DNA from: Phycisphaerales bacterium
GTDB lineage: Bacteria; Planctomycetota; Phycisphaerae; Sedimentisphaerales; Anaerobacaceae
NCBI GenBank assembly: GCA_030602885.1
Contig: JAUVYV010000013.1
Coordinates: 1 to 64,000, forward strand
Length of the DNA stretch: 64,000 bases
Direction: 5' to 3'
In this document: positions 1 through 64,000 of the stretch, piece by piece
Layout: every line of letters starts with the position of its first letter
Position numbering within the stretch: position 1 is the first letter of the stretch
Position numbers and translations under genes: made by a program
Notes under the pieces: generated by a model
What the model saw: the letters and a program-made list of their open reading frames with translations, nothing else
Told to the model about the DNA's origin: nothing
Databases searched by the model: none

Positions 1-1959
1 GACAGCGGTGACTGTGATGGAATCGACGTGCATAGTTGTGGGCACACAGCCGGCGGCGCCGGTGGTAAAGCTCCACAGGACTCCGGTTGTGGTGCCATAG
101 GCATTGACCTCGTCAATACGCCAGAAGTACGTGGTGTACTCAGCCATTGTACCGGGGTTGTATGTAGTTTCCGGCTGGTTTTGAATGAACGGCGGTGAGG
201 TAGCGGTACCGAAATAGACGTCGTGCGAATCGGTGCCGCTTCCGGCTGTCCAGCTCAGGTCGGCGGTGGTGCTGACGCCGGTCTCGCCGTTACCAGGATT
301 CGGATTAGTGGCCTGGCCGGGAGGGCCCGCTTCGCCGAGAAGGTCTCTTGCGGCCTGGAACTTGTAGTTGCGGTCGGGGTATGCGACGTCGTCTGTAAGT
401 CCCCAGCAGCCGTAGCGGGTATAGGAGCTGGTCAGAGTAAACTGCACTGCCATATTGGCGCCGAGCCCGAAAAAGGCGTCATCGAAGTTGTACTTGTATT
501 CGGTCGCCATGCCCGGGTCGCGGTTGCAGAGAATCCGGTTGTCGAGATTGGTTGTGTCTCCCCCGCCGTAATCGGGGCCGCCCTCGTAGGAGCAGTAGCC
601 GCCGACAAGGTTCCAGGCAGCGGCCTTGGCAACCCACTGTATACGACCGGACTCATCGGAGCCGGTGTCGTCGATCTGAGCAGTGATGTCGTCGTGGGCA
701 GCCGCCAGAAGCTGGGCGACGGTGTAACGAGCGTACCGTGGTCCGCCGTGGGCGGCTGCGCCGCCGAAGTATAACTGGCTTGCAATTCCGTAGATGTAGT
801 CGCTCGGCGTGCCGATATTGTTGTTGACATACTGAAGCATCGGCTCGACCCACCACTTGACCATTGGGAAGTGGCTGCACAGTATGACACAGACCCTGTC
901 GTTGAGAGAACCGCTGCCAAAGACGCTCTCGAAAATCTGCGCTAATTCCACTGTTCTGCGAGCGTGGTTCTCGTGCTCGCCTATACCAAGGGCAGCGCCC
1001 TGGGCGAGGTTCCAGTCGCGCTGCATCGAATAGGGATACGCGCTGTTCCAGACCTCGTTGCTGCTCTCGACGTAGATGTTGAGCGAGGGGTCCACGTTGT
1101 TCTTCAGCATGGTGGCCAACTGCGTAACGTAGTCCGTCGAGGCCGAAACAGGAATACTGACCCACGGGTCCATACCTGCCAGATTGGTCATCTCTATGAC
1201 ATACTCCCACGAGCCACCGCAGATCTTGCCTATTGAGTCCATCCGTGCCTGTGAGGCATCAGTCGGCAGCTTGCGCTGCGACCACTCGGTCTGCTCGGGA
1301 TAAATCGGCTCAGCGCCGTCGGTGCCTAAGAAATCCTTGAACCTGATGAACCCAAAATCGGCACCGGTCAGGCAGTTGATAAACTCATCGGTGAAGGTCT
1401 GCGTCGTGTCGTGTGCATAACCCGGGTGCGTCATCCTGAAATTGGTGATGCCGGTATTGGTTGGGCTGCCGGCGGTTCGCCTGGTATCGGTGAACGACAT
1501 GACAACCAGGCCGTGGTGCGGGCCGGGCGGGTTCACAACGATATCGAACGTCGTCGTATTGGTGCCGGAGTTATAATCCTGGTTCTGAATAGTGAAGTCA
1601 CCTTCGATATGCGACAGCGTTGCCTGGCCTATAAACGAGCACTTCCACGTGCCGCTCATATCGATGCGGTACTCTTCAGGGTCATCGATGCTGCCGGCCC
1701 ATTCTTCCACCGGCCGGTGGTCTTTGATAAACGTGCAATCGACCGTGGGCCAGCCGTCGGCATCCACTTCAGATGCCGAGACCTGCTCGCCGGCCATATT
1801 GTTCCACCGGTAACCTTCCTTTACCTGGTCGATAAATGTCCCGCCGCGTTCGCCCAGGCCGATGTTGACGCCCAACTGGCCGGGGTATGTCCCCGCAGAG
1901 ACCGACAACCCGAGAGCAAAAACCAGCACGGTCGACAACGCTATGATTTTTTTCCACAT
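1..1959 (-). CDS. Secreted GH-A-like glycoside hydrolase with Fn3-like module (3' end cut by window edge)
   Basis: An open frame of 653 codons runs from an ATG at 1959 off the left edge without a stop. A ribosome site (AAAGGAG) sits about 8 bases upstream. The product begins with a signal peptide (WKK, a hydrophobic stretch, cleavage near SVSAG). It has an Asp-Pro-Trp-Val-Ser strand near residue 290, then YVESSNEVWN near 320, the Asn-Glu-containing strand typical of clan GH-A-like barrels and of proteins often annotated as cellulose-binding. From about residue 560 a proline/glycine linker leads into a fibronectin-III-like module with the SWTAGSGTDSHDVYFGT pattern and WRIDEVN, common in planctomycete exoenzymes. 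It presumably acts outside the cytoplasm on a polysaccharide; the substrate cannot be read from sequence. The catalytic role of the Glu is inferred. Confidence 0.8.
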   Translation of the reverse strand, partial: MWKKIIALSTVLVFALGLSVSAGTYPGQLGVNIGLGERGGTFIDQVKEGYRWNNMAGEQVSASEVDADGWPTVDCTFIKDHRPVEEWAGSIDDPEEYRIDMSGTWKCSFIGQATLSHIEGDFTIQNQDYNSGTNTTTFDIVVNPPGPHHGLVVMSFTDTRRTAGSPTNTGITNFRMTHPGYAHDTTQTFTDEFINCLTGADFGFIRFKDFLGTDGAEPIYPEQTEWSQRKLPTDASQARMDSIGKICGGSWEYVIEMTNLAGMDPWVSIPVSASTDYVTQLATMLKNNVDPSLNIYVESSNEVWNSAYPYSMQRDWNLAQGAALGIGEHENHARRTVELAQIFESVFGSGSLNDRVCVILCSHFPMVKWWVEPMLQYVNNNIGTPSDYIYGIASQLYFGGAAAHGGPRYARYTVAQLLAAAHDDITAQIDDTGSDESGRIQWVAKAAAWNLVGGYCSYEGGPDYGGGDTTNLDNRILCNRDPGMATEYKYNFDDAFFGLGANMAVQFTLTSSYTRYGCWGLTDDVAYPDRNYKFQAARDLLGEAGPPGQATNPNPGNGETGVSTTADLSWTAGSGTDSHDVYFGTATSPPFIQNQPETTYNPGTMAEYTTYFWRIDEVNAYGTTTGVLWSFTTGAAGCVPTTMHVDSITVTAV

Positions 1960-2441
1960 TGTTCTTCTCCTTTCGAAAAATTCAGAAAAATAAACGGTTT
2001 TTTACACAACTGCACAAAGGTACATTTCGATTTGCCCGCTCCCGTATTTTTTCCACCTCCTTTCCGGAGCGGCTGTAAATTTACTTCAGCCAAAAAGTCT
2101 ACACATAGACAGCGGCCAAAAGATATGAATACCAGCTAACGATACACATGAACTGGTATGCCGTATCCGCCACTGTGTATGTTGCTTGCCGAAGATCAAA
2201 TACTCCTCGCAGGCAACCATATCGCAGTAATCACCTGAGTCAAGAGAATTTCCATTTTTTTTTGGCTGTGCAAAAAACATCAGGTTGGCAATTGCGAATT
2301 GCCATATCGGGGGCGAAGATAATCACAGATTTCGCGTCGGGGTGTATGGAAGTTGTTGCACAGGCGAGTTTTAGGAGCTATCATTACGGTCCAAATGGCA
2401 TCTAAGCGCCCTGCGGGCGTGAGAAGAAAGGGGTCTGGCAA
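1960..2441. other. Divergent intergenic region with two inverted repeats
   Basis: This 482-base stretch separates the divergent secreted hydrolase and the GH130 gene, so it should hold both promoters; I see no strong sigma-70 box. Two inverted repeats stand out. A 9-bp stem (GTTGCTTGC with GCAGGCAAC, one wobble) lies near 2180-2217. A perfect 7-bp hairpin, GGCAATT-GCG-AATTGCC, lies at 2287-2303. A third small stem, CGCCC-TGC-GGGCG, at 2407-2419 lies just before the GH130 start and could affect its translation. Short open frames here look like chance. Confidence 0.5.
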
Positions 2442-3488
2442 GTGAAAGTAAGCCGTTGTCCTGAAAATCCAATAATCGAGCCGAAGGACGTTAAGCCAAG
2501 CAGAGAAGATTTCGAGGTCGTTGGGGTATTCAATGCGGGGGCGGCTCGTTTGAGCGATGGAGTTGTTTTGCTGCTTCGGGTGGCTGAAAGGCCTGTCTCC
2601 AGCGATGCAAGTATTGTTTTGACAGCGGCTTACGACGTTGATAAAAGTGAGATTGTTCTCAAGGAGTTTTCGAGAGACGATTCTGCCAACGATTTTTCAG
2701 ACCCTCGGCTGATAGTCAGGCGGGGCCAGACGTATCTGACGTCGATTTCACATCTACGGCTGGCGCGGAGCAAAGACGGCATCAACTTCGAAATAGATGG
2801 TCAACCGGCCATTGTGCCGGCCAATGATTATGAAAGCTTCGGCATAGAAGACCCGAGAATTAGTCTTATAGACGGAAAATACTATGTTGGCTACGTTGCG
2901 GTTTCTCCGAATGGCGTGACAACCTGTCTTGCATCTACAGAGGATTTTGAGTCGTTCGAGCGTCACGGTGTCATTTTCTGTCCGGAGAACAAGGACGTGG
3001 CGATCTTCCCCGAGAAAATCAGCGGCAGATACTACGCCCTGCACAGACCCGCTTCGCCGCTGTTTGCGAAGAACGATATCTGGATTGCCGAGTCGGACGA
3101 CCTTATCTGCTGGGGCAACCATCGTTTTCTGATGACCCCTCGTGAGGGATGCTGGGACGAGATGAAAATCGGCGCAAGTGCCGTGCCGGTCAGAACAGAG
3201 CAGGGCTGGCTGGAGATTTACCACGGTGTGGACAGGGCCAACCGCTACTGTCTTGGTGCAGTGCTACTGGATGGCAACAAACCATGGAAGGTGGTCGCAA
3301 GGTCAAATAAACCGATTCTTGAGCCACAGGCCGAATACGAAGTCGAGGGTTTCTTTGGTAACGTCGTTTTTAGCTGCGGAGTGCTTCTCGAAGACAACAT
3401 GCTGAAGATTTATTACGGCGTTGCCGACACGTCAATTTGCTACGCCGAGGTCGAGTTGAAAGGGGTCATAGACACACTGAATTTGTAG
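2442..3488 (+). CDS. GH130 family mannoside phosphorylase/hydrolase
   Basis: A 348-residue cytoplasmic protein (no signal peptide) with the five-bladed propeller signature of GH130: ENPIIEP at the N-terminus, FNAGAARL near 30, GIEDPR with the candidate catalytic Asp137, IFPEKI and ALHRP near 190-200, YHGVDRA, and a closing CGVLLEDNMLKIYYGVAD. Family members split beta-mannosides, many by phosphorolysis to mannose-1-phosphate. Which branch this one belongs to depends on phosphate-binding Arg/Lys/His residues that I cannot assign without a structural alignment. The GTG start follows GAAAGGGG with about 8 bases of spacing. The gene stands alone, next to other glycan-active genes. Confidence 0.87.
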   Translation: MKVSRCPENPIIEPKDVKPSREDFEVVGVFNAGAARLSDGVVLLLRVAERPVSSDASIVLTAAYDVDKSEIVLKEFSRDDSANDFSDPRLIVRRGQTYLTSISHLRLARSKDGINFEIDGQPAIVPANDYESFGIEDPRISLIDGKYYVGYVAVSPNGVTTCLASTEDFESFERHGVIFCPENKDVAIFPEKISGRYYALHRPASPLFAKNDIWIAESDDLICWGNHRFLMTPREGCWDEMKIGASAVPVRTEQGWLEIYHGVDRANRYCLGAVLLDGNKPWKVVARSNKPILEPQAEYEVEGFFGNVVFSCGVLLEDNMLKIYYGVADTSICYAEVELKGVIDTLNL

Positions 3489-3610
3489 CGTAGCTTTGAC
3501 GGTGGCCACTTAAGACAGAATCGTCCGAATCACCTGTTTTGTTATGTTGTCCTGTACGAGCCCCCAAACCTGCTTGCTATCTGTCCTGAGCTTTAGTATT
3601 GTTGCGCGCT

Positions 3611-5602
3611 ATGAGTATCAGGTGTTCTGAGTCCAATGGCACAAAAAAGATTTCCGCCGCCCTGCGGGTATACAACTTCCTGACTCCACGTGCTTATAGC
3701 GTGATTGTCTTCGGCGCCTTGTTTTGTACACTCGCGGCGAAGTTTTTCCATTCGGTGCGTCAGGACTGCGTCAGCGAGTACTTCGGCTGGGTGTTGACGG
3801 ACATCGCCGTTCTCCTGAGCATCGAGCTTGTACTATCGCTCGTCTGTTTTGTCTGGCCGAGGCGATGGGCCATTCGTACAGCCCTCGTTGCAGCAGCCAT
3901 CGTGTGCACGTGGTCGGTGATGAACGCAGGCTGGCTTATCAGAACGGGAACACAGATTCTGCCAACGGTTCTGCTGCCGCTGTTTCGTGATCCGCTGAAC
4001 TCATTAGGCATCGTCGGTGTCAATTTAGCCAAGATGCCGGTTGCGGCGGTGGCATTGCTTGGCCCCAGCGCGATAGCCCTTGGGTTTTTCTTTGCGGTCC
4101 TTGTCCGGCCTGTGCCGCCGTCGTACACGCGGAAAGGGCTCAACCGAAAGATGCTGATTTCCTGTATTATCATATTTGCGGTTCTTTTCGTACGGCTGAT
4201 ATCCGTCGAGCGAGCTTTGGCGCAAATCACTTCGCAGGAGCTGCGCTATAACTGTCACCTCAGGGCCCTTACAAACCTTCTTCTGCCAAGTGCGACGCGT
4301 CTGAGCAAAGAGGATCTGGCTGAGGCCAAACGTCTCATACCAGCATATAACGATATTATTGTCGAGCATACAAGCACTCGTGAGCGAAAAGAGCGCAATG
4401 TGGTTATCGTTGTTCTTGAGGGCGTGCAATACAAATACACGTCGCTGGTGGATAAGGAAAGGAACCTGACGCCCTATCTGGCGACAATCGCGGCCGATGG
4501 TGTTGAATTCTCAAACGCTCGAACAACACTTACACATACCACAAAAGTCCTGTTCGCTCTCCTGACAGGGCGCTATCCGTCAGTTTCGCAGGACATCGCC
4601 GAGGCGGTGCCCGTGCAAAAGCCGTATGCGAGCCTGGCGACGATACTGAAGCGGCAGTTGGGCTTTCGGACTGCATTTTTTCAGTCGGCGAAGGGCAATT
4701 TCGAGTCTCGGCCGGGGCTGGTTCATAATCTCGGCTTTGATAAATTCTGGGCACGAGACGACCTGAACAAGCCCAATCTCTTTCTGGGGTCACTCGGCAG
4801 TGACGAGTTTGCAATGCTGGGGCCTGTATCTGAGTGGATAAGTGAGGTACAGGCGCCATTTTTTGCGACGATACTTTGCTCGGCCACACACGACCCATAC
4901 GAAGTTCCGAAATGGTTCGCCGAGCCGGCAAAGGAACCGGTTGACCGTTACGAACAGACGATTCGTTACACTGACGAATTTCTCAAAGCGCTTGACAGTG
5001 AGCTTGCGAAGCTGGGTATCCTTCAGGATACGGTGCTCTGCGTCATAGGTGATCACGGCGAGGCATTTGGTGAACACGGTTTGCTCGGACACGAACGTAT
5101 TGGATTCGAAGAGGCCCTGCGAATCCCGTGGGTTCTGCGGGCGGCTGGTTTGGTCGAGGCAGGAAGCAGCGTATCGCAGGCGGTAAGCTCGATAGACCTG
5201 ACTGTCACCCTGTTGCCCCTGCTGGGTTTTGAGACTGATACGGGTGCTTTTGACGGAGTCGATGTGCTGAGCAGCCCGGTTGGCGGGCGCGAGGTCTATT
5301 TTTCGGGTTGGCTGCAGGAAAGTCCGGTCGGTTTTGTCAGAGGCAACCACAAGTTTATATACTACCCAACAAGTGACAGCGTACTTGTGTATGATCTGGC
5401 CGGCGATCCGTTGGAGCGGCGTGGTCTTGAACTGAGCGAGCAGGAGAAAGAAGAGATATCAGGGCGCGTGCTGCAGTGGCGCAAGGACAGTATTTTCCGT
5501 ATAGAGCAGGTTCGTGAGGGTGAAATGGTGGTTTTCGGCCGATGGCTTTGCCGCTGGCACGGCCGGAACAGCAGAAAGTGCACCAATCTATCAGGAAGGT
5601 AA
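3611..5602 (+). CDS. Membrane-anchored LtaS-like sulfatase/phosphotransferase family protein
   Basis: About 663 residues. Roughly five hydrophobic helices occupy residues 20-210, followed by an extracytoplasmic alkaline-phosphatase-superfamily domain. Visible landmarks are VVIVVLEGV (first metal-binding acidic residue), ARTTLTHTTKVL near 305 (candidate nucleophilic Thr, as in lipoteichoic-acid-synthase-like enzymes rather than the Cys of true sulfatases), SATHDPYE near 420 and DHGEAFGEHG near 480 (metal ligands). This architecture fits enzymes that move or remove phospho-groups on envelope polymers. Substrate unknown. I prefer the ATG at 3611 over the in-frame TTG at 3599; neither has a good ribosome site. 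A weak terminator follows at 5711. Confidence 0.8.
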   Translation: MSIRCSESNGTKKISAALRVYNFLTPRAYSVIVFGALFCTLAAKFFHSVRQDCVSEYFGWVLTDIAVLLSIELVLSLVCFVWPRRWAIRTALVAAAIVCTWSVMNAGWLIRTGTQILPTVLLPLFRDPLNSLGIVGVNLAKMPVAAVALLGPSAIALGFFFAVLVRPVPPSYTRKGLNRKMLISCIIIFAVLFVRLISVERALAQITSQELRYNCHLRALTNLLLPSATRLSKEDLAEAKRLIPAYNDIIVEHTSTRERKERNVVIVVLEGVQYKYTSLVDKERNLTPYLATIAADGVEFSNARTTLTHTTKVLFALLTGRYPSVSQDIAEAVPVQKPYASLATILKRQLGFRTAFFQSAKGNFESRPGLVHNLGFDKFWARDDLNKPNLFLGSLGSDEFAMLGPVSEWISEVQAPFFATILCSATHDPYEVPKWFAEPAKEPVDRYEQTIRYTDEFLKALDSELAKLGILQDTVLCVIGDHGEAFGEHGLLGHERIGFEEALRIPWVLRAAGLVEAGSSVSQAVSSIDLTVTLLPLLGFETDTGAFDGVDVLSSPVGGREVYFSGWLQESPVGFVRGNHKFIYYPTSDSVLVYDLAGDPLERRGLELSEQEKEEISGRVLQWRKDSIFRIEQVREGEMVVFGRWLCRWHGRNSRKCTNLSGR

Positions 5603-5710
5603 GCATGGCAAAGCGGGCGTAATCTCTCGTTTGAAATGGGCAGAGCGGATATCGGTGGGAACATGCGAAATTGGGAGGGAAGTCACATCCGCCCGATTTC
5701 GGCAGTTGCC

Positions 5711-5736
5711 AAGACCGCTTGAGCGGTTTTGTTGTC
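5711..5736 (+). terminator. Probable intrinsic terminator after the LtaS-like gene
   Basis: AAGACCGC pairs with GCGGTTTT (one G-U) around a TTGA loop, and the U-rich tail TTTTGTTGT follows. It lies 110 bases after the stop and before the thiamine gene. Confidence 0.5.
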
Positions 5737-5865
5737 AATAGGGCACGGGGTCGTTGAGGAAGAGGCATAACGACGTAATATTTCGCGCATCTTGAAATAC
5801 GTGTCTTCTCGCGCTCGAGTTTTCGCTACTCAACAATGACGTACGGCTCTATAATCAGGCCGGTT

Positions 5866-6921
5866 ATGGAACGGTCGGTTTACAGGATTATTGATGCGAA
5901 TTTCAACCGTGCTCGTGAGGCGGTGCGTGTGATGGAGGACTACTGCCGATTTGTCCTGGATTCGCGCGTGCTGAGCGGCCGGGCAAAGCAGCTTCGCCAC
6001 GAGTTGTCAGCGGCGGTTGAGAGGCTCGATTCGGCTCGGCTGATCGCAAGCAGGGACACGTCCGGTGACGTCGGCATCGGGCAAAGAGTCGAAAAAACCC
6101 CTGAGCGGAGAAATCTGAAAGATTCATTCACGGCCGGTGCCAAGCGTCTTGTTGAGGCGTTGCGTGTGCTTGCCGAGGCGGTAAGGCCGCCGGATCCGGC
6201 ATTGGCTGAGACGTTTGAGCAGTTGCGTTATCGTGCGTACACACTTGAAAAGGATATCGTGATTTTCAGTGAGCCGGCTGAGAGATTCAGGCGTGTGCGG
6301 CTGTATGTCATTATCAGCAGCAATCTGCCGTCGGAGATTCTTTCGCTTGCTGCCAAGTGTGCGGCGTCGGGGGCGGACTGCATCCAGCTTCGAGCCAAAG
6401 ATGTGTGCGACGAAACGCTTTATCCGCTTGCCTGCGAGCTTGTAAATGTGTGCAGGGATGCCGATGTTTTGAGCATAATAAACGACAGGGTTGATATTGC
6501 GGTTGCGGCGGATGCCGACGGAGTACATCTCGGGCAGAGGGATTTGCCTATTGAGCAGGCCCGTAAGCTTCAGCGGCGGCCATTGATAATAGGAAAGAGC
6601 ACGCACTCGGCAAAAGAGCTGGGTGCGGCTGTTGGGGAGTACCCGACGTATGTGGGGCTGGGCGCAGTCTATGCAACGAAGACAAAGTCGTCTGCCGAGG
6701 TCTCGGGCCTTGAGTACATCAGAGAAGCACTGGAGTCGCTGAGAGAGACAGGCATTGCCCACGTGGCGATTGGGGGAATCACGCCGGAGAATGTCGAACA
6801 GGTCCTGCAGGCTGGTGCGAAAGCTGTTGCTGTTTGCTCGGCAGTGAACGAAGCGGCAGAACCGGGGGCTGTTTGCAGGGCGTTAAAGGAAAAGATAAGT
6901 GCTTTTGGGAATGGGCCTTAG
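5866..6921 (+). CDS. thiE: Thiamine phosphate synthase with N-terminal ThiD2-like domain
   Basis: A two-domain thiamine enzyme. Residues 1-125 (YRIIDANFNRAREAVRVMED onward) match the ThiD2-type domain found fused to ThiE in several phyla and proposed to phosphorylate HMP-phosphate. Residues 140-350 are the ThiE TIM barrel, which joins HMP-PP and the thiazole phosphate: DCIQLRAKD, INDRVDIAVAADADGVHLGQ, IGKSTHS, YVGLGAVYAT and AIGGI near the end. One gene would thus cover two consecutive steps. The ATG at 5866 lies closest to conserved sequence and has CAGG upstream; an in-frame ATG at 5836 is the alternative. No TPP riboswitch core is visible upstream. Confidence 0.9.
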   Translation: MERSVYRIIDANFNRAREAVRVMEDYCRFVLDSRVLSGRAKQLRHELSAAVERLDSARLIASRDTSGDVGIGQRVEKTPERRNLKDSFTAGAKRLVEALRVLAEAVRPPDPALAETFEQLRYRAYTLEKDIVIFSEPAERFRRVRLYVIISSNLPSEILSLAAKCAASGADCIQLRAKDVCDETLYPLACELVNVCRDADVLSIINDRVDIAVAADADGVHLGQRDLPIEQARKLQRRPLIIGKSTHSAKELGAAVGEYPTYVGLGAVYATKTKSSAEVSGLEYIREALESLRETGIAHVAIGGITPENVEQVLQAGAKAVAVCSAVNEAAEPGAVCRALKEKISAFGNGP

Positions 6922-7494
6922 GGCATTGACTGAGCGAGTTTAGGCCAAGGACGGCAGGTGTGACAGCAAATTATCCACTTACGAGGCCATCATTGCGAAA
7001 ATCGGTCCGGACGGGGGCAGCGAGTGCCGGGACTTGTCGGGTAGCACACGCCGGTAGGGTGTCCCGGTATAACGGCTCCCGGCTGTCAGCAATAACTTCT
7101 GTTTTAGCAAGTAGTTATGTTTGGTCAAGCATCGCTTTTTCGGGACTCGCCGGGCCGAAGCTGTTTACCGGAGGGCCTGTGTGTTGTTGGGAGATGTTTG
7201 GCCTGACCTGCCTTAGGCAGCACAAGGTGCTGTTATCAACAGGTTATCCACAGCCTGCAGAACTCTGCGGAGGCGATAATCTTTCGGGCAGCGTACCGGC
7301 AGTGATTGCAGAATCGTGCCGAAGTCTTGTAAGTTCCTGCTAATACTGAAAATAGGCGATGCCTTTGCGGGCAAAGGCGGCAACAATGTCGTTATGAAAG
7401 ATATGAAGATTTGCGAAGGGTACATTGCACGGCGATTATTGCAGCGGTATTGTGTAATGTGATGTCGGAGCCCGGAGCTTGAGATTTTTTGTGT
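6922..7494. other. 573-base gap without convincing gene; DnaA-box-like cluster
   Basis: No reading frame here looks coding (the 127-codon plus frame at 6960-7343 has no ribosome site and an unnatural composition). Three DnaA-box-like nonamers occur on the plus strand: TTATCCACT at 6971-6979, TTATCAACA at 7233-7241 and a perfect TTATCCACA at 7244-7252, the last two only 11 bases apart start to start. No dnaA, dnaN or AT-rich unwinding region is nearby, so this is not claimed as an origin. Confidence 0.35.
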
Positions 7495-7522
7495 TTGAGT
7501 TTTTCGGATTTTCGGTTATACG
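7495..7522 (+). promoter_or_regulatory. Candidate sigma-70 promoter for the metF-type fusion gene
   Basis: TTGAGT at 7495-7500, a 16-base spacer, then TATACG at 7517-7522. Transcription would start near 7529. This argues that the in-frame TTG at 7526 is not the start and that the ATG at 7559 is. Confidence 0.4.
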
Positions 7523-7558
7523 CTATTGACCAACAAGCTAAACGGAGATGACCGGACA

Positions 7559-10015
7559 ATGGGCAGCAAGAAGTTAAGTGAGAGCTTAAGAGGCAGGTCT
7601 GAATTTGTAGTAGTTGTGGAGTTGACTGGTGGGCCCAGCTTCAATTTTGGGCCTATCGAAAGATTTCTGGCCGCATACAGGACCGATGGTGACAGTGCAA
7701 TTGCAGCGGGCTTTGATTTTGTTGGGGTGACTTTGCCTCAAAATCCGGGCGGTGCAGCCAACATAGAGCCGGCGGCGGTGTTGAGGCAACTGGCAGAAAA
7801 AGATTTGTTGGGGGATTTGGATTGTGTGCCTCACGTTTCCTGTAAGGACCAGAACGTCGATGCGATAGTGAGCTCTTTAGTCGGTTACCGCCAAGCCGGG
7901 ATTGAGACCATCCTCGCGCTTACGGGCGACAAGCCGTTAAAGGCCAAGGGCGTCTTTGAGCTGGATTCGATTGGGCTGCTCGGCTTGATAAGGGATATGA
8001 ATAACGAGGCATACCTCAAGGCAAAACCCGACCAGCTCGACAACGTTCATCATTTCTATCCGGGTGCTGCTGTTTCTCCGTTCAAGTACACCGAGCCGTC
8101 GCAGATGCAGCAGTACTACAAGATGGAGAAGAAGATAAGCTGCGGTGCTCGATTTTTGATTACGCAGGTCGGATGGGACTGGAAGAAATCGGCCGAGCTT
8201 TTCAGATACATTGAGGAAAACGGTATCGATGTGCCCGTCATCGGCAATGTCTATCTGTTGAGCACCATCACGCCGGCGCCGAGATTGATGCACGATATCA
8301 AGCTGCCGGGCTGTTTTGTAAGTGATGAGCTTTTCGAGAAGGTCTGCTCGGAGAAGGTGGATGAGCACATTGAGCGGGCGGCACAGCAGGTGGCCATGTA
8401 TAAGGCGATGGGTGCTGCGGGTGTAGATATCGGCGGGGTTCACAGCTTTGATATGTTTACGAAGATTCTGGCCAGGGCCACTGAGATCGGCGATGACGCC
8501 GAGCAGTTCAGGGACAACCTGTGCTGGCCTGGGGAAAACCCATTCTACCTGTATGGTGAGCACGGCAGGAGAGTTGAGATGTCCAGACCCAAGAAGAAGC
8601 TCAGGCAGAAGTTCTTCAACTTCTTCCACTGGGCGATGTTGGATGCGGACCACCTTGGCTTTCATGCATTCAAGAAGATGATGGCAGCTCTCGGAACTGA
8701 GAAGGGTTCGGGCGGCATGTACAAGCTCTTCAATGCTTCGGAGAAGTGGTTTAAGTATCTGGTATTCGACTGCGAAGAGTGCGGTGACTGCTATCTGCCG
8801 GAAAATTTTAGCTACTGTACTATAGGCGGCTGTGAGAAGGGAATGGACAATGCCCCGTGCGGGGACTCGACGGCAGACGGCAAGTGCGGCAATAATCTTG
8901 AGCTTGTGTGCATAGGCGAATTGATTTACGACGCAGCAGCGGCAGAGAAAGGAGGCATCGAGAAACTGCGGACAATTACCAACAGGCCGAGGAAGCATGA
9001 GCTGGAGAATACTTCGTCAATCCTGAACTATCTTTTCGGCAGGGACCACACGATGAAGAATGCAATCATCTCTATCGGTGAGTCAATACATGCCTCGATA
9101 CCCAAAACGGGCAAGATAATGAAGCAGCTTGCCAAGCTTGGCCCTGATGCGTATGAGAAAGAGAGCGGGCCTTTGAATTATATAAAGGCGCTGATTGAAT
9201 CGCAGGCAGACGAAGGGGCGGACTATATTGCGGTCAATCTCGATGTATTCGGCGAAGACGACCCCAAACTCACCGTCGAGATGATGCGTCAGTATGTAAA
9301 GCTCGTTCGCAAATGGGGCGCCGGCGTGCCGATCTGCATCGACAGCAGCAATGATGATGTCCATATAGCAGGACTGCAGGAATGGCACGATACGAAAGAG
9401 CAGGTCGCCCAGCCGCTGCTCAACTCGGTCAAGGTCTATACGGCCGACAAGATGCTGCCCTTGAAGAAGGATTACGATTATGCGTTCATCGGTTTGCTGG
9501 TCAGCGAGGACAAACCCACCGGGCCGGGCGGTTCGCATTCGGTGGACGAATTGCATTCGTTAGCCAAACGGATATTCGAAGAGGCGGTGGGCAAGTACGG
9601 ATTCAAGCCGGGTGAGATATTCTTCGATTCGACGGTCTTTCCGCTTGCGATAGACATGCCGATGGAGCCGAATGTCCCCGGCTACACGTATCGGGCGTTC
9701 GAGACAATAAAGAAGATTAAGAGCGATGCGCAGATGAAGGGCGTGCACTGTTCGCTCGGTGTGAGCAATTCGGTTCGTGACCTGCCGGGGCGGCGAATCG
9801 GGGTGTGCAGGGCCTATCTCGCCAAGGCGATGGAGTACGGCCTGGATGCCGGTATAATCAATGTCGCACACCGGTACGGTACAGTGGAGCCGGATGCGGG
9901 GCTGCTGGAGCTGGTGGATGCATACGCAAAGATGGACGGCTCGGCAGAGGCGATGAACAAGGCCGTGATGCTGATGGGCAAGTTCTGCCAGGAAAACCGT
10001 AAGGCCGCCACATAG
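7559..10015 (+). CDS. Three-domain MetF / MTHFR-C zinc-type / pterin methyltransferase fusion
   Basis: About 818 residues. Residues 1-310 are a methylenetetrahydrofolate reductase barrel (VVELTGGPSFNFGP, ILALTGDKP, FLITQVGWD, PVIGNVYLLS). Residues 400-450 carry a Cys-rich segment (FDCEECGDCYLPENFSYC, then CEKG and NAPCGDS) typical of the MTHFR-C/MetV-like domain. From about 500 (ISIGESIHASIP) to 815 comes a dihydropteroate-synthase-like barrel (ADYIAVNLDVFG, CIDSSN, DIPMEPN-type loop, CSLGVSNSVRDLPGR), as in AcsE/MtgA-type methyltetrahydrofolate methyltransferases. The fusion would join 5,10-methylene-THF reduction to methyl transfer to or from a corrinoid protein. No corrinoid-protein gene is adjacent. 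The start is the ATG with GGAG 11 bases upstream. Confidence 0.85.
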   Translation: MGSKKLSESLRGRSEFVVVVELTGGPSFNFGPIERFLAAYRTDGDSAIAAGFDFVGVTLPQNPGGAANIEPAAVLRQLAEKDLLGDLDCVPHVSCKDQNVDAIVSSLVGYRQAGIETILALTGDKPLKAKGVFELDSIGLLGLIRDMNNEAYLKAKPDQLDNVHHFYPGAAVSPFKYTEPSQMQQYYKMEKKISCGARFLITQVGWDWKKSAELFRYIEENGIDVPVIGNVYLLSTITPAPRLMHDIKLPGCFVSDELFEKVCSEKVDEHIERAAQQVAMYKAMGAAGVDIGGVHSFDMFTKILARATEIGDDAEQFRDNLCWPGENPFYLYGEHGRRVEMSRPKKKLRQKFFNFFHWAMLDADHLGFHAFKKMMAALGTEKGSGGMYKLFNASEKWFKYLVFDCEECGDCYLPENFSYCTIGGCEKGMDNAPCGDSTADGKCGNNLELVCIGELIYDAAAAEKGGIEKLRTITNRPRKHELENTSSILNYLFGRDHTMKNAIISIGESIHASIPKTGKIMKQLAKLGPDAYEKESGPLNYIKALIESQADEGADYIAVNLDVFGEDDPKLTVEMMRQYVKLVRKWGAGVPICIDSSNDDVHIAGLQEWHDTKEQVAQPLLNSVKVYTADKMLPLKKDYDYAFIGLLVSEDKPTGPGGSHSVDELHSLAKRIFEEAVGKYGFKPGEIFFDSTVFPLAIDMPMEPNVPGYTYRAFETIKKIKSDAQMKGVHCSLGVSNSVRDLPGRRIGVCRAYLAKAMEYGLDAGIINVAHRYGTVEPDAGLLELVDAYAKMDGSAEAMNKAVMLMGKFCQENRKAAT

Positions 10016-10136
10016 AAAGACTCAAGGACACCGGCGGGGAGCATCCTTCTGCGGCGGTCAATGAGACAGTGGGTAGGGAGGATAGGGATACTGTCGTTTT
10101 TTCTGATTGTGGTCTTCCAGGGAAGCAGAACGGGCC

Positions 10137-10157
10137 AAAGGCGTCTGACGCTTTTTT
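10137..10157 (+). terminator. Intrinsic terminator after the MetF fusion
   Basis: AAAGGCG pairs with CGCTTTT around TCTGA (one G-U), followed by a T-run to 10157. It lies 120 bases past the stop. Confidence 0.5.
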
Positions 10158-10282
10158 GTGATGCCCCCGAGCATTGGAAAAATAACAGAAAAGGGACAAA
10201 GCTGTAACATGTCGGTAACACCTGTCCATTAGACTCCGAGCATTGATGATAATGCAAATTGTCCTTTTTTAGGAGATACGAA

Positions 10283-11776
10283 ATGGAACGCACTGTCTTA
10301 TTTACAAAAGCTGTCTTGCTGTTGGCTGTCGTTGGAGTGTTTGCAGGTGTCGCGGTTGGAGCGAGTGAAACGGTGAGCGGAGCTGCGGATACGTTTACTG
10401 TAAAGCTGCAGATTGACAAGCCGTATTGCCTGCTGAATTTCATGGAGACTCTCAGGACGAGAGGCTATTACGGCCCGATGCTGTATGAGTATTATCAGAA
10501 GAGCAAATACAGCGACGACGAGAATCTAGCGAAACTCGTGCAGCAATACTCGAGCGTGAGATTCACATATCCATACCACTTTGACGGCTATCCCAAGTAC
10601 AGGTTCATGGCCAAGGGTAGAGTAACGAGCGATGTGTTCTTCACTCTAAGTGCACGAACCGACAGTCTGGAAGATTTCAAGCAAATGACTGTGGGCATCA
10701 TTCCATTCGATGACCATCGGCGGCTGTTTGAGATCCTTGAGGCGGCCGAGCCAATATACGATGAGCTGATCTGGAAGCCATATTACGGGATTGCGAAGGA
10801 GAGATTAAAGGGGTTGAGAGAATATGCAGAGAAGGTCAAGATGGGCGAGATGCCCGGGCTTATCGCGAATTTCCTGAACAGCAACTGGGCCACCGATATC
10901 CCCCTTATAGTGTCGTTTTCGATAGTGCCGGGCGAAAAGATTAAGCGTGTACCGCCGCCTATAGGTAACGTTATACGCGCCGGCTTGTTAACTGAGTCAG
11001 ACGATTACTCATGGTATATTGGTCTGATCGTACATGAATTTTCTCACAGGGCGTTTGCAGAGCAACCGCTGGCGATGCACCAGCAGATCGACCAATGGTT
11101 TGAAAGCTCAAAGTCTCCTCATCGGGGCATGGTCAATTTCATGTTCAACGAGGTGTTAGGCGGGGCTGTAGGACATAAGGTGCGAGAGGATCTTTTGGGC
11201 CCTCACGAGTTCACATACGACCAGCCAGCCATAAAGGCATTCGACGAAGCTATCTATCCATTAGTCACATCATATCTTGATGAAGGAAAATCAATCGACC
11301 AGGCCTTCGTAAACGAGAGTCTCAGAATATACGGAGAGACATTCCCAAATGCCCTTCGCGAATACAGCAGTCTATTCCAGGCCTATTATCTGTTGACGGA
11401 CCTCGAAGAAAATGAAGCACAGAAGCTGCCGGGGCCGATTATGAAAAATATTTGCAGCCCCATGATGTATGAGGTTAAAACCCCGATTATTGACGATCAG
11501 AATATAAACGCCTTGATTGCCTACGACTTCACGAAAGTGATTGTCATCACCAAAGATCATGACAGGACAATTGAGTACCTTAAAGGCAAAATCAGTGAGC
11601 TTAACAGATTCAAGAATCTTAACACGGCCTCGGATTTCGCTTTATCATGTCACGACGTCGATGGAAACCCTTATGTCATAATCAACCTCCAGTCTCTGGA
11701 AACATTTGAGGAGGTTTTGAAAAAACTGAAAGCCGAAAAAATGATCGATTCCAACAATCCTGTAGTCCCCTTGTAG
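10283..11776 (+). CDS. Secreted zinc metalloprotease-like protein (HEFSH)
   Basis: A 497-residue protein with a clear signal peptide (charged start, LLLAVVGVFAGVAVGA). His251-Glu-Phe-Ser-His255 is a gluzincin-type HExxH zinc motif; a downstream Glu-containing helix (FMFNEVLGGAVGHKV) could give the third ligand. I do not recognise the family. The start is secure: AGGAG lies 7 bases before the ATG. After the TAG at 11774-11776 the same frame stays open for 27 more codons to a TAA at 11860, with coding-like composition, so the annotated C-terminus may be a truncation of an originally longer protein. Confidence 0.78.
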   Translation: MERTVLFTKAVLLLAVVGVFAGVAVGASETVSGAADTFTVKLQIDKPYCLLNFMETLRTRGYYGPMLYEYYQKSKYSDDENLAKLVQQYSSVRFTYPYHFDGYPKYRFMAKGRVTSDVFFTLSARTDSLEDFKQMTVGIIPFDDHRRLFEILEAAEPIYDELIWKPYYGIAKERLKGLREYAEKVKMGEMPGLIANFLNSNWATDIPLIVSFSIVPGEKIKRVPPPIGNVIRAGLLTESDDYSWYIGLIVHEFSHRAFAEQPLAMHQQIDQWFESSKSPHRGMVNFMFNEVLGGAVGHKVREDLLGPHEFTYDQPAIKAFDEAIYPLVTSYLDEGKSIDQAFVNESLRIYGETFPNALREYSSLFQAYYLLTDLEENEAQKLPGPIMKNICSPMMYEVKTPIIDDQNINALIAYDFTKVIVITKDHDRTIEYLKGKISELNRFKNLNTASDFALSCHDVDGNPYVIINLQSLETFEEVLKKLKAEKMIDSNNPVVPL

Positions 11777-11860
11777 ATCGGTGACGCCGAGAACATCAGG
11801 AAAGTGGTTGACCTCCTGAGTGCGAAAAAGTCCAACGGCACGGCCGTGGTTGTCGAGTAA
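11777..11860 (+). pseudogene. In-frame 3' extension beyond the amber stop of the metalloprotease gene
   Basis: Twenty-seven sense codons directly follow the TAG in the same frame and end in TAA. The encoded piece (IGDAENIRKVVDLLSAKK and a final VVVE) has the helix-strand pattern of the preceding segment (LETFEEVLKKLKAEK), so it reads as the lost or read-through end of the same domain. Confidence 0.5.
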
Positions 11861-11962
11861 CCACTGCTTGTCTCGTCCTGTCTGCCGATAGCGAACTTCA
11901 GGGGGGCATAGATGATGCCAACGCGGTGGCGGCGGTTTTGATTTTCTTTTGTGAGTTGTCTT

Positions 11963-11990
11963 TTGAAGATGCGCGTCTGTTCTGTATAAT
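11963..11990 (+). promoter_or_regulatory. Candidate sigma-70 promoter upstream of the GH127 gene
   Basis: TTGAAG at 11963-11968, a 16-base spacer, then a perfect TATAAT at 11985-11990. The leader to the GH127 start would be about 175 bases; nothing structured is obvious in it. Confidence 0.5.
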
Positions 11991-12172
11991 TTGACTGAAT
12001 TCTTCTATTTTGGCTACCGGCTCGGCAAAAACCCCCGCATTATTATCGGTCCTTTCCGACGACAGGTGCAGAAATGAATTCTTCTCTGCCGATTTAATAC
12101 TGTCATGCTAAACGTAGAATCCGGTCTAAAGCCGTGAATCGATACTCTGTGATATTGAATGGGGGTTAAGCG

Positions 12173-14170
12173 ATGAGAAAAGTTAAAGCACCACGAGGCC
12201 GTTTCATTACAATTGCGGCTGTGGTCTGTGTCCCGTTTCTAACAGGATTCCGGGTTGGAGAATCTGAAAGACCAACCGCTGTGCCGCCGGCGAACGTCGC
12301 TATTGAAGATGCGTTCTGGACGCCACGGCTTGAGACCAATCGCAAGGTCACAATCCCCCTTGTCTTTGAGCAGTGCGAAAAGACGGGGCGAATCGACAAC
12401 TTCGCCAAGGCTGGTGACCTTGTGAAGGGAAGCTTCAAGGGGATATACTTCAACGACTCCGATGTCTATAAGATCATCGAAGCAGCCAGCTATTCGCTCA
12501 GAACTTACCCCGACCCCAATCTCGAAGCATACGTGGACGGCGTTATCGACAAGATTGCTGCGGCCCAGTGGCGGGACGGTTATCTATATACCTTTTATTC
12601 ACTGCCGGTAAGACAGCCCGAGAAACGATGGACCAACCTGAAGGATATGCACGAGCTTTATTGCGCCGGTCACCTGTTCGAGGCGGCGACAGCATATTAC
12701 GAAACGACGGGGAAGATGGACTTTCTGAATGTGGCAACCCGGCTGGCGGACCACATCGATTCGGTCTTCGGTCCGGACAAGAGAGTCGGTGTGCCCGGCC
12801 ACGAGGAAATTGAAATCGGCCTGGTCAAACTATACAGAGTAACCGGCGACCACAAATATATCAGACTGGCGAAATTCTTTATTGACCATCGCGGACGAGC
12901 GAACGACCGCTCTCTATACGGGGCGTACCACCAGGATCATATGCCGGTGACAGAGCAGCGCCAGGCAGTCGGGCATGCGGTCCGCGCCGGATATCTCTAC
13001 AGCGGTATGGCCGACGTTGCCGCCTGGACCGAAGCCGGTGATTATGTCCATGCACTCGACTTCCTGTGGACAAACGTCGTCTCGAACAAGCTGTACATAA
13101 CGGGGGGCATCGGCTCGCGGCACGAGGGTGAGCGTTTCGGCGAGAACTACGAGCTGCCCAACAGGACCGCGTACTGTGAGAGTTGTGCGGCCATTGCCAA
13201 CGCAATGTGGAACCATCGGATGTTCCTGCTGAAAGCTGATGCAAGGTACATCGATGTGCTCGAACGGGTCATCTATAACGGGTTTCTCTCGAGCGTTTCC
13301 CTCAGCGGCGAGAAGTTTTTCTATCCCAATCCGCTCGAATCCGACGGCAAATACGCATTTAACAAGGGCATGACGACGCGGCGGAAGTGGTTCGAGTGTG
13401 CGTGCTGTCCGCCGAACATCGCTCGCTTTATGGCATCGCTTGGTGAGTACATCTACGCACAGAATGATGATGCCATATACGTGAATCTTTTTGTGGGGAG
13501 CACGGTAACGGTTAATCTGAAGGGCAATACCGTTCGTTTGACCCAGAAGACGGATTACCCGTGGGACGGCGAAGTAGAAATCGCAGTCGAGCCGCAGCAC
13601 CCCGCCGAATTTTCAATCTATCTGCGGATTCCCGGCTGGCTGCAAAACAGACCTGTGCCGAGTGATTTGTACCGCTACCTGAGGAGGACCAGGTCGGGCA
13701 TGAACATGAGAATCGGCGATTTGTCGGTCGGGCTGCAGATGAAAAAAGGGTTTGCACGGATTCAACGGGAGTGGAATAAGGGCGATGTGATTAAGATACA
13801 TCTGCCGATGCCGATTCGTCGTGTCCTTTGTAATAACAACGTCAAGGAAAATGTCGGCAAGGTGTCGCTGGAGCGCGGCCCGATTGTGTTCTGTGCCGAG
13901 TCGGCCGACAACTCAGGGCACGCATTGAACATAGTGCTGGGAGACGATACGGAGCTTGAGGCCGAATACAGGCAGGACCTGCTCGGCGGTGTCACCGTCC
14001 TGCGGGGCAATGCCTATGGCACGTACGCCGCAACGGCAGCAGAGTCTTCGGTTTTGAAGAAACAGCCCTTCACGGCAATCCCCTACTATGCCTGGTCCAA
14101 TCGCGGCGCCGGTGAGATGGCGGTCTGGCTGGCAAGAAAAGCCGACGCTGCCAAGGCCGCTGCGGAGTGA
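12173..14170 (+). CDS. GH127 beta-L-arabinofuranosidase family protein
   Basis: A 665-residue protein with an N-terminal signal-like hydrophobic stretch. It opens in GH127 fashion with IEDAFWTPRLETN, then GDLVKGSFKG and YKIIEAASYSL. The zinc/catalytic set is visible: Glu336 and Cys338 in YCESCA, and Cys411/Cys412 in FECACCPPN, matching the Glu/Cys arrangement of the bifidobacterial enzyme HypBA1, where a zinc-bound Cys is the nucleophile. Expected activity is release of L-arabinofuranose or a similar furanoside; the family is broad. The ATG follows GGGGGTTAAGCG. The downstream sulfatase lies 81 bases away on the same strand, suggesting joint use on a sulfated plant or algal glycan. Confidence 0.9.
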   Translation: MRKVKAPRGRFITIAAVVCVPFLTGFRVGESERPTAVPPANVAIEDAFWTPRLETNRKVTIPLVFEQCEKTGRIDNFAKAGDLVKGSFKGIYFNDSDVYKIIEAASYSLRTYPDPNLEAYVDGVIDKIAAAQWRDGYLYTFYSLPVRQPEKRWTNLKDMHELYCAGHLFEAATAYYETTGKMDFLNVATRLADHIDSVFGPDKRVGVPGHEEIEIGLVKLYRVTGDHKYIRLAKFFIDHRGRANDRSLYGAYHQDHMPVTEQRQAVGHAVRAGYLYSGMADVAAWTEAGDYVHALDFLWTNVVSNKLYITGGIGSRHEGERFGENYELPNRTAYCESCAAIANAMWNHRMFLLKADARYIDVLERVIYNGFLSSVSLSGEKFFYPNPLESDGKYAFNKGMTTRRKWFECACCPPNIARFMASLGEYIYAQNDDAIYVNLFVGSTVTVNLKGNTVRLTQKTDYPWDGEVEIAVEPQHPAEFSIYLRIPGWLQNRPVPSDLYRYLRRTRSGMNMRIGDLSVGLQMKKGFARIQREWNKGDVIKIHLPMPIRRVLCNNNVKENVGKVSLERGPIVFCAESADNSGHALNIVLGDDTELEAEYRQDLLGGVTVLRGNAYGTYAATAAESSVLKKQPFTAIPYYAWSNRGAGEMAVWLARKADAAKAAAE

Positions 14171-14251
14171 GTAACGGTTGATATATCTGCTGTTGTGTGG
14201 TACATTTCAGACGGCGGGCCGCAGTAGGGAATACATGGAAGGAGCCTTGTC

Positions 14252-15721
14252 ATGAAAATCAGACTTGACCGTCGAGAATTCCTAAAGGCAATCGGTATTG
14301 GAGCAGCGGCTGTAACGTTCGGCGGCTGTGCTGCTGTCGAGAAAACACGTGCGTGCAGGCCGAGCCGTGAGCCCCCTAACGTGGTAATCATTTTTACCGA
14401 CGACCAGGGCTATGCAGACGTCGGCTGCTACGGCGCCGAAGGTTTCCAGACGCCTAATCTCGACAGAATGGCGGCCGAGGGGATGCGCTTTACCGACTTC
14501 TATGTGGCGGCGGCGTCATGTACTCCGTCGCGTGCAGCGCTTTTGACAGGTTGCTATCCGCAACGTGTCGGCCTGCCTTATGTCTTGGGGCCGGACTCGA
14601 AAATCGGTATCGGTGACAAAGAGACGACGATTGCCGAGATGCTGAAACAGCGCGGTTACGCTACCGCCTGCTACGGCAAGTGGCATTTGGGACACCATCG
14701 GCAGTTCCTGCCGACTCGCCACGGCTTTGACGACTACTTCGGGCTGCCCTATTCGAACGATATGTGGACATACCACCCGACCAACAAGAGCTTTCCACGG
14801 CTGCCCCTTATCGAAGGTGAAGAAATCATCTCTTACGACCCGGACCAGACACAGTTGACGACGTGGTACACCGAGCACGCGGTGAAATTCATCGAGCAAA
14901 ACAAGGACAAGCCCTTCTTTGTATATTTGCCGCATTCGATGCCGCACGTGCCACTGCATGTCTCGGACAAATTCAGGGGTAAATCAAAGCAAGGCCTGTA
15001 CGGTGATGTGATAATGGAGATAGACTGGTCGGTGGGACAGGTTTTGTCAACACTAAAACGTCTGGGGATAGATGAGAAGACGTTGGTAATTTTCACCGCC
15101 GACAACGGGCCATGGCTCAGCTACGGCGACCACGCCGGCTCGGCGAAACCTCTGCGCGAAGGAAAGGGAACTACGTTTGATGGCGGACAGCGTGAGGCGT
15201 GTATTATGCGCTGGCCGGGCAAAATACCGACAGGGACAATCTGCCGCGAAGTGGCAACTGCTATGGACGTATTACCGACGCTTGCCGGACTGACCGGGGC
15301 GAAGCTGCCGGCTAATAAGATTGACGGCAAAGACATCCAGCCCCTGCTGAGCGGCCAACCGGGCGCTAAAAGCCCGCACGAGGCGATTTTCTATTACAAC
15401 GGCTGGCGGCTCGAAGCCATCCGAAGCGGTAAATGGAAGCTGCACCTTCCGCACGTGTACAGAACACTGGCGGGACGCCAGGGCGGAACAGGAGGAAAAC
15501 CGGTCAAATACGAACAGCGAAAAATCGGTATAGCCCTGTACGACCTTGAAAATGACATCGGCGAGCAGCACGATGTCGCCACCGAATACCCCGATGTGGT
15601 CAAACGACTCTCAGCACTTGCCCAAAAAATGGCCAAAGAACTCGGAGATGAGACGAGGAAAACAAAGGGCAACCAGATAAGGCCGTCCGGGCGCGTAAAC
15701 GCGGTCAAGAAACCGCTGTAG
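14252..15721 (+). CDS. Exported arylsulfatase (S1 family) with Tat/lipobox signal
   Basis: A 489-residue formylglycine sulfatase. The N-terminus has RREFLK (Tat-like) followed by a hydrophobic stretch ending in GGCA, a plausible lipobox. The active-site motif is CTPSR with Cys90 as the residue to be oxidised to formylglycine, followed by AALLTG. Metal-site Asp residues lie in IIFTDDQG near 48 and TADNGPW near 280. GKWHLGH near 145 is the standard second signature. It would remove sulfate esters from polysaccharide, acting at the envelope. AAGGAG sits 9 bases before the ATG. No sulfatase-maturing enzyme is in the window. Confidence 0.92.
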
Positions 15722-15999
15722 CAGCGCCCCCGCGTCCGTCAGTTGGAGAGTCCGCCCCTGGGGTCAGGCCCGCCGAATTTGCCTAACCGTCTTTGCCGGG
15801 ATTATCGGCCCTGTGAAACAAAGCAGGTACGGTAAAGCCGCAAATTCGGCCGTTTTGGCACATCTATCCGCTGCAAACCGCAAATGCTGAAATACCCCCT
15901 CGTATTTGCCGAAATAGAATATGCCGAAAATATACCCCGGCTGCCGGGGCCTGTGGGGCTGAATGCAACACTAAAAAAAGTCAAATTGGGTAGTTGCAA
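15722..15999. other. 278-base intergenic gap
   Basis: No gene or clear promoter seen. It separates the sulfatase and the sensor kinase and holds several short CCGAAAATA-like runs of no obvious meaning. Confidence 0.3.
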
Positions 16000-18330
16000 A
16001 TGAAGGTCGGCAGAAGATTAACTCTCGGCTTTGCAGTTATTGTCGTGTGTGTATTCGCGGCAATCACTCTTTCATTAAGTCTCTTCGGGACGATTCGTGA
16101 AAAATGCAGCTTGCTGAATGAAGATATTGTTCCCGGTGCAATTGCAATGGCGGATATGGACGGCACAGCCTTTTATGCAACCGTTGAGCTTACGGAATAC
16201 ATTCTCCACGGCCAGGCGGAAAACAGGGAGAATGTCGAGACAGCAATCCAAATGCTTAACAAGACCGGGCTCAAACACGCCGAGTACGAAAGACATATTG
16301 GCGCCGAAGATCGCGAGGCAGCCCAAAAAATACTCTCGGCAATCGACAGATTGAGTTCAGTGGCCGGAAAAGTCATGGCTCTTAAAGACGCCGGAGCGGG
16401 CCTTGATGAGTTACTTAAAATGGAGCAGAGGGATGTGCATCCCGCCGTAAAGTCGCTGCTGGAGCTGTCCAGGCGGCACAAGGCGGTTCATATGGAAGAG
16501 CTGGCGGCAGCCGAAGAGACAGTTGGCAATGCACACACTTTGCTGGTGCGAGCCAGTCTGGTGGTAGGTGTGCTTATCGCGGCTCTGGCCATTGTTAGTG
16601 CATCTGTCACGACACGGTCGATAGTAAAGCCGCTTCATGCGCTGCACAAAGGCGCTGAAAAAATAGGCCTGGGCGATTTAAACTATAAGGTTGCCACAGG
16701 TGCGAAAGACGAAATCGGACAGCTTTCGCGCGCATTTGACGAAATGACAGAGAACTTAAAGCACACTACCACCTCGATAGCCGGTCTCGAGCAGGAAGTG
16801 GACCGGCGCAGGCGGACGGAGCAGCAGTTGCAGGAGAGCGAAGAGAGATTTCAGCTTGCATTGAAGGGGGCTGATTTGGGCACCTGGGACTCGAACATCC
16901 GGACCGGCAGGGTGGTCGTTAACAAACGCTGGGCTCAAATGTTAGGATATGAACTCGAGGAGATTGCCCAGGATATCGGCTCGTGGGAAAAACTGGTTCA
17001 TCCGGACGATATGCCCATAGTGAATGAGAAGTGGAATGCTCATCTTGAAGGGCGCACATCGTTCTATGAAGCTGAGATGAGGATGAAGAGCAAATCCGGC
17101 CGGTGGATATGGATTGCTGACCGGGGCAGAGTTTTTGAGTGGGACAAAGACGGCAACCCGCTTCGTGCGCTGGGTACACATCTTGATATTACCGAGCGAA
17201 AGGCAAGCGAAGAGAAATACAGAATCTTATTCGAGTCTTCAAGAGATGCAATTATGATGCTTGCTCCCCCCACCTGGAGGTTTACCGCAGGCAATGATGC
17301 GACTGTCAAGCTGTTTGAGGCCGGCAACGAAGACGAGTTTACCAGCAAAAGGCCGTGGGATATCTCTCCCGAATATCAGCCCGACGGACAGCTCTCCGCA
17401 GACAAAGCCAAGAAGATGATAGAGAAGGCAATGAACGAAGGTTCTAATTTCTTCGAGTGGACACATAAACGACTTAACGGCGAGGAATTCCCGGCTACTG
17501 TCCTGCTGACCAGGATTGAATTGGCCGGCACCAAGCTGCTGCAGGCGACGATGCGCGACATCACGGTGCAGAAAAGAGCAGAAGAGGTACAGGCCAAACT
17601 TCTTGAGCAGATACAAAACGTGAACAACGAATTGAAGGACTTCGCTTACGTTGTCTCGCACGATTTGAAGGCGCCTCTGAGAGGCATCAAGGCATTGACT
17701 CAATGGCTGTCAACGGATTACGGCGACAAGTTCGACGAGGAAGGCACTGAGCAGATGGCCCTGCTCGTCAATCGCGTTGACCGGATGCAAAACCTGATTG
17801 ACGGCATCCTCCAATACTCAAGAGTTGGCCGCACTGAGGAAAAGCACGTGGAAATTGACCTGAACAAACTGCTTCCCAGTGTCATTGATATGGTATCTCC
17901 TCCTGAGAATATCGAAATCACCGTCGATGAGAATCTCCCGACGATTGCCTGTGAAAGAACACGGATAACACAAATCTTCGAGAACCTGCTCAGTAACGCC
18001 GTCAAGTATATGGACAAGCCGGAGGGCAGGATAAGGATCGGTTGTGACGATGAGGGTGACTTCTGGAAATTCAGCGTGGCCGATAACGGTCCCGGAATCG
18101 AACAGCAGCACTTCGAGAGGATATTTAGGATATTCCAGACGCTCCAGGCACGTGACGAGCTTGAGAGCACAGGTGTGGGACTTACTGTAACAAAGAAGGT
18201 TGTCGAGCTATACGGCGGCAATATCTGGCTCGAGTCCGAAGTTGGCAAAGGAACCACATTCTTCTTCACCCTGCCCAGGCACGATGTGGCGTCGGTCCAT
18301 GAGACCGCCGAGGCCGCAGCAACAACCTGA
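16000..18330 (+). CDS. Membrane PAS-domain sensor histidine kinase
   Basis: About 776 residues. A first membrane helix (residues 5-30), an extracytoplasmic helical region to about 185, a second helix (LVVGVLIAALAIVSA), then a HAMP linker (TRSIVKPLHALHKGAEKIG). Two PAS domains follow (about 285-400 and 410-530; WIWIADRGRVFEWD is a PAS/PAC signature). Next comes HisKA with the phospho-acceptor His554 in VVSHDLKAPLRG and a HATPase domain (FENLLSNAVKYMD N-box, DNGPGI G1 box, GVGLTVTKKV G2). The C-terminus ends right after the ATPase domain, so the response regulator is elsewhere. An ATG at 16000 or a TTG two codons earlier are both possible. Confidence 0.9.
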   Translation: MKVGRRLTLGFAVIVVCVFAAITLSLSLFGTIREKCSLLNEDIVPGAIAMADMDGTAFYATVELTEYILHGQAENRENVETAIQMLNKTGLKHAEYERHIGAEDREAAQKILSAIDRLSSVAGKVMALKDAGAGLDELLKMEQRDVHPAVKSLLELSRRHKAVHMEELAAAEETVGNAHTLLVRASLVVGVLIAALAIVSASVTTRSIVKPLHALHKGAEKIGLGDLNYKVATGAKDEIGQLSRAFDEMTENLKHTTTSIAGLEQEVDRRRRTEQQLQESEERFQLALKGADLGTWDSNIRTGRVVVNKRWAQMLGYELEEIAQDIGSWEKLVHPDDMPIVNEKWNAHLEGRTSFYEAEMRMKSKSGRWIWIADRGRVFEWDKDGNPLRALGTHLDITERKASEEKYRILFESSRDAIMMLAPPTWRFTAGNDATVKLFEAGNEDEFTSKRPWDISPEYQPDGQLSADKAKKMIEKAMNEGSNFFEWTHKRLNGEEFPATVLLTRIELAGTKLLQATMRDITVQKRAEEVQAKLLEQIQNVNNELKDFAYVVSHDLKAPLRGIKALTQWLSTDYGDKFDEEGTEQMALLVNRVDRMQNLIDGILQYSRVGRTEEKHVEIDLNKLLPSVIDMVSPPENIEITVDENLPTIACERTRITQIFENLLSNAVKYMDKPEGRIRIGCDDEGDFWKFSVADNGPGIEQQHFERIFRIFQTLQARDELESTGVGLTVTKKVVELYGGNIWLESEVGKGTTFFFTLPRHDVASVHETAEAAATT

Positions 18331-18429
18331 AACAACTGCAGACAGAACCGTCTCTAAACAAGCACCGCAACCGGCTCCACCACATATGCTCTCTTGAAAA
18401 GCAGCTCTTGTCCGGCTATCATACCTCGG

Positions 18430-18915
18430 ATGACAGCTAAAATCCATAAGGACAGAAGCGCCGACGGTTCGGTCACGGTCAACAAGAAGGCATACAGGAA
18501 CTTCGAGCTGGTGGACAGGTTCGAAGCTGGTATGCAGCTTTTGGGCAGCGAGGTCAAGTCCCTGCGAGGTGGCCAGGCGGATTTGACCGGCTCCTATGCC
18601 AGAGTTGCCGGCGACCAATGCTGGCTCGTCGGCGCCAGTATCGCACAGTATCAGCAGGCCGGCATAATGAATCACGACCCGACCAGAAAAAGAAGACTGC
18701 TGCTTCACAAATCGGAAATTCGAAAAATAACCACAAAGCTGGAGCAGCGAGGGTTTACTCTTGTTCCTCTGCGTATATACTTCAATGATAGGGGCTTTGC
18801 CAAAATCGAGCTGGCCCTTGCCAGAGGCAAGAGGCAATACGATAAGCGCGCAGCAATGGCTGAACGCGAGCAAAAGAAAGACGTCAACAGAAGCATGAAA
18901 AAATATCGCAGGTAG
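18430..18915 (+). CDS. smpB: SsrA-binding protein SmpB
   Basis: 161 residues from the ATG at 18430, the usual SmpB length. Conserved pieces are NKKAYRNFELVDRFEAGMQL, LGSEVKSLRGGQADL, the HDPTRKRRLLLHKSEI segment and the basic C-terminal tail (AMAEREQKKDVNRSMKKY). SmpB brings tmRNA to stalled ribosomes; no tmRNA gene is visible in this window. It is the first gene of a plus-strand run with the DUF1844 gene and trpC. Confidence 0.95.
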   Translation: MTAKIHKDRSADGSVTVNKKAYRNFELVDRFEAGMQLLGSEVKSLRGGQADLTGSYARVAGDQCWLVGASIAQYQQAGIMNHDPTRKRRLLLHKSEIRKITTKLEQRGFTLVPLRIYFNDRGFAKIELALARGKRQYDKRAAMAEREQKKDVNRSMKKYRR

Positions 18916-18987
18916 CCCGCGGCCGGCGACTGTAATCGCCGCTCCCTCGGTTGCCTGCCGTCAATCAAGAGGAAGGGATTGTGGATT

Positions 18988-19383
18988 ATGGCTGAGGAAA
19001 ATAAGAAAAACGAAAAAAAGATCATAGTGGACGAGGATTGGAAGCAGGAAGCGCAAAAGGAAAAAGAGGTACTTTCTGCACAACAAGAGACGGACAAAGA
19101 CAGGGAAAGAGCCGAGCAGCAGAAACGCCGTGAGCCGCTTCCAAAAGGCAGTTTGGCGGCTCTGATCAGTATGCTTGTCACGCAGGCGCTGTTTTCTCTG
19201 GGCGTTATCAAAGTGCAGGGCCAGGAGGACAGAGAGCCGGACCTCGAGCTGGCAAAATACAACATCGATATGCTGGAGATACTCGAAGAGAAGACAAAGG
19301 GCAACCTTAGCGAGGCGGAACAAAAAGCGCTTTCGGCCGCTCTTAACGAAGTCCGCATGGCTTATGTGAAAATCGCAGGGTAG
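18988..19383 (+). CDS. DUF1844 domain protein
   Basis: 131 residues. The first 60 are highly charged (Lys/Glu-rich, probably disordered). The remainder matches DUF1844: SLAALISMLVTQALFSLGVI, then a helical part with LAKYNIDMLEILEEKT and a C-terminal EVRMAYVK. The function of this small acidic family is unknown; it is common in planctomycetes and related phyla. It lies 6 bases before trpC, so the two are cotranscribed. Confidence 0.85.
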   Translation: MAEENKKNEKKIIVDEDWKQEAQKEKEVLSAQQETDKDRERAEQQKRREPLPKGSLAALISMLVTQALFSLGVIKVQGQEDREPDLELAKYNIDMLEILEEKTKGNLSEAEQKALSAALNEVRMAYVKIAG

Positions 19384-19389
19384 TAAAGT

Positions 19390-20193
19390 TTGGCGAATAT
19401 ATTAGACAAAATCATCGCAGACAAAAGAATCGAGGTCGAGAAACGGCGCGACGAAAAAGACTTCGACGAGCTTAAGCGACAAGTTCGCTCGATGCCGAAG
19501 TGCCGCAACTTCTACAAGGCCGTCACCAAACCGAACCGCCGGGGACTCAATGTTATTGCCGAAATAAAAAAGGCCTCACCTTCGGCCGGCATTATTCGAC
19601 AAAACTTCGACCCCGTGACAATCGCAAAGGTTTACAACGACTGCGGGGCCGACGCCATCAGTGTCCTCACCGATGAAAAATACTTCCAGGGCCGGCTTGA
19701 GTATGTCCGTCAGGTCAAAGAAGCGGTCGAGGTGCCCATCCTGCGCAAGGACTTTATCATCGACCTCTGGCAGGTTTACGAATCCCGCGCAGCAGACGCC
19801 GACGCAATACTGCTCATAGCAGAGGCACTCAGGCCCGGCGAGCTGATGGATTTGATGATAGCCGCCGCTGAACTGACACTGACCGTGCTTCTGGAGGTCC
19901 ACAGCGCCGACACACTGCTGCAGGTGCGCAGCTTAATCGGTTTTCCCAAGACCGGCTACAGCGTGCTCGGCATCAATAATCGCGACCTTACAACGATGAA
20001 GGTTGACCTGAATACCACCAGCCGTCTGGCCGAGCTCGCCGACAGCAAAAACGAGCTGGTCGCCGAGAGCGGTATAAAAACCCGTGCAGATGTCGAGAAG
20101 CTAAGGGACATCGGCGTCAGGGCCGTTTTGATTGGTCAGACGCTGTGTGAAAGCCCCAACATTGAAGACAAATTCACCGAGCTGTTCGGCTGA
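19390..20193 (+). CDS. trpC: Indole-3-glycerol-phosphate synthase
   Basis: 267 residues, single-domain TrpC of normal length, closing the indole ring in tryptophan synthesis. The TIM-barrel landmarks are VIAEIKKASPSAGII, ISVLTDEKYFQG, PILRKDFIID, LLIAEAL, LLEVHS, LGINNRDLTT and AESGIKTRADVEKL. The start is TTG, fixed by the conserved N-terminal LDKIIADKR. The other trp genes are not adjacent. It is followed 6 bases later by the TauE-like exporter. Confidence 0.96.
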   Translation: MANILDKIIADKRIEVEKRRDEKDFDELKRQVRSMPKCRNFYKAVTKPNRRGLNVIAEIKKASPSAGIIRQNFDPVTIAKVYNDCGADAISVLTDEKYFQGRLEYVRQVKEAVEVPILRKDFIIDLWQVYESRAADADAILLIAEALRPGELMDLMIAAAELTLTVLLEVHSADTLLQVRSLIGFPKTGYSVLGINNRDLTTMKVDLNTTSRLAELADSKNELVAESGIKTRADVEKLRDIGVRAVLIGQTLCESPNIEDKFTELFG

Positions 20194-20199
20194 GGACAA

Positions 20200-21003
20200 A
20201 TGTACTATCTGGCTTTGGCTGTGATTGGCGTTGCGATGGGAATCTTCGGCGGGCTGCTCGGCGTCGGCGGCTCGATAGTAATGATACCCGCCCTCGTCTT
20301 TGCCTTCGGTGAAAACGAGCATCTTTACCAGGCCTCGGCGATGATATGCAATTTCTTTGTCGGAGGCGTATCCGCGCTGGTGCACAAGGAAGCAAACGTG
20401 CTCGTAACGGATGTAGTCAAGTTGCTCATACCGTCGGCGGCCGTCGGGACACTAATAGGCGTGGCCGCCAGCAACAGTTTTATCTTCGCCGGGGCAAACA
20501 GCTACCTGCTCGCTCGTGTCTATGGCGTATTCCTGCTCTATGTGATTTTCTACAATCTGCCGCGGTTCGGCAAATCGAGGGGCGGCTCGGACGGATTTGA
20601 CATATCCGCAACGAAACGGTCCGCCCCGCTGACAATTCTGTCGGGCCTGCTGACCGGCATACCCGCCGGGCTGCTTGGCATCGGCGGCGGAATCGCCTGT
20701 GTCCCCGCCCAGCAGTTTTTCCTGAAGATGCCTTTGAAAAGGGCTATCGCCAACTCCGCTGCGACCATCGCCGCAATTGCCGTCGTCGGAGCATTCTACA
20801 AAAACATAACGCTGCCTCAGCACAGCATACTCGTATCGGATTCGCTGAAGATTGCCGCCGTGATTATACCGGGTGCCGTTGCCGGCGCTTTTCTGGGCGG
20901 TCGAATCATGCACAAGCTGCCGGTGAACGCAGTCAGGGCCGTCTTTATTTTGCTCGCAGCGGCTGCCTGCTACAAAATGCTCACCGTAGCGCCCGGCCAT
21001 TGA
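20200..21003 (+). CDS. TauE/SafE (UPF0721) family membrane transporter
   Basis: 267 residues with about eight hydrophobic helices in two related halves. Each half has the family glycine motif (GIFGGLLGVGGSIVMIPAL near residue 10 and GIPAGLLGIGGGIACVPA near 150). Members export sulfite, sulfoacetate or related anions, but substrate specificity cannot be read here. It sits tight behind trpC and converges on glnS. Confidence 0.88.
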   Translation: MYYLALAVIGVAMGIFGGLLGVGGSIVMIPALVFAFGENEHLYQASAMICNFFVGGVSALVHKEANVLVTDVVKLLIPSAAVGTLIGVAASNSFIFAGANSYLLARVYGVFLLYVIFYNLPRFGKSRGGSDGFDISATKRSAPLTILSGLLTGIPAGLLGIGGGIACVPAQQFFLKMPLKRAIANSAATIAAIAVVGAFYKNITLPQHSILVSDSLKIAAVIIPGAVAGAFLGGRIMHKLPVNAVRAVFILLAAAACYKMLTVAPGH

Positions 21004-21063
21004 GCCGGCAAATCATATCCCACAAAAAGAAACGCACACCATATAAAGTCAGTCTCAACGCGT

Positions 21064-22791
21064 TTATTTCTGCAGCTTCTGCGCCTTGCGGATTTTTGCC
21101 CAGGTGTCGCGCAAGGCGGCGGTGCGGTTGAAGATGAGTTTGTCCTCGCTGCTGTCGGGGTCCACACAAAAATAGCCCAACCGTTCGAACTGGAATCTAT
21201 TTAGCGGCCCGGCTTCTTTTAAGCTCGGCTCGACAAAACAGTCGGTGAGGACTTCGAGCGAATTGGGGTTCAGATTAGCCTTGAAGTCCTGACCGTCTTC
21301 TGCTTCGTTCGGGTTTTCCTTTGTGAAGAGATTATCATAGAGCCGTACCTCCGCCTTGAGCGCATGGGCTGCCGATACCCAATGAAGTGTGGCTTTGACC
21401 TTTCGCCCGTCCGGTGCGTCTCCGCCTTGCGTCGCAGGGTCATACGTACAGTGCAGCTCGACGATATTGCCGTCGGCGTCTTTGATTACGTCGGTGCAGG
21501 TAACGAAGTATGCGTAGCGCAGGCGCACTTCCCTGCCCGGAGCAAGCCGATAGAATTTTTTTGGCGGCTCTTCGATGAAGTCTTCTCGCTCGATATAGAG
21601 TTCCCGCGAGAATGGAACTTTGCGTGTCCCCGCCGAGGGGTCTTCGGGATTGTTTACGGCATCCAGCTCTTCAGTTTTGTCTTCAGGGTAGTTCTCTATA
21701 ATGACTTTCAACGGCCGCAGTACGGCCATCACACGCGCCGACGTCTTATTCAAATCCTCACGCAGGCAGTGTTCGAGCAGGGCGATATCGATTGTGCTGT
21801 TGAACTTATTGACGCTTATCACTTTGCAAAAGCTTCGGATGGCCTCTGGCGAATAGCCGCGCCGCCGCATACCGCAGATGGTCGGCATCCGCGGGTCGTC
21901 CCAGCCGCTGACCAGACCCTCCTGCACTAATTGCAGCAGCTTTCGCTTGCTCATCACGGTATAGCTCAGATTCAGCCGGGCGAACTCAATCTGCTGCGGA
22001 TGATAAACGCCCAGCGCATCGAGGAACCAGTCGTACAATGGCCGATGATTCTCGAATTCGAGCGTGCATATCGAATGAGTTATCTTTTCGACCGAATCCT
22101 CCAGCCCGTGCGCCCAGTCGTACGTCGGATAGATGCACCACTTATCACCGGTGCGGTGATGACTCGCATGGACAATCCGATACATGATCGGGTCTCGCAG
22201 ATTCAGGTTCGGATTCGCCATATCAATCTTCGCCCGCAGCGTTCGCGAGCCATCGGGAAATTCGCCTGCCCGCATCCGCTCCAACAAATCGAGATTTTCC
22301 TCGATGCCGCGGTTACGATAGGGGCTGTCCCTGCCCGGCTCGGTCAGCGTGCCGCGATACTCTCTCATCTCATCGGCGCCGAGGTCGCAGACGTAGGCCT
22401 TGCCCGCCTTTACTAACTGAACCGCGTACTGATACATCTGCTCGAAATAATCAGATGCGAAATACAGCCGGCCCTCCCAGTCCCAGCCGAGCCACCTGAT
22501 GTCCTCGATGATTGAATCGACATACTCCTGCTCTTCCTTTTGGGGATTGGTATCATCGAAACGCAGATTGCAGGTGCCGCCGAACTCGGCCGCGATACCG
22601 AAATTCAGACAGATGCTCTTTGCATGGCCGATATGCAGATAGCCATTTGGCTCGGGCGGAAATCGCGTCGCCACCCGCCCGTCCCACTTACCCGTCTTGC
22701 AGTCCTCGGCAACAATGCTTCGCACAAAATCCAGCCGGGCATCGCCTGTGTCCTGGCCGTCGCTGTTCTTTCTACTATTTACCGCCGCCAC
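21064..22791 (-). CDS. glnS: Glutaminyl-tRNA synthetase
   Basis: 575 residues. Class I signatures: [20 protein letters not shown] (HIGH) near 45 and VMSKRKLL near 280 (the MSK loop). The beta-barrel anticodon-binding half follows, with the C-terminal [17 protein letters not shown]. Presence of GlnRS means Gln-tRNA is charged directly. It starts with GTG, GAAAGGG upstream. It is divergent from gltX with 374 bases between, so the two Glu/Gln synthetases share a regulatory region. Confidence 0.96.
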
Positions 22792-23165
22792 TGTTAAAAC
22801 CCTTTCTCAGAAGGATGATGTTTATCAGTCTTGCGGATATTTTCCAGGCAACTTAGCAGATTACCTCAGCTTTGTCCACGATTGTCGATACTGCTTTGGT
22901 CGGATTGCGCAAAATCGACGACAATCCGAAAGTACGAATAATGACTTGGCTCTAAGTTGCCAACCCCAGCGGCTCAGTCAGCAATCGCCCCGTTACCTGC
23001 GAACCAAACAGAACGCCGAACGCGACGGATAAGCCGCTCTGCGAAAGGGTCTGTGATGAACTGCCGAACCCAACTTGCTCCCCGGCGTATCTGTTTTCTT
23101 GACAGGGGCAGGTCCGTAGCTTACCCTACCGTTTCACTTTAGTTTATACCGAGGAAACATAAGTT
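22792..23165. other. Shared divergent promoter region of glnS and gltX
   Basis: No gene is seen. On the plus strand an exact TTGACA at 23099-23104 could serve gltX, but the hexamer 17 bases on (TACCCT) is a poor -10. No T-box, tRNA-like fold or long hairpin was recognised. Confidence 0.4.
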
Positions 23166-24803
23166 ATGATGCAGAAGGTAGTAACGCGATTTGCGCCGTC
23201 GCCGACGGGTTATCTGCATATAGGCGGAGCAAGGACCGCACTGTTCAACTGGCTTTTGGCCAGGAAAGCAGGCGGGGTGTTCATTCTGCGCATCGAAGAT
23301 ACGGACACAAAACGCAACACACCCACGGCTATGCAGCAGGTCATCAGCGACCTAAAATGGCTCGGCATCGACTGGGACGAGGGGCCAGAAGCTGACGGGC
23401 CCAATGGACCATACTTTCAGTCCCAGCGGAAAGACATATACGACAGATACGTAAGGCAACTGCTCGATGCGGGAAAGGCCTACTACTGCTTCGAGACACA
23501 GCAAGAACTTGACGCAATGCGTAAGCAGGCAGAAGCGCAAAAGAAGGGTTTTCTCTACCCAAGACCTGATGTTTTCCCAACCGAAGCCAACGCCGAAAAG
23601 GCGCGTGCCGAAGGCAAATCCGTCACGGTGCGATTCGCAATGCCCGATGAGACAATCGTTGTCAACGACGTTGTTCGCGGCGAGGTGACATTCAACGGCA
23701 GCGAGCTGGGCGATTTTATCATTCAGAAAAGCGATGGCTTCCCAACATACAGCTTTGCCTGCGTCGTCGATGACGCACTTATGAAGGTCACGCACGTTAT
23801 ACGAGGCCAGGAGCACCTGATGAATACGCCGGGCCAGCAGACGCTCTGGAAAGCTCTCGAACTCGGCGAGCTGCCGAAATACGCACACATGTCGGTCACC
23901 ATCAGCGATAGTGGCGGCAAGCTTTCCAAACGCGAACGCCCAAAAGCGCTTCGCAACGCAGTAAAAGCCAAATCCGGCATCGACCTCGATGAGGTTGCAC
24001 GCATCGCCAATATCACCGTCGATGAGCTGAATGATTTTCTAAGGGGAAAGAGCACGCCAGATATGCCCGCCGTCGAGGCGATGGCCAGACACCTCGGCGT
24101 CGAGCTGCCCGAAATCAACGTCGTCGATTTCTTCAAGAGCGGCTATCTGCCTGAAGCACTCGTAAACTTCATTGCTCTGCTCGGCTGGAGCACCGGCGAC
24201 AAGCGCGAGATTATACCTATCGAAGAGCTTATCGAAAGCTTCGACCTCTCTCGCCTGACAAAATCCAACAGCTTATTCGACCGCGGCAAGCTCGTCGCCT
24301 TCAACACCGAGCATATCAAGATGCTCGGCCAGGAAAAACTGCGAACCCACCTAAGGGCCTATCTCGGAGTCATCGAATCGCCTGTAGCTTCTGCAGACGA
24401 CGAACTTCTTGACCGTCTCATCAGAATCTGTGAAGGGGCAAGAACGCTTGCTGACATCGAGCGCAAGTGCAGATTCCTCTTTATTGCCGATGACGAAATC
24501 CAGTACGACGAAAAGGCGGTAAAAAAAGTGTTGCTTAAAGGAGATGGCCTTGAAATGCTTAAAATCGTCGCCGATAAATTAGCTGTAATGGAGCAGTTTG
24601 CCGAAGAAGGTATCGAGAATATGCTGCGCTCTTTGGCAGAGGAAAAGCAGGTCGGCTTAGGCAAGGTCGCCCAGCCCCTCCGTGTCGCCATTACGGGCAC
24701 GACCATAAGCCCTCCCATCTTCGACTCCGTACAGATGTTGGGCAAGGAAAACACGTTAGCCAGAATCGATATCACGTTGAAAAAGTTCAGAACAGAAAAT
24801 TAG
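23166..24803 (+). CDS. gltX: Glutamyl-tRNA synthetase with ~59-residue insert after KLSKR
   Basis: 545 residues. RFAPSPTGYLHIGGARTALF (HIGH) opens the protein and KLSKRERP lies near 252. In ordinary GltX the KLSKR loop is followed within a few residues by a YLPEALLNYLALLGW-type segment. Here that segment (GYLPEALVNFIALLGW) comes only after an extra 59 residues or so (about 258-318). The insert includes LDEVARIANITVDELNDFL and AVEAMARHLGVE, a pattern resembling a Cro/XRE-type helix-turn-helix. The catalytic core and the anticodon-binding region are intact. It begins a plus-strand run through alaS; GAGG lies upstream of the ATG pair. Confidence 0.95.
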   Translation: MMQKVVTRFAPSPTGYLHIGGARTALFNWLLARKAGGVFILRIEDTDTKRNTPTAMQQVISDLKWLGIDWDEGPEADGPNGPYFQSQRKDIYDRYVRQLLDAGKAYYCFETQQELDAMRKQAEAQKKGFLYPRPDVFPTEANAEKARAEGKSVTVRFAMPDETIVVNDVVRGEVTFNGSELGDFIIQKSDGFPTYSFACVVDDALMKVTHVIRGQEHLMNTPGQQTLWKALELGELPKYAHMSVTISDSGGKLSKRERPKALRNAVKAKSGIDLDEVARIANITVDELNDFLRGKSTPDMPAVEAMARHLGVELPEINVVDFFKSGYLPEALVNFIALLGWSTGDKREIIPIEELIESFDLSRLTKSNSLFDRGKLVAFNTEHIKMLGQEKLRTHLRAYLGVIESPVASADDELLDRLIRICEGARTLADIERKCRFLFIADDEIQYDEKAVKKVLLKGDGLEMLKIVADKLAVMEQFAEEGIENMLRSLAEEKQVGLGKVAQPLRVAITGTTISPPIFDSVQMLGKENTLARIDITLKKFRTEN

Positions 24804-24819
24804 AGAAAGGATTTAAGAA

Positions 24820-25725
24820 GTGTCGCTATTGGTAACAGGTTCGATTGGGATTGATACGGTAAAGACCCCTTTTGGCGTCAGTGAGAATTGTCTGGGCGGC
24901 TCTGCCGTCTATTTCAGTATGGCGGCGAGCTTCTTCACTCCGGTCAGGTTCCTCGGTGCGGTCGGGGCAGACTGCCCGTTCGACTTAGCTGAGGTCTTTG
25001 AGGGCAGGGACATCGACCTCACAGGTCTTGAGATAAGGCCGAACAGCAAGACCTTCCGCTGGACCGGCTCCTACAAAGGCGCTATGGACCAGGCCACCAC
25101 CGAAGACGTCGAATTCAACGTCCTCGCCGAAGAGCCGCCGAAGGTGCCCGCCGAATTTACCGACAGCGAGTTCGTATTCCTCGCCAATACAACCCCCGCC
25201 CTTCAAATCCAATTACTCGACCAGCTCAACGAACCTACCTTTGTCGCCGCGGACACGATGAACTGCTGGATCAAAAATAACCTCGACGACCTCAAGACGC
25301 TCCTCAAAAGAATTGATTGCCTCATTATCAACGCCGACGAGGCAAGGATGCTGGCGGCTGAGGACAACGTCATAAAAGCCGGTGAGGTGATTCTCAAAAT
25401 GGGCCCGCGTGTCGCGGTAATCAAAAAGGGCGAGTCGGGCTCGATTCTATGCAGTGACGAAGGTGAGAGGTTCGTCTTGCCCGCCTACCCTGCCGGCGAA
25501 GTTATCGACCCCACCGGTGCAGGTGACAGCTTTGCCGGCGGAGTAATGGGCTATCTGGCCCGGCACGAAAAAACCGACTTCGCCACTCTCCGAAGGGCAA
25601 TCGCATACGGCACGGTGATAGCTTCATTCACCATTTCTGATTTCTCGCTTCAGGGCCTGCTCGCAGCGAATGGAGACTACATCGACAGCAGGCTGGAGGC
25701 CCTGAGGGAAATAACAACGTTTTAG
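24820..25725 (+). CDS. PfkB-family carbohydrate/nucleoside kinase
   Basis: 301 residues. PfkB signatures: LGGSAVYFSMAASFF near 28 (first glycine motif) and DPTGAGDSFAGGVMGY near 228 with the catalytic Asp of GAGD. It phosphorylates a sugar or nucleoside hydroxyl with ATP; the substrate is not clear from sequence. GTG start with AAGGA about 9 bases upstream, 16 bases after gltX, so probably one transcript. Confidence 0.88.
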   Translation: MSLLVTGSIGIDTVKTPFGVSENCLGGSAVYFSMAASFFTPVRFLGAVGADCPFDLAEVFEGRDIDLTGLEIRPNSKTFRWTGSYKGAMDQATTEDVEFNVLAEEPPKVPAEFTDSEFVFLANTTPALQIQLLDQLNEPTFVAADTMNCWIKNNLDDLKTLLKRIDCLIINADEARMLAAEDNVIKAGEVILKMGPRVAVIKKGESGSILCSDEGERFVLPAYPAGEVIDPTGAGDSFAGGVMGYLARHEKTDFATLRRAIAYGTVIASFTISDFSLQGLLAANGDYIDSRLEALREITTF

Positions 25726-25740
25726 AGGGCGGAACCAATT

Positions 25741-26352
25741 GTGCGCTGTTTCATAGCAATAGATATTGATGAGCAGACTCGTACGGCCATTGAACATTTG
25801 CAGAAGGAGCTTGCGAGCAAGGTCGATATCAAGAAAAGCGATGTCAAATGGGTAGACCCCAACAATATTCACCTGACGCTGAAATTCCTCGGCGAGATCA
25901 AAGACAAGCAGGTCGTCCAGGCCTGCGACATAACCAAAGAGGTCGCAGCGCGACACACCGGCTTCGATATCGACATCGAGAAAGTCGGCTGCTTCGGCGG
26001 CAGAACCGCAAGAGTCGTGTGGGTCGGCACCGGCCAGGGCAGCGATAAGCTCTCCGAGCTGCAAAAGTACCTCGATCAGCAACTGACGCAGGCCGGATTT
26101 GCTGAGGAGAATCGTGCCTTCTGGGCCCATCTAACCCTATGCAGAATCAGAAATCCAAAGGCCGGCATAAAACTTGCCCAGCTCGTCGAGGATTACACGG
26201 ATTATAAGCTCAGCACGATCTCAGCCGATGCGATTTCGGTTTACCAAAGCCAGTTGACACCACAGGGTCCAATTTATACCCTATTGGCAGAACATAGTCT
26301 TCTAATAACCAACTCACAGACTTACGGAGATTGCGGAAATGGCAAAAGCTAA
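25741..26352 (+). CDS. thpR: RNA 2',3'-cyclic phosphodiesterase
   Basis: 203 residues of the 2H phosphoesterase (LigT/ThpR) family. The two catalytic HxTx motifs are visible as HLTLKFLGE near 41 and HLTLCRI near 127. It opens 2',3'-cyclic ends of RNA. GTG start; the 3' end overlaps recA by 14 bases in another frame, consistent with cotranscription and coupling. Confidence 0.92.
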
Positions 26353-27358
26353 AAAGACCGAGACACCCAGCCAGGGGACGCCCCTGGAGCGAGTGATTGC
26401 ACAGATAGAGAAACAGTTCGGCCAGGGCGCGATTATGCAGATGGACGAACATCAGTACGCCAGAATAGAGGGCATTCCCACCGGCTCACTTTCCCTGGAC
26501 CTCGCACTCGGCGGTAAAGGAATTCCCCGCGGCCGTGTAACAGAGCTCTTCGGGCCGGAATCATCCGGCAAAACAACACTGGCACTTCATGTCATTGCCA
26601 GCGCTCAGAGAGCCGGCGGCGTCGCCGCCTTCATCGATGCCGAGCACGCACTCGACACCACCTGGGCAAAACGCCTGGGCGTCGATGTAAACAGTCTGCT
26701 CGTTAGTCAGCCCGACACCGGAGAACAGGCGCTCAATATAACCGAAATGCTCATCCGGTCAAACTCCGTTGACGTAATCGTGATCGACTCTGTAGCCGCC
26801 CTTACACCGGCAGCGGAAATCGAAGGAGATATGGGCGATGTCCACGTCGGCCTACAGGCCCGGCTGATGAGCCAGGCTATGAGAAAACTCACCGCCGTCA
26901 TAGGCAAGAGCAAGACTGCCCTCATCTTCATCAACCAGATCCGAATGAAAATCGGCGTCATGTTCGGAAACCCTGAAACCACACCCGGTGGAAGGGCGCT
27001 CAAGTTCTACAGTTCCGTGCGAATCGACATCAGACGCATCACTACCATAAAGGATGCCGGAAACGCCGTCGGCAACAGGGTAAGGGCCCGAGTCGTCAAA
27101 AACAAAATCGCCCCGCCCTTCCGTGATACCGAATTCGATATAATGTTCGACAGCGGAATCAGCTACGAGGGTGACCTTATCGATATGGGAATGACCTGTG
27201 ACGTTGTCCAAAAGAGCGGCGCCTGGCTAAACTACGGCGACATCCGGCTCGGACAGGGCAGAGAAAAGGCCAAACAGTATCTGCTCGAAAACAATGACCT
27301 GTGCGAGGAGTTAAAAAACAAAATCCTCATCGCAAAGGGCCTGGTGGAAGAAAACTGA
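26339..27358 (+). CDS. recA: Recombinase RecA
   Basis: 339 residues, standard size. It has the Walker A motif GPESSGKTT, the [12 protein letters not shown] Walker B region, the LMSQAMRKL and [17 protein letters not shown] segments (loop L1 and filament contacts) and [12 protein letters not shown]. The strand-exchange and SOS co-protease functions follow from the family. No LexA-type operator is evident, since the gene starts inside thpR and would be read from the upstream promoter. Confidence 0.98.
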
Positions 27359-27413
27359 CGGCACACAAAGGCAAAACCGTCTGCACTCACGCTTGGAAGT
27401 TTCCGGAAGGTAT

Positions 27414-30137
27414 ATGGCACTTACCGCAAAGCAGATAAGGACTGGTTTCATAGATTTTTTTAAGGGCAAGGGTCACAAGTTCATCCCGAGCTCACCAATT
27501 GTCCCCGTCGGCGACGAGACCCTTCTTTTCGCCAATGCGGGGATGAACCAGTTCAAGGATATCTTCCTCGGACTCAAGGCCCCCGAATGCCCGCGGGTCG
27601 CGAACAGCCAGAAATGCCTTCGTGTCAGCGGTAAACACAACGACCTCGAGGAAGTTGGAAAGGACAGCTATCACCACACCTTTTTCGAGATGTTAGGCAA
27701 CTGGTCGTTCGACGATTACTTCAAGGCAGAGACCATCGAATGGGCCTGGGAGCTTCTCACAAACGTATGGCAAATTAATCCCGACCGGTTGTGGGCCACG
27801 GTTTTTGCAGGTAACCAGAACGAGGGACTGCCCGCCGACAGCGAGGCAGCCGGACTTTGGACGAAAGTGACATCTATACCTGCCGAGCGAGTGCTTCGAT
27901 TCGGGAAAAAGGACAATTTCTGGGAAATGGGTGACACCGGCCCCTGCGGGCCCTGCAGCGAAATACATATCGACCTCGGCCCCGACGCATGTGACAAAAA
28001 GGACGTTCCCGGCCACAAGTGCGCTGTCAACGCCGGCTGTGCGCGATTCATCGAGCTCTGGAACCTCGTCTTCATACAATACAACCGCGCCGAAGACGGT
28101 AAGCTCGGCTCACTGGGCGCAAGATACGTCGATACCGGTGCAGGTCTGGAAAGAATCGCCGCGGTCCTGCAGGCCAAGAAAAGCAACTACGACACCGACC
28201 TGTTTATGCCGATAATCGAAGCGACTGCCGAAATGACCGGCCACAGATACACTGCACAACTCAACAACAAAACCGACAATGCATTCAGAGTCATAGCAGA
28301 CCACATTCGCGCGCTCACCTTCGCCATAACCGACGGCGCAATACCCTCTAATGAAGGCAGGGGTTACGTCATCCGCCGCATACTTCGCAGGGCCTCCCGA
28401 TTCGGCCGAGAGCTTGGTATGCACGAGCCGTTCATCTATAAGCTTGTCCCTTCGGTCGTCGATTGTCTCGGCGGTGCCTTCGGCGAACTAAATACGCGCG
28501 CCGATTACGTCGCAACAGTCATAGAATCCGAAGAGGCAAGTTTCGGCAGAACGCTCGACCGCGGCCTTGAAATCTTCAACGAAGCCGCCGAAAAGACAAA
28601 AAAAAGAACCGACAGGACAATCAGTGGCGACGATGCTTTTCAGCTCTACGATACCTACGGTTTCCCGCTCGACCTGACCGAGCTTATGGCCGCCGAGCGC
28701 AACCTCAAGGTCGATAAGGAAAAATTTGATGAGCTGATGGAAGAGCAGAGGGCCCGCGCCAGAGCTGCCCAGAAAAGCGCATCGTTGATAGTGACTTTGG
28801 GTGATGTTGAGCTGCCCTCTACCGAAGACCTGCACAAATACAGAACAGACCATTGCCAGGCCGCCGTCACCGGCTTTATCGAAGAGGGAAGCTTCAGAGA
28901 CCAAGGTCGTCTCGACATGGGCAGCGAGGCCGGCGTGGTTCTCGACCGCACCTGCTTCTATGCCGAGGCCGGCGGCCAAGTCGGCGACTGTGGTACAATC
29001 GAATCGCCCGGCGCAAAGTTCATCGTCGAGACTACAGCCAAGATAGCCGACTGTGTCATACACCACGGAAAGCTCGTCGAAGGAATGCTCACTGTGGGCG
29101 ATACCGTAAATGCCGTCGTCAGCAAAGACAGGAACTCAATCAGAAAAAACCACACCGCTACTCATCTGCTCCAGTGGGCCCTCCAGCAGGTGCTGGGCAA
29201 ATCAGTCGCCCAGCAGGGTTCGCTTGTCTGCCCCGATTATCTGCGATTCGACTTTACCTATCCAAAGGCAATGACCGCCGACCAGAAACAGCAGGTCGAA
29301 AAGCTCGTAAGGGACAAAATCACAGCAGACCTGCCCGTCACCTGTGCCGTGCTGCCAAGAGCCGAAGCCCAAAAGCTCGGCGCAATGGCCCTGTTCGGCG
29401 AAAAATACGGTGACGAAGTTCGGGTTGTAGCAGTCGGCACCGACTGCGAAGACGACCTGCAGCAGGCATTCAGCAAAGAGTTCTGCGGCGGCACCCACAT
29501 CGACCGAATCGGTCGTATAGGCAGCTTCAAGATAATCAAAGAGGAGAGCATCTCCGCCGGCGTACGAAGAATTACCGCAATGACCGGCTCACCCCTGGCG
29601 AGATACCTTGAGGATAGAAGCGCAATTGTTGATGAGTTATCGGTCATGCTCAAGGTGCCCGCCGAAGAAATGGTCACAAGAATCGGTAAGCTCATGGAGG
29701 AAAACAAGAAGCTCGCCAAGCAGCTCAAATCCGCATCGCGACAAGATGGTGCAGACATCCTGGGCCAGGCCAGAGCACTTCTGGGCAAATCTGAAAAGGT
29801 GGGCGATAGTTCCATAATTGTCGGACAGTTGCCGCCCACAAATGTCGAGCAGGCCAGGGCCGCAATCGATATGCTCAAAAAGAAAGCAAAGTCGGCAGCT
29901 ATAGTCCTCGGCTTTGCCGACGGTGACAAAGCAACCCTGCTGGCCGGCGTCACCGACGACCTCGTCAAAAAAGGCCTTAAGGCGGGCGACATAATAAAAC
30001 ATATCGCACCGATAATCGACGGCGGCGGGGGAGGCAGACCACAGATGGCTCAGGCAGGCGGAAAAAATCCCGAGAAAATCAGTGATGCCCTTACCAAGGC
30101 CGCCAATATGATAAAGCAGCAGCTAAGCAGTATGTAA
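27414..30137 (+). CDS. alaS: Alanyl-tRNA synthetase
   Basis: 907 residues from the ATG at 27414, preceded by GGAAGG. N-terminal class II core: FFKGKGHKFIPSSPIVP, LFANAGMNQFKDIFLG, ALTFAITDGAIPSNEGRGYV. Editing domain: NHTATHLLQWALQ (HxxxH) and FCGGTHIDRIG (Cys and His ligands). The C-terminal coiled coil and DHHA1 part end the protein. Complete and normal. It lies 55 bases after recA. Confidence 0.97.
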   Translation: MALTAKQIRTGFIDFFKGKGHKFIPSSPIVPVGDETLLFANAGMNQFKDIFLGLKAPECPRVANSQKCLRVSGKHNDLEEVGKDSYHHTFFEMLGNWSFDDYFKAETIEWAWELLTNVWQINPDRLWATVFAGNQNEGLPADSEAAGLWTKVTSIPAERVLRFGKKDNFWEMGDTGPCGPCSEIHIDLGPDACDKKDVPGHKCAVNAGCARFIELWNLVFIQYNRAEDGKLGSLGARYVDTGAGLERIAAVLQAKKSNYDTDLFMPIIEATAEMTGHRYTAQLNNKTDNAFRVIADHIRALTFAITDGAIPSNEGRGYVIRRILRRASRFGRELGMHEPFIYKLVPSVVDCLGGAFGELNTRADYVATVIESEEASFGRTLDRGLEIFNEAAEKTKKRTDRTISGDDAFQLYDTYGFPLDLTELMAAERNLKVDKEKFDELMEEQRARARAAQKSASLIVTLGDVELPSTEDLHKYRTDHCQAAVTGFIEEGSFRDQGRLDMGSEAGVVLDRTCFYAEAGGQVGDCGTIESPGAKFIVETTAKIADCVIHHGKLVEGMLTVGDTVNAVVSKDRNSIRKNHTATHLLQWALQQVLGKSVAQQGSLVCPDYLRFDFTYPKAMTADQKQQVEKLVRDKITADLPVTCAVLPRAEAQKLGAMALFGEKYGDEVRVVAVGTDCEDDLQQAFSKEFCGGTHIDRIGRIGSFKIIKEESISAGVRRITAMTGSPLARYLEDRSAIVDELSVMLKVPAEEMVTRIGKLMEENKKLAKQLKSASRQDGADILGQARALLGKSEKVGDSSIIVGQLPPTNVEQARAAIDMLKKKAKSAAIVLGFADGDKATLLAGVTDDLVKKGLKAGDIIKHIAPIIDGGGGGRPQMAQAGGKNPEKISDALTKAANMIKQQLSSM

Positions 30138-30269
30138 TCGATTCTCAAACAGCCGTTCCGCCGGTCGATATGCGATTTCTGTCTTTTTTGCCATTTTTCA
30201 CTTGAAGAAACAACTGCTCCTCGCGTCATATATATTAGAGCGCATTAACAGACCAAGGGAGCCCGGTAA

Positions 30270-31328
30270 ATGCAAGACAATCGTCCGGATGCAAAACCTG
30301 CTGATTCTTTCATAAGGTTCGCCTGCACATTCTGCGGCCAGAAAATTCGCGTCACCGCAGCACACGCCGGCAAAAAAGTCAAATGCCCGAAATGCAAAAA
30401 CGCAATCGTCGTCCCGGAGACTCAGATAATAGCCGACCTGCTGACGCCAAACCCCGCCGTCGATACCGGAGAAGCTAAAGAGAAATCACCCCTGACTTTC
30501 CTCGACACCCCGCAAAAAGCCCGGCCCGCAACCGAGCCAACTGATACGGCCGAGCGGTACGGCGACTCCGACCCGGCCTTGCAAGACCAAAATATGCTCC
30601 TGCTGGGATACCGAAGGTCTGAGCCGAAGCCTCCACCCGAACGCAAACTCTTCTGGGTTATCGACATTTTCCTCTATCCGACCAGCCCGTTGTCTTTGGC
30701 GCTTATCGCACTTTGCCTAACGGTGCCTCTCATAGTCCGCATTTTGCTGCTGGCCAGCGGTCCATTCATCTTAATAACCTTTTGGTTTGGTTGGATCATA
30801 GTCATAATGCTCTACGTTTATGCCTTTTGGTACTTCTCTACAAGCATTCGCCAAAGCGCCGAGGGCCAACTGCGAGCACCCAGCGCCGTCACCGACGTGC
30901 CGGGTCTACGGGAGATGTTCGGGCAGTTATTCAGGGCGATTGTTTGTTTACTCTTTTTCTTCCTGCCGATGATCGTTTATTACAGGCGCACACAAACAAT
31001 CGATACGGTTTTCTGGTTACTGTTTGGTCTTGGGGTCTTCCTGTTTCCAATGGGCCTGTTGGCCATAATCGTTCTCGATTCCTTCACCGGCCTTAATCCC
31101 ATCTTCCTGATTGGATCGATATCCAGCGCGTTTCTACCATACTGCTGCCTGGTCGCCATCTACTTCGGCCTCGGCTGGTTGCTCGTGAGGATTGGACCAC
31201 TCTGGAAAGAATCGCGCGAATTGGCCTATATATCTATTGCAGGAATCTTTTACCTGCTGCTCGTCGCAGGACATCTTCTGGGCAGGTTCTTCTTCCGATA
31301 CCAGGAAAAGCTAAACTGGAACCTCTGA
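30270..31328 (+). CDS. Zinc-ribbon multi-pass membrane protein
   Basis: 352 residues. A four-Cys ribbon (FACTFCGQKI, then KVKCPKCKN) at residues 13-42 is followed by a low-complexity linker to about 125 and then about six hydrophobic helices. The architecture is common in planctomycetes; function unknown. The ribbon lies N-terminal and presumably cytoplasmic. GGGAG 8 bases before the ATG supports the start. Confidence 0.75.
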   Translation: MQDNRPDAKPADSFIRFACTFCGQKIRVTAAHAGKKVKCPKCKNAIVVPETQIIADLLTPNPAVDTGEAKEKSPLTFLDTPQKARPATEPTDTAERYGDSDPALQDQNMLLLGYRRSEPKPPPERKLFWVIDIFLYPTSPLSLALIALCLTVPLIVRILLLASGPFILITFWFGWIIVIMLYVYAFWYFSTSIRQSAEGQLRAPSAVTDVPGLREMFGQLFRAIVCLLFFFLPMIVYYRRTQTIDTVFWLLFGLGVFLFPMGLLAIIVLDSFTGLNPIFLIGSISSAFLPYCCLVAIYFGLGWLLVRIGPLWKESRELAYISIAGIFYLLLVAGHLLGRFFFRYQEKLNWNL

Positions 31329-31432
31329 CTAAGACAGTGTCATTCCAGCGTAAGCGGGAATCCACTACATCGCGAACTTTCGGAAAGTCTGCTATGACAG
31401 AATGTCGCTTCTGAAACTCCCCGGCAGCCTGC

Positions 31433-32761
31433 TCAATCCTGCTGCCGAATCCGCACGCTCCTCGCGTGAGCATCAAGCCCCTCAACCTCGGCCAAACGAA
31501 TAATATCCTCAGCACTCGCCGCCAATTGCTCCTTACTGTACTCGATGATGCTTATCGACTTGACAAAGTCGTTGCTCGTCAGCGCACTCGAAAACCTCGC
31601 TGTTCTGCCTGTTGGCAGTGTATGACTTGGTCCGGCCCAGTAATCGCCTACGGCGACAGGGCTGTAATCGCCGATGAATATGGCCCCAGCATTTGTGATC
31701 TTCTCTGCGGTTATTGTGCTTTGTTTTCCGCAGTGAATCTCCAGATGTTCGGTGGCGAATTCGTTTGCACATTCGATGACACTATCCATACTGTCGAAGA
31801 CAGCAATCCTGCTGAAGTTGAGCAAACACTCTATTGTTTGTCTGGCTCGAGTTAGTTCTTGAACTTGTTTCTTGAGTTCATCGAGAATCTGTCTGCCTAG
31901 GGCCTGCGAATCGGTTAGCACAATTCCGCTTCCAGGATCATGTTCGGCTTGGCTCAACATGTCCGCAGCTACCCAGGCCGGATTAGCCTCTTCGTTGGCG
32001 ATAATAAGGACCTCGCTTGGCCCCGCGATAGAATCAACGCCGACATAACCATAGAGAATTTGCTTGGTGGTTTGTACCCATTTATTCCCGGGCCCCACGA
32101 TTTTGTCCACCTCGGGGATAGTCTCTGTCCCAACTCCCAACGCGGCTACCGCCTGAGCACCGCCAATACGATACACTTCTCTGATTCCTAATTCTTGACA
32201 TACGGCGAGGGTAACCGGATGTATTGAGCCATTGTGTCTGGGCGGGGAGACCACCACTGTCTCTTTGACTCCGGCCACCTGCGCGGGCACGGCCGTCATA
32301 ATCACCGTCGAGGGTAGCGGCGCTGATGCTCCCGGCACGCAGATCCCAACCCTGCTCAGCGCTACATACTTTATCCCCGGAACCTCTTTCATTTCCGACT
32401 TGTTGAGAATACAGATACTTTCTTGGTACTTTCGCACGTTTTCTATTGCCTGCTGGATTGAACCCATCAGCTCAGGGCTATCCGCTGTGACCCCTCTGTG
32501 AGCATTCTCCAATTCGTCTGTAGTGATTCGGAATTCTTTAGGGGTTAGTTTCACACCATCGTAGTCTTTCGTGAACCTGACCAGAGCTTCATCGCCCTCG
32601 CGGACCACTGCATGGAGAATCCCTCGTACTTGCCCGATCTCCTCGGAGTCACGTTCAAACCTTGCTGCTTTCGTTATGGACGCGCGAAGCACGCCAAGCT
32701 CACCGGAAAAGCTCTCCGTGATCCCTTCAACGATCAGTATTCTGTCGAGTTCGTCGCTCAC
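31433..32761 (-). CDS. hisD: Histidinol dehydrogenase
   Basis: 442 residues, normal length. HisD landmarks: GICVPGASAPLPSTVIMTAV, KIVGPGNKWVQ, GPSEVLIIANE, DMLSQAEHDPGSG (zinc ligands Gln and His), EHLEIHC and HTLPTGRTARF. It makes the final two oxidations of histidine synthesis. GTG start with AAGG upstream. It is the last gene of a minus-strand run that begins with aconitase; no other his gene is near. Confidence 0.95.
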   Translation of the reverse strand: MSDELDRILIVEGITESFSGELGVLRASITKAARFERDSEEIGQVRGILHAVVREGDEALVRFTKDYDGVKLTPKEFRITTDELENAHRGVTADSPELMGSIQQAIENVRKYQESICILNKSEMKEVPGIKYVALSRVGICVPGASAPLPSTVIMTAVPAQVAGVKETVVVSPPRHNGSIHPVTLAVCQELGIREVYRIGGAQAVAALGVGTETIPEVDKIVGPGNKWVQTTKQILYGYVGVDSIAGPSEVLIIANEEANPAWVAADMLSQAEHDPGSGIVLTDSQALGRQILDELKKQVQELTRARQTIECLLNFSRIAVFDSMDSVIECANEFATEHLEIHCGKQSTITAEKITNAGAIFIGDYSPVAVGDYWAGPSHTLPTGRTARFSSALTSNDFVKSISIIEYSKEQLAASAEDIIRLAEVEGLDAHARSVRIRQQD

Positions 32762-32792
32762 AATCTGTGCCTTGCCTTCAGTCCTTTTGTTT

Positions 32793-32817
32793 TGTGCCTT
32801 GGTGCCTTTGTGGCGGA
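32793..32817. repeat. Short repeat-like spacer between hisD and the secreted protein gene
   Basis: GTGCCTTG followed directly by GTGCCTTTG and TGGCGGAG. Strings of this type recur between genes in planctomycete genomes, to my recollection; a genome self-comparison is needed to confirm. Confidence 0.3.
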
Positions 32818-32821
32818 GTTT

Positions 32822-33643
32822 TTATCTTCCGAAGTTCCCGTGGTTGTAAACCCGTATCGCTCTTTGCAGAAGCAGACAGTATTCACCTTCGTATTTTGTC
32901 ACAATCCCGGCCACCTTGAATCGCACCCGATTCGCGCTGCTTGACGCCTGACGCTGGGCCTGCTCCAGAACCCGGCACGGCAAAAGTCTAAACCAAACCC
33001 GCTGCATACCCTGACCCAGACCATCCAGCTCTAAGAAAAGACCTGCGCCTCTGGCAACCACAAAACCCGTCCTGTCCAACAGCACCGAATCGGCCTCCGC
33101 TGCCAAACCTTGTCCCGACTGCCCTGCTCGCACGAACTCATTTTTCCACAGCTTGGCCATTACCTCATCGGGTATGTTCAATATATCATTGGGAGCGTTA
33201 ATTGTCGCCTCAGGTGCTCCCTCCTGCTTTGTCTGAGCGACTTGCGATTGCTTATCTGCCTTTGTCAGCGGCAGAAAATAAATTGGGAACACAAAATTCC
33301 TCTTCCGGTACTCTGTTATCTTGCCCCATAGCCGATATCTTGCATCAACCCGATTGCCCGCGTCTGTCGCCATCCGTTCCAGCGACGCCGAAGCCAGCAC
33401 CTCAAGCCCTTGACCCGCCTTGATAACGCCCTTGCCGTCGCTCAAATCCGATTCGAAAACAAAGCGCCATCCCCCATTGCCTCCTCTCAGCTTGCCGTCA
33501 ATACCGCCGAATACAAAACCGTCCTCCAGAACCTGTCCCGGCTGCGACTCCTGCCCACATACTGCAGCGGCCCCGGAGCATATCCAAATCACAAAAGCCG
33601 GTATTATGACCATTCCGTTTGTCATCGAGCGTCGTATCAACAA
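32822..33643 (-). CDS. Secreted protein of unknown function
   Basis: About 273 residues. A signal peptide (MVIIPAFVIWICSGAAAVCG) is followed by a soluble domain rich in strands; the C-terminal half contains FKVAGIVTKYEGEYCLLLQRA, suggestive of a small beta-barrel. I do not recognise a family. AAGGAG lies 8 bases before the TTG at 33643, which I take as start; the GTG at 33652 overlaps that site. It follows the LOG-protein gene almost without gap. Confidence 0.7.
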   Translation of the reverse strand: MLIRRSMTNGMVIIPAFVIWICSGAAAVCGQESQPGQVLEDGFVFGGIDGKLRGGNGGWRFVFESDLSDGKGVIKAGQGLEVLASASLERMATDAGNRVDARYRLWGKITEYRKRNFVFPIYFLPLTKADKQSQVAQTKQEGAPEATINAPNDILNIPDEVMAKLWKNEFVRAGQSGQGLAAEADSVLLDRTGFVVARGAGLFLELDGLGQGMQRVWFRLLPCRVLEQAQRQASSSANRVRFKVAGIVTKYEGEYCLLLQRAIRVYNHGNFGR

Positions 33644-33644
33644 G

Positions 33645-34169
33645 CTAAGCACTCCTTCTCAAAATCTCCACCGCCTCTTTGGGCTCACTAACCTGCTGCA
33701 CGCAACTGCTGCCGTCGGGATCATCTCGCGAAACAAGACCCACCAGCGGCTTCCAGAACTCACCTAAAAGTATAATCGGCTTGTCCGCCGAGAAAAAGCC
33801 CTTGTTTTTTAGCTCCCAAACCTTCGCTAATTCCAGAAGCGTCCCTGTCCCGCCGGGCAGAACAACGTATCCCTCGCCCAGCCCGATAAGCATATCCAGC
33901 CGCTCCTCAAGCGACTTGGTCACTATCTCACGACTTACATATTCATTGGCCCTGCCGCCGCCAAATGCCGAGCACGTTACACCCGTGACCTCACCGCCGG
34001 CTTCAGCCGCCCCCTTTGCACATGCCAGCATTGTTCCCCCATACCCGCCGTTGGCAACGGCGAACCCGGCTTGTGCCAGAGTCCTGCCCAGCTCGTATGC
34101 CAGCTCGTATGCCTCATCCCCTGCTCTGGCTCGGCCCGTGCCGAAAACCGCTATCGTCTTCTTATCCAT
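33645..34169 (-). CDS. LOG-family nucleotide-binding protein
   Basis: 174 residues with the Rossmann fold of the LOG/lysine-decarboxylase-like family: IAVFGTGRA at the start, GGYGGTMLACAKGA, and the diagnostic VVLPGGTGTLLEL (PGGxGTxxE) near 105. Characterised relatives hydrolyse nucleoside monophosphates to free bases; the substrate here is unknown. It overlaps the aconitase stop by 8 bases. Confidence 0.88.
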   Translation of the reverse strand: MDKKTIAVFGTGRARAGDEAYELAYELGRTLAQAGFAVANGGYGGTMLACAKGAAEAGGEVTGVTCSAFGGGRANEYVSREIVTKSLEERLDMLIGLGEGYVVLPGGTGTLLELAKVWELKNKGFFSADKPIILLGEFWKPLVGLVSRDDPDGSSCVQQVSEPKEAVEILRRSA

Positions 34170-36135
34170 CTGACTTCTTGAGCGTGTAGTTCAACAATCC
34201 CGCAGAAAGCAGAATCTCTCTGTCCCTTTGCGAAAGCACAAGCTTGCCTACAAACTCATACTTACCCGTCTTTTCTTTCACCTTAACCTGCTCGCTGCTC
34301 TCTATCGCCGCAAGCAGCCCTTCAATTATCAGCTCGTCGTCCTGACCGATTCTATCGTAGTCGCCCGGTTCGGCAAATTCTATGGGCACTATGCAAAAGT
34401 TTATCAGATTCGCCTTATGAATCCGTTCGATGCCCTTGGCTATCACTGCACGAACACCCAAATACATTGGACAAAGCGCCGCGTGCTCTCTCGACGAACC
34501 CTGACCATAGCTCTGTCCCGCCACCACTATCCCCGCCACACCCTTCTTTTTCAGCTCAAGTGCCCGCTGCGCGAATGTGGCTTTGCCTTCTTCGTTGAAG
34601 CAGTTGAAGACCACTTTCGCATACTCGCCGACATTCGACCGCAGTTTCAAAAACACACCCGCCGGCATTATGTCGTCCGTCGTTATCCTGTCACCGACTT
34701 TTAGCAGAACAGCCCCTCGCAGATTCTCCGGCAGCGCCGTCGGCACCTCGGGCACGACTATCGTCGCCCCTCGTACAACCTCCGCTTTGGCTGCCTCCGC
34801 TTCCGATAGCGGCGGCTCTATCATATCGTCATTGATGATAAACTCATCCGGCAATTCGACTTTAGGGTACTCTATTCCGAACAGTCTCCCCAGCTCTCTC
34901 GGGTCCGTGATTCTGCCCGTCAACGCTGATGCAGCCGCCGTCTCCGGGCTGACCAGATACACCTGGTCACCCTTTGTCCCGCTTCTGCCCGCGAAATTCC
35001 GGTTAAATGTCCGAAGACTCACCACCCCGTCCGCCGGCGAAAACCCCTGCCCTATACAGGGCCCGCACGCCGATTCCAGTATCCTTGCGCCCGCCGATAT
35101 CAAATCCGCCATCGCCCCGTTTCTCGCTAGCATATTCAACACCTCCCTGCTGCCCGGCGCCACCGCAAACTCAACCATCGAATTCACTTTTCTGCCCTTC
35201 AGCACCGCCGCAACCATCATCAAATCCGCATAGCTCGAGTTCGTACAGCTTCCTATCACGACCTGGCCCACCTCTGTCCCTGCGATTTCCCCAACCGTCC
35301 TGACGTTATCCGGCGACGACGGACACGCCGCTAATGGCTCAAGCTCGCAAAGATCTATCTCTATTACACGGTCATATTCGGCATCCGCATCCGCTGCCAG
35401 CGGCTGATAATCCTTCTCTCGCTTCTGGGCCGCCAGAAATCTTCTTGTCTGCTCGTCACTGGGAAAAATGCTCGTCGTTACACCCAGTTCAGCCCCCATA
35501 TTTGTGATAGTCGCCCGTTGCGGAACCGAAAGTGTCTCTACGCCAGGCCCGAAATATTCAACCACCCACCCGACGTTGCCTTTAGTTGTTAAAATGCTCA
35601 GCAGCTTCAGGATAACATCCTTGGCAGCCACCCAATCGTTCAATTGCCCCGTCAAATTGACACCGAGCACCTTCGGACAGGTCAGGTAAAAAGCCCCACC
35701 AGCCATAGCTGCCGCCACATCCATTCCCCCGGCGCCTATCGATAACATCCCTATCCCGCCGCCGGTCGGTGTATGAGAATCACTGCCTAACAGCGTCGCA
35801 CCGCCCTTGCCGAATCGCTCAAGATGAACCTGATGACAAATCCCATTGCCCGCACGCGAGTGATATACCCCCGATTTCGCAGCTACCGTCTGAAGATACA
35901 GATGGTCGTTATGGTTCTCAGGCCCGAACTGACTCATATTGTGGTCGATATAGCTCACCGACAAATCAGTCCTTACCCTGCCGACCCCCATCGACTCGTA
36001 CAGCAGAAATGCCGTCGTCCCTGTCGCATCCTGCGTAAGCGTCTGGTCAATCCGAATCCCAATCTGCTCACCGGCCGCAAGTCGGCCCGCGACCAGATGA
36101 TTCTCCAGTATCTTGTGAGCAAGCGGCCTGCCCAA
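34162..36135 (-). CDS. Aconitate hydratase
   Basis: About 657 residues, aconitase of the ~640-residue bacterial class. Cluster Cys ligands: VIGSCTNSSYADL, then ESACGPCIGQG. Substrate residues: GSDSHTPTGGGIG and the swivel-domain GQSYGQGSSREHAA. It interconverts citrate and isocitrate. AGGAG lies 7 bases upstream of the TTG at 36135 (encoding M-G-R-P-L-A-H), which I prefer over the longer frame from 36156. First gene of the run with the LOG protein, the secreted protein and hisD. Confidence 0.93.
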   Translation of the reverse strand: MGRPLAHKILENHLVAGRLAAGEQIGIRIDQTLTQDATGTTAFLLYESMGVGRVRTDLSVSYIDHNMSQFGPENHNDHLYLQTVAAKSGVYHSRAGNGICHQVHLERFGKGGATLLGSDSHTPTGGGIGMLSIGAGGMDVAAAMAGGAFYLTCPKVLGVNLTGQLNDWVAAKDVILKLLSILTTKGNVGWVVEYFGPGVETLSVPQRATITNMGAELGVTTSIFPSDEQTRRFLAAQKREKDYQPLAADADAEYDRVIEIDLCELEPLAACPSSPDNVRTVGEIAGTEVGQVVIGSCTNSSYADLMMVAAVLKGRKVNSMVEFAVAPGSREVLNMLARNGAMADLISAGARILESACGPCIGQGFSPADGVVSLRTFNRNFAGRSGTKGDQVYLVSPETAAASALTGRITDPRELGRLFGIEYPKVELPDEFIINDDMIEPPLSEAEAAKAEVVRGATIVVPEVPTALPENLRGAVLLKVGDRITTDDIMPAGVFLKLRSNVGEYAKVVFNCFNEEGKATFAQRALELKKKGVAGIVVAGQSYGQGSSREHAALCPMYLGVRAVIAKGIERIHKANLINFCIVPIEFAEPGDYDRIGQDDELIIEGLLAAIESSEQVKVKEKTGKYEFVGKLVLSQRDREILLSAGLLNYTLKKSDG

Positions 36136-36179
36136 TTTCAGACTCCTTACGAGCAAAATCTAAAGCACGTTAGTTTAGC

Positions 36180-36379
36180 ATAGATGGACTGCGAAAACAA
36201 ATGTTCACCGCAGATTATCCTCCGGAGGGTGCACTTCACCCCCATCAGGTTGTGTAGAGGACTTTCACCTTCAGGTTTACCCGCCACTCCGTCTGGCGGG
36301 TTATCAAACATACTCGGCACACTAAAAAAAGGCCGCTTCAAGAAGCGGCCTTTTCACTTAGCAGTCAGTCATATTACGC
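36180..36379. repeat. Structured intergenic region before aconitase with imperfect repeats and hairpins
   Basis: Contains two imperfect direct copies of ACTTcACC..TCAGGTT (about 36233-36255 and 36261-36278) and a perfect 8-bp stem ACCCGCCA/TGGCGGGT at 36279-36301 with a 7-base loop. The xer terminator follows at 36324. No coding frame is credible. Confidence 0.45.
36324..36354 (-). terminator. Strong, probably bidirectional terminator after the xer gene
   Basis: GGCCGCTT at 36331-36338 pairs with AAGCGGCC at 36343-36350 around CAAG. On the minus strand the stem is followed by seven Ts (36324-36330 read as complement); on the plus strand by TTTT. Confidence 0.8.
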
Positions 36380-37426
36380 TTACCATTGCCCGGGCGAAGG
36401 CTCATCGTTCTGGACATGGTTCGATTCATCCTCCCGTGGATGGGCGCTGTCGTAAACGTCCTTGAGCTTCCTGGTCGTAAGATGCGTGTAAACCTGCGTC
36501 GTTGACAGCGATTGATGGCCCAGCAGCTCCTGAACGCTTCGCAGGTCCGCTCCACGGTTCAGCATGTGCGTGGCAAAGCTGTGGCGCAGCGTATGAGGGC
36601 TGATTGCAGGGTCCAGCCCCGCCATCTTCAGGTATTTATCCATCTTGCGGCGGACACTTCGCGTGCTCAGACGCCTGCCGTGCTTGTTCACGAACAGAAC
36701 CTTGCTGTCAAAATTGCCGTTGTTCTGCGCTCTTTTGTTCCTGAACTCCATATAATGCTGAACCACCCGCAGAACCGACGAGCTGATCGGTGCGATTCGC
36801 TCCTTCTTGCCCTTGCCCCTGACATGCACGACCTCACCTAAGAAATCGACGTCCTCCATATTAAGGGCCACAAGTTCGCTCACCCGCATACCTGTGCTAT
36901 ACAGTGTTTCCATAATCGCCCTGTCCCTGGCGCCGAGCCAGGTATCCATAGGCGGTGTATCGAGCAGCCGCTTTATCTCTTCGTATTCGAGGAACCGAGG
37001 CAGCTTCTTCTCCTGCTTCGGTGTCCTGATTCCCACAACAGGGTTGCTGCTTATGCGGTTTCTTTTAAGAAGAAACTTGTAGAAACTGCGCAACGTGGCG
37101 AGCTTGCGCGCTATCGTCGCCTTCGAATACTGCTTTTCATTCAGTACGACCATATATGACCGTATCGTATTGACGTCTGCCGCCACAAGCTCTCTGTCAA
37201 TATCCACCCTGGTCTCTGTCGCTACAGCCGCCCCGCTGCTACCAGAGCCCGTCATCGAGTCCGACCCGGGGGCATCACCACCGCCCGAACCGGCTTCACT
37301 GCGGGAGGTCAAAAAAACGCCGAACTGAGCAAGGTCCACACCGTAACACTTTGCGGTGTGGCCGCTGAATCGTTTCTCATACTGCAAGTAGTTGAGAAAC
37401 TCGTTGACTATTACGCTGTCTTCCAT
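36380..37426 (-). CDS. Tyrosine recombinase of the XerC/XerD type
   Basis: 348 residues. N-terminal SAM-like domain (EFLNYLQYEKRFSGHTAKCY) and a catalytic domain with Arg in STGMRVSELVAL, His-Arg in HTLRHSFATHML, His in ELLGHQSLSTTQ and the nucleophile Tyr in VYTHL. This is the housekeeping dimer-resolution family; C versus D cannot be assigned. Between residues 37 and 75 there is a Gly/Ser/Ala-rich insert not found in ordinary XerC/D. A strong terminator follows. Confidence 0.92.
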   Translation of the reverse strand: MEDSVIVNEFLNYLQYEKRFSGHTAKCYGVDLAQFGVFLTSRSEAGSGGGDAPGSDSMTGSGSSGAAVATETRVDIDRELVAADVNTIRSYMVVLNEKQYSKATIARKLATLRSFYKFLLKRNRISSNPVVGIRTPKQEKKLPRFLEYEEIKRLLDTPPMDTWLGARDRAIMETLYSTGMRVSELVALNMEDVDFLGEVVHVRGKGKKERIAPISSSVLRVVQHYMEFRNKRAQNNGNFDSKVLFVNKHGRRLSTRSVRRKMDKYLKMAGLDPAISPHTLRHSFATHMLNRGADLRSVQELLGHQSLSTTQVYTHLTTRKLKDVYDSAHPREDESNHVQNDEPSPGQW

Positions 37427-37495
37427 AATCTACCTACCTGTTCAAAACACTACGCCAAACTATAAACCGGGATTTGGACTTTCTCCCCTTGCTTC

Positions 37496-37714
37496 TTAAA
37501 CTTTTATATCTTCATGCAAAAGCTCGTCTGCCTGTCCGATAAGCAACTGTGTCAGTTTGAAGCTCAACACAGCCGCGTCAAACCAGTCGAAGTCAGTTCG
37601 ACTGTCCTTGGCCTGTTCTATCAGAGCATCAAGAAGCTCATCTTCGCATCCGCTGTCGTAGCGAAATATGAATTTCTGTTTGCCCTTCTTCAGAATTAGT
37701 TGTCTCTTCTTCAC
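37496..37714 (-). CDS. Small conserved-looking protein of unknown function
   Basis: 72 residues. Begins with a Lys-rich KKRQLILKKGKQKFIFRYD and continues with a helix-rich acidic part (ELLDALIEQAKD, FDWFDAAVLSFKLTQLL). Codon use is coding-like, and GAAGAAGAG lies shortly upstream. I do not know its function. Confidence 0.65.
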   Translation of the reverse strand: MKKRQLILKKGKQKFIFRYDSGCEDELLDALIEQAKDSRTDFDWFDAAVLSFKLTQLLIGQADELLHEDIKV

Positions 37715-37973
37715 CGCTATTCAAACCCGATAATTGAAGGCCGACGGTTATGTAATTTCGACAATACTACTTATCGGCCGAAATACAGTTTACTAAAGAC
37801 AAAAAACCCAATTTTCGTTGTAAGAAGCGATAAAATCGATAAGCACAAAAAAGCTACAATGCTTTTATCGGCCAATAAACGCAGTCTCTTTACAAATTGA
37901 ACTTAAATCCAGGCAAATAGAGCACAAATTTGTATAGATTTGAGCAAGTACCGCTGGCCCGATAAACTTCGCA
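37715..37973. other. 259-base AT-rich intergenic gap
   Basis: No gene. TTATCGGCC occurs twice (near 37771 and 37866), and CGATAAAA at 37829-37836 pairs with TTTTATCG at 37863-37870. An inner AAAAGC/GCTTTT stem could be a weak terminator for the radical SAM operon on the minus strand. Confidence 0.35.
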
Positions 37974-38906
37974 CTACTTTGCTTTGAAGAATACTGTTCC
38001 GTCCCTCCGTTCGGAACTGACAACCCCCTGATGCGTGAAGTGGTCGAGAATTTTTAGAGCTTCCAAACGGTCGATACCCAGGCCCGAATGTATGTCCTCA
38101 AGTGAGCAAGGCCTGCGTTTCAGCATTGAAAACACGGTTTCCGCCTTGTTGTCACCGGTTTCTGCGCAATAGTTTGAGGCAAACTCGGCGACAACCTCAC
38201 ACCGTGGCCCCAACTGTTCGGCTATAGACAAAAGCTTCTCGAAAGACACGCTCTCCACCCCTGCCTTGGCCGTAGGTCGAACTGCGGTGTTCAAATGGGT
38301 CTTGTCAGGCCGGATACGCTCTATCGCTTCTCTGAATTTGCCGATTTGCCCATTATCAGTGTTGTAACCCTCGATAAGAAAAACCTCCAGCCATATCTGT
38401 CCGGCAAATCCCTTTCTAAATGCACACAAACCATCAATCAGTTGCCTCAAGCTTACGCCCTCATGGGGACAATTTATCCTCTTGAAAGTCTCTTCGTCAC
38501 CGCCGTCGAGCGACGGCAGCACAACGTCGGCCCCGGCACAATCCGCTCGAACATCCGCCCTGCACAGAAGTGTCCCGTTGGTAAGCACCGCCACAGGGAT
38601 ATCCGTAAGCCGTTTTATTCCCTCGATAAGCCGGCCCAGCCCTGCGTGCAGTGTCGGCTCTCCCGAGCCACCAATGGTGATAAAATCAGCTTCCAGGCCC
38701 TCAGCCACTCTGCCCCTCAGCTCCGCCAGGACCTCTTTCAGGGGAACATACTCTTTGCGCTCAACCGTCTTTTCGGTAGTCCCGCCCAATTGACAGTATA
38801 TGCAGTCCAGTGTGCAGGTCTTGAACGGGATAATATCAACACCCAGACTACGGCCTAACCTCCGCGAAGGCACTGGCCCATAAAGATATTTCTTCTGCTC
38901 AGCCAC
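37974..38906 (-). CDS. Radical SAM protein
   Basis: 310 residues. CTLDCIYC gives the CxxxCxxC cluster site, preceded by GPVPSRRLGRSLGVD; GGSGEPTLH is the SAM-binding GGE-like strand. This is the class of short radical SAM proteins with a C-terminal winged-helix-like tail (about 250-305, LEALKILDHFTHQGVV). Substrate unknown. Last gene of the leuS-kdsA operon, overlapping kdsA by 8 bases. Confidence 0.88.
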   Translation of the reverse strand: MAEQKKYLYGPVPSRRLGRSLGVDIIPFKTCTLDCIYCQLGGTTEKTVERKEYVPLKEVLAELRGRVAEGLEADFITIGGSGEPTLHAGLGRLIEGIKRLTDIPVAVLTNGTLLCRADVRADCAGADVVLPSLDGGDEETFKRINCPHEGVSLRQLIDGLCAFRKGFAGQIWLEVFLIEGYNTDNGQIGKFREAIERIRPDKTHLNTAVRPTAKAGVESVSFEKLLSIAEQLGPRCEVVAEFASNYCAETGDNKAETVFSMLKRRPCSLEDIHSGLGIDRLEALKILDHFTHQGVVSSERRDGTVFFKAK

Positions 38907-39735
38907 TTCTCTGCCCGTGTACTATCAGGAAAATCTGCCTGCAATCTTCCAGCAGGCCTTCAAGCCAGTCTATGGGCATAATGCTGGCGGCGTCTGATTT
39001 TGCCTTTTCCGGTTCGGTATGCACCTCGAGAAACAGGCCATTAGCACCGGCCGCAACAGCCGCCCTGGCAAGTATCGGCGCCATCTCCCGCCGGCCCCCG
39101 CTTACCGTACCTAAGCCGCCCGGCTGCTGCGTGCTGTGGGTAGCATCAAAAACGACAGGACAGCCCAGGCGTTTCATAACCTCGATGCCGGTCATATCAT
39201 TGACTAACCGGTTATAACCGAAAAATGTCCCGCGCTCGGTCAGGATTATCTTGTCATTCCCGCAGGAGCGTATCTTCTCTACCACATTCTTCATCTCAAC
39301 CGGCGAGACGAACTGCCCCTTTTTGGCATTCACTGGTTTTCCCGTCTGGGCACACCCGCAGAGCAGGTCCGTCTGCCTGCACAGAAAAGCCGGAACCTGA
39401 AGACAATCGACGACCTCGGCCACCTCAGCCGCCTGACTCGGCTCATGCACATCGGTCATAATCGGCAAGTGAGTCTGCTCACGCACCGCCGCAAGAATTT
39501 CAAGGCCCTTCTCAAGACCCGGGCCTCGAAAGCTCGATATGCTGCTTCGATTGGCCTTGTCAAAGCTGGCCTTGAAGATGATCGGCACATTGCACTGTTT
39601 GCCAATCTCGACAAGCCGTCCGGCGATGTCAAGGCAGGTCTTCTCTGTCTCAATGACGCAGGGCCCAGCAATCACAAACAGCGGCGCGGCCAGGCCCACT
39701 TCCACATCGCCGATTCTAAAGCTCTTCTTGCTCAT
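38899..39735 (-). CDS. kdsA: 3-deoxy-8-phosphooctulonate synthase (Kdo-8-P synthase)
   Basis: 278 residues. FVIAGPCVIE, FKASFDKANRSS, RGPGLEKGL, PIMTDVHEPSQA, LTERGTFFGYNRLV, VVFDATHSTQQPGG and LFLEVHTEPEKAKSD are all KdsA signatures. It condenses PEP with arabinose-5-phosphate, so the organism can make Kdo and very likely a lipopolysaccharide-type outer membrane. Start at the ATG of MSKKSF (39735). Confidence 0.96.
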   Translation of the reverse strand: MSKKSFRIGDVEVGLAAPLFVIAGPCVIETEKTCLDIAGRLVEIGKQCNVPIIFKASFDKANRSSISSFRGPGLEKGLEILAAVREQTHLPIMTDVHEPSQAAEVAEVVDCLQVPAFLCRQTDLLCGCAQTGKPVNAKKGQFVSPVEMKNVVEKIRSCGNDKIILTERGTFFGYNRLVNDMTGIEVMKRLGCPVVFDATHSTQQPGGLGTVSGGRREMAPILARAAVAAGANGLFLEVHTEPEKAKSDAASIMPIDWLEGLLEDCRQIFLIVHGQRSG

Positions 39736-39777
39736 AACCAACTATCCGTGATTCAAAGGTTCGGTCAGTATGATGTT

Positions 39778-40725
39778 TTATCTAAACGCCCTTATGATCT
39801 GCTTTCTCATTCCCGCAGGCCTGGCTCCCTCAGGAACCATTACCTTCACGGCCTTTGGTATCACCTTGATGTCCACCGGCAAGCTCGGCCCCGGGTCGCC
39901 GTCAATCTCACTTGGTATGCCGGGCACCTCCGAGCTGACAGTAATGTGCGTTCCCTGACGATATATCACGTCTTTGCACAACGTCTGCTGTTTCAAGATA
40001 GTCATCACCGAGTGTTTCACTAAACGAATTTGTGATGCGCACTTATAGATACACACGTCCAGCAACCCGTCGCCGTAATCGGCATCATGCAGTATCTTCA
40101 GGCCTATTGCATATCTTGAGATATTTCCGACAAAGACCAGGCAGGGGCCATCGAAAACATCCTCGCCATCCACCTGCACCTTCATCGGTCTGAACTTGTA
40201 ATGCCAGAAGGTCCGCCATATCGGCCAGAAGTAATCGTAATAGTCAATATGCCCCTCACGCTGCTCGCTGACACTTTTGACAATCTCGCCGTCGAAGCCA
40301 AAACCGGCAATACTCGTGAAACACCTGCCGTTTGCACTGCCTAAGTCCAGTGAACGAGTATAGCCCGCCTCGAACGTCCTTATAAGTATCCTCAGCCCTT
40401 CGTCAAGCCCCAGCTCGTTCGCCAGAAGATTTTCAGTCCCGCACGGCACCACAAGCATCGGCTTGTCGCTGCCCTCTAGGCCATGCGCAACCTCTCTGAC
40501 GGTTCCGTCGCCGCCCACGACAACCACCATCGCGCAGTCATAATCCACCGCCGCATCGGTGGCAAACTCACAGGCATCGGCCAGCGAGCTCGTCACACCG
40601 ACTCTTACGTCAAAACCACGCTTGAGAAGATACTCTTCAAAATGGCGTCCCGACCTCTTGCCGCCGCTGCTCGCCCCCGCCCTCGGGTTCACAATATACG
40701 CAATATAACCATCATCCGGTTTCAT
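39778..40725 (-). CDS. Diacylglycerol/sphingosine kinase family lipid kinase
   Basis: 315 residues. DAGK catalytic signature VVVVGGDGTVREVAHG near 72 and LVVPCGTENLLANELG near 95; FGFDGEIVKSV follows. It likely phosphorylates a membrane lipid or lipid precursor. It sits between a CYTH-domain gene and kdsA on the minus strand with short gaps, so it probably works in envelope lipid metabolism. Confidence 0.88.
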   Translation of the reverse strand: MKPDDGYIAYIVNPRAGASSGGKRSGRHFEEYLLKRGFDVRVGVTSSLADACEFATDAAVDYDCAMVVVVGGDGTVREVAHGLEGSDKPMLVVPCGTENLLANELGLDEGLRILIRTFEAGYTRSLDLGSANGRCFTSIAGFGFDGEIVKSVSEQREGHIDYYDYFWPIWRTFWHYKFRPMKVQVDGEDVFDGPCLVFVGNISRYAIGLKILHDADYGDGLLDVCIYKCASQIRLVKHSVMTILKQQTLCKDVIYRQGTHITVSSEVPGIPSEIDGDPGPSLPVDIKVIPKAVKVMVPEGARPAGMRKQIIRAFR

Positions 40726-40742
40726 AGCAGCCCATCAGACCT

Positions 40743-41300
40743 CTAAAGCAGAACCTCTCTGTCTTTCCTGCCGAGCTCACAAAGCTTAGCATCCATCATA
40801 CACGCATAGCTGTCCTGTATATGCCGCAAGTCACCCAGCCCCAGTCTCCGCTGTACATCGCCAATCTTCTCATCGCCGGGTCCTTCTATCTCCACAAAGC
40901 TGCCCAACAGCGGCAGCTCGTCCAGTGTAACGGCACAATCGCCTAACCGCCATACCCGACGCCGCTTCTCGAACGTCAGCACCTCCTTATAACCAAGTCC
41001 GACAAGTAACTGTTCCGCAAGCTCGGCGTCCGCGATTTCAAACTCGGTTTCCTCTCTCTTCTTCAAATCTTCCGTCGCCTTGGCGCCCTTGTATGTCAGT
41101 ATTATCTTCTCGCCTTCCTTGCTCACCTCCCGCCGCAGTCGAAGCGCCCGGTCGCCCGCTTTCAGTGTCCCTTTTACATCATCGAAATAGCTGTCTCTCT
41201 CGACCTGCTCACGCACAAATTCGGCCCCGGCTTCAGCAAGCCTCTCCAACACAGGCCCAAACGAATCAACCTTTAGCTTCGCTTCAATCTCAGTTTGCAT
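40743..41300 (-). CDS. CYTH-domain protein (CyaB/thiamine-triphosphatase-like)
   Basis: 185 residues. The N-terminal QTEIEAKLKVD carries the ExExK motif of CYTH phosphatases; RLRRE, LTYKG, REETEFEI and FVEIEGP follow in the usual order along the tunnel. Members act on triphosphates or make cAMP; which applies here is open. 20 bases downstream of leuS. Confidence 0.9.
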   Translation of the reverse strand: MQTEIEAKLKVDSFGPVLERLAEAGAEFVREQVERDSYFDDVKGTLKAGDRALRLRREVSKEGEKIILTYKGAKATEDLKKREETEFEIADAELAEQLLVGLGYKEVLTFEKRRRVWRLGDCAVTLDELPLLGSFVEIEGPGDEKIGDVQRRLGLGDLRHIQDSYACMMDAKLCELGRKDREVLL

Positions 41301-41320
41301 CTATCAGAGATTCCAACTGG

Positions 41321-43873
41321 TCAGATAACTATATTCACCAATCTGGATTTGATTACTATAACCTTCTTCGGCTCTTTGCCCGCCATAGCGGCGGCGACTT
41401 TCTCATTAGCAAGCGCCTGCTGCTTTATCTGCTCTTCATCCGCATCGGCGGCAACAACTATCCTGTCCTTAATCTTGCCGTTGACCTGAACCGCCAGCTC
41501 TACCTCCTTTTCTTTGACAAGCTCACTGTCGTATTCAGGCCAGCTTTCGTAAGCAAGCGTGTCACCGTGCCCTATTCTTTGCCAAAGCTCCTCGGCTATA
41601 TGTGGCGCAAAAGGCCCAAGTATCAGCAGGAATTTCTCGATAACGGATTTGGGCCTGATATCCTGTTTGCTCAGGTGATTGACGAATATCATCATCGCAC
41701 TTATCGCCGTATTAAAGCCAAAGCCCTCGATATCACCGCCGACCTTCTTTATCGTCTGGTGCAGCAGGCGAAGCGTTGCCTCATCCGGCTGCTCTTTAAC
41801 CGCTTCGGCAATCTCGCCCGTCTCCTCGTCAACCACAAGTCGCCACAGCCGCTGCAAAAATCGATGCACTCCCTCCACGCCCTGCATATTCCAAGGCTTG
41901 GTCGCCTCCAAAGGCCCCATGAACATCTCGTAAAGCCGCATCGAATCGGCCCCGTAGTCTGCAATAACCTTATCCGGATTGACCACGTTGCCCCGCGACT
42001 TGCTCATCTTCTGCCCGTCCTCGCCAAGAATCATCCCCTGGTTGATAAGCTTCTTGAACGGCTCTTTAGTGGTGACATATCCCAGATCATACAGGAATTT
42101 ATGCCAGAACCGGGCATACAGCAGATGCAGCACCGCATGCTCCGCCCCGCCGATATACAAATCGACCGGCATCCAGTACTTTTCCTTGTCCGCACCACAG
42201 CACCGCCTGTCGTTGTCCGGGTCCAGATACCGCAGGTAATACCAGCAGCTTCCCGCCCACTGCGGCATCGTGTTCGTCTCTCTCTTTGCCTTCGTCCCGT
42301 CAGGCATGGTCACATTGAGCCACTCGGTGGCATTCGCCAAGGGCGGCTCACCCGTCCCCGACGGCCTGTAATTTTTCAGCTTAGGCAGTTCCAGAGGCAG
42401 CTCATCCTCCGAAAGCCCAACCATTCGCCCGTCTTCGGTATGCACTATCGGAAACGGCTCGCCCCAGTACCGCTGCCTGCTGAACAGCCAGTCGCGCAGC
42501 TTGTAGTTAATTGCCTTCTTACCAAGCCCCTTTTCTTCAAGCCACTTTGTAATCCGCTCCTTAAACTCCGCCGTCGTCATCCCATCAAATTGCCCGCTGT
42601 TAATCGCCGTGCCGTCCCCGATAAAACACGCCTCGCTTTTCTTAACCTGCTCCGCAAGCTCACTATCCTGCGGTTCAACGACCGCGATGATCGGCAGCTC
42701 GAATTTTTTAGCAAACTCAAAATCCCTCTCATCATGGGCCGGCACCGACATAATCGCACCCGTCCCGTAGCTGATTAAAACATAGTCGCTTACCCAGATG
42801 GGTATCTTTTCGTCGTTTACCGGATTGACTGCGAAGGCCCCTGTAAATACTCCGGTCTTCTCCTTCGCTAAATCCGTCCGGTCAAGGTCACTCTTACGCG
42901 ATGCCTCCTCACGATATTTCTTTACTGCTTCTTCCTGTTCATCTGTTGTAATCATATCAACGAGCGGATGCTCCGGCGACATCACCATATACGTCGCGCC
43001 GAAAAGCGTGTCAGGCCGAGTCGTAAAAACACGAATATTCTCATCGTAGCCGTCTATCTTAAAATCCACCTCTGCCCCGATACTCTTTCCTATCCAGTCC
43101 TGCTGCAGCTTCTTGATCGAATCGGGCCAGTCAACCTCAGCCAAATCATCTAACAGCCGTTCGGCGTACCTGGTTATCCCGAGCATCCACTGCCGCATCG
43201 GCTTTCGGATTACCGGATGTCCCCCCCGTTCGCTCAGCCCCCCTGTTACCTCCTCATTCGCCAGAACCGTCCCCAACGCCGGACACCAGTTCACCGCCAC
43301 CTCCGCCTCGTATGCAAGTCGATGCTCGTCAATGTACTGCTGCCTTTGCTCTTCACTTAACCCATCCGGAATACGCAGCTCCTCGATCGGCTTGGCCTTT
43401 TGTTCATGCTCGTCGAAGAAGCTGTTGAACATCCTCAGGAAAATCCACTGCGTCCACTTATAATAACCCGGGTCGGTCGTGTTGACCTCCCTGTCCCAGT
43501 CATAGCTGAAACCAAGCAACTTTATCTGACGGCGCATATTGTCGATGTTCTTTTGAGTTGTCACGGTCGGGTTCGTGCCGGTCTGGACGGCATATTGCTC
43601 GGCAGGCAAACCGAACGCATCCCAGCCCATCGGGTGCAGAACGTTGAAACCCTTCATTCGCTTATAGCGGGAAACTATATCGCTGGCGGTGTAACCCTCC
43701 GGATGCCCCACATGCAGTCCCTGCCCGCTCGGATAGGGAAACATGTCGAGGACATAATACTTGCCCCTGCCGCCGTCGCAGTCCGTCGCCGCAAACGTCT
43801 TGTTGCTCTCCCAGTACCGCTGCCACCTCTTCTCTATCTCGCCGAATCTGTAGCCGCCTTTTCTTTCAGTCAT
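41321..43873 (-). CDS. leuS: Leucyl-tRNA synthetase
   Basis: 850 residues from the ATG at 43873 ([17 protein letters not shown]), which has GAGG just upstream. HIGH is seen as [20 protein letters not shown] as [16 protein letters not shown]; the CP1 editing domain lies between ([13 protein letters not shown]). Anticodon-binding and C-terminal domains are complete. Second gene of a six-gene minus-strand operon. Confidence 0.96.
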
Positions 43874-43903
43874 AGACCTCTGTCTCCCGGTAGGTTTGCG
43901 CAC

Positions 43904-44047
43904 TCATCCCTGTGCATGCGGGCACGCGTTGTCCCTACAGCCAAGGCACTTCTTCGACTCGCCCGCCTTCACTTGAGGTGCAAACACCGAAAACTGCTTC
44001 TCAAGCTTCTTGCCGCACTCGCCGCATTTATATTCAAAAATAGGCAC
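43904..44047 (-). CDS. Small FmdB-type zinc-ribbon protein
   Basis: 47 residues on the minus strand, starting with GTG at 44047 (AGGAG 11 bases upstream) and ending at a TGA at 43904-43906. It begins P-I-F-E-Y-K-C-G-E-C-G, the typical FmdB-like opening, and has a second Cys pair (KKCLGCRD) and a late Cys-Pro-His. It would fold as a treble-clef ribbon binding zinc. Role unknown. It lies 30 bases before leuS and is probably its operon leader gene. Confidence 0.7.
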   Translation of the reverse strand: MPIFEYKCGECGKKLEKQFSVFAPQVKAGESKKCLGCRDNACPHAQG

Positions 44048-44206
44048 TGATGTACATTCTCCTGCTTATGTTACTGGTTTTCCTAAAATGAGCTATATTA
44101 CGGCATGAGTGTAAAACAATCAACTGTTTTGCAGAAACGACTCGACATTCCCGCACTCCCCCACATCGTATTTGCCCCTTTACATCCGTCTGCCACAGGG
44201 CTAAAA

Positions 44207-44234
44207 TTGACCCCTGAGATTCTATCAATATATC
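44207..44234 (+). promoter_or_regulatory. Candidate sigma-70 promoter for cimA
   Basis: TTGACC at 44207-44212, a 16-base spacer, TATATC at 44229-44234; about 46 bases before the start codon. Confidence 0.45.
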
Positions 44235-44280
44235 CGGCCGTCCGGATTACGCCGGCCCCTCATTAAACTTGAGGTTATAT

Positions 44281-45843
44281 ATGGAAAGAATAAAGGTTTA
44301 CGACACAACCCTTCGCGACGGGATGCAGACCGAAGGCGTCAGCTTCTCCCTCGAAGACAAGTTGGCTATTGCAAAATGCCTCGACGAGCTCGGCGTAGAT
44401 TACATCGAAGGGGGATATGCTGCCTCGAACCCCAAAGAAATGCAATTCTTTGCCGAGCTTTCGCAGCGCCCACTCACCAATTCCACCGTTGTTGCCTTCG
44501 GAAGCACCCGAAGGGCCGACTCCAAAGTTTCTGATGACGCTTCCCTGAATGCGATACTTGCGTGCAAAGCCCCCGCCGCTACCCTTGTTGGAAAGACTTG
44601 GGGCTTGCACGTCGAAGAAGTTCTTGGCTGCACACTCGATGAAAACCTCAGGATATGTTCAGAGTCGGTTGAGTTCCTCAAAAAGCACAAGATCGAGACA
44701 ATATTCGACGCCGAACACTTCTTCGACGCCTACAGGGACAGTCCCGAATACGCAATGAAGGTGCTTGCCGCCGCCGCAGATGCGGGCGCAGAGGCTCTCG
44801 TCCTCTGCGACACAAACGGCGGCACTATGCCTGAGCAAATCTACGACATCACCAAAACGGTCTGCGGCCAATTCGCCCCCCTGATGACAGGCATCCATAC
44901 GCACAACGACTCCGATTGTGCCACCGCCGCTGCCGTCGCCGCCGTCCGCGCCGGTGCAAGGCACGTTCAGGGGACAATCAATGGTCTCGGTGAGCGGTGC
45001 GGCAACGCCAACCTGTGCACGGTCATCCCGGACCTCGCCTTAAAAATGGGTTATGATGTCCTCAAGCCCGAAAAAGTTAAGACGCTCACAGAGGTCTCTC
45101 GCTTCGTCTTCGAAATCGCCAACCTCTCGCCGGTTATTAATATGCCCTATGTTGGCGAAAGCGCATTTGCACACAAGGCGGGCCTGCACGTAAACGCTCT
45201 GCGTAAAAACAAACGCACATACGAGCACATAGACCCAGCCCTGATTGGAAATGAAAGGCGTTTTCTTATCTCCGAGCTGAGCGGTAAATCAAATGTTTTG
45301 GCCGAGCTGGAAAAGGCACAAATTGCCCAGGACAAGAAACTGGCCCAAAAGATTCTTGCTCGCATTCAGGAGCTTGAGAATGAGGGTTATCAGTTCGAAG
45401 CCGCAAACGCGAGCTTTGATTTGATTGTCAGAAAGATTATGGGTACATATAAGCCCTCTTTCGAGCTTATTAAGTACCATACTACCGTTGAAAAACGAGC
45501 TTCAGGCGAGCTTGTCACCGAAGCAACGGTCAAGCTCAAGGTGGACGACAGGGTTGAACATGTAGTCGGCGAAGGCGATGGCCCTGTCAACGCCCTCGAT
45601 GCCGCCCTGCGCAAAGCCCTTGAGCCGTTCTACCCCGCCATCAGGGATGTTCATCTGATTGACTACAAGGTCCGTGTTGTAAATGCCAAAGCCGGCACCG
45701 CTGCGAGAGTACGTGTAATAATCGAATCGCGTGACAAGACCGACATCTGGGGCACTGTCGGCGTCTCCGAGAACATCATCGAGGCATCCTGGCAGGCACT
45801 GACCGACTCCGTCGAATACAAGCTGCAAAAGGATTCCGTCTAA
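44281..45843 (+). CDS. cimA: (R)-citramalate synthase
   Basis: 520 residues. YDTTLRDGMQTEGVSFSLED and the DYIEGGYAASNPKE segment belong to the citramalate-synthase branch rather than classical LeuA; LCDTNGGTMP, HTHNDSDCATA and GTINGLGERCGNANL complete the DRE-TIM barrel. A C-terminal LeuA-type regulatory domain (about 390-520) suggests feedback by an amino acid. It joins pyruvate and acetyl-CoA toward 2-oxobutyrate and isoleucine. The ATG at 44281 has GAGG 7 bases upstream. Confidence 0.93.
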   Translation: MERIKVYDTTLRDGMQTEGVSFSLEDKLAIAKCLDELGVDYIEGGYAASNPKEMQFFAELSQRPLTNSTVVAFGSTRRADSKVSDDASLNAILACKAPAATLVGKTWGLHVEEVLGCTLDENLRICSESVEFLKKHKIETIFDAEHFFDAYRDSPEYAMKVLAAAADAGAEALVLCDTNGGTMPEQIYDITKTVCGQFAPLMTGIHTHNDSDCATAAAVAAVRAGARHVQGTINGLGERCGNANLCTVIPDLALKMGYDVLKPEKVKTLTEVSRFVFEIANLSPVINMPYVGESAFAHKAGLHVNALRKNKRTYEHIDPALIGNERRFLISELSGKSNVLAELEKAQIAQDKKLAQKILARIQELENEGYQFEAANASFDLIVRKIMGTYKPSFELIKYHTTVEKRASGELVTEATVKLKVDDRVEHVVGEGDGPVNALDAALRKALEPFYPAIRDVHLIDYKVRVVNAKAGTAARVRVIIESRDKTDIWGTVGVSENIIEASWQALTDSVEYKLQKDSV

Positions 45844-45870
45844 TTTCCGCCGTCGCCGTCTCCGCACCTC

Positions 45871-46320
45871 CTAAAACAACCGCGAGCTGTCCAGCAAAAA
45901 CGTCACAGGCCCGTCATTCACACTGCTCACGTGCATGTGCGCGCCGAAAAGCCCCTTCGCAACAGGTATGTCACTCGCCCCGATCAGCTCTGCAACCCGC
46001 TCATAAAGCCGCTCCGCCGACTCAGGCCGCGCCGCCGCATCGAAGCCGGGCCGACGCCCCTTGCGACAGTCCCCATGCAGAGTGAAATTGCTCACAACCA
46101 AAATCTGTCCCCCCACGTCCTGCACGCTGCGATTCATCTTCCCCGCGCTGTCGGCGAATATCCGCAGATTCGCTATCCTTTCCGCCATAAACTCCGCGTC
46201 CTTCTCCGCATCCCCGTCACCAACGCTCAAATACACTAACAGCCCTGCCTCAATCTGTCCGACCACCTCGCCGGATACCTCGACCCTCGCACTCAATACC
46301 CGCTGTATCACCGCCCGCAT
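45871..46320 (-). CDS. dtd: D-aminoacyl-tRNA deacylase
   Basis: 149 residues, standard length. MRAVIQRVLSARVEV, GLLVYLSVGDGD, RIANLRIFAD, VVSNFTLHGDCRKGRRPGF and the cross-subunit Gly-Pro strand DGPVTFLLDSS are all present. Removes D-amino acids from mischarged tRNA. It converges on cimA with a 27-base gap. Confidence 0.95.
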   Translation of the reverse strand: MRAVIQRVLSARVEVSGEVVGQIEAGLLVYLSVGDGDAEKDAEFMAERIANLRIFADSAGKMNRSVQDVGGQILVVSNFTLHGDCRKGRRPGFDAAARPESAERLYERVAELIGASDIPVAKGLFGAHMHVSSVNDGPVTFLLDSSRLF

Positions 46321-46339
46321 ATACGCCTCTCAGTCTGCC

Positions 46340-46425
46340 ATTGCGAGGCCCCCCGGGGCCGTGGCAATCTCGTTTCGAACATTTGAAATTCGGTCATTTG
46401 AATTTGTTTAGGATTTAGGATTTTC
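46340..46425. repeat. Palindromic and dispersed-repeat-like spacer
   Basis: GGCCCC/GGGGCC at 46347-46360 nested in ATTGC/GCAAT (46340-46344 with 46364-46368) forms a long imperfect palindrome of the CATTGCGAGG...GGCAATCTCG kind that is scattered through many genomes. It is followed by a T-rich ATTTGAAATTCGGTCATTTG-type tract. No gene. Confidence 0.5.
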
Positions 46426-47154
46426 TCAGCTAATGTACCATGGCTTGGCGCTCGCGCGCCGAATATGCAGCTCATCAATCACCGCATTACCCTTGTGCGT
46501 CACCAAATATACAACCAATTCCGCAATCTCCTCAGGGCCAATCAGCTCGTCCTTATTTATGTCGGGCCGAACCCGCCCCGCCATCTCAGTATCTATCCCG
46601 CCCGGACAAATCACATGCACCCGAACATTCGAACCTCTAAGCTCTTCCGCTAATGATATACTCATCCCACGCAGTGCGTGTTTGCTCGCCGTATACGCAC
46701 TCTGCAGCGGATACCCTTTCACACCCACCACCGACGATATATTTATGATGTACCCCTGCTCAGACCTGCGAAGCAATGGCAATGCCTCCCTGCAAAGCAT
46801 GAAAGGCCCACGAGCATTGATACTCATGCACCGCTCCCAGTCCTCCGTCGCCGTCTCCTCTAAAGCCGCCGAATGGGTCACCCCCGCACAATTCACCAAT
46901 ATATCAAGCCGACCAAACCGCTCTTCCACTGCCTTTACCAGCTTTTTAATCGACTCCTCCTCCGTCAGCTCTAATGTCACCACCTCCGCCTTCCCACCTG
47001 CCCTTTCTGCCAGCCGTGCCGACTCCCTCAGTTTGTCCTCATCTCTCGCCGCCAGGACCACCGTTGCCCCCTCACGCCCCAGCGCAGCACATATCGTTCG
47101 CCCAACCCCTCTGCTTGCACCAGTCACTATCGCTACCTTACTCTTCAACCGCAT
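46426..47154 (-). CDS. Short-chain dehydrogenase/reductase (FabG-like)
   Basis: 242 residues. NAD(P)-binding VTGASRGVGRTI (TGxxxGxG) at 11; NCAG near 88; catalytic Ser in NISSVVGVKG, and Tyr-x-x-x-Lys in YTASKHAL. The C-terminus departs from FabG (ends in HIRRASAKPWYIS). The substrate cannot be assigned. AGGAG 6 bases before the ATG. Confidence 0.9.
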   Translation of the reverse strand: MRLKSKVAIVTGASRGVGRTICAALGREGATVVLAARDEDKLRESARLAERAGGKAEVVTLELTEEESIKKLVKAVEERFGRLDILVNCAGVTHSAALEETATEDWERCMSINARGPFMLCREALPLLRRSEQGYIINISSVVGVKGYPLQSAYTASKHALRGMSISLAEELRGSNVRVHVICPGGIDTEMAGRVRPDINKDELIGPEEIAELVVYLVTHKGNAVIDELHIRRASAKPWYIS

Positions 47155-47189
47155 ACGAATCTCCTGATCACCGCCCCAAACCCGCCGCG

Positions 47190-47218
47190 ATTATAACGCA
47201 AAACGCCCGCCCGCTCAC
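47190..47218 (-). promoter_or_regulatory. Candidate promoter for the SDR gene
   Basis: On the minus strand a perfect TATAAT (47195 down to 47190) is preceded at 17 bases by a poor -35 (GTGAGC). About 36 bases upstream of the start codon. Confidence 0.4.
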
Positions 47219-47298
47219 CCCAAAACTCTGTTGACTTCTCAGCCGCCGGGCTTTGCTCACCGGCCGTAATAGAGCGGGTTATTAGGATCGGCTCTAAG

Positions 47299-47335
47299 AA
47301 AGGCCTGTCTCGGAGAGCGGGCCTTTTTTTGTTTT
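47299..47335 (+). terminator. Orphan plus-strand intrinsic terminator
   Basis: AAAGGCC at 47299-47305 pairs with GGCCTTT at 47320-47326, with an inner TCTC/AGAG stem, followed by TTTTTTTGTTTTT. The nearest upstream plus-strand gene (cimA) is 1.5 kb away beyond two opposed genes, so what it terminates is unclear. Confidence 0.7.
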
Positions 47336-47396
47336 TGGGTGAAGCTGGCCAAATGAGCGGCGCTGCGGGTGCTTTTCGGACGTTTGGAATAAGTTC

Positions 47397-47425
47397 TTGA
47401 TTATGCTTGCGAATTACGTTAAAAT
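47397..47425 (+). promoter_or_regulatory. Candidate sigma-70 promoter for the 47.4-48.6 kb pair
   Basis: TTGATT at 47397-47402, 17-base spacer, TAAAAT at 47420-47425. It overlaps an in-frame upstream TTG, which argues that translation starts at the ATG at 47457 instead. Confidence 0.55.
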
Positions 47426-47456
47426 AGGCAGGAGAGAGGAGATTCAAGTTGTACGT

Positions 47457-47819
47457 ATGGCTGAGAAGAACGAACATATCGATACCGGGACGCCCGGAAA
47501 GAAAAGTGACGTGCTTCGCGGACGTGATATAATTCCCGGTGTGGCTGCGGCAGTGAAAGGACGGTCGGCTGAGGGACGCAGGGAGGCAGAGGTGCCGAGC
47601 TTTGATTTGGCTGAGCGGATAATGGCAGAGCAGCGCAAGGCATCTGCAGTCAAGAGAAAGAGACCGGGCAGAAACGAGCAAGTGGTAGGAGAACAGAAAA
47701 AGGAGCCGTCAGTGGCGGCGAGGGGGTCGATGCCGATTGGTTCGGGACGGGATGAGGTGATTGCGGAGATTGTAAAGAAGGATATTGAACGGCTTTGCCG
47801 GGGGGAAGAGCCGAGATAA
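47457..47819 (+). CDS. Basic, probably disordered small protein
   Basis: 120 residues, rich in Lys, Arg, Glu and Gly with no hydrophobic core until a short C-terminal helix (DEVIAEIVKKDIERLCRG). GAGGAG lies 15 bases before the ATG, farther than usual. It precedes the ParA/CpsD-like gene by 39 bases and probably shares its transcript. I do not recognise it. Confidence 0.55.
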   Translation: MAEKNEHIDTGTPGKKSDVLRGRDIIPGVAAAVKGRSAEGRREAEVPSFDLAERIMAEQRKASAVKRKRPGRNEQVVGEQKKEPSVAARGSMPIGSGRDEVIAEIVKKDIERLCRGEEPR

Positions 47820-47858
47820 ATGCTTCAAAAGTTGACCTGTTGATAGAGGCGCAACGGT

Positions 47859-48569
47859 ATGTGTAATGTTCCGACAAGCAGCATTCTATTGAGCGTTGAG
47901 ATACTTAAAAGTCAGTGGGTGATAATAGGCGGTATCGGGGGCATAGCTTTAGTAGTATTGCTCGTGGTGCTTTTGCTTGTGTTCAAAAGGGGCAGGGGCA
48001 GCAAGGGAGCGGTCATCAAGCTGACGGGCGAGGGGACAGTCGAGGCGTGGCCCCGGGAGAGTTACGCACCTGTCACCGAGCGGATAAGAAAGCTGGGCAA
48101 AAAGTGCAGGAGCGTTCTCTTTGCGTCGGTTGACCCGGCCGCTCTGCCGGTGGCGATGCCCGCGGCGGTAGCGGGGATACTTGGAAAGGCCGGCAAAAAG
48201 TGCCTGCTGGTGGACCTTGACTTGGAAAACGATTCTGTGGCAAAGACATTCCACATCGCCAGTGCCCGGATGGGACTGCCCGGGAGGGTGGTTGAGACGA
48301 GATTTGAAAATGTTTCTCTCTGGCCTGCTCACAACTTCATACAGCTTCACCAGATGAACGTGCGCGAGATAGTGGAGAAAGCACAGGAGCAATTCGATAT
48401 CATACTGCTGAACGCGCCGGGCCTTTTGAGCAGCCCGGACAGGAGGCAAATCATGTCTTCGGCGGCCTGTGCGTTTATCTGCAGCAAAGGCCAGGCGGAT
48501 ACATCGGCCCTTTCCGAGCTGATAGATGAGTCGGACTGCAGGATAATAGGCCATCTCCAGACCCCCTGA
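47859..48569 (+). CDS. Membrane-anchored ParA/CpsD-like protein with degenerate P-loop
   Basis: 236 residues. A single hydrophobic helix (WVIIGGIGGIALVVLLVVLL) at about 20-40 is followed by a deviant MinD/ParA/CpsD fold. The strand CRSVLFASVD should precede a P-loop, but the GK[ST] motif is absent (PAALPVAMPAAVAGIL instead). The A'-like strand KCLLVDLDLEND, FDIILLNAPG and a CAFICSKGQ-type strand remain. It therefore probably binds nucleotide weakly or not at all. Tyrosine-kinase CpsD relatives control polysaccharide export; a regulatory or scaffolding role is a guess. Confidence 0.7.
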   Translation: MCNVPTSSILLSVEILKSQWVIIGGIGGIALVVLLVVLLLVFKRGRGSKGAVIKLTGEGTVEAWPRESYAPVTERIRKLGKKCRSVLFASVDPAALPVAMPAAVAGILGKAGKKCLLVDLDLENDSVAKTFHIASARMGLPGRVVETRFENVSLWPAHNFIQLHQMNVREIVEKAQEQFDIILLNAPGLLSSPDRRQIMSSAACAFICSKGQADTSALSELIDESDCRIIGHLQTP

Positions 48570-48637
48570 CCAAGGCAGAAGTGGCATTTTCGCCCTGTTG
48601 GGGCAATTATCCAAAGAGCAAATACCGCTGTTTTCCC

Positions 48638-48666
48638 TTGATTGGCATGGGTGAGAATCGTATAAT
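48638..48666 (+). promoter_or_regulatory. Strong sigma-70 promoter for the Cys-rich miniprotein
   Basis: TTGATT at 48638-48643, exactly 17 bases, then TATAAT at 48661-48666; start codon 45 bases farther with GAGGGAG before it. Confidence 0.7.
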
Positions 48667-48710
48667 CAATTTGTCGGTTTCCAGGTTTTGACTGGATGTG
48701 AGGGAGAAAA

Positions 48711-48917
48711 ATGAAGCACACATATACGCGTTGCAGGGAGTGTAAATGGTGGTCGCAGCTTGCGGAGCGCGGCCCGGATTCAAGGCGAGGGGAGTGTCGG
48801 CGCTATCCGCCTTCGGTTTTCTTTAGCGGTCTTGTGTATCACGCGTTCTGTGAGGTGTCCAAGCGTGGATATCCAATAACCGGCGACGACGGCTGGTGCG
48901 GCGAGGCACACTTCTGA
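48711..48917 (+). CDS. Cys-rich miniprotein
   Basis: 68 residues with Cys at CRECKWW, GECRRYPP, AFCEVSK and DGWCGE, spaced like a small metal-binding or disulfide fold. The conserved-looking tryptophans resemble small zinc proteins of unknown function. Good promoter and ribosome site make it a real gene. Confidence 0.75.
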   Translation: MKHTYTRCRECKWWSQLAERGPDSRRGECRRYPPSVFFSGLVYHAFCEVSKRGYPITGDDGWCGEAHF

Positions 48918-48923
48918 CGATTA

Positions 48924-49883
48924 TCATCTGCAGCGGATGAGCTGGTTGTGGTCGAAGGCGAGATGGGGGATGCTGGTCTTGATTTCTCTAATGAAGCGCC
49001 GACCGTCTTTGTAGTAGCCGGCGGTTGGCTTTAGCTCGTTGTGGTGCGCGAGAAAAAAACGGTTGATGTCTTCGATGAGCAGCTCACGCAGGTATTTGCT
49101 GAGCATGGAGGCCAGGGCAACAGGCAGGAAGCGGCTGTCGGCGCCGACGGCGAAGTGGAGACGCATTTTTCTTTTTGCGTCGGCCAGCTCATAGCTGCTG
49201 AGCTTGTTGGTTTCGCGGATGATTTTGAGCTGGGTCTCGGGGAACATGAGCAGGAGGTTTTTTCTGTAGTGCGAACGGCCCCCCTGCCTGTCGAGGATGA
49301 TGTGCAGGTTGTCGCAGCCGAAGCACTCGAAGGCGGACTGGATGAGCCGGGCGGTGCGGTTGAACAGGACGGTGGCCTTGTTTTTTACGGAGGAGACGAG
49401 CTTGTTGTAAAAGGCGACGTCGAGGCACTGAGAGTTCAGCGCCAACAGCTCGATTCTGTTTGCGTGGAGATCGGTTTTGAAGAGGTTTGCGGCGATGGCG
49501 ATGTCGTCGCCAGCGGCGTTCAACTGATGGGCGTCGGCGTTTTCATACCAGGGGTAGGTTCGCAGGCGCGGGGGCAGGTCGGGGGCGATGGTCTGGAGCA
49601 GCTCGGTGAGTGTTGCCGGCTGGGCGTTCAGGATTTTCAGGCAGGCGAGTACGGTTCGCCGGAGGTGTTTTATGCCGAGTGCTCGGGAGTAAACTTTTTT
49701 GCTGTCGGCGATAACTAATCGGCCTGAGCGGTGTTTTCTCGATTGAGAAACGCTTTTTGCCAGTGTTTGCCAGAGGTCTGCTTTTAAGAGCTTATCGTCG
49801 ATGGCGAAGGCGGCGGAAGAAACGACGAGGGGCCCGAGAATAGGTCCGAAACCGGCTTCGTCAATCCCTACAAGCACCGCCAT
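48924..49883 (-). CDS. Enlarged RNase HII-like protein
   Basis: 319 residues from the ATG at 49883 (GAGG 9 bases upstream); an ATG 18 bases farther up is also possible. LVGIDEAGFGPILGPLVVSS is the RNase HII opening with the first Asp and Glu; DSKKVY is the next conserved piece. HIILDRQGG near 210 may supply the third acidic residue and YELADAKRKM the fourth. Ordinary RNase HII has about 200 residues; the middle (about 75-200) is an extra region. Function in removing ribonucleotides from DNA is inferred. Confidence 0.75.
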   Translation of the reverse strand: MAVLVGIDEAGFGPILGPLVVSSAAFAIDDKLLKADLWQTLAKSVSQSRKHRSGRLVIADSKKVYSRALGIKHLRRTVLACLKILNAQPATLTELLQTIAPDLPPRLRTYPWYENADAHQLNAAGDDIAIAANLFKTDLHANRIELLALNSQCLDVAFYNKLVSSVKNKATVLFNRTARLIQSAFECFGCDNLHIILDRQGGRSHYRKNLLLMFPETQLKIIRETNKLSSYELADAKRKMRLHFAVGADSRFLPVALASMLSKYLRELLIEDINRFFLAHHNELKPTAGYYKDGRRFIREIKTSIPHLAFDHNQLIRCR

Positions 49884-50002
49884 CCGTGGAATCCTCGACA
49901 TCCGTGTGTGTTAAGCGTTTTTTGTGTTAATAGCTTCAGGGGCGAGGAAAGTCAAGCATTTTACATCGCAGGAGGCACAGCGGCAGCTAAAGGGTAAAAG
50001 AG

Positions 50003-50035
50003 AAAGGCCCCCAATCTGCGGGGGCCTTTTCTTGT
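50003..50035. terminator. Bidirectional terminator
   Basis: GGCCCCC at 50006-50012 pairs with GGGGGCC at 50020-50026, flanked by AAA and TTTT. It follows the Cys-rich secreted protein gene on the minus strand. Confidence 0.75.
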
Positions 50036-50076
50036 GCTTTATACTTTCGGCGTTTGCGGTAAGCAAACGATCGGTG

Positions 50077-50403
50077 TCATTTTGATTCCTGCTTTTTCGG
50101 ACAGGTCTTGGGGCAGGAAGCACTGGCCTCTGCTTTTGGGCAGGTGCCGCTTTTAATTTTTGCGTCGCAACAGGCCTTTTCGCAGTCGAGGGGACATGCG
50201 TCCGCGGCTTTTTCGGCTGAGCAGGTCTTTGAAGCGGCGGCTAATGGGCACGTAGCCGTCTGTTCGGCGGCCTGGTGGGATGTCTTTGGGCACTTTGAGA
50301 TGTAGTCAGGGGCATCATCAGCGTTCAGCATTGCCAGGCCTGCGGATAGTGCCACCGCGAGGATGATGATTGCAGCAGATGTTATTGCGATTCTTTTTTT
50401 CAT
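50077..50403 (-). CDS. Secreted Cys-Pro-rich small protein
   Basis: 108 residues. A signal peptide (KKRIAITSAAIIILAVALSAG) is followed by a tail with ten Cys, six of them in Cys-Pro pairs (KCPK, TCPL, ACPL, TCPK, SCPK, TCPK) plus one Cys-Cys. This could bind metal or form disulfides outside the cytoplasm. AAGGAG 8 bases before the ATG. Family unknown. Confidence 0.72.
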   Translation of the reverse strand: MKKRIAITSAAIIILAVALSAGLAMLNADDAPDYISKCPKTSHQAAEQTATCPLAAASKTCSAEKAADACPLDCEKACCDAKIKSGTCPKAEASASCPKTCPKKQESK

Positions 50404-50482
50404 CACGTTTTCTCCTTTAAAATCGGCGTTTTAAAAATGAGACTGAAGGCAAAGCATCAGCCCGGGTGTTACAATATGGTTG

Positions 50483-50512
50483 ATTATATCAAACTGGCGG
50501 GAAAATTGTTCA
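50483..50512 (-). promoter_or_regulatory. Candidate promoter for the Cys-Pro-rich protein gene
   Basis: On the minus strand TGAACA (50512-50507), 18 bases, then TATAAT (50488-50483). The leader is about 75 bases. Confidence 0.5.
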
Positions 50513-50643
50513 CAAAAAAACAGCAAATGAGGGCTAATATTCTGTCCGAAGAAGGTGATTATTTGGGGCGGTTACGGCTCTAAGCATCAGCAAATGCGCA
50601 AATTTGGGCCAGGGTTGGTTCAGTAGTCTAAAAAGAGGACGGC

Positions 50644-50778
50644 ATGGTTGAAGGAGAATGGCGAGCCCATATTGCCGAAGCCCATAAAAAGGGTTGTTGG
50701 AACGGTGCAAATCCACTAAACTTCCCTTTCTTCTATCAGTGCCAGGCAAAGACACCACCTGTTTGGGATCGCTTGTGA
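50644..50778 (+). CDS. Possible 44-residue leader ORF coupled to dctP
   Basis: Begins with ATG behind GAGG and ends in a TGA that overlaps the dctP GTG as GTGA, the usual arrangement for translational coupling. The peptide (VEGEWRAHIAEAHKKG start) has no recognised family. It may equally be chance. Confidence 0.3.
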   Translation: MVEGEWRAHIAEAHKKGCWNGANPLNFPFFYQCQAKTPPVWDRL

Positions 50779-51764
50779 GAAGAGAAAAAGTCATAATTCT
50801 CCCGCTCTCTCTGCTGGTAATTGCGGGGACATTGTCCGGTTGCGCAGAAAAAGAACCTGGGGCAAAGGTCCTAAAGCTCGCCCACGGCCTCGATACAACA
50901 CATCCCGTCCACAAGGCGATGGTGTTCATGGCCGAAAAGGTAAAGGAGAAATCCGCCGGCCGACTCCGAATCGACATCTACCCGAGCGAGCAATTGGGCA
51001 GCGAACGAGAATGCATCGAGCAGTTGCAGATAGGCGCGCTCGCAATGACAAAAACCTCTTCGTCACCGCTCGAAAGTTTTATTCCGAAAATGAAGGTCCT
51101 GGGCCTGCCATATCTATTCAGAGATTCACAGCATTACTGGAAAGTCCTTTTAGGCCCCATAGGCAAAGAGCTGCTCGCTGCGGGCGAAACCGTGGGCCTT
51201 AGCGGTCTGTGCTTCTATGACGCCGGAGCTCGCAGCTTCTACACTAAAAACAAGCTCGTCGAGACACCGGCTGACCTCGATGGCTTGAAAATACGCGTCC
51301 AGAAAAGCCCCGTTGCGATGCAGATGGTAAAGACCATGGGCGGCTCGGCAACCCCAATAGACTGGGGCGAGCTCTACACATCGCTCCAGCAGGGGGTAGT
51401 CGATGGCGCCGAGAACAATCCACCGAGTTTCTATACCTCCATGCACTATGAAATCTGCAAGTACTACATACTCGACGAGCATACGCGCCCGCCGGATGTC
51501 CTGCTCATAAGCACCCCGGTCTGGAATAAGCTGTCCCCTGAGTTTCAACGTATTCTCCGCGAAGCGGCGGATGAATCAGTGGTATATCAGCGACAGCTTT
51601 GGGCGGAGAAGACAAAGGAGAATCTGCAGGCGGTAGAAGAAGCGGGCGTAATCATAATTCGACCCGACAAGACGCCGTTCCGAAAGGCGGTGGAGCCCAT
51701 GCTCGAGCAATATGAAGGTACGGAAATAGGAGAGCTTGCCGCCGGAATTGCGGCGGTGCGATAG
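50775..51764 (+). CDS. dctP: TRAP transporter substrate-binding protein DctP
   Basis: About 329 residues. A lipoprotein signal (RREKVIILPLSLLVIAGTLSGC) gives Cys near 21 as the lipidation site. DctP body: LAHGLDTTHPVHKAM, GALAMTKTSSSPL, VLGLPYLFRD, KIRVQKSPVAMQMVKTMG with the conserved Arg that contacts a carboxylate, GVVDGAENNPPSFY. The ligand is therefore probably an organic acid, including possibly sugar acids. Start is the GTG at 50775. Confidence 0.93.
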   Translation: MRREKVIILPLSLLVIAGTLSGCAEKEPGAKVLKLAHGLDTTHPVHKAMVFMAEKVKEKSAGRLRIDIYPSEQLGSERECIEQLQIGALAMTKTSSSPLESFIPKMKVLGLPYLFRDSQHYWKVLLGPIGKELLAAGETVGLSGLCFYDAGARSFYTKNKLVETPADLDGLKIRVQKSPVAMQMVKTMGGSATPIDWGELYTSLQQGVVDGAENNPPSFYTSMHYEICKYYILDEHTRPPDVLLISTPVWNKLSPEFQRILREAADESVVYQRQLWAEKTKENLQAVEEAGVIIIRPDKTPFRKAVEPMLEQYEGTEIGELAAGIAAVR

Positions 51765-51767
51765 CCG

Positions 51768-52301
51768 ATGTTTGAAAAAATCAAGAAGGTCCTGGATCAC
51801 AGTCTCGAAACGCTGGTCACCGTCTCGATGGGCGTACTGGTGCTGGATGTCGTCTGGCAGGTCTTCACCCGATACGTCCTGAAAAACCCGAGCTCCTGGA
51901 CAGAGGAGTTCGCGACTTTTCTCATGATATGGGTCGGAATGCTCGGTGCATCCGTCGCTCTCAACCGCGGCGCACATCTCGGAATCGATTACTTCGTCTC
52001 GAAGCTGTCTGCTAAAAAAACCCTGTACGTCGCTTTGTTTGCCTTTGCCGTGGTTGCTGCGTTTTCCCTGCTCGTCCTTGTCGTGGGAGGAATACAGCTT
52101 GTGAGCGTCACTCTGCAAAAAGGACAGGTCTCACCGGCATTGGGCCTTCAGATGGGATACGTCTATCTCGCCGTACCAATCAGCGGCTTCTTCCTTGTCT
52201 TTTACAGTGTCGAGCTTTTCGTCATAACGCTCGTCGCCCTTATCAGGGGTAAAGTGATTGAAGAACCACACGATTTCGAATCTACCGCCGCTATGGACTA
52301 A
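51768..52301 (+). CDS. dctQ: TRAP transporter small permease DctQ
   Basis: 177 residues with four hydrophobic helices and the DctQ signature WQVFTRYVLKNPSSWTEEFA. Starts 3 bases after dctP. It pairs with DctM in the membrane. Confidence 0.93.
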   Translation: MFEKIKKVLDHSLETLVTVSMGVLVLDVVWQVFTRYVLKNPSSWTEEFATFLMIWVGMLGASVALNRGAHLGIDYFVSKLSAKKTLYVALFAFAVVAAFSLLVLVVGGIQLVSVTLQKGQVSPALGLQMGYVYLAVPISGFFLVFYSVELFVITLVALIRGKVIEEPHDFESTAAMD

Positions 52302-52310
52302 TCACCGGCT

Positions 52311-53621
52311 ATGACACCTGAAACACTATCGATTATCGTGCTGGTTGTCAGCTTCATTGTCCTGCTTCTGCTCAATGTCCCCGTCGCCTTTTGCATGGGC
52401 ATAGCGACCCTTCTGGGCGTTATTGTCGCCGGCGACCTGCCGTCATTTCTGATAGTTGCTCAGAAAATGGCAACGGGCATAGACAGCTTCGCACTCCTGG
52501 CCATACCGTTCTTCATCCTCTCCGGCCTGTTCATGGGCAGAGGCGGCATCGCACGCCGACTCATTGATTTCGCCAACGCAATTGTAGGCCGATTCCGAGG
52601 CGGACTCGCCTTTGTCAACGTCCTCACCTGTATGCTCTTCGGCTCCATCTCCGGCTCCGCCGCCGCCGCCGTCTCCTCGGTCGGCGGATTTATGATTCCC
52701 CTGATGAACAAAATGGGCTACCACCGCGACTTCAACGCATCAATCAGCATAACAGCGGCAACAACCGGACTGCTCATCCCCCCCAGCAACGTCATGATTG
52801 TCTATTCACTCGCCACCGGCGGAATGGTCTCCATCGCCGCCATCTTCATGGCAGGCGTCCTGCCCGGAATCCTCGTCGGGCTGGCCCTGATGCTCGTCGC
52901 AGGCATCATCTCCGCACGCCGAAAATACGGCAAAGGAGAAACATTCGCTCTTGCCGAGAGCTTCAAACGATTCCTTGCCGCCATCCCGGCCCTTCTCCTG
53001 ATAGTCATAGTCCTGGGGGGAATTTTAGCCGGAATATTCACCGCCACAGAGGCATCAGCTATCGCCGTCGTTTACTCCTTTATCCTTTCGGTGTTTGTTT
53101 ACAGGGAGGTAAAAATAAAAGACCTGCCCGCAATCGTCCTTCAGTCCGCCGTCACTACCGCTGTGGTATTCCTCCTGATTGCTGCCTCCATGGCAATGAG
53201 CTGGTTCCTCGCCCTGCAAAATATCCCACAGAACATCAGTGCCTTTCTGCTCGGCCTGACTCAAAGCAAAATCCTCATCCTGCTGATTATAAATCTCATC
53301 CTCCTCGCCGTCGGCACCTTCATGGATATGACACCCGCCGTCCTCATCTTCACCCCCATATTCCTGCCCGTCGTCAAAACCTTCGGCGTTGACCCCCTCC
53401 ACTTCGGAATCATTATGATTATGAACCTCTGTATAGGCCTTTGCACACCGCCGGTGGGAACGGTCCTTTTCCTGGGCTGCGGCATCGGCAAAACCACCGT
53501 AACAAAGATCATGCGTCACATCATCCCGTTCTTCGCCGCGATGGTTGTGGTCCTCTTCCTTTGCACCTATGCGCCGTCGCTCTCGCTCATACTGCCCAAA
53601 TGGCTCGGCCTGCTCAAGTAA
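52311..53621 (+). CDS. dctM: TRAP transporter large permease DctM
   Basis: 436 residues, about 12 hydrophobic helices. LNVPVAFCMGIATLLG, IPFFILSGLFMGRGGIARRL, FGSISGSAAAAVSSVGG and a final GLCTPPVGTVLFLGCGI are DctM features. Completes a three-gene Na+-dependent uptake system for an organic acid. Confidence 0.95.
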   Translation: MTPETLSIIVLVVSFIVLLLLNVPVAFCMGIATLLGVIVAGDLPSFLIVAQKMATGIDSFALLAIPFFILSGLFMGRGGIARRLIDFANAIVGRFRGGLAFVNVLTCMLFGSISGSAAAAVSSVGGFMIPLMNKMGYHRDFNASISITAATTGLLIPPSNVMIVYSLATGGMVSIAAIFMAGVLPGILVGLALMLVAGIISARRKYGKGETFALAESFKRFLAAIPALLLIVIVLGGILAGIFTATEASAIAVVYSFILSVFVYREVKIKDLPAIVLQSAVTTAVVFLLIAASMAMSWFLALQNIPQNISAFLLGLTQSKILILLIINLILLAVGTFMDMTPAVLIFTPIFLPVVKTFGVDPLHFGIIMIMNLCIGLCTPPVGTVLFLGCGIGKTTVTKIMRHIIPFFAAMVVVLFLCTYAPSLSLILPKWLGLLK

Positions 53622-53734
53622 GCAAAGGCTGAGGAACGCCAAGCTAACTGAGGTTCGTACCAGCAAACAGCTTTTTTTCCTGTTGCGGGGTTAGACAAGT
53701 AAGGCTATCATGTGAGAGTTGGAAGGAATTCGCA

Positions 53735-56700
53735 TTGTCTGTCGTGATGCTGCAGGGACCGTCAGTGAAAAAGGAACTACCTACAAAATCGGCTGGAGCG
53801 CTGCTGGAAGCAGCATACAGAAATTTGGGCTATGATGAAGGCTCGCTGATTGCTGCAACGGATTCAGCCAATGGACTAGAGCCAAGCGATTGGATTGAGA
53901 AAGGGGAGTGGCTGGCTCTGGCGAAGAAAGTAAACGCCGAGAGGATATTCTTCGTCGAGAACAACCCTGTGATTGTCTTTGCGCAATGTCGAGAGGATGA
54001 ACACCAACTGCGCTTTCAGCAGATATGGAATATGGCAAGACCGCCACTACTTTTTCTTGCTTCTCCGGGAGAACTGGCTGTTCTGGATTTGACTCACGGC
54101 CCCGCTGAGACTCCTGACGACTGGGAGGCAACGATATTGAAACGCCGTCTTCACGTTGTTAAAGAGGTGTCGAAGGTAGCAAGTGAATTAGCCAAGTACA
54201 GGCGGGAGCAAGTCGAGTCAGGACGGCTATTTGAAGAAGTCCGTTTCGGTGACGAACAGCGAGCAGACAGAGCACTTGTTGCCGATCTCAAAGTGATTCG
54301 CCGTGAACTTATGGCCGACGGCGGATTAGATGCGCGTTACGCACACGCGATAATCGGACGCTCGATTTTCATTCGCTATCTTGAAGATCGGAACATCTTG
54401 GTTCCAGAGTACTTTCGAAGAATAGCACGCAGAAATAAGAGATGGCAGAAACTATTGGATACTCCCGTTAGCGGTATCTTCATGGATGAGGAGTTGAGGA
54501 ATCGCCTGTATCTGCGCGTACTCCGAAATAAGCAGTTCACCTACGCGCTGTTTGAGCAACTGGCAATGGACTTCAATGGTGATATGTTTCCAGAGGATCA
54601 CGGAGAAGAGAAAGCGATTAAACAAAGCCATCTGGACGTGCTTCAGCAGTTCCTCTGTGGAAATCCAGATCCCAACCGTCCACGGCTATTTTTCTTTGCA
54701 TACAGGTTTGATATAATTCCGATTGAGTTGATAAGCAGCATATATGAGGAATTCTACGGTGCGGGGCTGCAAAGCACTGTTGACGGTGGAACACACTACA
54801 CACCGCCAGCATTGGTGGAATTTCTTCTATCACAGGTGCTTACACCAGAGCAGTTGGCAATGGCCCCGAGAGTGCTTGATCCGGCATGCGGTTCCGGAAT
54901 ATTCATAGTGGAAGCATTTCGGCGAATTGTGCGATATCGTGTGCAAGTTCAAGGGAGGCGGCTGAACCGCAGGGAATTGCTTAAGATCCTTCGTGAGCAA
55001 ATCGCCGGGATGGATATCAATGAGGAAGCTATACGTGTTGCTGCCTTCAGCCTTTACTTGGCTTTTCTCCACTACCAAGAACCTCCGGACATCTTGGCTC
55101 AGATAAAGGCGAAGAAACGCCTACCAAACCTGAAATACGAAGCGCGACGAAGCAGAGTACCCGAACAGCACTTTAATACGTTGCTTGCGTGCAATGCGTT
55201 TGACATCGAAAGTAAGATTTCACCTTCAGACAAAGATGTGATCGCGGCATTTTCGAGCAATTGCGCTAGTATAGTAGTGGGCAATCCACCTTGGGGATCA
55301 CCAGGCACGAAACCTGAGGAACGACAAGCCCGTGAGGCTATGGACGTTACTCTCAGCTGGTGTGAGAAACACCAACCGAGACTAGAAGTCGGTGACCGGG
55401 AGTGGTCGCAGGCCTTCATCCACAAAATATGCGATTTGTTGCAGGATGGCGGCCAAGCTGGACTGCTTGTCTCCGCAGGCGTTCTATTCAAGAGCCACGA
55501 GAAAAGCCAGGCGTTTAGAAAACAATGGCTTAGAAGCGTCAAGCTGCACTGTGTTGTGAATTTTTCGCATGTCCGCGATGTCTTCTTCAAGGGAAAGGCG
55601 AGGAAGACCGGTGCGCAGGCACCATTCATCTCCGTCACGTTCACTAAACGGGAACACGATTCAGGAAACCTCAGCTTTGAATACTGGTCTGCGAAGAAGA
55701 CTGCTATGGTGGAGGGAACACAGGCTGTAGTTCTAAGTAAACCAGATCTACATCGCTTGGCACAACAAGATGTTATGCGAGACGATAATCTCTGGAAGAT
55801 ATTCTGGTGGGGAAGCCATAGAGACAACATGCTGGTTCAAAGGCTCCAAATGGAGCTGCCCCTGGAAGATACGGTAATACGTGATGTTAGGCTTCGCGAT
55901 GATAATTTCGGACAAGGTTATATTCTAGGACAATCAGGCAAGAGAGAACCCTGTGAGGAATTGCAGGCGTTCAAGGTGCTGCCAACAAAAGCTTTCCGAC
56001 GATACGGGGCTGCAAGACTGAAGAAGAAGACAGGACAAGAGAGTTTCTATCGTAGAGGCAACTTCAGACTGTACAAAGGCACAAGGCTGCTAGTTAAGCG
56101 CGGCATAGCAGAGAGCGGCTCGGAGAAAGGGCAAATTGTAGCCAGGCTTGCCACTCAACCATTTCGATTCAATAGTTCTATACACGGACTCCGACTTCCG
56201 GACAGTAGTGGTGCAGAAGCAAAAATCCTGCTTGGAATTTGCTGGTCATCATTAGCGAGGTACTACTTCTGGCTTACCGCTGGATCGTGGATGTGGCACA
56301 ACGAAATTCATCTGGAGGATTTGCGGCATTTGCCTATACGTCTTCCTGAGAACAAAAAACTCGCAGAACGCATTGTGAGTATTGTAGACAAGCTCAGAGT
56401 ATATCCAGGAGAGGACTTGTTCGCAAATTCTGATGTAACGGAATCTATTAGTGAGCTTGAGAGGCGATTAGACGAAGCAATCTTTGATCTGTACGAGTTG
56501 AGCCCCTCTGAGCGTGATCAGATAATGGATATGTGTGAATACGGCTTGGATCTCTTCTATAACCATACCCACAGTGAGGCCATGAAACCCATCGCAGCTG
56601 GACAACCTGCCAAACGCTCTGGAGTCTTGAGCAATCTGTCTTCCTCACGAAGTCGCAAATCTGGACTGAATAACTACCTGAGGGCATTCCTTGATATATG

Positions 56701-57061
56701 GAACAGAGAACTGGAACCAACCGGGGAATTCAGCTACCAAGTCATTTGCCCAAAGTCACAAGCTCCAATGCTTGCTGTTGTGTTCGAAACTCAAGAGAAG
56801 TCGAAACCACTGGAAGACTCGCCAGATACGCATGACGATGCATGGGAGCGCGTTCTGGCTCAGCTGAGTGAATCTCTTATTGGTCCTATTGGCTGCAAGC
56901 GAATCTATATTGATGGAATGGTGAGAGTGGTTACCGACACCGACATTATCATCATCAAACGGAATGAGCAACGACTATGGACTGCTAGTATGGCGCGTGA
57001 GGACGCCGAGGCTACATTGCTGCAGGCAATGCATCTACAAGAAGCTGCAGGGAGAGCGTGA
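53735..57061 (+). CDS. Eco57I/TaqI-type DNA adenine methyltransferase of a restriction or defence module
   Basis: 1108 residues. Residues 1-180 form an extra N-terminal domain (ERIFFVENNPVIVFAQCRED, FLASPGELAVLDL) not assigned to a known fold. The methyltransferase core has motif I VLDPACGSGIFIVEAF near 378 and NPPWGSPG (motif IV, adenine-N6) near 517. A TaqI-C-like target-recognition part follows (SSLARYYFWLTAGSWMWHNE near 845, DLRHLPIRLP). The last 110 residues (RIYIDGMVRVV, IIIIKRNEQRLWTASMA) form a separate C-terminal domain. TTG start with GGAAGGA 8 bases upstream. Base composition is AT-richer than the neighbours, a hint of transfer. It overlaps the nuclease gene by GTGA. Confidence 0.9.
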   Translation: MSVVMLQGPSVKKELPTKSAGALLEAAYRNLGYDEGSLIAATDSANGLEPSDWIEKGEWLALAKKVNAERIFFVENNPVIVFAQCREDEHQLRFQQIWNMARPPLLFLASPGELAVLDLTHGPAETPDDWEATILKRRLHVVKEVSKVASELAKYRREQVESGRLFEEVRFGDEQRADRALVADLKVIRRELMADGGLDARYAHAIIGRSIFIRYLEDRNILVPEYFRRIARRNKRWQKLLDTPVSGIFMDEELRNRLYLRVLRNKQFTYALFEQLAMDFNGDMFPEDHGEEKAIKQSHLDVLQQFLCGNPDPNRPRLFFFAYRFDIIPIELISSIYEEFYGAGLQSTVDGGTHYTPPALVEFLLSQVLTPEQLAMAPRVLDPACGSGIFIVEAFRRIVRYRVQVQGRRLNRRELLKILREQIAGMDINEEAIRVAAFSLYLAFLHYQEPPDILAQIKAKKRLPNLKYEARRSRVPEQHFNTLLACNAFDIESKISPSDKDVIAAFSSNCASIVVGNPPWGSPGTKPEERQAREAMDVTLSWCEKHQPRLEVGDREWSQAFIHKICDLLQDGGQAGLLVSAGVLFKSHEKSQAFRKQWLRSVKLHCVVNFSHVRDVFFKGKARKTGAQAPFISVTFTKREHDSGNLSFEYWSAKKTAMVEGTQAVVLSKPDLHRLAQQDVMRDDNLWKIFWWGSHRDNMLVQRLQMELPLEDTVIRDVRLRDDNFGQGYILGQSGKREPCEELQAFKVLPTKAFRRYGAARLKKKTGQESFYRRGNFRLYKGTRLLVKRGIAESGSEKGQIVARLATQPFRFNSSIHGLRLPDSSGAEAKILLGICWSSLARYYFWLTAGSWMWHNEIHLEDLRHLPIRLPENKKLAERIVSIVDKLRVYPGEDLFANSDVTESISELERRLDEAIFDLYELSPSERDQIMDMCEYGLDLFYNHTHSEAMKPIAAGQPAKRSGVLSNLSSSRSRKSGLNNYLRAFLDIWNRELEPTGEFSYQVICPKSQAPMLAVVFETQEKSKPLEDSPDTHDDAWERVLAQLSESLIGPIGCKRIYIDGMVRVVTDTDIIIIKRNEQRLWTASMAREDAEATLLQAMHLQEAAGRA

Positions 57062-57753
57062 ATTTGGCAAGACCACACCTAAGCAAACTGGATTCCTGGG
57101 GCAATCATGAAGCTCGTGTGCTGAAAGTGTTTGAACTGGCGTTGAGGCTCCTTCGGGAGGAAGATGATCTTCCGCCTAAAGAAGAGGCTATAAATAGGAA
57201 ACTGTACTTCTGCATTCATCGAGCTAATCGGCAACTGAACGATCCTCTTTCGGGGCCCCCTGTATACGATGGCAAGAATGCTCCTGATGCCAGTGATGAG
57301 GTCAGAACTCAACGAGAGGATAAGAGACCAGACTTTGTCTGCAGTTTCTATGACTATCAAGAACCTGATCCGGAAAGAAGCGCCAAGCATTACGTTGTGG
57401 AGTGCAAACGGTTAGGGATGCCATCCGGTTCATGGAAATTCAACAGCAACTACGTAATCCATGGCATTTGTAGATTCGTGAATCCCGAGTGGGGATATGG
57501 TAAGTCCTCCAAAACCGCCGCGATGGTCGGGTATGTTCAAAGCATGGAACTCGATGATATTCTAACTGAAGTGAACGGCAAGATTCGCGACATGCAATTA
57601 CCAAAGATCAGCCTCTTCGCTGAGGGCTGGAAGAAGCGGGATGTCACAACGCTCAATCAGAGCTTGCGACGTAGCAAGATTCTGCCAAAGGCATTCCGTT
57701 TGAGACATATCTGGTTAGATGTGCGAGATAGGTATAGAGAGAGCTTTGGCTAA
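57058..57753 (+). CDS. PD-(D/E)XK-like nuclease coupled to the methyltransferase
   Basis: 231 residues. KRPDFVCSFYD and, 22 residues later, HYVVECKRLG form a plausible PD...ExK catalytic set (Asp of PDF, then Glu-Cys-Lys). The C-terminus is basic (FRLRHIWLDVRDRYRE). It starts with GTG inside the methyltransferase stop, so the two are made together. The likely reading is the restriction partner, cutting DNA not modified by the methylase. Target sequence unknown; no crystal-family match recalled. Confidence 0.7.
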   Translation: MNLARPHLSKLDSWGNHEARVLKVFELALRLLREEDDLPPKEEAINRKLYFCIHRANRQLNDPLSGPPVYDGKNAPDASDEVRTQREDKRPDFVCSFYDYQEPDPERSAKHYVVECKRLGMPSGSWKFNSNYVIHGICRFVNPEWGYGKSSKTAAMVGYVQSMELDDILTEVNGKIRDMQLPKISLFAEGWKKRDVTTLNQSLRRSKILPKAFRLRHIWLDVRDRYRESFG

Positions 57754-57846
57754 AGAGTCACATCCGGTGGGCGAAAAAAGGGATAAAAAAGGACACATTC
57801 TGGCTTTTGCCTCCTTCCTTTTTTCACATCTAATCCAAAATTCCAC

Positions 57847-57875
57847 TTGACATCTAACATTGCATATTGTATAAT
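57847..57875 (+). promoter_or_regulatory. Perfect-consensus sigma-70 promoter
   Basis: TTGACA at 57847-57852, 17-base spacer, TATAAT at 57870-57875, both hexamers exact. No ordinary gene follows on this strand for 1.3 kb, only a 53-codon ORF and repeats. Confidence 0.8.
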
Positions 57876-57930
57876 ACGCATCTAACGAATAGAAAGTGAA
57901 TACAGTATCGTAAATTCGGAGGGTTTGAGA

Positions 57931-58092
57931 TTGCCCATGCGTTCACGAGATATCATCTTTAGCTTCTCAGCCCTTGAACTTTTTCAGAAATCAGTGTTAA
58001 TTTATCCCTACCGAAGGGGGATCAGTGTGAACTTGTGCCTACCGAAGGGGTATCAGTGTCTAAAAACAAACCGCCTATATTGCCCAACTTAA
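57931..58092 (+). CDS. 53-codon ORF behind the consensus promoter, possibly a truncated gene
   Basis: GGAGG stands 8 bases before a TTG (then ATG two codons later). The start (RSRDIIFSFSALELFQKS) looks protein-like, but the frame then enters the 31-bp tandem repeat and ends at TAA 58090-58092. It may be the 5' end of a gene cut by repeat invasion. Unrecognised. Confidence 0.4.
   Translation: MPMRSRDIIFSFSALELFQKSVLIYPYRRGISVNLCLPKGYQCLKTNRLYCPT
57990..58059. repeat. 31-bp tandem repeat, 2.3 copies
   Basis: Units begin ATCAGTGT and end CCTACCGAAGGGG at 57990-58020 and 58021-58051; a partial third starts at 58052. The 22-base core (58007-58028 and 58038-58059) has one mismatch. A period of 31 shifts the reading frame between copies. 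Confidence 0.85.
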
Positions 58093-58119
58093 CTTGCTGG
58101 CAATTTACAACCTTTTTAT

Positions 58120-58320
58120 GCAAAACAAACCCAATTTCAGCAGACCCAAAAATAAACCTAACCCTATATTCAGAAAGGGTTTACGAAAAATATTCACCCC
58201 TTCGAACGGTGAAAAGCAAACCCAAGCAAACCCAATTCAAAGCCAATTCAAACCCAATTTCAGCCCAAACAAACCCAAACAAAGCCAATTCAAACCCAAA
58301 ACGAACCCAATTCCAAACTC
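58120..58320 (+). repeat. AAACCCAATT-type low-complexity repeat tract
   Basis: AAACCCAATT or AAGCCAATTC and CAAACCCAA variants recur from 58127 to about 58315. Two plus frames stay open through it and encode Lys-Pro-Asn-Phe and Thr-Asn-Pro-Ile patterns; I regard these as by-products of the repeat, not genes. Such NKPNF-type ORFs are, to my knowledge, widespread in planctomycete genomes. Confidence 0.75.
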
Positions 58321-58380
58321 GAAGCGGAGCGCAGATCCCTACGGGTGGGCTTCTTGGAATTTTCAAACCGGGGACCAATT

Positions 58381-58752
58381 TCAGAGAGGGCCAAATAACG
58401 ATGTCCGGGTCAGAGCTTTCGTACCAAACCAAATTACTACTGCGGCGACTTTGCCGACTAATGGTATTCCCTGCTCCGATTGAACATGGCCGGACGAACC
58501 GTTGTCCGACAGGCGGTCAAGCAGTTTTCGTGCTCTTGCCGTCAGCTTCAAAGAGCGTGCCCTGCCCGCTAAATTCAACAGCAGCCCTTTTCTTCGCAGC
58601 TCGCCGATATGCTCGAATGCGGTGCTTCGGCTTATGCCTAATTTGGCGGCCGGCTCGCCAATCGTCGGCGAATAACATCGGCTCACTTGAAACCCCGCCA
58701 CCGCCTTCAGCACCTGCCGATTCGATCTGCACCGTGCTGAACTCGGAGTCAA
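58381..58752 (-). CDS. LexA-like winged-helix protein
   Basis: 123 residues by the longest reading from a TTG. YSPTIGEPAAKLGISRST followed by AFEHIGELRRKGLL matches the LexA/MarR-type wing (YSPTxxEIAxxLGxSxxT) and then ARSLKLTARARKLLDRL. The usual autoproteolysis domain is absent. Residues after about 85 look like non-coding extension. No good ribosome site. A second frame on the same strand (ATG at 58916, GGAAG upstream) overlaps its 5' end, so a frameshift or another start is possible. Confidence 0.5.
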   Translation of the reverse strand: MTPSSARCRSNRQVLKAVAGFQVSRCYSPTIGEPAAKLGISRSTAFEHIGELRRKGLLLNLAGRARSLKLTARARKLLDRLSDNGSSGHVQSEQGIPLVGKVAAVVIWFGTKALTRTSLFGPL

Positions 58753-59170
58753 ACAGCTCGGCTATCGTCCCTCCCATCGAACCGAGCAATCTTACCAACC
58801 GGCTCTGCGAGCGCCGAAAGAGCGGCTTCAACTGCCTCGGCCAGACCGAAACGAAATCGCCGCCCGGCCCAAACTTGCATACAGGCCCGATTCTTGTTCT
58901 CTTTTCAGTATTCATCTTTCTTCCACGTTCAGAAATCCCGCCTCGGCAGATCCAAAATCCACCACCTGCGGCAACTATTTTTATCGGTAAGCCCCACCCC
59001 AAAACCCTAACAAAAACCGAGCAAAAAACGCCTCCCAAAAGAATTTCTTGCACCCCCTGCCACAGCTTTTCATAACTGCAATAATATGGGACTGCGCCAC
59101 AAATACCGACGAATTGCCACCCGCACAATCTCAACCAGCACCTCTCGCAATAATGTAAGCACCCCGGCAT
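58753..59170. other. Gap between LexA-like gene and bioY
   Basis: Contains the ATG at 58916 with GGAAG, from which a minus-strand frame opens (TEKRTRIGPV start) and runs into the LexA-like region in another frame. Nothing else is convincing. Confidence 0.3.
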
Positions 59171-59199
59171 TTGACTTGGCAGCGTGCCCGCAGTATAAT
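59171..59199 (+). promoter_or_regulatory. Strong sigma-70 promoter for bioY
   Basis: TTGACT at 59171-59176, 17 bases, TATAAT at 59194-59199. No BirA-type operator is visible. Confidence 0.75.
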
Positions 59200-59249
59200 C
59201 CACCATTGCCTTTGTTGCTTCTTGTTTCTGTTGTGTGAAAGATATGATA

Positions 59250-59849
59250 ATGAGTTGCACTGTTGCCGATGTTTTTCGCCCCGGTGAAAAGACCCGGGCT
59301 CTCGCTTATGATATTGCAGTTATCATTGCCGGCTCTCTGCTCATCGCCCTCTCTGCGCAGCTAAAAGTGTTACTTCCCTTCAGCCCCGTTCCCATCACAG
59401 GCCAGACCTTTGCCGTCCTCATCCTTGGCGCGCTCTTGGGCGCCCGCCGCGGTGCTCTCTGTGCACTTGCTTATATCACCCAGGGCGCAATCGGTCTGCC
59501 GGTATTTGCAGCAGCTCTTGGCCCCGCCGCACTCCTTGGCCCTACCGCCGGATACCTGATTGGCTTCGTCCCCGCCGCTTACATCACAGGAAAACTCGCT
59601 GAAAAACGATGGGACCGCCGAGTAACCACAACCATCCTCGCAATGCTCCTCGGCAACATCGTGATTTATGTCTTCGGCGTCGCCTGGCTCACCTGCCTGA
59701 CCAATATCAAGACCGCAATTCTCACAGGCCTGTGTCCTTTCGTTATAGGAGACATCTTCAAGATATTGGCCGCCGCTGCAATCCTGCCAACCGCCTGGAA
59801 GCTACTCGAAAAACTTATTCCCCCCTTCCCTCCAAACGAAGCCCCATAA
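59250..59849 (+). CDS. bioY: Biotin transporter BioY
   Basis: About 199 residues with six hydrophobic helices. The family core is LKVLLPFSPVPITGQTFAVL and GALLGARRGALCALAYITQG, then GAIGLPVF and GPTAGYLIGFV. It is the substrate-binding subunit of a biotin ECF system; no EcfA or EcfT gene is adjacent, so it may work alone or with distant partners. ATGs at 59244 and 59250 and a GTG at 59235 are all possible. Confidence 0.93.
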   Translation: MSCTVADVFRPGEKTRALAYDIAVIIAGSLLIALSAQLKVLLPFSPVPITGQTFAVLILGALLGARRGALCALAYITQGAIGLPVFAAALGPAALLGPTAGYLIGFVPAAYITGKLAEKRWDRRVTTTILAMLLGNIVIYVFGVAWLTCLTNIKTAILTGLCPFVIGDIFKILAAAAILPTAWKLLEKLIPPFPPNEAP

Positions 59850-59855
59850 AAAAAC

Positions 59856-59909
59856 GCCGTGCAAAGCACGGCCTCAACTAAATATTTAACCCCACGTTTC
59901 ACGTGGGGT
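59856..59909. terminator. Two hairpins after bioY
   Basis: GCCGTGC-AAA-GCACGGC at 59856-59872 and ACCCCACGT-TTC-ACGTGGGGT at 59889-59909. The first is preceded by seven As, which gives a T-run on the minus strand for the coiled-coil protein gene; neither has a good plus-strand T-run. Confidence 0.5.
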
Positions 59910-59950
59910 CACCCTCGGATACTCTGGTACTTCCAGAACGCCTTTTAAGC

Positions 59951-60703
59951 CTACCGATCGCCCGCAAATTCGATGTTGCTCTGATAAAGAACATCCAGCT
60001 CGTCCCTGCTTTCGTTAAGACCGTTCTGAACGCTCTCTATCTCCGCCCGCGAAAGCGATATCTGCCCCTGAATCCCCGTCAGCTCACCCTGTACTGTCTC
60101 TAAGTTGCGCCTCGCCTCGCTCAGCGAATCGCTAATCCTTTCCACCTCCGCCCTCGAAATGTTAATCTGGCTCTGAATCCGCGCAAGCTCCGCCCTCGCC
60201 GCCGCAAGCTCGCTCTGCACCGTCTCAGCATTCGCCGTAACGCCAACAACGTCGTCATATTTCGTCTGAAGCGTCGTATAATCTCTGTTGAGATTCTCAA
60301 GCGCCATCCTCGTATCTACATAAAGCCACAAAGCCGCACACACTCCCGCCGCCAGCAAAAACACCGCTGCAACCGCGCTCACACTCCAGCGGCCCTTCAC
60401 CTCCACCTTCGCTAATCCCGCACCCGCCTTCGGCCTCTTAGCTTCCTCGTCACTAATACCCGATGGTCTAAGCGCCACATCCACAACGAATTTCTGGCCC
60501 TTGAACTTTCGTATCTGAACAACGCCGATCTGTCCCTGCTTCTCGACAATATCGCTTGAAAGACCCTCCCTCGCTGCGTACTCATCTAAAGGCACAAGTG
60601 ACCGCTTGAATTGCGATCTCGGCTCCGCCCCTTGCGTAGCCGTATCTGCCCCGTCGCTCTTCACTTGCCGTCTCTCGTCCGAATTGTCCCGCCGACCATC
60701 CAT
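59951..60703 (-). CDS. Single-pass membrane coiled-coil protein
   Basis: 250 residues. An N-terminal soluble part ending in a segment with an excisionase-like look (LVPLDEYAAREGLSSDIVEK, then IGVVQIRKFKGQKFVVD), a hydrophobic helix (VSAVAAVFLLAAGVCAALWLY) near 105-130, and a C-terminal 110-residue coiled coil with near-repeats (ISRAEVERISDSLSEARRNL, ISLSRAEIESVQNGLNESRD). Role unknown; a scaffold or envelope-linking function is a guess. Confidence 0.75.
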   Translation of the reverse strand: MDGRRDNSDERRQVKSDGADTATQGAEPRSQFKRSLVPLDEYAAREGLSSDIVEKQGQIGVVQIRKFKGQKFVVDVALRPSGISDEEAKRPKAGAGLAKVEVKGRWSVSAVAAVFLLAAGVCAALWLYVDTRMALENLNRDYTTLQTKYDDVVGVTANAETVQSELAAARAELARIQSQINISRAEVERISDSLSEARRNLETVQGELTGIQGQISLSRAEIESVQNGLNESRDELDVLYQSNIEFAGDR

Positions 60704-61145
60704 ACTCTTTGCATTACGCCCGATACCAACTCTCCAAAACTAAACCGCTACAATCTACCAATCGCCGACGTACAATGCCAGCAAAATTCTCATTTTTCCA
60801 ACACGCCTCTCTGTCATCCCGCCTGTCCTGAGCCCGTCGTAAGGAACCGAATCGTAAATCGTAAATCGAAAATCGTAAATTAACAGCCCCCACCCCTGTG
60901 GTGGCGGTCCGCACCCGCTTCTATCGGACCTTCACAAAAAATCAATACCACCCCTCCGCGTTATTCCTTGCACACTTTTTCCAGCACTGCATCAACGACA
61001 ACTTTCAGGGTTTTCTCGTATAACTTCCAAAAGAAATTACCTGCCCTGCGTGCCGCTGCTCACTTTGAACCAGCCGCCTTGGTCAATGCATCTGCGACAG
61101 CGACCTTCCAAGAGTCATAGTGAAAGCCTAACTGGCGCTGTAGTA
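60704..61145. repeat. Repeat-bearing intergenic region with AATCGTA tandem
   Basis: AATCGTA is repeated four times at 60850-60877 (third copy AATCGAA), next to CCTGTCCTGAGCCCGTCGT-like material, again typical of dispersed junk. Farther right, minus-strand frames (FHYDSWKVAVADALTK, then after a TGA NFFWKLYEKTLKVVVDAV) look like remains of a gene. Confidence 0.5.
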
Positions 61146-61280
61146 CTATTGACCTTTGCAAAAGTAAAGGAACGAGCCTGTGTGAAACTCTGCTCCGTAC
61201 TTAAGATATTTTATAGTTTTATTGGCATATACTTCGGGTACGTCCCGAACTTTGCCGCAATATAGACATTGAACTCTCAT
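61146..61280 (-). pseudogene. 44-codon Cys-x-x-Cys ORF, head of a decayed gene
   Basis: Starts with ATG at 61280 and reads V-Q-C-L-Y-C-G-K at the N-terminus, a half zinc ribbon, then stops at TAG 61146-61148. Downstream on the minus strand two blocks resume in another frame with an internal TGA (FHYDSWKVAVADALTK and NFFWKLYEKTLKVVVDAV). Taken together this looks like one gene broken by a frameshift and a stop. A real short protein is possible. Confidence 0.4.
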
Positions 61281-61328
61281 TTTCTCAACCCCTATTCCAA
61301 ACAAAGGCGCTAAAAGCTAACGACTCAA

Positions 61329-62606
61329 TCATTTTTCCAGTGCGATTAAGTCTTCGTATGCTTCGCGTTTTCTTATTACCTTGAAGTTGCTGCCGTCCAC
61401 AAGTACCTCGGCGACTCGGCCTCGGGCGTTGTAGTTGCTGCTCATCGTAAAGCCGTATGCCCCGGCGGTGAAGATGCCGAGCAAATCGCCTCTTTTGGTC
61501 GGCGGCATCGGCCTGTCTTTTGCGAAGAAGTCGGCACTTTCACAAATTGGCCCCACGACATCGACTACCTCGGTGCCTGGAAGTCGGAGGTCTTTTTCCC
61601 GGCGGGCCGGGATGTGCCGGCCATCGACTTTCACAGGCCAAATGAAGTGGAAGGCGTCGTAGAGCGGCGGCCTGATAAGATCGTTCATACCCGCATCGAC
61701 TATGACGAACTTTTTTCCGCCGCCGGTTTTGACGTAGAGAACTTTCGTAAGCAGTATCGCTGCGTTGGCGGCGATGCTTGCTCCGGGTTCGAGAATGAGC
61801 TTGAGGTCCTTGTCTTTTATCATCGGGACTATGGCGGCGGCATACTCGGCGGCAGTCGGAGACTGAGAAGTAACGTAGTCGGCGCCGTATCCGCCGCCGA
61901 GGTCAAGCGCCTCTATCCTGAAACCGCTGTTGCGCAGGCGGTCGATCAACGCGAGCGTCTTGTCCACTGCCTCGACGTAGGGCTCAACGGTGTGGCCGGC
62001 CGAGCCGAGATGTACGTGGATAGCGCACAGTTCGACTGTTTTGTTCTTCCCGAATTCGGCGAAAACACGTTCGGCCCGCTCAATATCGACACCGAATTTC
62101 GTTTCCTTTTTGCCCGTGGTTGTATAAGTGTGTGTCTTCGGGTCAACATCGGGGTTCACTCGCAGCGCCGCTTTGGGTCTCTTGCCGTGCTGGTCAGCCA
62201 GTTCGATGAGGTTCTCAAGCTCGGCCTCGGACTCGATATTGAAATAAGCGATGCCGGCGTCTAATGCCTCGATGATTTCCCTGTTCGTTTTTCCAACACC
62301 GGCGTAAACAACCTTGGAGACATCACCGCCGGCCTGCTGGACGCGATATAGCTCGCCGCCACTGACGATGTCGAACCCGCTGCCCGCTTCCGCCATAAAC
62401 TTGAGAATGTTGATATTGCTGCACGCCTTGACCGAGTAGCACACGGTGGTATCGACCTCGCTGTAGGCCTGGCGGACCTTGCGCAGGTGCTCAAGGAAAG
62501 TGGCTTTGCTGTAAATGTAAACCGCAGTGCCGACCTCGTTGGCTATTTGTTCGACGTCGACGCCTTCGGCGAAGAGTCTGCCGTTTGTGTAAGTGAAATA
62601 GTCCAT
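61329..62606 (-). CDS. lysA: Diaminopimelate decarboxylase
   Basis: 425 residues, PLP fold type III. Pyridoxal Lys in CYSVKACSNINILKF, HVHLGSAG, LDLGGGYG, LEPGASIAANAAILLTKV and the C-terminal CESADFFAKDR with the substrate Cys. It forms lysine from meso-diaminopimelate. The promoter at 62674-62701 fits its start. Confidence 0.96.
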   Translation of the reverse strand: MDYFTYTNGRLFAEGVDVEQIANEVGTAVYIYSKATFLEHLRKVRQAYSEVDTTVCYSVKACSNINILKFMAEAGSGFDIVSGGELYRVQQAGGDVSKVVYAGVGKTNREIIEALDAGIAYFNIESEAELENLIELADQHGKRPKAALRVNPDVDPKTHTYTTTGKKETKFGVDIERAERVFAEFGKNKTVELCAIHVHLGSAGHTVEPYVEAVDKTLALIDRLRNSGFRIEALDLGGGYGADYVTSQSPTAAEYAAAIVPMIKDKDLKLILEPGASIAANAAILLTKVLYVKTGGGKKFVIVDAGMNDLIRPPLYDAFHFIWPVKVDGRHIPARREKDLRLPGTEVVDVVGPICESADFFAKDRPMPPTKRGDLLGIFTAGAYGFTMSSNYNARGRVAEVLVDGSNFKVIRKREAYEDLIALEK

Positions 62607-62673
62607 ATTGGTTACCTGTCGAAGATAGTAACTCCCACGGCTGATTTGGCCGCGTCAGCCGGTGCAGTCGGAC

Positions 62674-62701
62674 AGTATAGAAGACTGGAAGCAAATTGCA
62701 A
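62674..62701 (-). promoter_or_regulatory. Candidate promoter for lysA
   Basis: On the minus strand TTGCAA (62701-62696), 16 bases, then TATACT (62679-62674). Confidence 0.5.
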
Positions 62702-62730
62702 GCAATGCGTGCTTTAGAACCCCCAAAATG

Positions 62731-62765
62731 AAAAAGGAAGGTTCTCAAACGAAAACCTTCCTTCT
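62731..62765 (-). terminator. Terminator after the lysine-rich miniprotein gene
   Basis: GGAAGGTT at 62736-62743 pairs with AACCTTCC at 62754-62761. Reading the minus strand, a TTTTT tract follows (62735-62731). Confidence 0.7.
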
Positions 62766-62796
62766 TCGTGTTTTTGCCTTCACCTAAGGTGCTGTG

Positions 62797-62898
62797 CTAT
62801 TTTTTCTTCTTGGCCTTTTTCTTCTTCTTGGCTTTCTTCTTGGTTTTCTTCTTCGTCACTTTTCTCTTTTTCTTTGCTGCTTTCTTCTTCTTTGCCAT
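62797..62898 (-). CDS. 33-residue lysine-rich protein (histone-tail-like)
   Basis: Minus-strand ATG at 62898, TAG at 62797-62799. The product consists almost wholly of Lys with Ala, Thr, one Val and two Arg/Thr positions (start A-K-K-K-K-A-A-K-K-K-R). AAGGAG lies 8 bases before the ATG and a terminator follows the stop, so it is a separate expressed unit. It resembles C-terminal tails of H1-like and other nucleoid proteins. DNA binding is inferred from charge only. Confidence 0.75.
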   Translation of the reverse strand: MAKKKKAAKKKRKVTKKKTKKKAKKKKKAKKKK

Positions 62899-63173
62899 AT
62901 TCTGATCTCCTTATTGGCTTTGTGAAATCCTTTCACCAAAACACTAATTAACTTTTGAAAGTTTCGTCATTCATAATTCAAAGAAGCTAACGACCATGTT
63001 ATAATTTTTATCGTCCATAAATTAAGAAATACTTCATAAAAACTTGCGTCGCAGCAGTCTTACACGCGTTGTCGTATGGCATGAGAACAAATTCGGCCGG
63101 ACGCTTATTGCTTATGCGTTCTTGATTTCCTTTTTTCTTTGTTGGAAAATGTTGTTGATGTTTTGCCTGAGAC
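62899..63173. other. Intergenic gap upstream of the lysine-rich gene and nadD
   Basis: AT-rich, no gene accepted. A 70-codon plus frame (63044-63256) is Cys/Phe/Tyr-rich and has no ribosome site. It should hold the minus-strand promoter of the lysine-rich gene; only a weak TATAAC is seen near 63000. Confidence 0.35.
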
Positions 63174-63202
63174 TTTACAACGTGCGTAAGAGGTGGTATT
63201 CT
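63174..63202 (+). promoter_or_regulatory. Candidate extended -10 promoter upstream of nadD
   Basis: TTTACA at 63174-63179, 17 bases, TATTCT at 63197-63202, with TGG just before it (extended -10). The leader to nadD would be about 230 bases. Confidence 0.55.
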
Positions 63203-63441
63203 TATAAATGCGTTTCTTTAAGGCCACAGGCCTGTTTCGCGGCTCTCTGGGTGTGAGCACAATGGTTGAGTCTGTCAATGTTATGTTTGTCGATGGCTGT
63301 TTGAGATTGGAGACAAGAGAAATAAAGATGTCACCATGTGGGTCTGTATATTGCCTGTGACGGGAGTTTTTGAGGTAAGAATTTTTTTTCTTTTTTAGAA
63401 AAATTTTTTGCAGAAATTTACAATTCTGCTGTTAGTTGTTT
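63203..63441 (+). other. Long transcribed leader of nadD
   Basis: GGCCACAGGCC near 63221 forms a small stem, and GCAGAA...TTCTGC at 63411-63430 another. Two long T-runs lie between. It could be an untranslated leader or a small RNA; nothing diagnostic was seen. Confidence 0.3.
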
Positions 63442-64000
63442 ATGGCGAAGATGAAGATAGCTCTGTTCGGAGGAACCTTTGACCCGATTCACATCGGGCA
63501 TACAATTGTTGCGGATGCTGCTTGTGAAAGTATCGGCGCGGAGAAAGTTGTCTTCATTCCGGCGAAGCGTTCGCCTCTGAAGCATCTGTTTCCACATGCA
63601 AGTGACGAAGATAGATATGCGATGACAGCACTTGCTGTCTCGGACAACGAGAAGTCTGCGGTTAGTGATTATGAGCTGAAGAAGTCACAGCCGAGCTATA
63701 CGCTGGAGACGGTGCGATATTTTCAGGGGCACTATGGCAGTAATGCATCACTTCACTGGCTTGTCGGCGCCGACGGCGTGGACGATTTGCCGCACTGGTA
63801 TGGGATAGTCGAGCTGCTTGACGAGTGCAATTTGTCGGTGATGTATCGTGGGGGTTTTGAAAGGCCTGATTTTGCGAAGTTTGTCGGGCTGTGGGGCGGC
63901 GAGCGTCTTGCGAAGCTGGAACGCAATGTTATCAAGACGCCCTTGATTGAAACAAGCAGCACGGAAATCCGCAGCAGGATCGCCGCTGGTCAGTCGATTA
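63442..64000 (+). CDS. nadD: Nicotinate-nucleotide adenylyltransferase (3' end cut by window edge)
   Basis: 186 complete codons from the ATG at 63442, open at the right edge. ALFGGTFDPIHIGHTIVA is the nucleotidyltransferase signature (T/HxGH), and VFIPAKRSPLK, LVGADGVDDLPHWY and SSTEIRSRIAAG are NadD-specific. It makes deamido-NAD from nicotinate mononucleotide and ATP. No ribosome site is visible before the ATG. Confidence 0.94.
   Translation, partial: MAKMKIALFGGTFDPIHIGHTIVADAACESIGAEKVVFIPAKRSPLKHLFPHASDEDRYAMTALAVSDNEKSAVSDYELKKSQPSYTLETVRYFQGHYGSNASLHWLVGADGVDDLPHWYGIVELLDECNLSVMYRGGFERPDFAKFVGLWGGERLAKLERNVIKTPLIETSSTEIRSRIAAGQSI

Follow-up and report, generated by a model that had tools for sequence, protein, structure and literature searches.

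What kind of system is encoded by two overlapping genes, one for a methylase and one for a small nuclease-like protein, near the end of this window (the whole 64,000-nucleotide stretch of Phycisphaerales DNA that was analysed)? Our best explanation, to which we assign a probability of about two in three, is a two-gene restriction-modification system descended from a Type IIG ancestor, in which cutting has moved to a separate subunit.

The two genes and their folds

The first gene (53735–57061, forward strand) encodes a gamma-class N6-adenine DNA methyltransferase of 1108 residues; its start codon is a TTG at 53735, and GGAAGG lies 8 nt before it. The second (57058–57753, forward strand) encodes a 231-residue separate PD-(D/E)XK nuclease subunit whose GTG start at 57058 sits within the methylase stop (gcGTGAat). 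Both reading frames, their GTGA overlap, and a base composition unlike that of the flanks had been put forward in a sequence-only reading of the locus, and all are borne out: GC content is 0.490 in the methylase gene and 0.478 in the nuclease gene, against 0.52 to 0.57 in nine flanking genes, and the corresponding GC3 values are 0.49 and 0.51, against 0.58 to 0.74.

That reading also described the larger protein as an Eco57I/TaqI-type adenine methylase with motif I, NPPW, and TaqI-C-like recognition, each of which was recovered. Motif I (LDPACGSGIF, residues 381–390; 54875–54904) and NPPW (residues 517–520; 55283–55294) lie in the methyltransferase core (residues ~330–670; 54722–55744), and Pfam matches the protein to Eco57I (E 1.5e-16) and N6_Mtase (E 6e-16). 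The core is preceded by a helical connector (residues ~150–330; 54182–54724), delimited from the secondary structure of the predicted model, and followed by a TaqI-like target recognition domain (residues ~690–870; 55802–56344), placed by alignment with M.TaqI and CamA: M.TaqI aligns structurally to residues 354–871, and Pfam TaqI_C has weak matches in two relatives of the methylase and none in the window protein itself. The whole chain superposes on the Type IIG enzymes DrdV (Z 23.5) and BpuSI (Z 20.7), and BrxX/PglX is a close structural relative (Z 25.4). As expected of Type IIG, the gamma-class adenine methyltransferase is fused to its C-terminal recognition domain, and PADLOC models PDLC03623 and PDLC03603 class the protein accordingly ("REase_MTase_IIG").

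The smaller protein is a PD-(D/E)XK nuclease, judging by its predicted fold and its conserved D/ExK residues. In the AlphaFold model (pLDDT 92.7, pTM 0.90), the core fold places D92 (57331–57333), the putative catalytic aspartate of the PD motif, at the edge of a strand spanning residues 93–98, and E115 and K117 of the ExK motif (E115-C116-K117; 57400–57408) on the adjacent strand 109–119. E115 and K117 are kept in 68/68 family members, and D92 in 67/68, as is a further acid, E42, in helix 2 (57181–57183); the PD...ExK pattern first noted from the sequence alone is a conserved feature of the family. Outside the catalytic set, Y132, Y147, and H217 are the same in all 68 members, which accompany unrelated recognition domains, and G136 and F140/Y140 are nearly invariant. 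The nuclease fold, on which the sequence-only reading depended, was found by structure search: Foldseek against the PDB returned no significant match, and the fold became visible only in a second look with VIA-align, whose top rows are mostly PD-(D/E)XK enzymes (OkrAI, Z 8.3; BstYI, Z 6.6–6.8; McrC, Z 5.9–6.3), with folds related to McrC and NucC among the structural matches. Both of the closest folds, OkrAI and BstYI, belong to Type IIP enzymes, each of which reads its own site, and this counts against our preferred explanation.

No model in PADLOC, Pfam, NCBIfam, or PHROG covers the nuclease family; Pfam PDDEXK_9 matches 5 of the 68 members (best E 3.2e-6). PADLOC PDC-S31 (E 0.0045) matched a single member of the 68 and was dropped as an identification, and phmmer hits to antibody heavy chains in the PDB (E 1e-5 and above) are spurious. 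The pair had been proposed to resemble no named family end to end, and in these libraries only its methylase half finds a match. We found no description of the pair in the open-access literature, nor does one appear in the consulted passages of a BREX-related survey (PMC12839542).

Pairing, spread, and neighbourhood

The co-occurrence check suggested for the pair came out positive in both directions. A nuclease profile made only from sequences outside the test set places the partner directly downstream in 77/80 loci of methylase relatives from many phyla, the three misses being contig ends with at most 346 nt left; the same profile detects a partner in 0 of 75 loci of other methylases. The reverse search, from nuclease to methylase, succeeded in 33/35 cases. 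Altogether, about 100 loci carry the pair, in numerous bacterial phyla and several lineages of archaea, a recurrence far beyond chance. A tblastn search of plasmids with a single nuclease sequence found no match and so missed the homologous partners that plasmids do carry, since members of the family diverge too fast to be found from one query. The nuclease had no relative among viral contigs, and the methylase had no match in phage genomes at E 1e-20.

In the window, the module is flanked by a TRAP transporter and bioY rather than by a defence island, which is a point against the preferred explanation, and some plasmid copies adjoin Shedu, TIR/SIR2, and AbiH genes. From these plasmid neighbours and from the architecture, we infer a role in defence. 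The TIR/SIR2 and AbiH genes, the structural closeness of BrxX/PglX to the methylase, and the relation of the nuclease fold to McrC and NucC would also suit a monofunctional or regulatory methylase accompanied by a nuclease effector that answers to another trigger (a phage inhibitor or altered methylation, in the manner of BREX or abortive infection) and not to unmethylated sites. However, only the two genes form the conserved unit, with no consistent linkage to an ATPase, PglZ, or sensor gene, and the architecture together with the dead cleavage domain described below indicates a Type IIG ancestor; we consider this explanation quite improbable. Neither pglZ nor brxC/pglY ATPase genes occur as immediate neighbours in the window or among the annotated neighbours of the plasmid copies examined.

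Methylase termini and exchange of the recognition domain

The N-terminal ~180 residues of the methylase had been set apart as an unassigned domain; a distinct domain is present, but it can now be assigned. Residues ~20–145 (53792–54169) are a dead copy of a Type IIG cleavage domain, with the fold kept and the catalytic residues lost. Aligned by hhalign to the N-termini of classical, active IIG cleavage domains, this domain scores 85% (P 5.8e-6), comparable in strength to the 79% of a benchmark alignment of HSDR_N with the same domains, and negative-control domains score 0.1% and 2.5%. Directly against HSDR_N, it reaches only 22%, making the IIG comparison the decisive one, and against the partner nuclease there is nothing (0.1%). 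The ExK positions read A83-Q84-C85: column 83, that of the glutamate, holds an acid in none of 66 aligned methylase relatives, and the lysine of column 85 is kept in one, whereas IIG relatives without a partner nuclease retain D...ExK.

An acid at column 69, by contrast, survives in 49/66 relatives, and, with the PADLOC assignment, is what could be cited in favour of an unexceptional Type IIG enzyme, its N-terminal domain still cutting by means of unusual residues and the small nuclease being an accessory. Given that the ExK residues are lost while partner-less relatives keep them, and that the partner is near-obligate, this is the least credible of the explanations, and by a wide margin we do not expect it to hold.

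At the other end of the methylase, the separate C-terminal domain that had been proposed (residues ~975–1108; 56657–57058) is supported by a motif, (K/R)-x4-R-x-W-x4-A-x2-D-A, conserved in 66 relatives. The domain finds no match in the seven classical IIG relatives examined, all of which lack the partner nuclease, and has no Pfam model.

Recognition domains are exchanged between close relatives without replacement of the nuclease. The methylases of loci G067 and G016 are 60 to 95% identical over residues 1–600 and 78 to 96% over residues 901–1108 but only 25 to 43% over residues 601–900; their nucleases nevertheless share 74% identity, so that the target of the nuclease is probably set by the methylase, as far as sequence comparison can tell. 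For G016 and L023, the situation is reversed (nuclease 45%, methylase mostly 68 to 92%). In a matrix regression, nuclease divergence follows the methyltransferase core (beta 0.33) and the C-terminal domain (0.27) more closely than the recognition domain (0.20). One close pair supplies most of the evidence for clean exchange beside a well-conserved nuclease; L032/L039/L047 support it in part, and the alphaproteobacterial plasmid copies show no clear exchange. Both this narrow base and the residual association with the recognition domain tell against the preferred explanation.

That residual association, along with a size (about 220–240 aa) and best folds that fit Type IIP, would be expected of a classical Type II pair, in which an independent Type IIP-like endonuclease reads the methylase's site, with the dead N-terminal domain as a relic. 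We regard this as unlikely, if the strongest of the rivals: the G067–G016 nucleases stayed similar while the recognition region changed, Y132, Y147, and H217 are invariant, unlike in independent Type II enzymes, and the extra C-terminal domain occurs, among the sequences examined, only where the partner is present.

Under the preferred explanation of a Type IIG-derived two-gene system, the large protein would recognise an asymmetric DNA site through its TaqI-like domain and methylate adenine there, its own cleavage domain being retained as a fold devoid of catalytic residues. Cutting would fall to the small PD-(D/E)XK subunit, which by itself would lack a matching sequence specificity and would be recruited by the large subunit at unmethylated sites, probably via the lineage-specific C-terminal domain, the dead N-terminal domain, or both. 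The computed results establish the two folds, the dead state of the N-terminal domain, a near-obligate partnership, and recognition-domain exchange with the nuclease retained; complex formation, recruitment, cleavage of unmethylated DNA, and restriction of phages or plasmids would be the expected consequences of such a mechanism.

Present annotation splits this conserved two-gene system into a one-gene Type IIG enzyme and a "hypothetical protein." Should cutting indeed reside in a separate subunit, surveys counting the methylase as a restriction enzyme complete in itself misdescribe it, expression of the methylase alone should give methylation without restriction, and the coupling of recognition to cleavage in a Type IIG-like enzyme becomes directly testable. 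The family would also allow specificity to be changed at a single point, a property useful to engineers of such enzymes.

Comparison with known systems

The methyltransferase and recognition region of BREX PglX/BrxX and of the Type ISP enzymes LlaGI and LlaBIII superpose on those of the methylase (Z 24–25), but the pair has no PglZ, ATPase, or fused helicase-nuclease; its conserved unit is two genes, and the linked pglZ and brxC/pglY of BREX are missing. As proposed for the pair, Type I systems combine a gamma-class methyltransferase with a separate restriction subunit that relies on the methylase for its specificity. There, however, R carries a helicase/translocase and S is separate, whereas in the pair the recognition domain lies inside the 1108-residue chain and the nuclease is a motorless single domain of 231 residues.

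In the Type IIT heterodimers BtsI, BsrDI, and BspD6I, a small nuclease subunit without sequence specificity works alongside a large one that does the recognising (PMC4081073), and BtsIA is inactive alone (PMC2909958), a likeness that we propose extends to the pair. Type IIT large subunits, in contrast, are active nucleases without a methyltransferase, with two separate MTases alongside, so that each subunit has an active catalytic site; in the pair, that of the large subunit is degenerate.

The closest likeness is to Type IIG enzymes (Eco57I, MmeI, BpuSI, and DrdV), with which the methylase shares the order of N-terminal PD-(D/E)XK-fold domain, helical connector, gamma-class methyltransferase, and C-terminal recognition domain, the last swapped between relatives in both. 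The pair departs from them in a fused cleavage domain that appears catalytically dead in all aligned relatives, in cutting residues carried by a separate, near-obligate small protein, so that restriction and modification seem, from sequence, to be divided between two chains, and in the extra C-terminal domain. Tentatively, and with less confidence than we place in the two-gene system itself, we suggest that such a "trans-nuclease" Type IIG may constitute a class of restriction-modification system in its own right, widespread but unnamed, in which a dead cleavage domain serves as pseudo-partner of an active subunit, a single recognition domain directs methylation as well as cutting, and replacing that domain alone is enough to change specificity.

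Layout of the two genes

Both genes lie where the sequence-only reading had placed them: the methylase gene occupies 53735–57061 on the forward strand (TTG start, with GGAAGG ahead of it), and the second open reading frame (57058–57753, same strand) begins with a GTG at 57058, inside the methylase stop. Their base composition, as that reading also claimed, is unlike that of the flanks (GC3 of 0.49 to 0.51 versus 0.58 to 0.74 in nine flanking genes), which is in keeping with horizontal arrival; the neighbors in the window are a TRAP transporter and bioY. Genome G000 contains one copy of the nuclease. Two 31-bp direct repeats, head to tail and 84% identical, lie downstream of the nuclease (57990–58051), and an array of an 11-bp-period repeat (CAAACCCAATT / CAAAGCCAATT) lies just downstream of the module (58121–58320). 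The latter repeat is dispersed genome-wide (82 and 60 matches for two patterns, often at contig ends, with 0 genome-wide matches for reversed-pattern controls) and is shared by 15 of 60 relatives, with a maximum of 74 matches in genome G069.

Domains of the methylase

In the 1108-residue methylase, the SAM motif (LDPACGSGIF, residues 381–390) precedes NPPW (residues 517–520) and the recognition region comes after, which places the enzyme in the gamma class; the methyltransferase core is the only part matched by Pfam. The N-terminal domain, previously described as unassigned, is present but can be assigned. Residues 20–145 are modeled as helix–strand–helix–two strands–helix–two strands, and seven classical Type IIG enzymes from viral loci (L108, L109, L111–L114, and L116) carry D...ExK there (e.g., PDYCFRIGGTRKFFVEVKK). 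By hhalign, the domain matches these cleavage domains at 85.4% (P 5.8e-6, 98 columns); against the same set, the accepted PD-(D/E)XK family HSDR_N reaches 78.6%, and two other methylase domains, used as controls, only 0.1% and 2.5%. The ExK positions read A83-Q84-C85 in the window methylase, and among 66 relatives an acid at 83 occurs in none and a lysine at 85 in one; loss of the catalytic residues is well supported. Given the Type IIG match and the lost ExK, this is very probably a cleavage domain that is catalytically dead. Over its whole length, the chain can be superposed on two Type IIG enzymes, DrdV starting at residue 71 (Z 23.5) and BpuSI starting at residue 56 (Z 20.7).

The proposal of a separate C-terminal domain also held: residues 975–1108 have no Pfam model, are unmatched in the seven classical Type IIG enzymes, and end in a conserved motif (W1082 and D1090 invariant; R1080, A1087, and A1091 near-invariant).

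The nuclease and its pairing with the methylase

No model in Pfam, NCBIfam, PADLOC, or PHROG covers the nuclease family (68 members), the best library match being Pfam PDDEXK_9, in 5 of the 68. An AlphaFold model from the alignment of the 68 partners (pLDDT 92.7, pTM 0.90) has no significant Foldseek match; its top VIA-align match is OkrAI (Z 8.3, 148 residues, 4.1 Å), followed by BstYI (6.6 to 6.8), McrC (5.9 to 6.3), EcoRII-C (5.4), and NucC (5.3), where Z values below 8 are weak when taken alone. Since PD-(D/E)XK enzymes predominate in the top ranks and the catalytic residues are present (E115 and K117 in 68/68, D92 in 67/68), the small protein is a PD-(D/E)XK nuclease, as had been claimed; E42 is kept in 67 members, and Y132, Y147, and H217 in all 68. 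The folds of both module proteins are well supported.

The nuclease adjoins the methylase in seven loci of the same taxonomic family and on six plasmids that are either alphaproteobacterial or of the IncP type. A genome scan using methylases alone yielded 80 methylase loci, from Planctomycetota, Cyanobacteria, Chloroflexi, Verrucomicrobiota, Bacteroidota, Bacillota, Pseudomonadota, Aminicenantes, Acidobacteriota, Methanosarcinales, Altiarchaeales, and others. A profile from 13 nucleases of other origin, run on 77 genome and three viral methylase loci, places the partner directly downstream in 77/80, although the scan's alignment was made from partner-bearing loci and may under-sample close relatives without it. 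In the three misses (L036, L052, and L080), at most 346 nt of contig remain. The nuclease profile found no partner in the 75 other methylase loci of viral contigs (L108–L182, some near-duplicates). Conversely, the methylase C-terminal domain lies just upstream in 33 of 35 loci found by nuclease; the exceptions are a contig start (L204) and a nuclease fragment (L005). The pairing, whose co-occurrence in other genomes the sequence-only reading had proposed checking, is thereby well supported. The module occurs in 13 of 392 Planctomycetota genomes and in 6 of 395 around Paracoccus. Two nuclease genes look broken, one with an internal TAG (L194, G799:C56) and the other a fragment without a methylase (L005, G066:C792), hinting at occasional nuclease loss.

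The conserved core of the module is two genes. Plasmid copies adjoin Shedu, TIR and SIR2 genes, AbiH, and toxin-antitoxin or recombinase genes. In alphaproteobacterial plasmid copies, a conserved ORF of ~60 to 70 aa, ribbon-helix-helix-like by eye, directly precedes the methylase (L021:3542–3727, L209:3668–3862, L213:3676–3864, and equivalents), replaced in L017 and L018 by a ~158-aa ORF that is MerR-like by eye; both are probably regulators. On the IncP plasmid pRSB223 (L020, 4076–7770), the module comprises three genes, the methylase being split into ORFs of 719 and 281 aa whose ends overlap, followed by the nuclease; next to it is a class 1 integron carrying resistance genes.

Specificity, possible docking, and known systems

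A nuclease with its own specificity would be expected to change along with the recognition domain. Between genomes G067 and G016, methylase identity is 60 to 95% over residues 1–600, 25 to 43% over 601–900, and 78 to 96% over 901–1108; here the recognition region has been exchanged cleanly, and the nucleases are 74% identical. A weaker case is L032/L039/L047, where recognition identity varies by pair and nuclease identity is steady at 64 to 66%; G016 and L023 show the opposite pattern (methylase mostly 68 to 92%, nuclease 45%). Support for recruitment of the nuclease by the methylase is indirect. We infer that the C-terminal domain is the main docking candidate because it is found together with the partner. 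Matrix regression of nuclease divergence (75 protein pairs) weights the core at 0.33, the C-terminal domain at 0.27, the recognition domain at 0.20, and the N-terminal domain at 0.14, with the C-terminal weight largest (0.52) in the closest tenth of pairs; as the pairs are non-independent, this is only suggestive.

A search for a named family matching the pair end to end returned the methylase half: PADLOC PDLC03603 and PDLC03623 (both "REase_MTase_IIG") match several methylases nearly end to end (E down to 7e-99). At E 1e-40, PDLC03623 matched only four genomes of a Planctomycetota sample, and the nuclease is present in all four. As such, the methylase is already catalogued as a Type IIG entry and its partner has no model; the single-gene label is probably wrong. 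BtsI, BsrDI, and BspD6I offer precedents for small subunits without specificity (PMC4081073, PMC2909958). None of the arrangements listed in the relevant sections of two reviews (PMC3874165, PMC4081073) combines a fused M-S chain with an R that is separate and lacks a motor; there, the Type IIG R domain is permanently N-terminal and the Type I R/translocase subunit is separate. Whereas Type IIG enzymes carry R at the N terminus of the same chain, the module has its cutting residues on a separate protein; unlike the R/translocase subunit of Type I, this nuclease lacks a motor, and M and S are fused. The module most likely descends from a Type IIG enzyme, with cutting activity shifted to a separate subunit, and has a predicted role in restriction and defense.

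What the first reader, a model, noticed from the sequence alone, without database searches (positions are those of the whole stretch)
62797..62898. A 33-residue, nearly all-lysine protein with its own terminator
A perfect ribosome site, an ATG, 32 codons dominated by AAG/AAA, a stop and an intrinsic terminator make a complete gene that automated callers skip. A free-standing tail-like peptide of this charge would bind DNA or RNA tightly.
Basis: partly seen in the sequence, partly recalled or inferred. Interest (0 to 1): 0.6.

Follow-up and report, generated by a model that had tools for sequence, protein, structure and literature searches.

The report
Conserved lysine-only mini-protein in planctomycetes
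A tiny bacterial gene that encodes almost nothing but lysine is real and conserved across an order of planctomycetes, and it looks like a free-standing, separately switched version of the charged tails that chromatin proteins use to grip DNA.

Summary
On the minus strand (62898..62797) a 33-codon ORF (23 Lys, 1 Arg, no acidic residue) has a Shine-Dalgarno site and is followed by a strong hairpin. It is a real gene. The same ORF lies between divergent nadD and lysA in 28 of 29 family loci; the 29th has only 214 nt of upstream sequence. It also lies beside nadD in 13 of 22 order-mates outside the family. Start (MAK), Shine-Dalgarno and hairpin are conserved, but length is not: 12 to 149 residues.

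Flagellin promoters in the same genomes use an 11-nt spacer.

I tested a lysine leader peptide for lysA and largely reject it: lysA has its own promoter beyond the hairpin and is not the neighbour in other families. The same tail starts histone-fold, HU and HTH proteins in relatives. Best reading: a tail-only, histone-H1/Hc2-like polycation under an alternative sigma factor. DNA binding and expression are untested.

The parts
62797..62898 (-). Lysine-rich mini-gene (33 aa, stop TAG)
   Evidence: positional counterpart in 28 of 29 family loci and in 13 of 22 non-family nadD loci
62907..62912 (-). Shine-Dalgarno AAGGAG; in relatives extended up to 13 nt of complementarity to the 16S tail
63008..63036 (-). 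Promoter-like element TGAAGTAT-N13-GACGATAA, about 110 nt upstream of the start codon
   Evidence: the only match in the genome at up to 3 mismatches
62730..62767 (-). Terminator hairpin, 17-bp stem, T-rich 3' arm
   Evidence: counterpart after all 28 family genes
62674..62701 (-). Separate sigma70-like promoter of lysA, TTGCAA-N16-TATACT, downstream of the hairpin (neighbour, not part of the gene)
   Evidence: 22 of 28 family loci at 9 or more of 12; shuffled mean 1.8
61329..62606 (-). lysA, diaminopimelate decarboxylase (neighbour)
   Evidence: Pfam PF02784 and PF00278
63442..63999 (+). nadD, nicotinate-nucleotide adenylyltransferase, divergent neighbour, runs off the window
   Evidence: Pfam PF01467; linkage kept in other families

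Best explanation
A real monocistronic gene for a disordered, almost purely lysine polycation: a free-standing version of the lysine-rich tails of chromatin proteins. Shown: conserved position, start, Shine-Dalgarno, hairpin, promoter-like element, composition, and re-use of the same tail on DNA-binding domains. Inferred: (1) an alternative sigma factor of the FliA/WhiG type, or a relative with a longer spacer, switches it on under some condition; (2) the exceptional Shine-Dalgarno gives a burst of peptide; (3) the peptide neutralises the DNA backbone and condenses or shields the nucleoid, as H1 C-terminal tails and chlamydial Hc2 do; (4) total charge matters rather than a fold, so length can drift by repeat gain and loss.
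For: 28 of 29 family loci carry it with hairpins after all 28. Over those 28 genes: 725 Lys of 1134 residues and one acidic residue; aligned codons differ mostly at third positions (2639 against 643 and 1100), with more synonymous than non-synonymous changes (2131 against 1512). The gene stays next to nadD in families f2, f3, f4 (2 of 5 genomes), f6 and f7 while the downstream gene changes. Promoter-like element in 46 of 51 at a spacer of 13. Shine-Dalgarno pairing: median -17.9 kcal/mol against -5.6 (lysA) and -7.7 (flagellin). The same tail begins proteins with a histone fold (PDB 9qt0, E 1e-21), an HU fold (PF00216, 5.5e-8) and an HTH-like domain. FliA/WhiG-type sigma over the cut-off in 57 of 60 relatives including the own genome. 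Parallel in the same superphylum (grouping recalled): chlamydial Hc2 is lysine-rich, varies in length by repeats (PMC2848022, passages), and its gene is one of only two sigma28 targets (PMC12282069, passages).
Against: No transcript, peptide or binding datum. The shortest counterpart is 12 residues (L228), hard to see as a DNA-packaging protein. The element's 13-nt spacer differs from the 11 nt of flagellin promoters in the same genomes, so the sigma assignment is open. Family f5 genomes have the sigma; K genes found elsewhere in two of them (L105, L107) lack the element. The element pattern was derived from part of the same loci; strict hits in the 12 loci not used to derive it are 4 of 12. 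The pattern used to find tails selects for MAK starts, so fusions are enriched by design.
Confidence: 0.55

Rival explanations
1. The polycation serves another polyanion: ribosomes or RNA (like tiny basic ribosomal proteins), polyphosphate granules (as AlgP) or polyamine-like charge balance, rather than chromatin.
For: Charge alone does not choose the partner. AlgP's lysine-rich, H1-like tail is needed for spacing of polyphosphate granules (PMC9239181, passages). Very short members (12 to 16 aa) look more like polyamines than packaging proteins. A burst-type Shine-Dalgarno fits an abundant counter-ion.
Against: The same tail is found on DNA-binding domains. A ribosomal protein would keep its length; this one varies 12 to 149 aa.
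Confidence: 0.27
2. Lysine-sensing leader peptide: ribosome stalling on Lys codons controls the hairpin and so lysA, a lysine attenuator.
For: Lys-codon run, then a hairpin, then lysA on the same strand in all 28 family loci that carry the ORF: the anatomy of an attenuator.
Against: lysA has its own conserved promoter after the hairpin (22 of 28, shuffled mean 1.8). In other families the gene stays with nadD but the downstream gene is not lysA, and 0 of 21 non-family lysA loci have it (one has only 144 nt upstream). The hairpin lies 10 to 157 nt from the stop and lengths of 19 to 94 aa fit no fixed stall geometry.
Confidence: 0.04
3. The act of translation or the RNA is what matters: a super-strong Shine-Dalgarno plus Lys runs that load, hold or titrate ribosomes or Lys-tRNA, with the peptide a by-product.
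For: Near-complete anti-Shine-Dalgarno complementarity (13 nt in eight loci), lysine runs, very short members.
Against: Amino-acid choice is conserved (K, A, T, V, one acidic residue in 1134) while AAA and AAG interchange freely (337 and 388). The same tail is fused to folded domains in genes without the element.
Confidence: 0.1
4. Not a gene: a purine-rich DNA tract that happens to be open.
For: Low complexity.
Against: Start, frame, Shine-Dalgarno, hairpin and upstream element all conserved around the ORF; third-position-biased differences.
Confidence: 0.02

Closest known systems
Chlamydial histone-H1-like protein Hc2 (hctB)
   Same: Lysine-rich repeats of A, V, T and P with basic residues, no folded core (recalled); length varies by repeats; transcribed by sigma28 with a very small regulon (PMC2848022, PMC12282069: passages read)
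   Different: Hc2 is 165-237 aa with K and R pentamers; here 12-149 aa, K almost alone, MAKKK start, a 13-nt spacer in the promoter-like element, no Pfam match
AlgP / PhaF C-terminal tails
   Same: Disordered lysine/alanine H1-like repeat that binds DNA (PMC9239181, passages)
   Different: There a domain of a larger protein with KPAA repeats; here the whole protein
Bacterial FtF histones with basic N-terminal tails (HLp, PDB 9qt0)
   Same: [quoted passage not shown] in this order MAKKK tails sit on such folds
   Different: The finding has the tail without the fold and its own promoter-like element
Amino-acid leader peptides (trpL, hisL type; recalled)
   Same: Short ORF rich in one residue, hairpin, biosynthetic gene downstream
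   Different: Own promoter for lysA; not linked to lysA elsewhere

Membership tests
Hc2 (histone H1-like) | Match to a family profile | tested here: not met
   0 Pfam families for the window peptide and for the 94- and 144-aa relatives
Hc2 (histone H1-like) | Lysine-rich repeat, almost no acidic residues, length variation | tested here: met
Hc2 (histone H1-like) | sigma28 promoter | tested here: inconclusive
   -10-like GNCGATAA and -35-like TNAAG present, spacer 13 not 11
Hc2 (histone H1-like) | Binds DNA | not testable with these tools
   needs a binding assay
Bacterial (FtF) histone | Histone fold | tested here: not met
   33 residues, tail only; the fold is present in separate genes of relatives
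Lysine leader peptide / attenuator of lysA | Only promoter lies upstream of the leader, so the hairpin controls lysA | tested here: not met
   separate TTGCAA-N16-TATACT promoter-like site in 22 of 28 loci
Lysine leader peptide / attenuator of lysA | Linkage to lysine genes in relatives | tested here: not met
   kept inside the family, but 0 of 21 non-family lysA loci; linked to nadD instead
Rfam lysine riboswitch or other RNA family | Match at gathering score | tested here: not met
   0 matches in 60000-64000
sigma28 (FliA) promoter | TNAAG..-N11-NNCGATAA as at flagellin genes of the same clade | tested here: not met
   flagellin 18 of 26 at 11 nt and 0 at 13; K genes 46 of 51 at 13 nt and 0 at 11

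The most novel reading that the evidence does not exclude
A tail-only chromatin gene: an order-wide, separately regulated polylysine peptide, interchangeable in kind with the basic tails of histones, HU and other DNA-binding proteins, that a sigma28-like switch (with its own 13-nt spacer class) releases in bulk to compact or protect the nucleoid, with charge dose rather than fold or length under selection.
Probability: 0.35. Interest if true: 0.75.

Novelty: new variant of a known kind. Interest (0 to 1): 0.58.

Why it matters
Histone tails and H1/Hc2-type polycations are usually treated as parts of larger proteins. Here one clade keeps the tail as a gene of its own, down to 12 codons, with a dedicated promoter-like element and one of the strongest Shine-Dalgarno sites one can have, while its length drifts more than tenfold. 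It is a clean test of whether bare charge is enough to organise a bacterial nucleoid. It shows how positional conservation can rescue low-complexity mini-genes that profile libraries miss, and the 11- against 13-nt spacer contrast makes sigma-factor specificity in planctomycetes directly testable.

Tried and rejected
Lysine attenuator for lysA: looked compelling from the family loci alone, rejected after the nadD-linked loci of other families and the lysA promoter count. Rfam: nothing. Pfam and NCBIfam for the peptide: nothing. Protein search with lysine-rich queries is insensitive: one search missed K genes known to be in G051, G055, G040 and G037, so absence of the gene in G038, G043 and G047 beyond the nadD locus is not shown. 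The DNA pattern misses the window's own gene, so 56 of 161 and 66 of 397 genomes are not prevalences, and many of those matches are tails of longer proteins. Automatic flagellin start finding failed and was redone by position; 4 of 30 fetched flagellin loci were dropped because the expected N-terminus was not recognised at the expected place. Three family genomes looked at through nadD (L223-L225) gave no K gene in the short sequence left on the contig; L223 ends at the element itself. Structure prediction was not run: a lysine homopolymer gives no useful model. Literature searches that found no description of this gene in the held library.

Full report
What is there. The ORF of the finding lies on the minus strand, 62898..62797: 33 residues, 23 of them lysine, one arginine, no acidic residue. 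AAGGAG precedes it at 62912..62907. A hairpin with a 17-bp stem (62767..62730) follows the stop by about 30 nt; the 101-nt stretch folds better than all 200 shuffles, z -4.2. The neighbours are lysA (61329..62606, same strand, downstream) and nadD (63442 onward, divergent). The window belongs to a 3.2-Mb, 98% complete assembly; relatives are Planctomycetota, class Phycisphaerae, order Sedimentisphaerales, judged from record titles of contigs with matching lengths.

It is a gene. I searched LysA in 60 relatives and read upstream of it in 50 loci: 29 of the window's family (f1) and 21 of other families of the order. 28 of the 29 family loci have a lysine-rich ORF upstream of lysA; in the 29th (L040) the contig ends 214 nt upstream. 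The nadD gene is seen on the far side in 27 of these 28 (in L014 the contig ends first). None of the 21 other loci has the ORF there (one, L024, has only 144 nt). All 28 ORFs are followed by a hairpin with a T-rich tail 10 to 157 nt after the stop, -13 to -25 kcal/mol by my scan. The 28 proteins are 19 to 94 residues long and together hold 725 lysines in 1134 residues and a single acidic one. AAA and AAG are used 337 and 388 times, and aligned codons differ chiefly at the third position: 2639 against 643 and 1100 differences at positions 3, 1 and 2. This is an all-against-all count over related sequences and a simple codon alignment, so it is indicative only.

It travels with nadD, not lysA. 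In families f2 and f7 a lysine-rich gene is also divergent from nadD, while the gene beyond it differs. Starting from nadD in 27 genomes (25 found; 22 non-family loci), 13 of 22 have the K gene beside nadD: f2, f3, f6, f7 and two f4 genomes. It is missing there in three f4 genomes (G038, G043, G047) and six f5 genomes. In two f5 genomes a K gene stands elsewhere (L105, L107). Over 51 nadD- or lysA-linked genes the length runs from 12 (L228) to 149 residues (L244).

Upstream element. Alignment of the nadD-K intergenic regions shows one strongly conserved block, TNAAG[TA]AT-N13-G[ACT]CGATAA, 58 to 140 nt before the start codon. In the window it is 63036..63008. With a loose pattern it occurs in 46 of 51 loci at a spacer of exactly 13 (2 at 12, none at 8-11 or 14-17); the strict form is in 37 of 51; shuffled upstream sequences gave none. 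The pattern was drawn from part of the same loci; in the 12 loci fetched later the strict form is in 4. A version close to the consensus was found 23 times in 161 genomes of the order. 19 of these lie at loci I could tie to nadD, lysA or the K gene, two were not fetched (G092, G140), and two look unrelated by sequence (G027 C416, G023 C21). In the own genome it is unique at up to 3 mismatches.

Which sigma factor? The -10-like half recalls the sigma28/FliA/WhiG class (recalled consensus TAAAGTTT-N11-GCCGATAA). Flagellin promoters of the same relatives serve as an internal yardstick: 18 of 26 have the same half-sites at a spacer of 11, 2 at 12, none at 13 (loci). So the K gene has a related but distinct promoter class, if it is a promoter. 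FliA/WhiG-type sigma factors exceed the family cut-off in 57 of 60 relatives, including the own genome, which has no detectable flagellin. The three genomes without one (G038, G043, G047) also lack the K gene at nadD, but they are one family and this is at most one or two events. Among eight family genomes without flagellin and with a readable region, seven keep the element, so it is not a flagellar relic.

Translation signal. Complementarity to the 16S tail (tail sequence recalled) has a median run of 11 nt and up to 13 in the 51 K genes, against 4 for 48 lysA genes and 6 for 26 flagellin genes; median duplex energies are -17.9, -5.6 and -7.7 kcal/mol. The window's own copy, AAGGAG(A), is one of the weaker ones.

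Attenuator test. Lysine codons, hairpin, lysA: the order of parts invites a lysine attenuator. But between the hairpin and lysA there is a conserved promoter-like site TTGCAA-N16-TATACT (22 of 28 loci at 9 or more matches of 12; shuffled mean 1.8, maximum 6; window 62701..62674), the linkage breaks outside the family, and hairpin distance and peptide length vary widely. I put it at 0.04.

Tail-only chromatin protein. A pattern for MAKKK starts with a Shine-Dalgarno, run over 161 order genomes and 397 class genomes (56 and 66 genomes with a match, not a prevalence), returned both stand-alone lysine peptides (15 to 144 aa) and the same tail in front of folded domains. These are a histone fold (L093 matches PDB 9qt0, HLp of Leptospira perolatii, E 1e-21, and 8cmp and 8fvx at about 1e-3), an HU fold (L140, PF00216, E 5.5e-8), and a short HTH-like domain, also present in the own genome (L004; only sub-threshold Pfam hits for its relative L117). 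These fusions do not carry the element. The re-use of one tail on several DNA-binding modules is the best evidence that the bare tail also acts on DNA. A strong-Shine-Dalgarno form of the gene, scanned over 84,980 species genomes, gave 32 stretches: the titles are Planctomycetota or groups within it except two Omnitrophota, one Patescibacteria and two titled only 'bacterium'.

Known relatives. Chlamydial Hc2 is the closest in kind: lysine-rich, repeat-length-variable (PMC2848022, passages), and one of only two sigma28 targets (PMC12282069, passages). AlgP shows that such tails may also serve polyphosphate granules (PMC9239181, passages). Charged N-terminal tails are known on bacterial FtF histones, which occur also in Planctomycetota (PMC11390915 and PMC12701072, passages). 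I found no description of a tail-only gene in the held library, which is no proof of absence.

Verdict. The gene is real (about 0.97). Its most likely role is a chromatin-directed polycation (0.55); another polyanion is the main rival (0.27). Expression, binding and the sigma factor remain to be shown.

Noticed in passing
L248 4082-5885 (own genome, contig 128): A FliA/WhiG-type sigma gene sits next to a MinD/FlhG-like ATPase gene (name by its GKGGVGKT motif, recalled) although no flagellin was detected in this genome: a flagellar-type sigma kept without flagellin.
   Followed up: partly
L193-L222 upstream of flagellin genes: Flagellin promoters of the order use half-sites like the K element but with an 11-nt spacer, against 13 nt at K genes.
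   Followed up: yes
L004 3069-3326 (own genome, contig 69): Small protein with the same lysine tail followed by a short HTH-like domain; relatives L062, L067, L085, L117, L121, L123.
   Followed up: partly
L093, L096, L098, L100, L101, L103, L106, L108, L113, L114: Bacterial histone-fold proteins with variable lysine tails, in families f5 and f7 of the order (L093 matched to PDB 9qt0).
   Followed up: partly
L139-L141: HU-family proteins with an N-terminal lysine tail in another family of the class.
   Followed up: partly
L005 456-1976 (own genome, contig 102): Phosphomannomutase with a lysine-rich C-terminal tail, a charged tail on a metabolic enzyme.
   Followed up: no
L257 1492-3126 (own genome, contig 118): Large protein with an N-terminal lysine-rich tail (MVKKAKKKVAKKRVAKKKGKKKVTKKK...), function not identified.
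   Followed up: no
window 62674-62701: Conserved lysA promoter-like site with TTGCAA rather than TTGACA in most of the family.
   Followed up: partly
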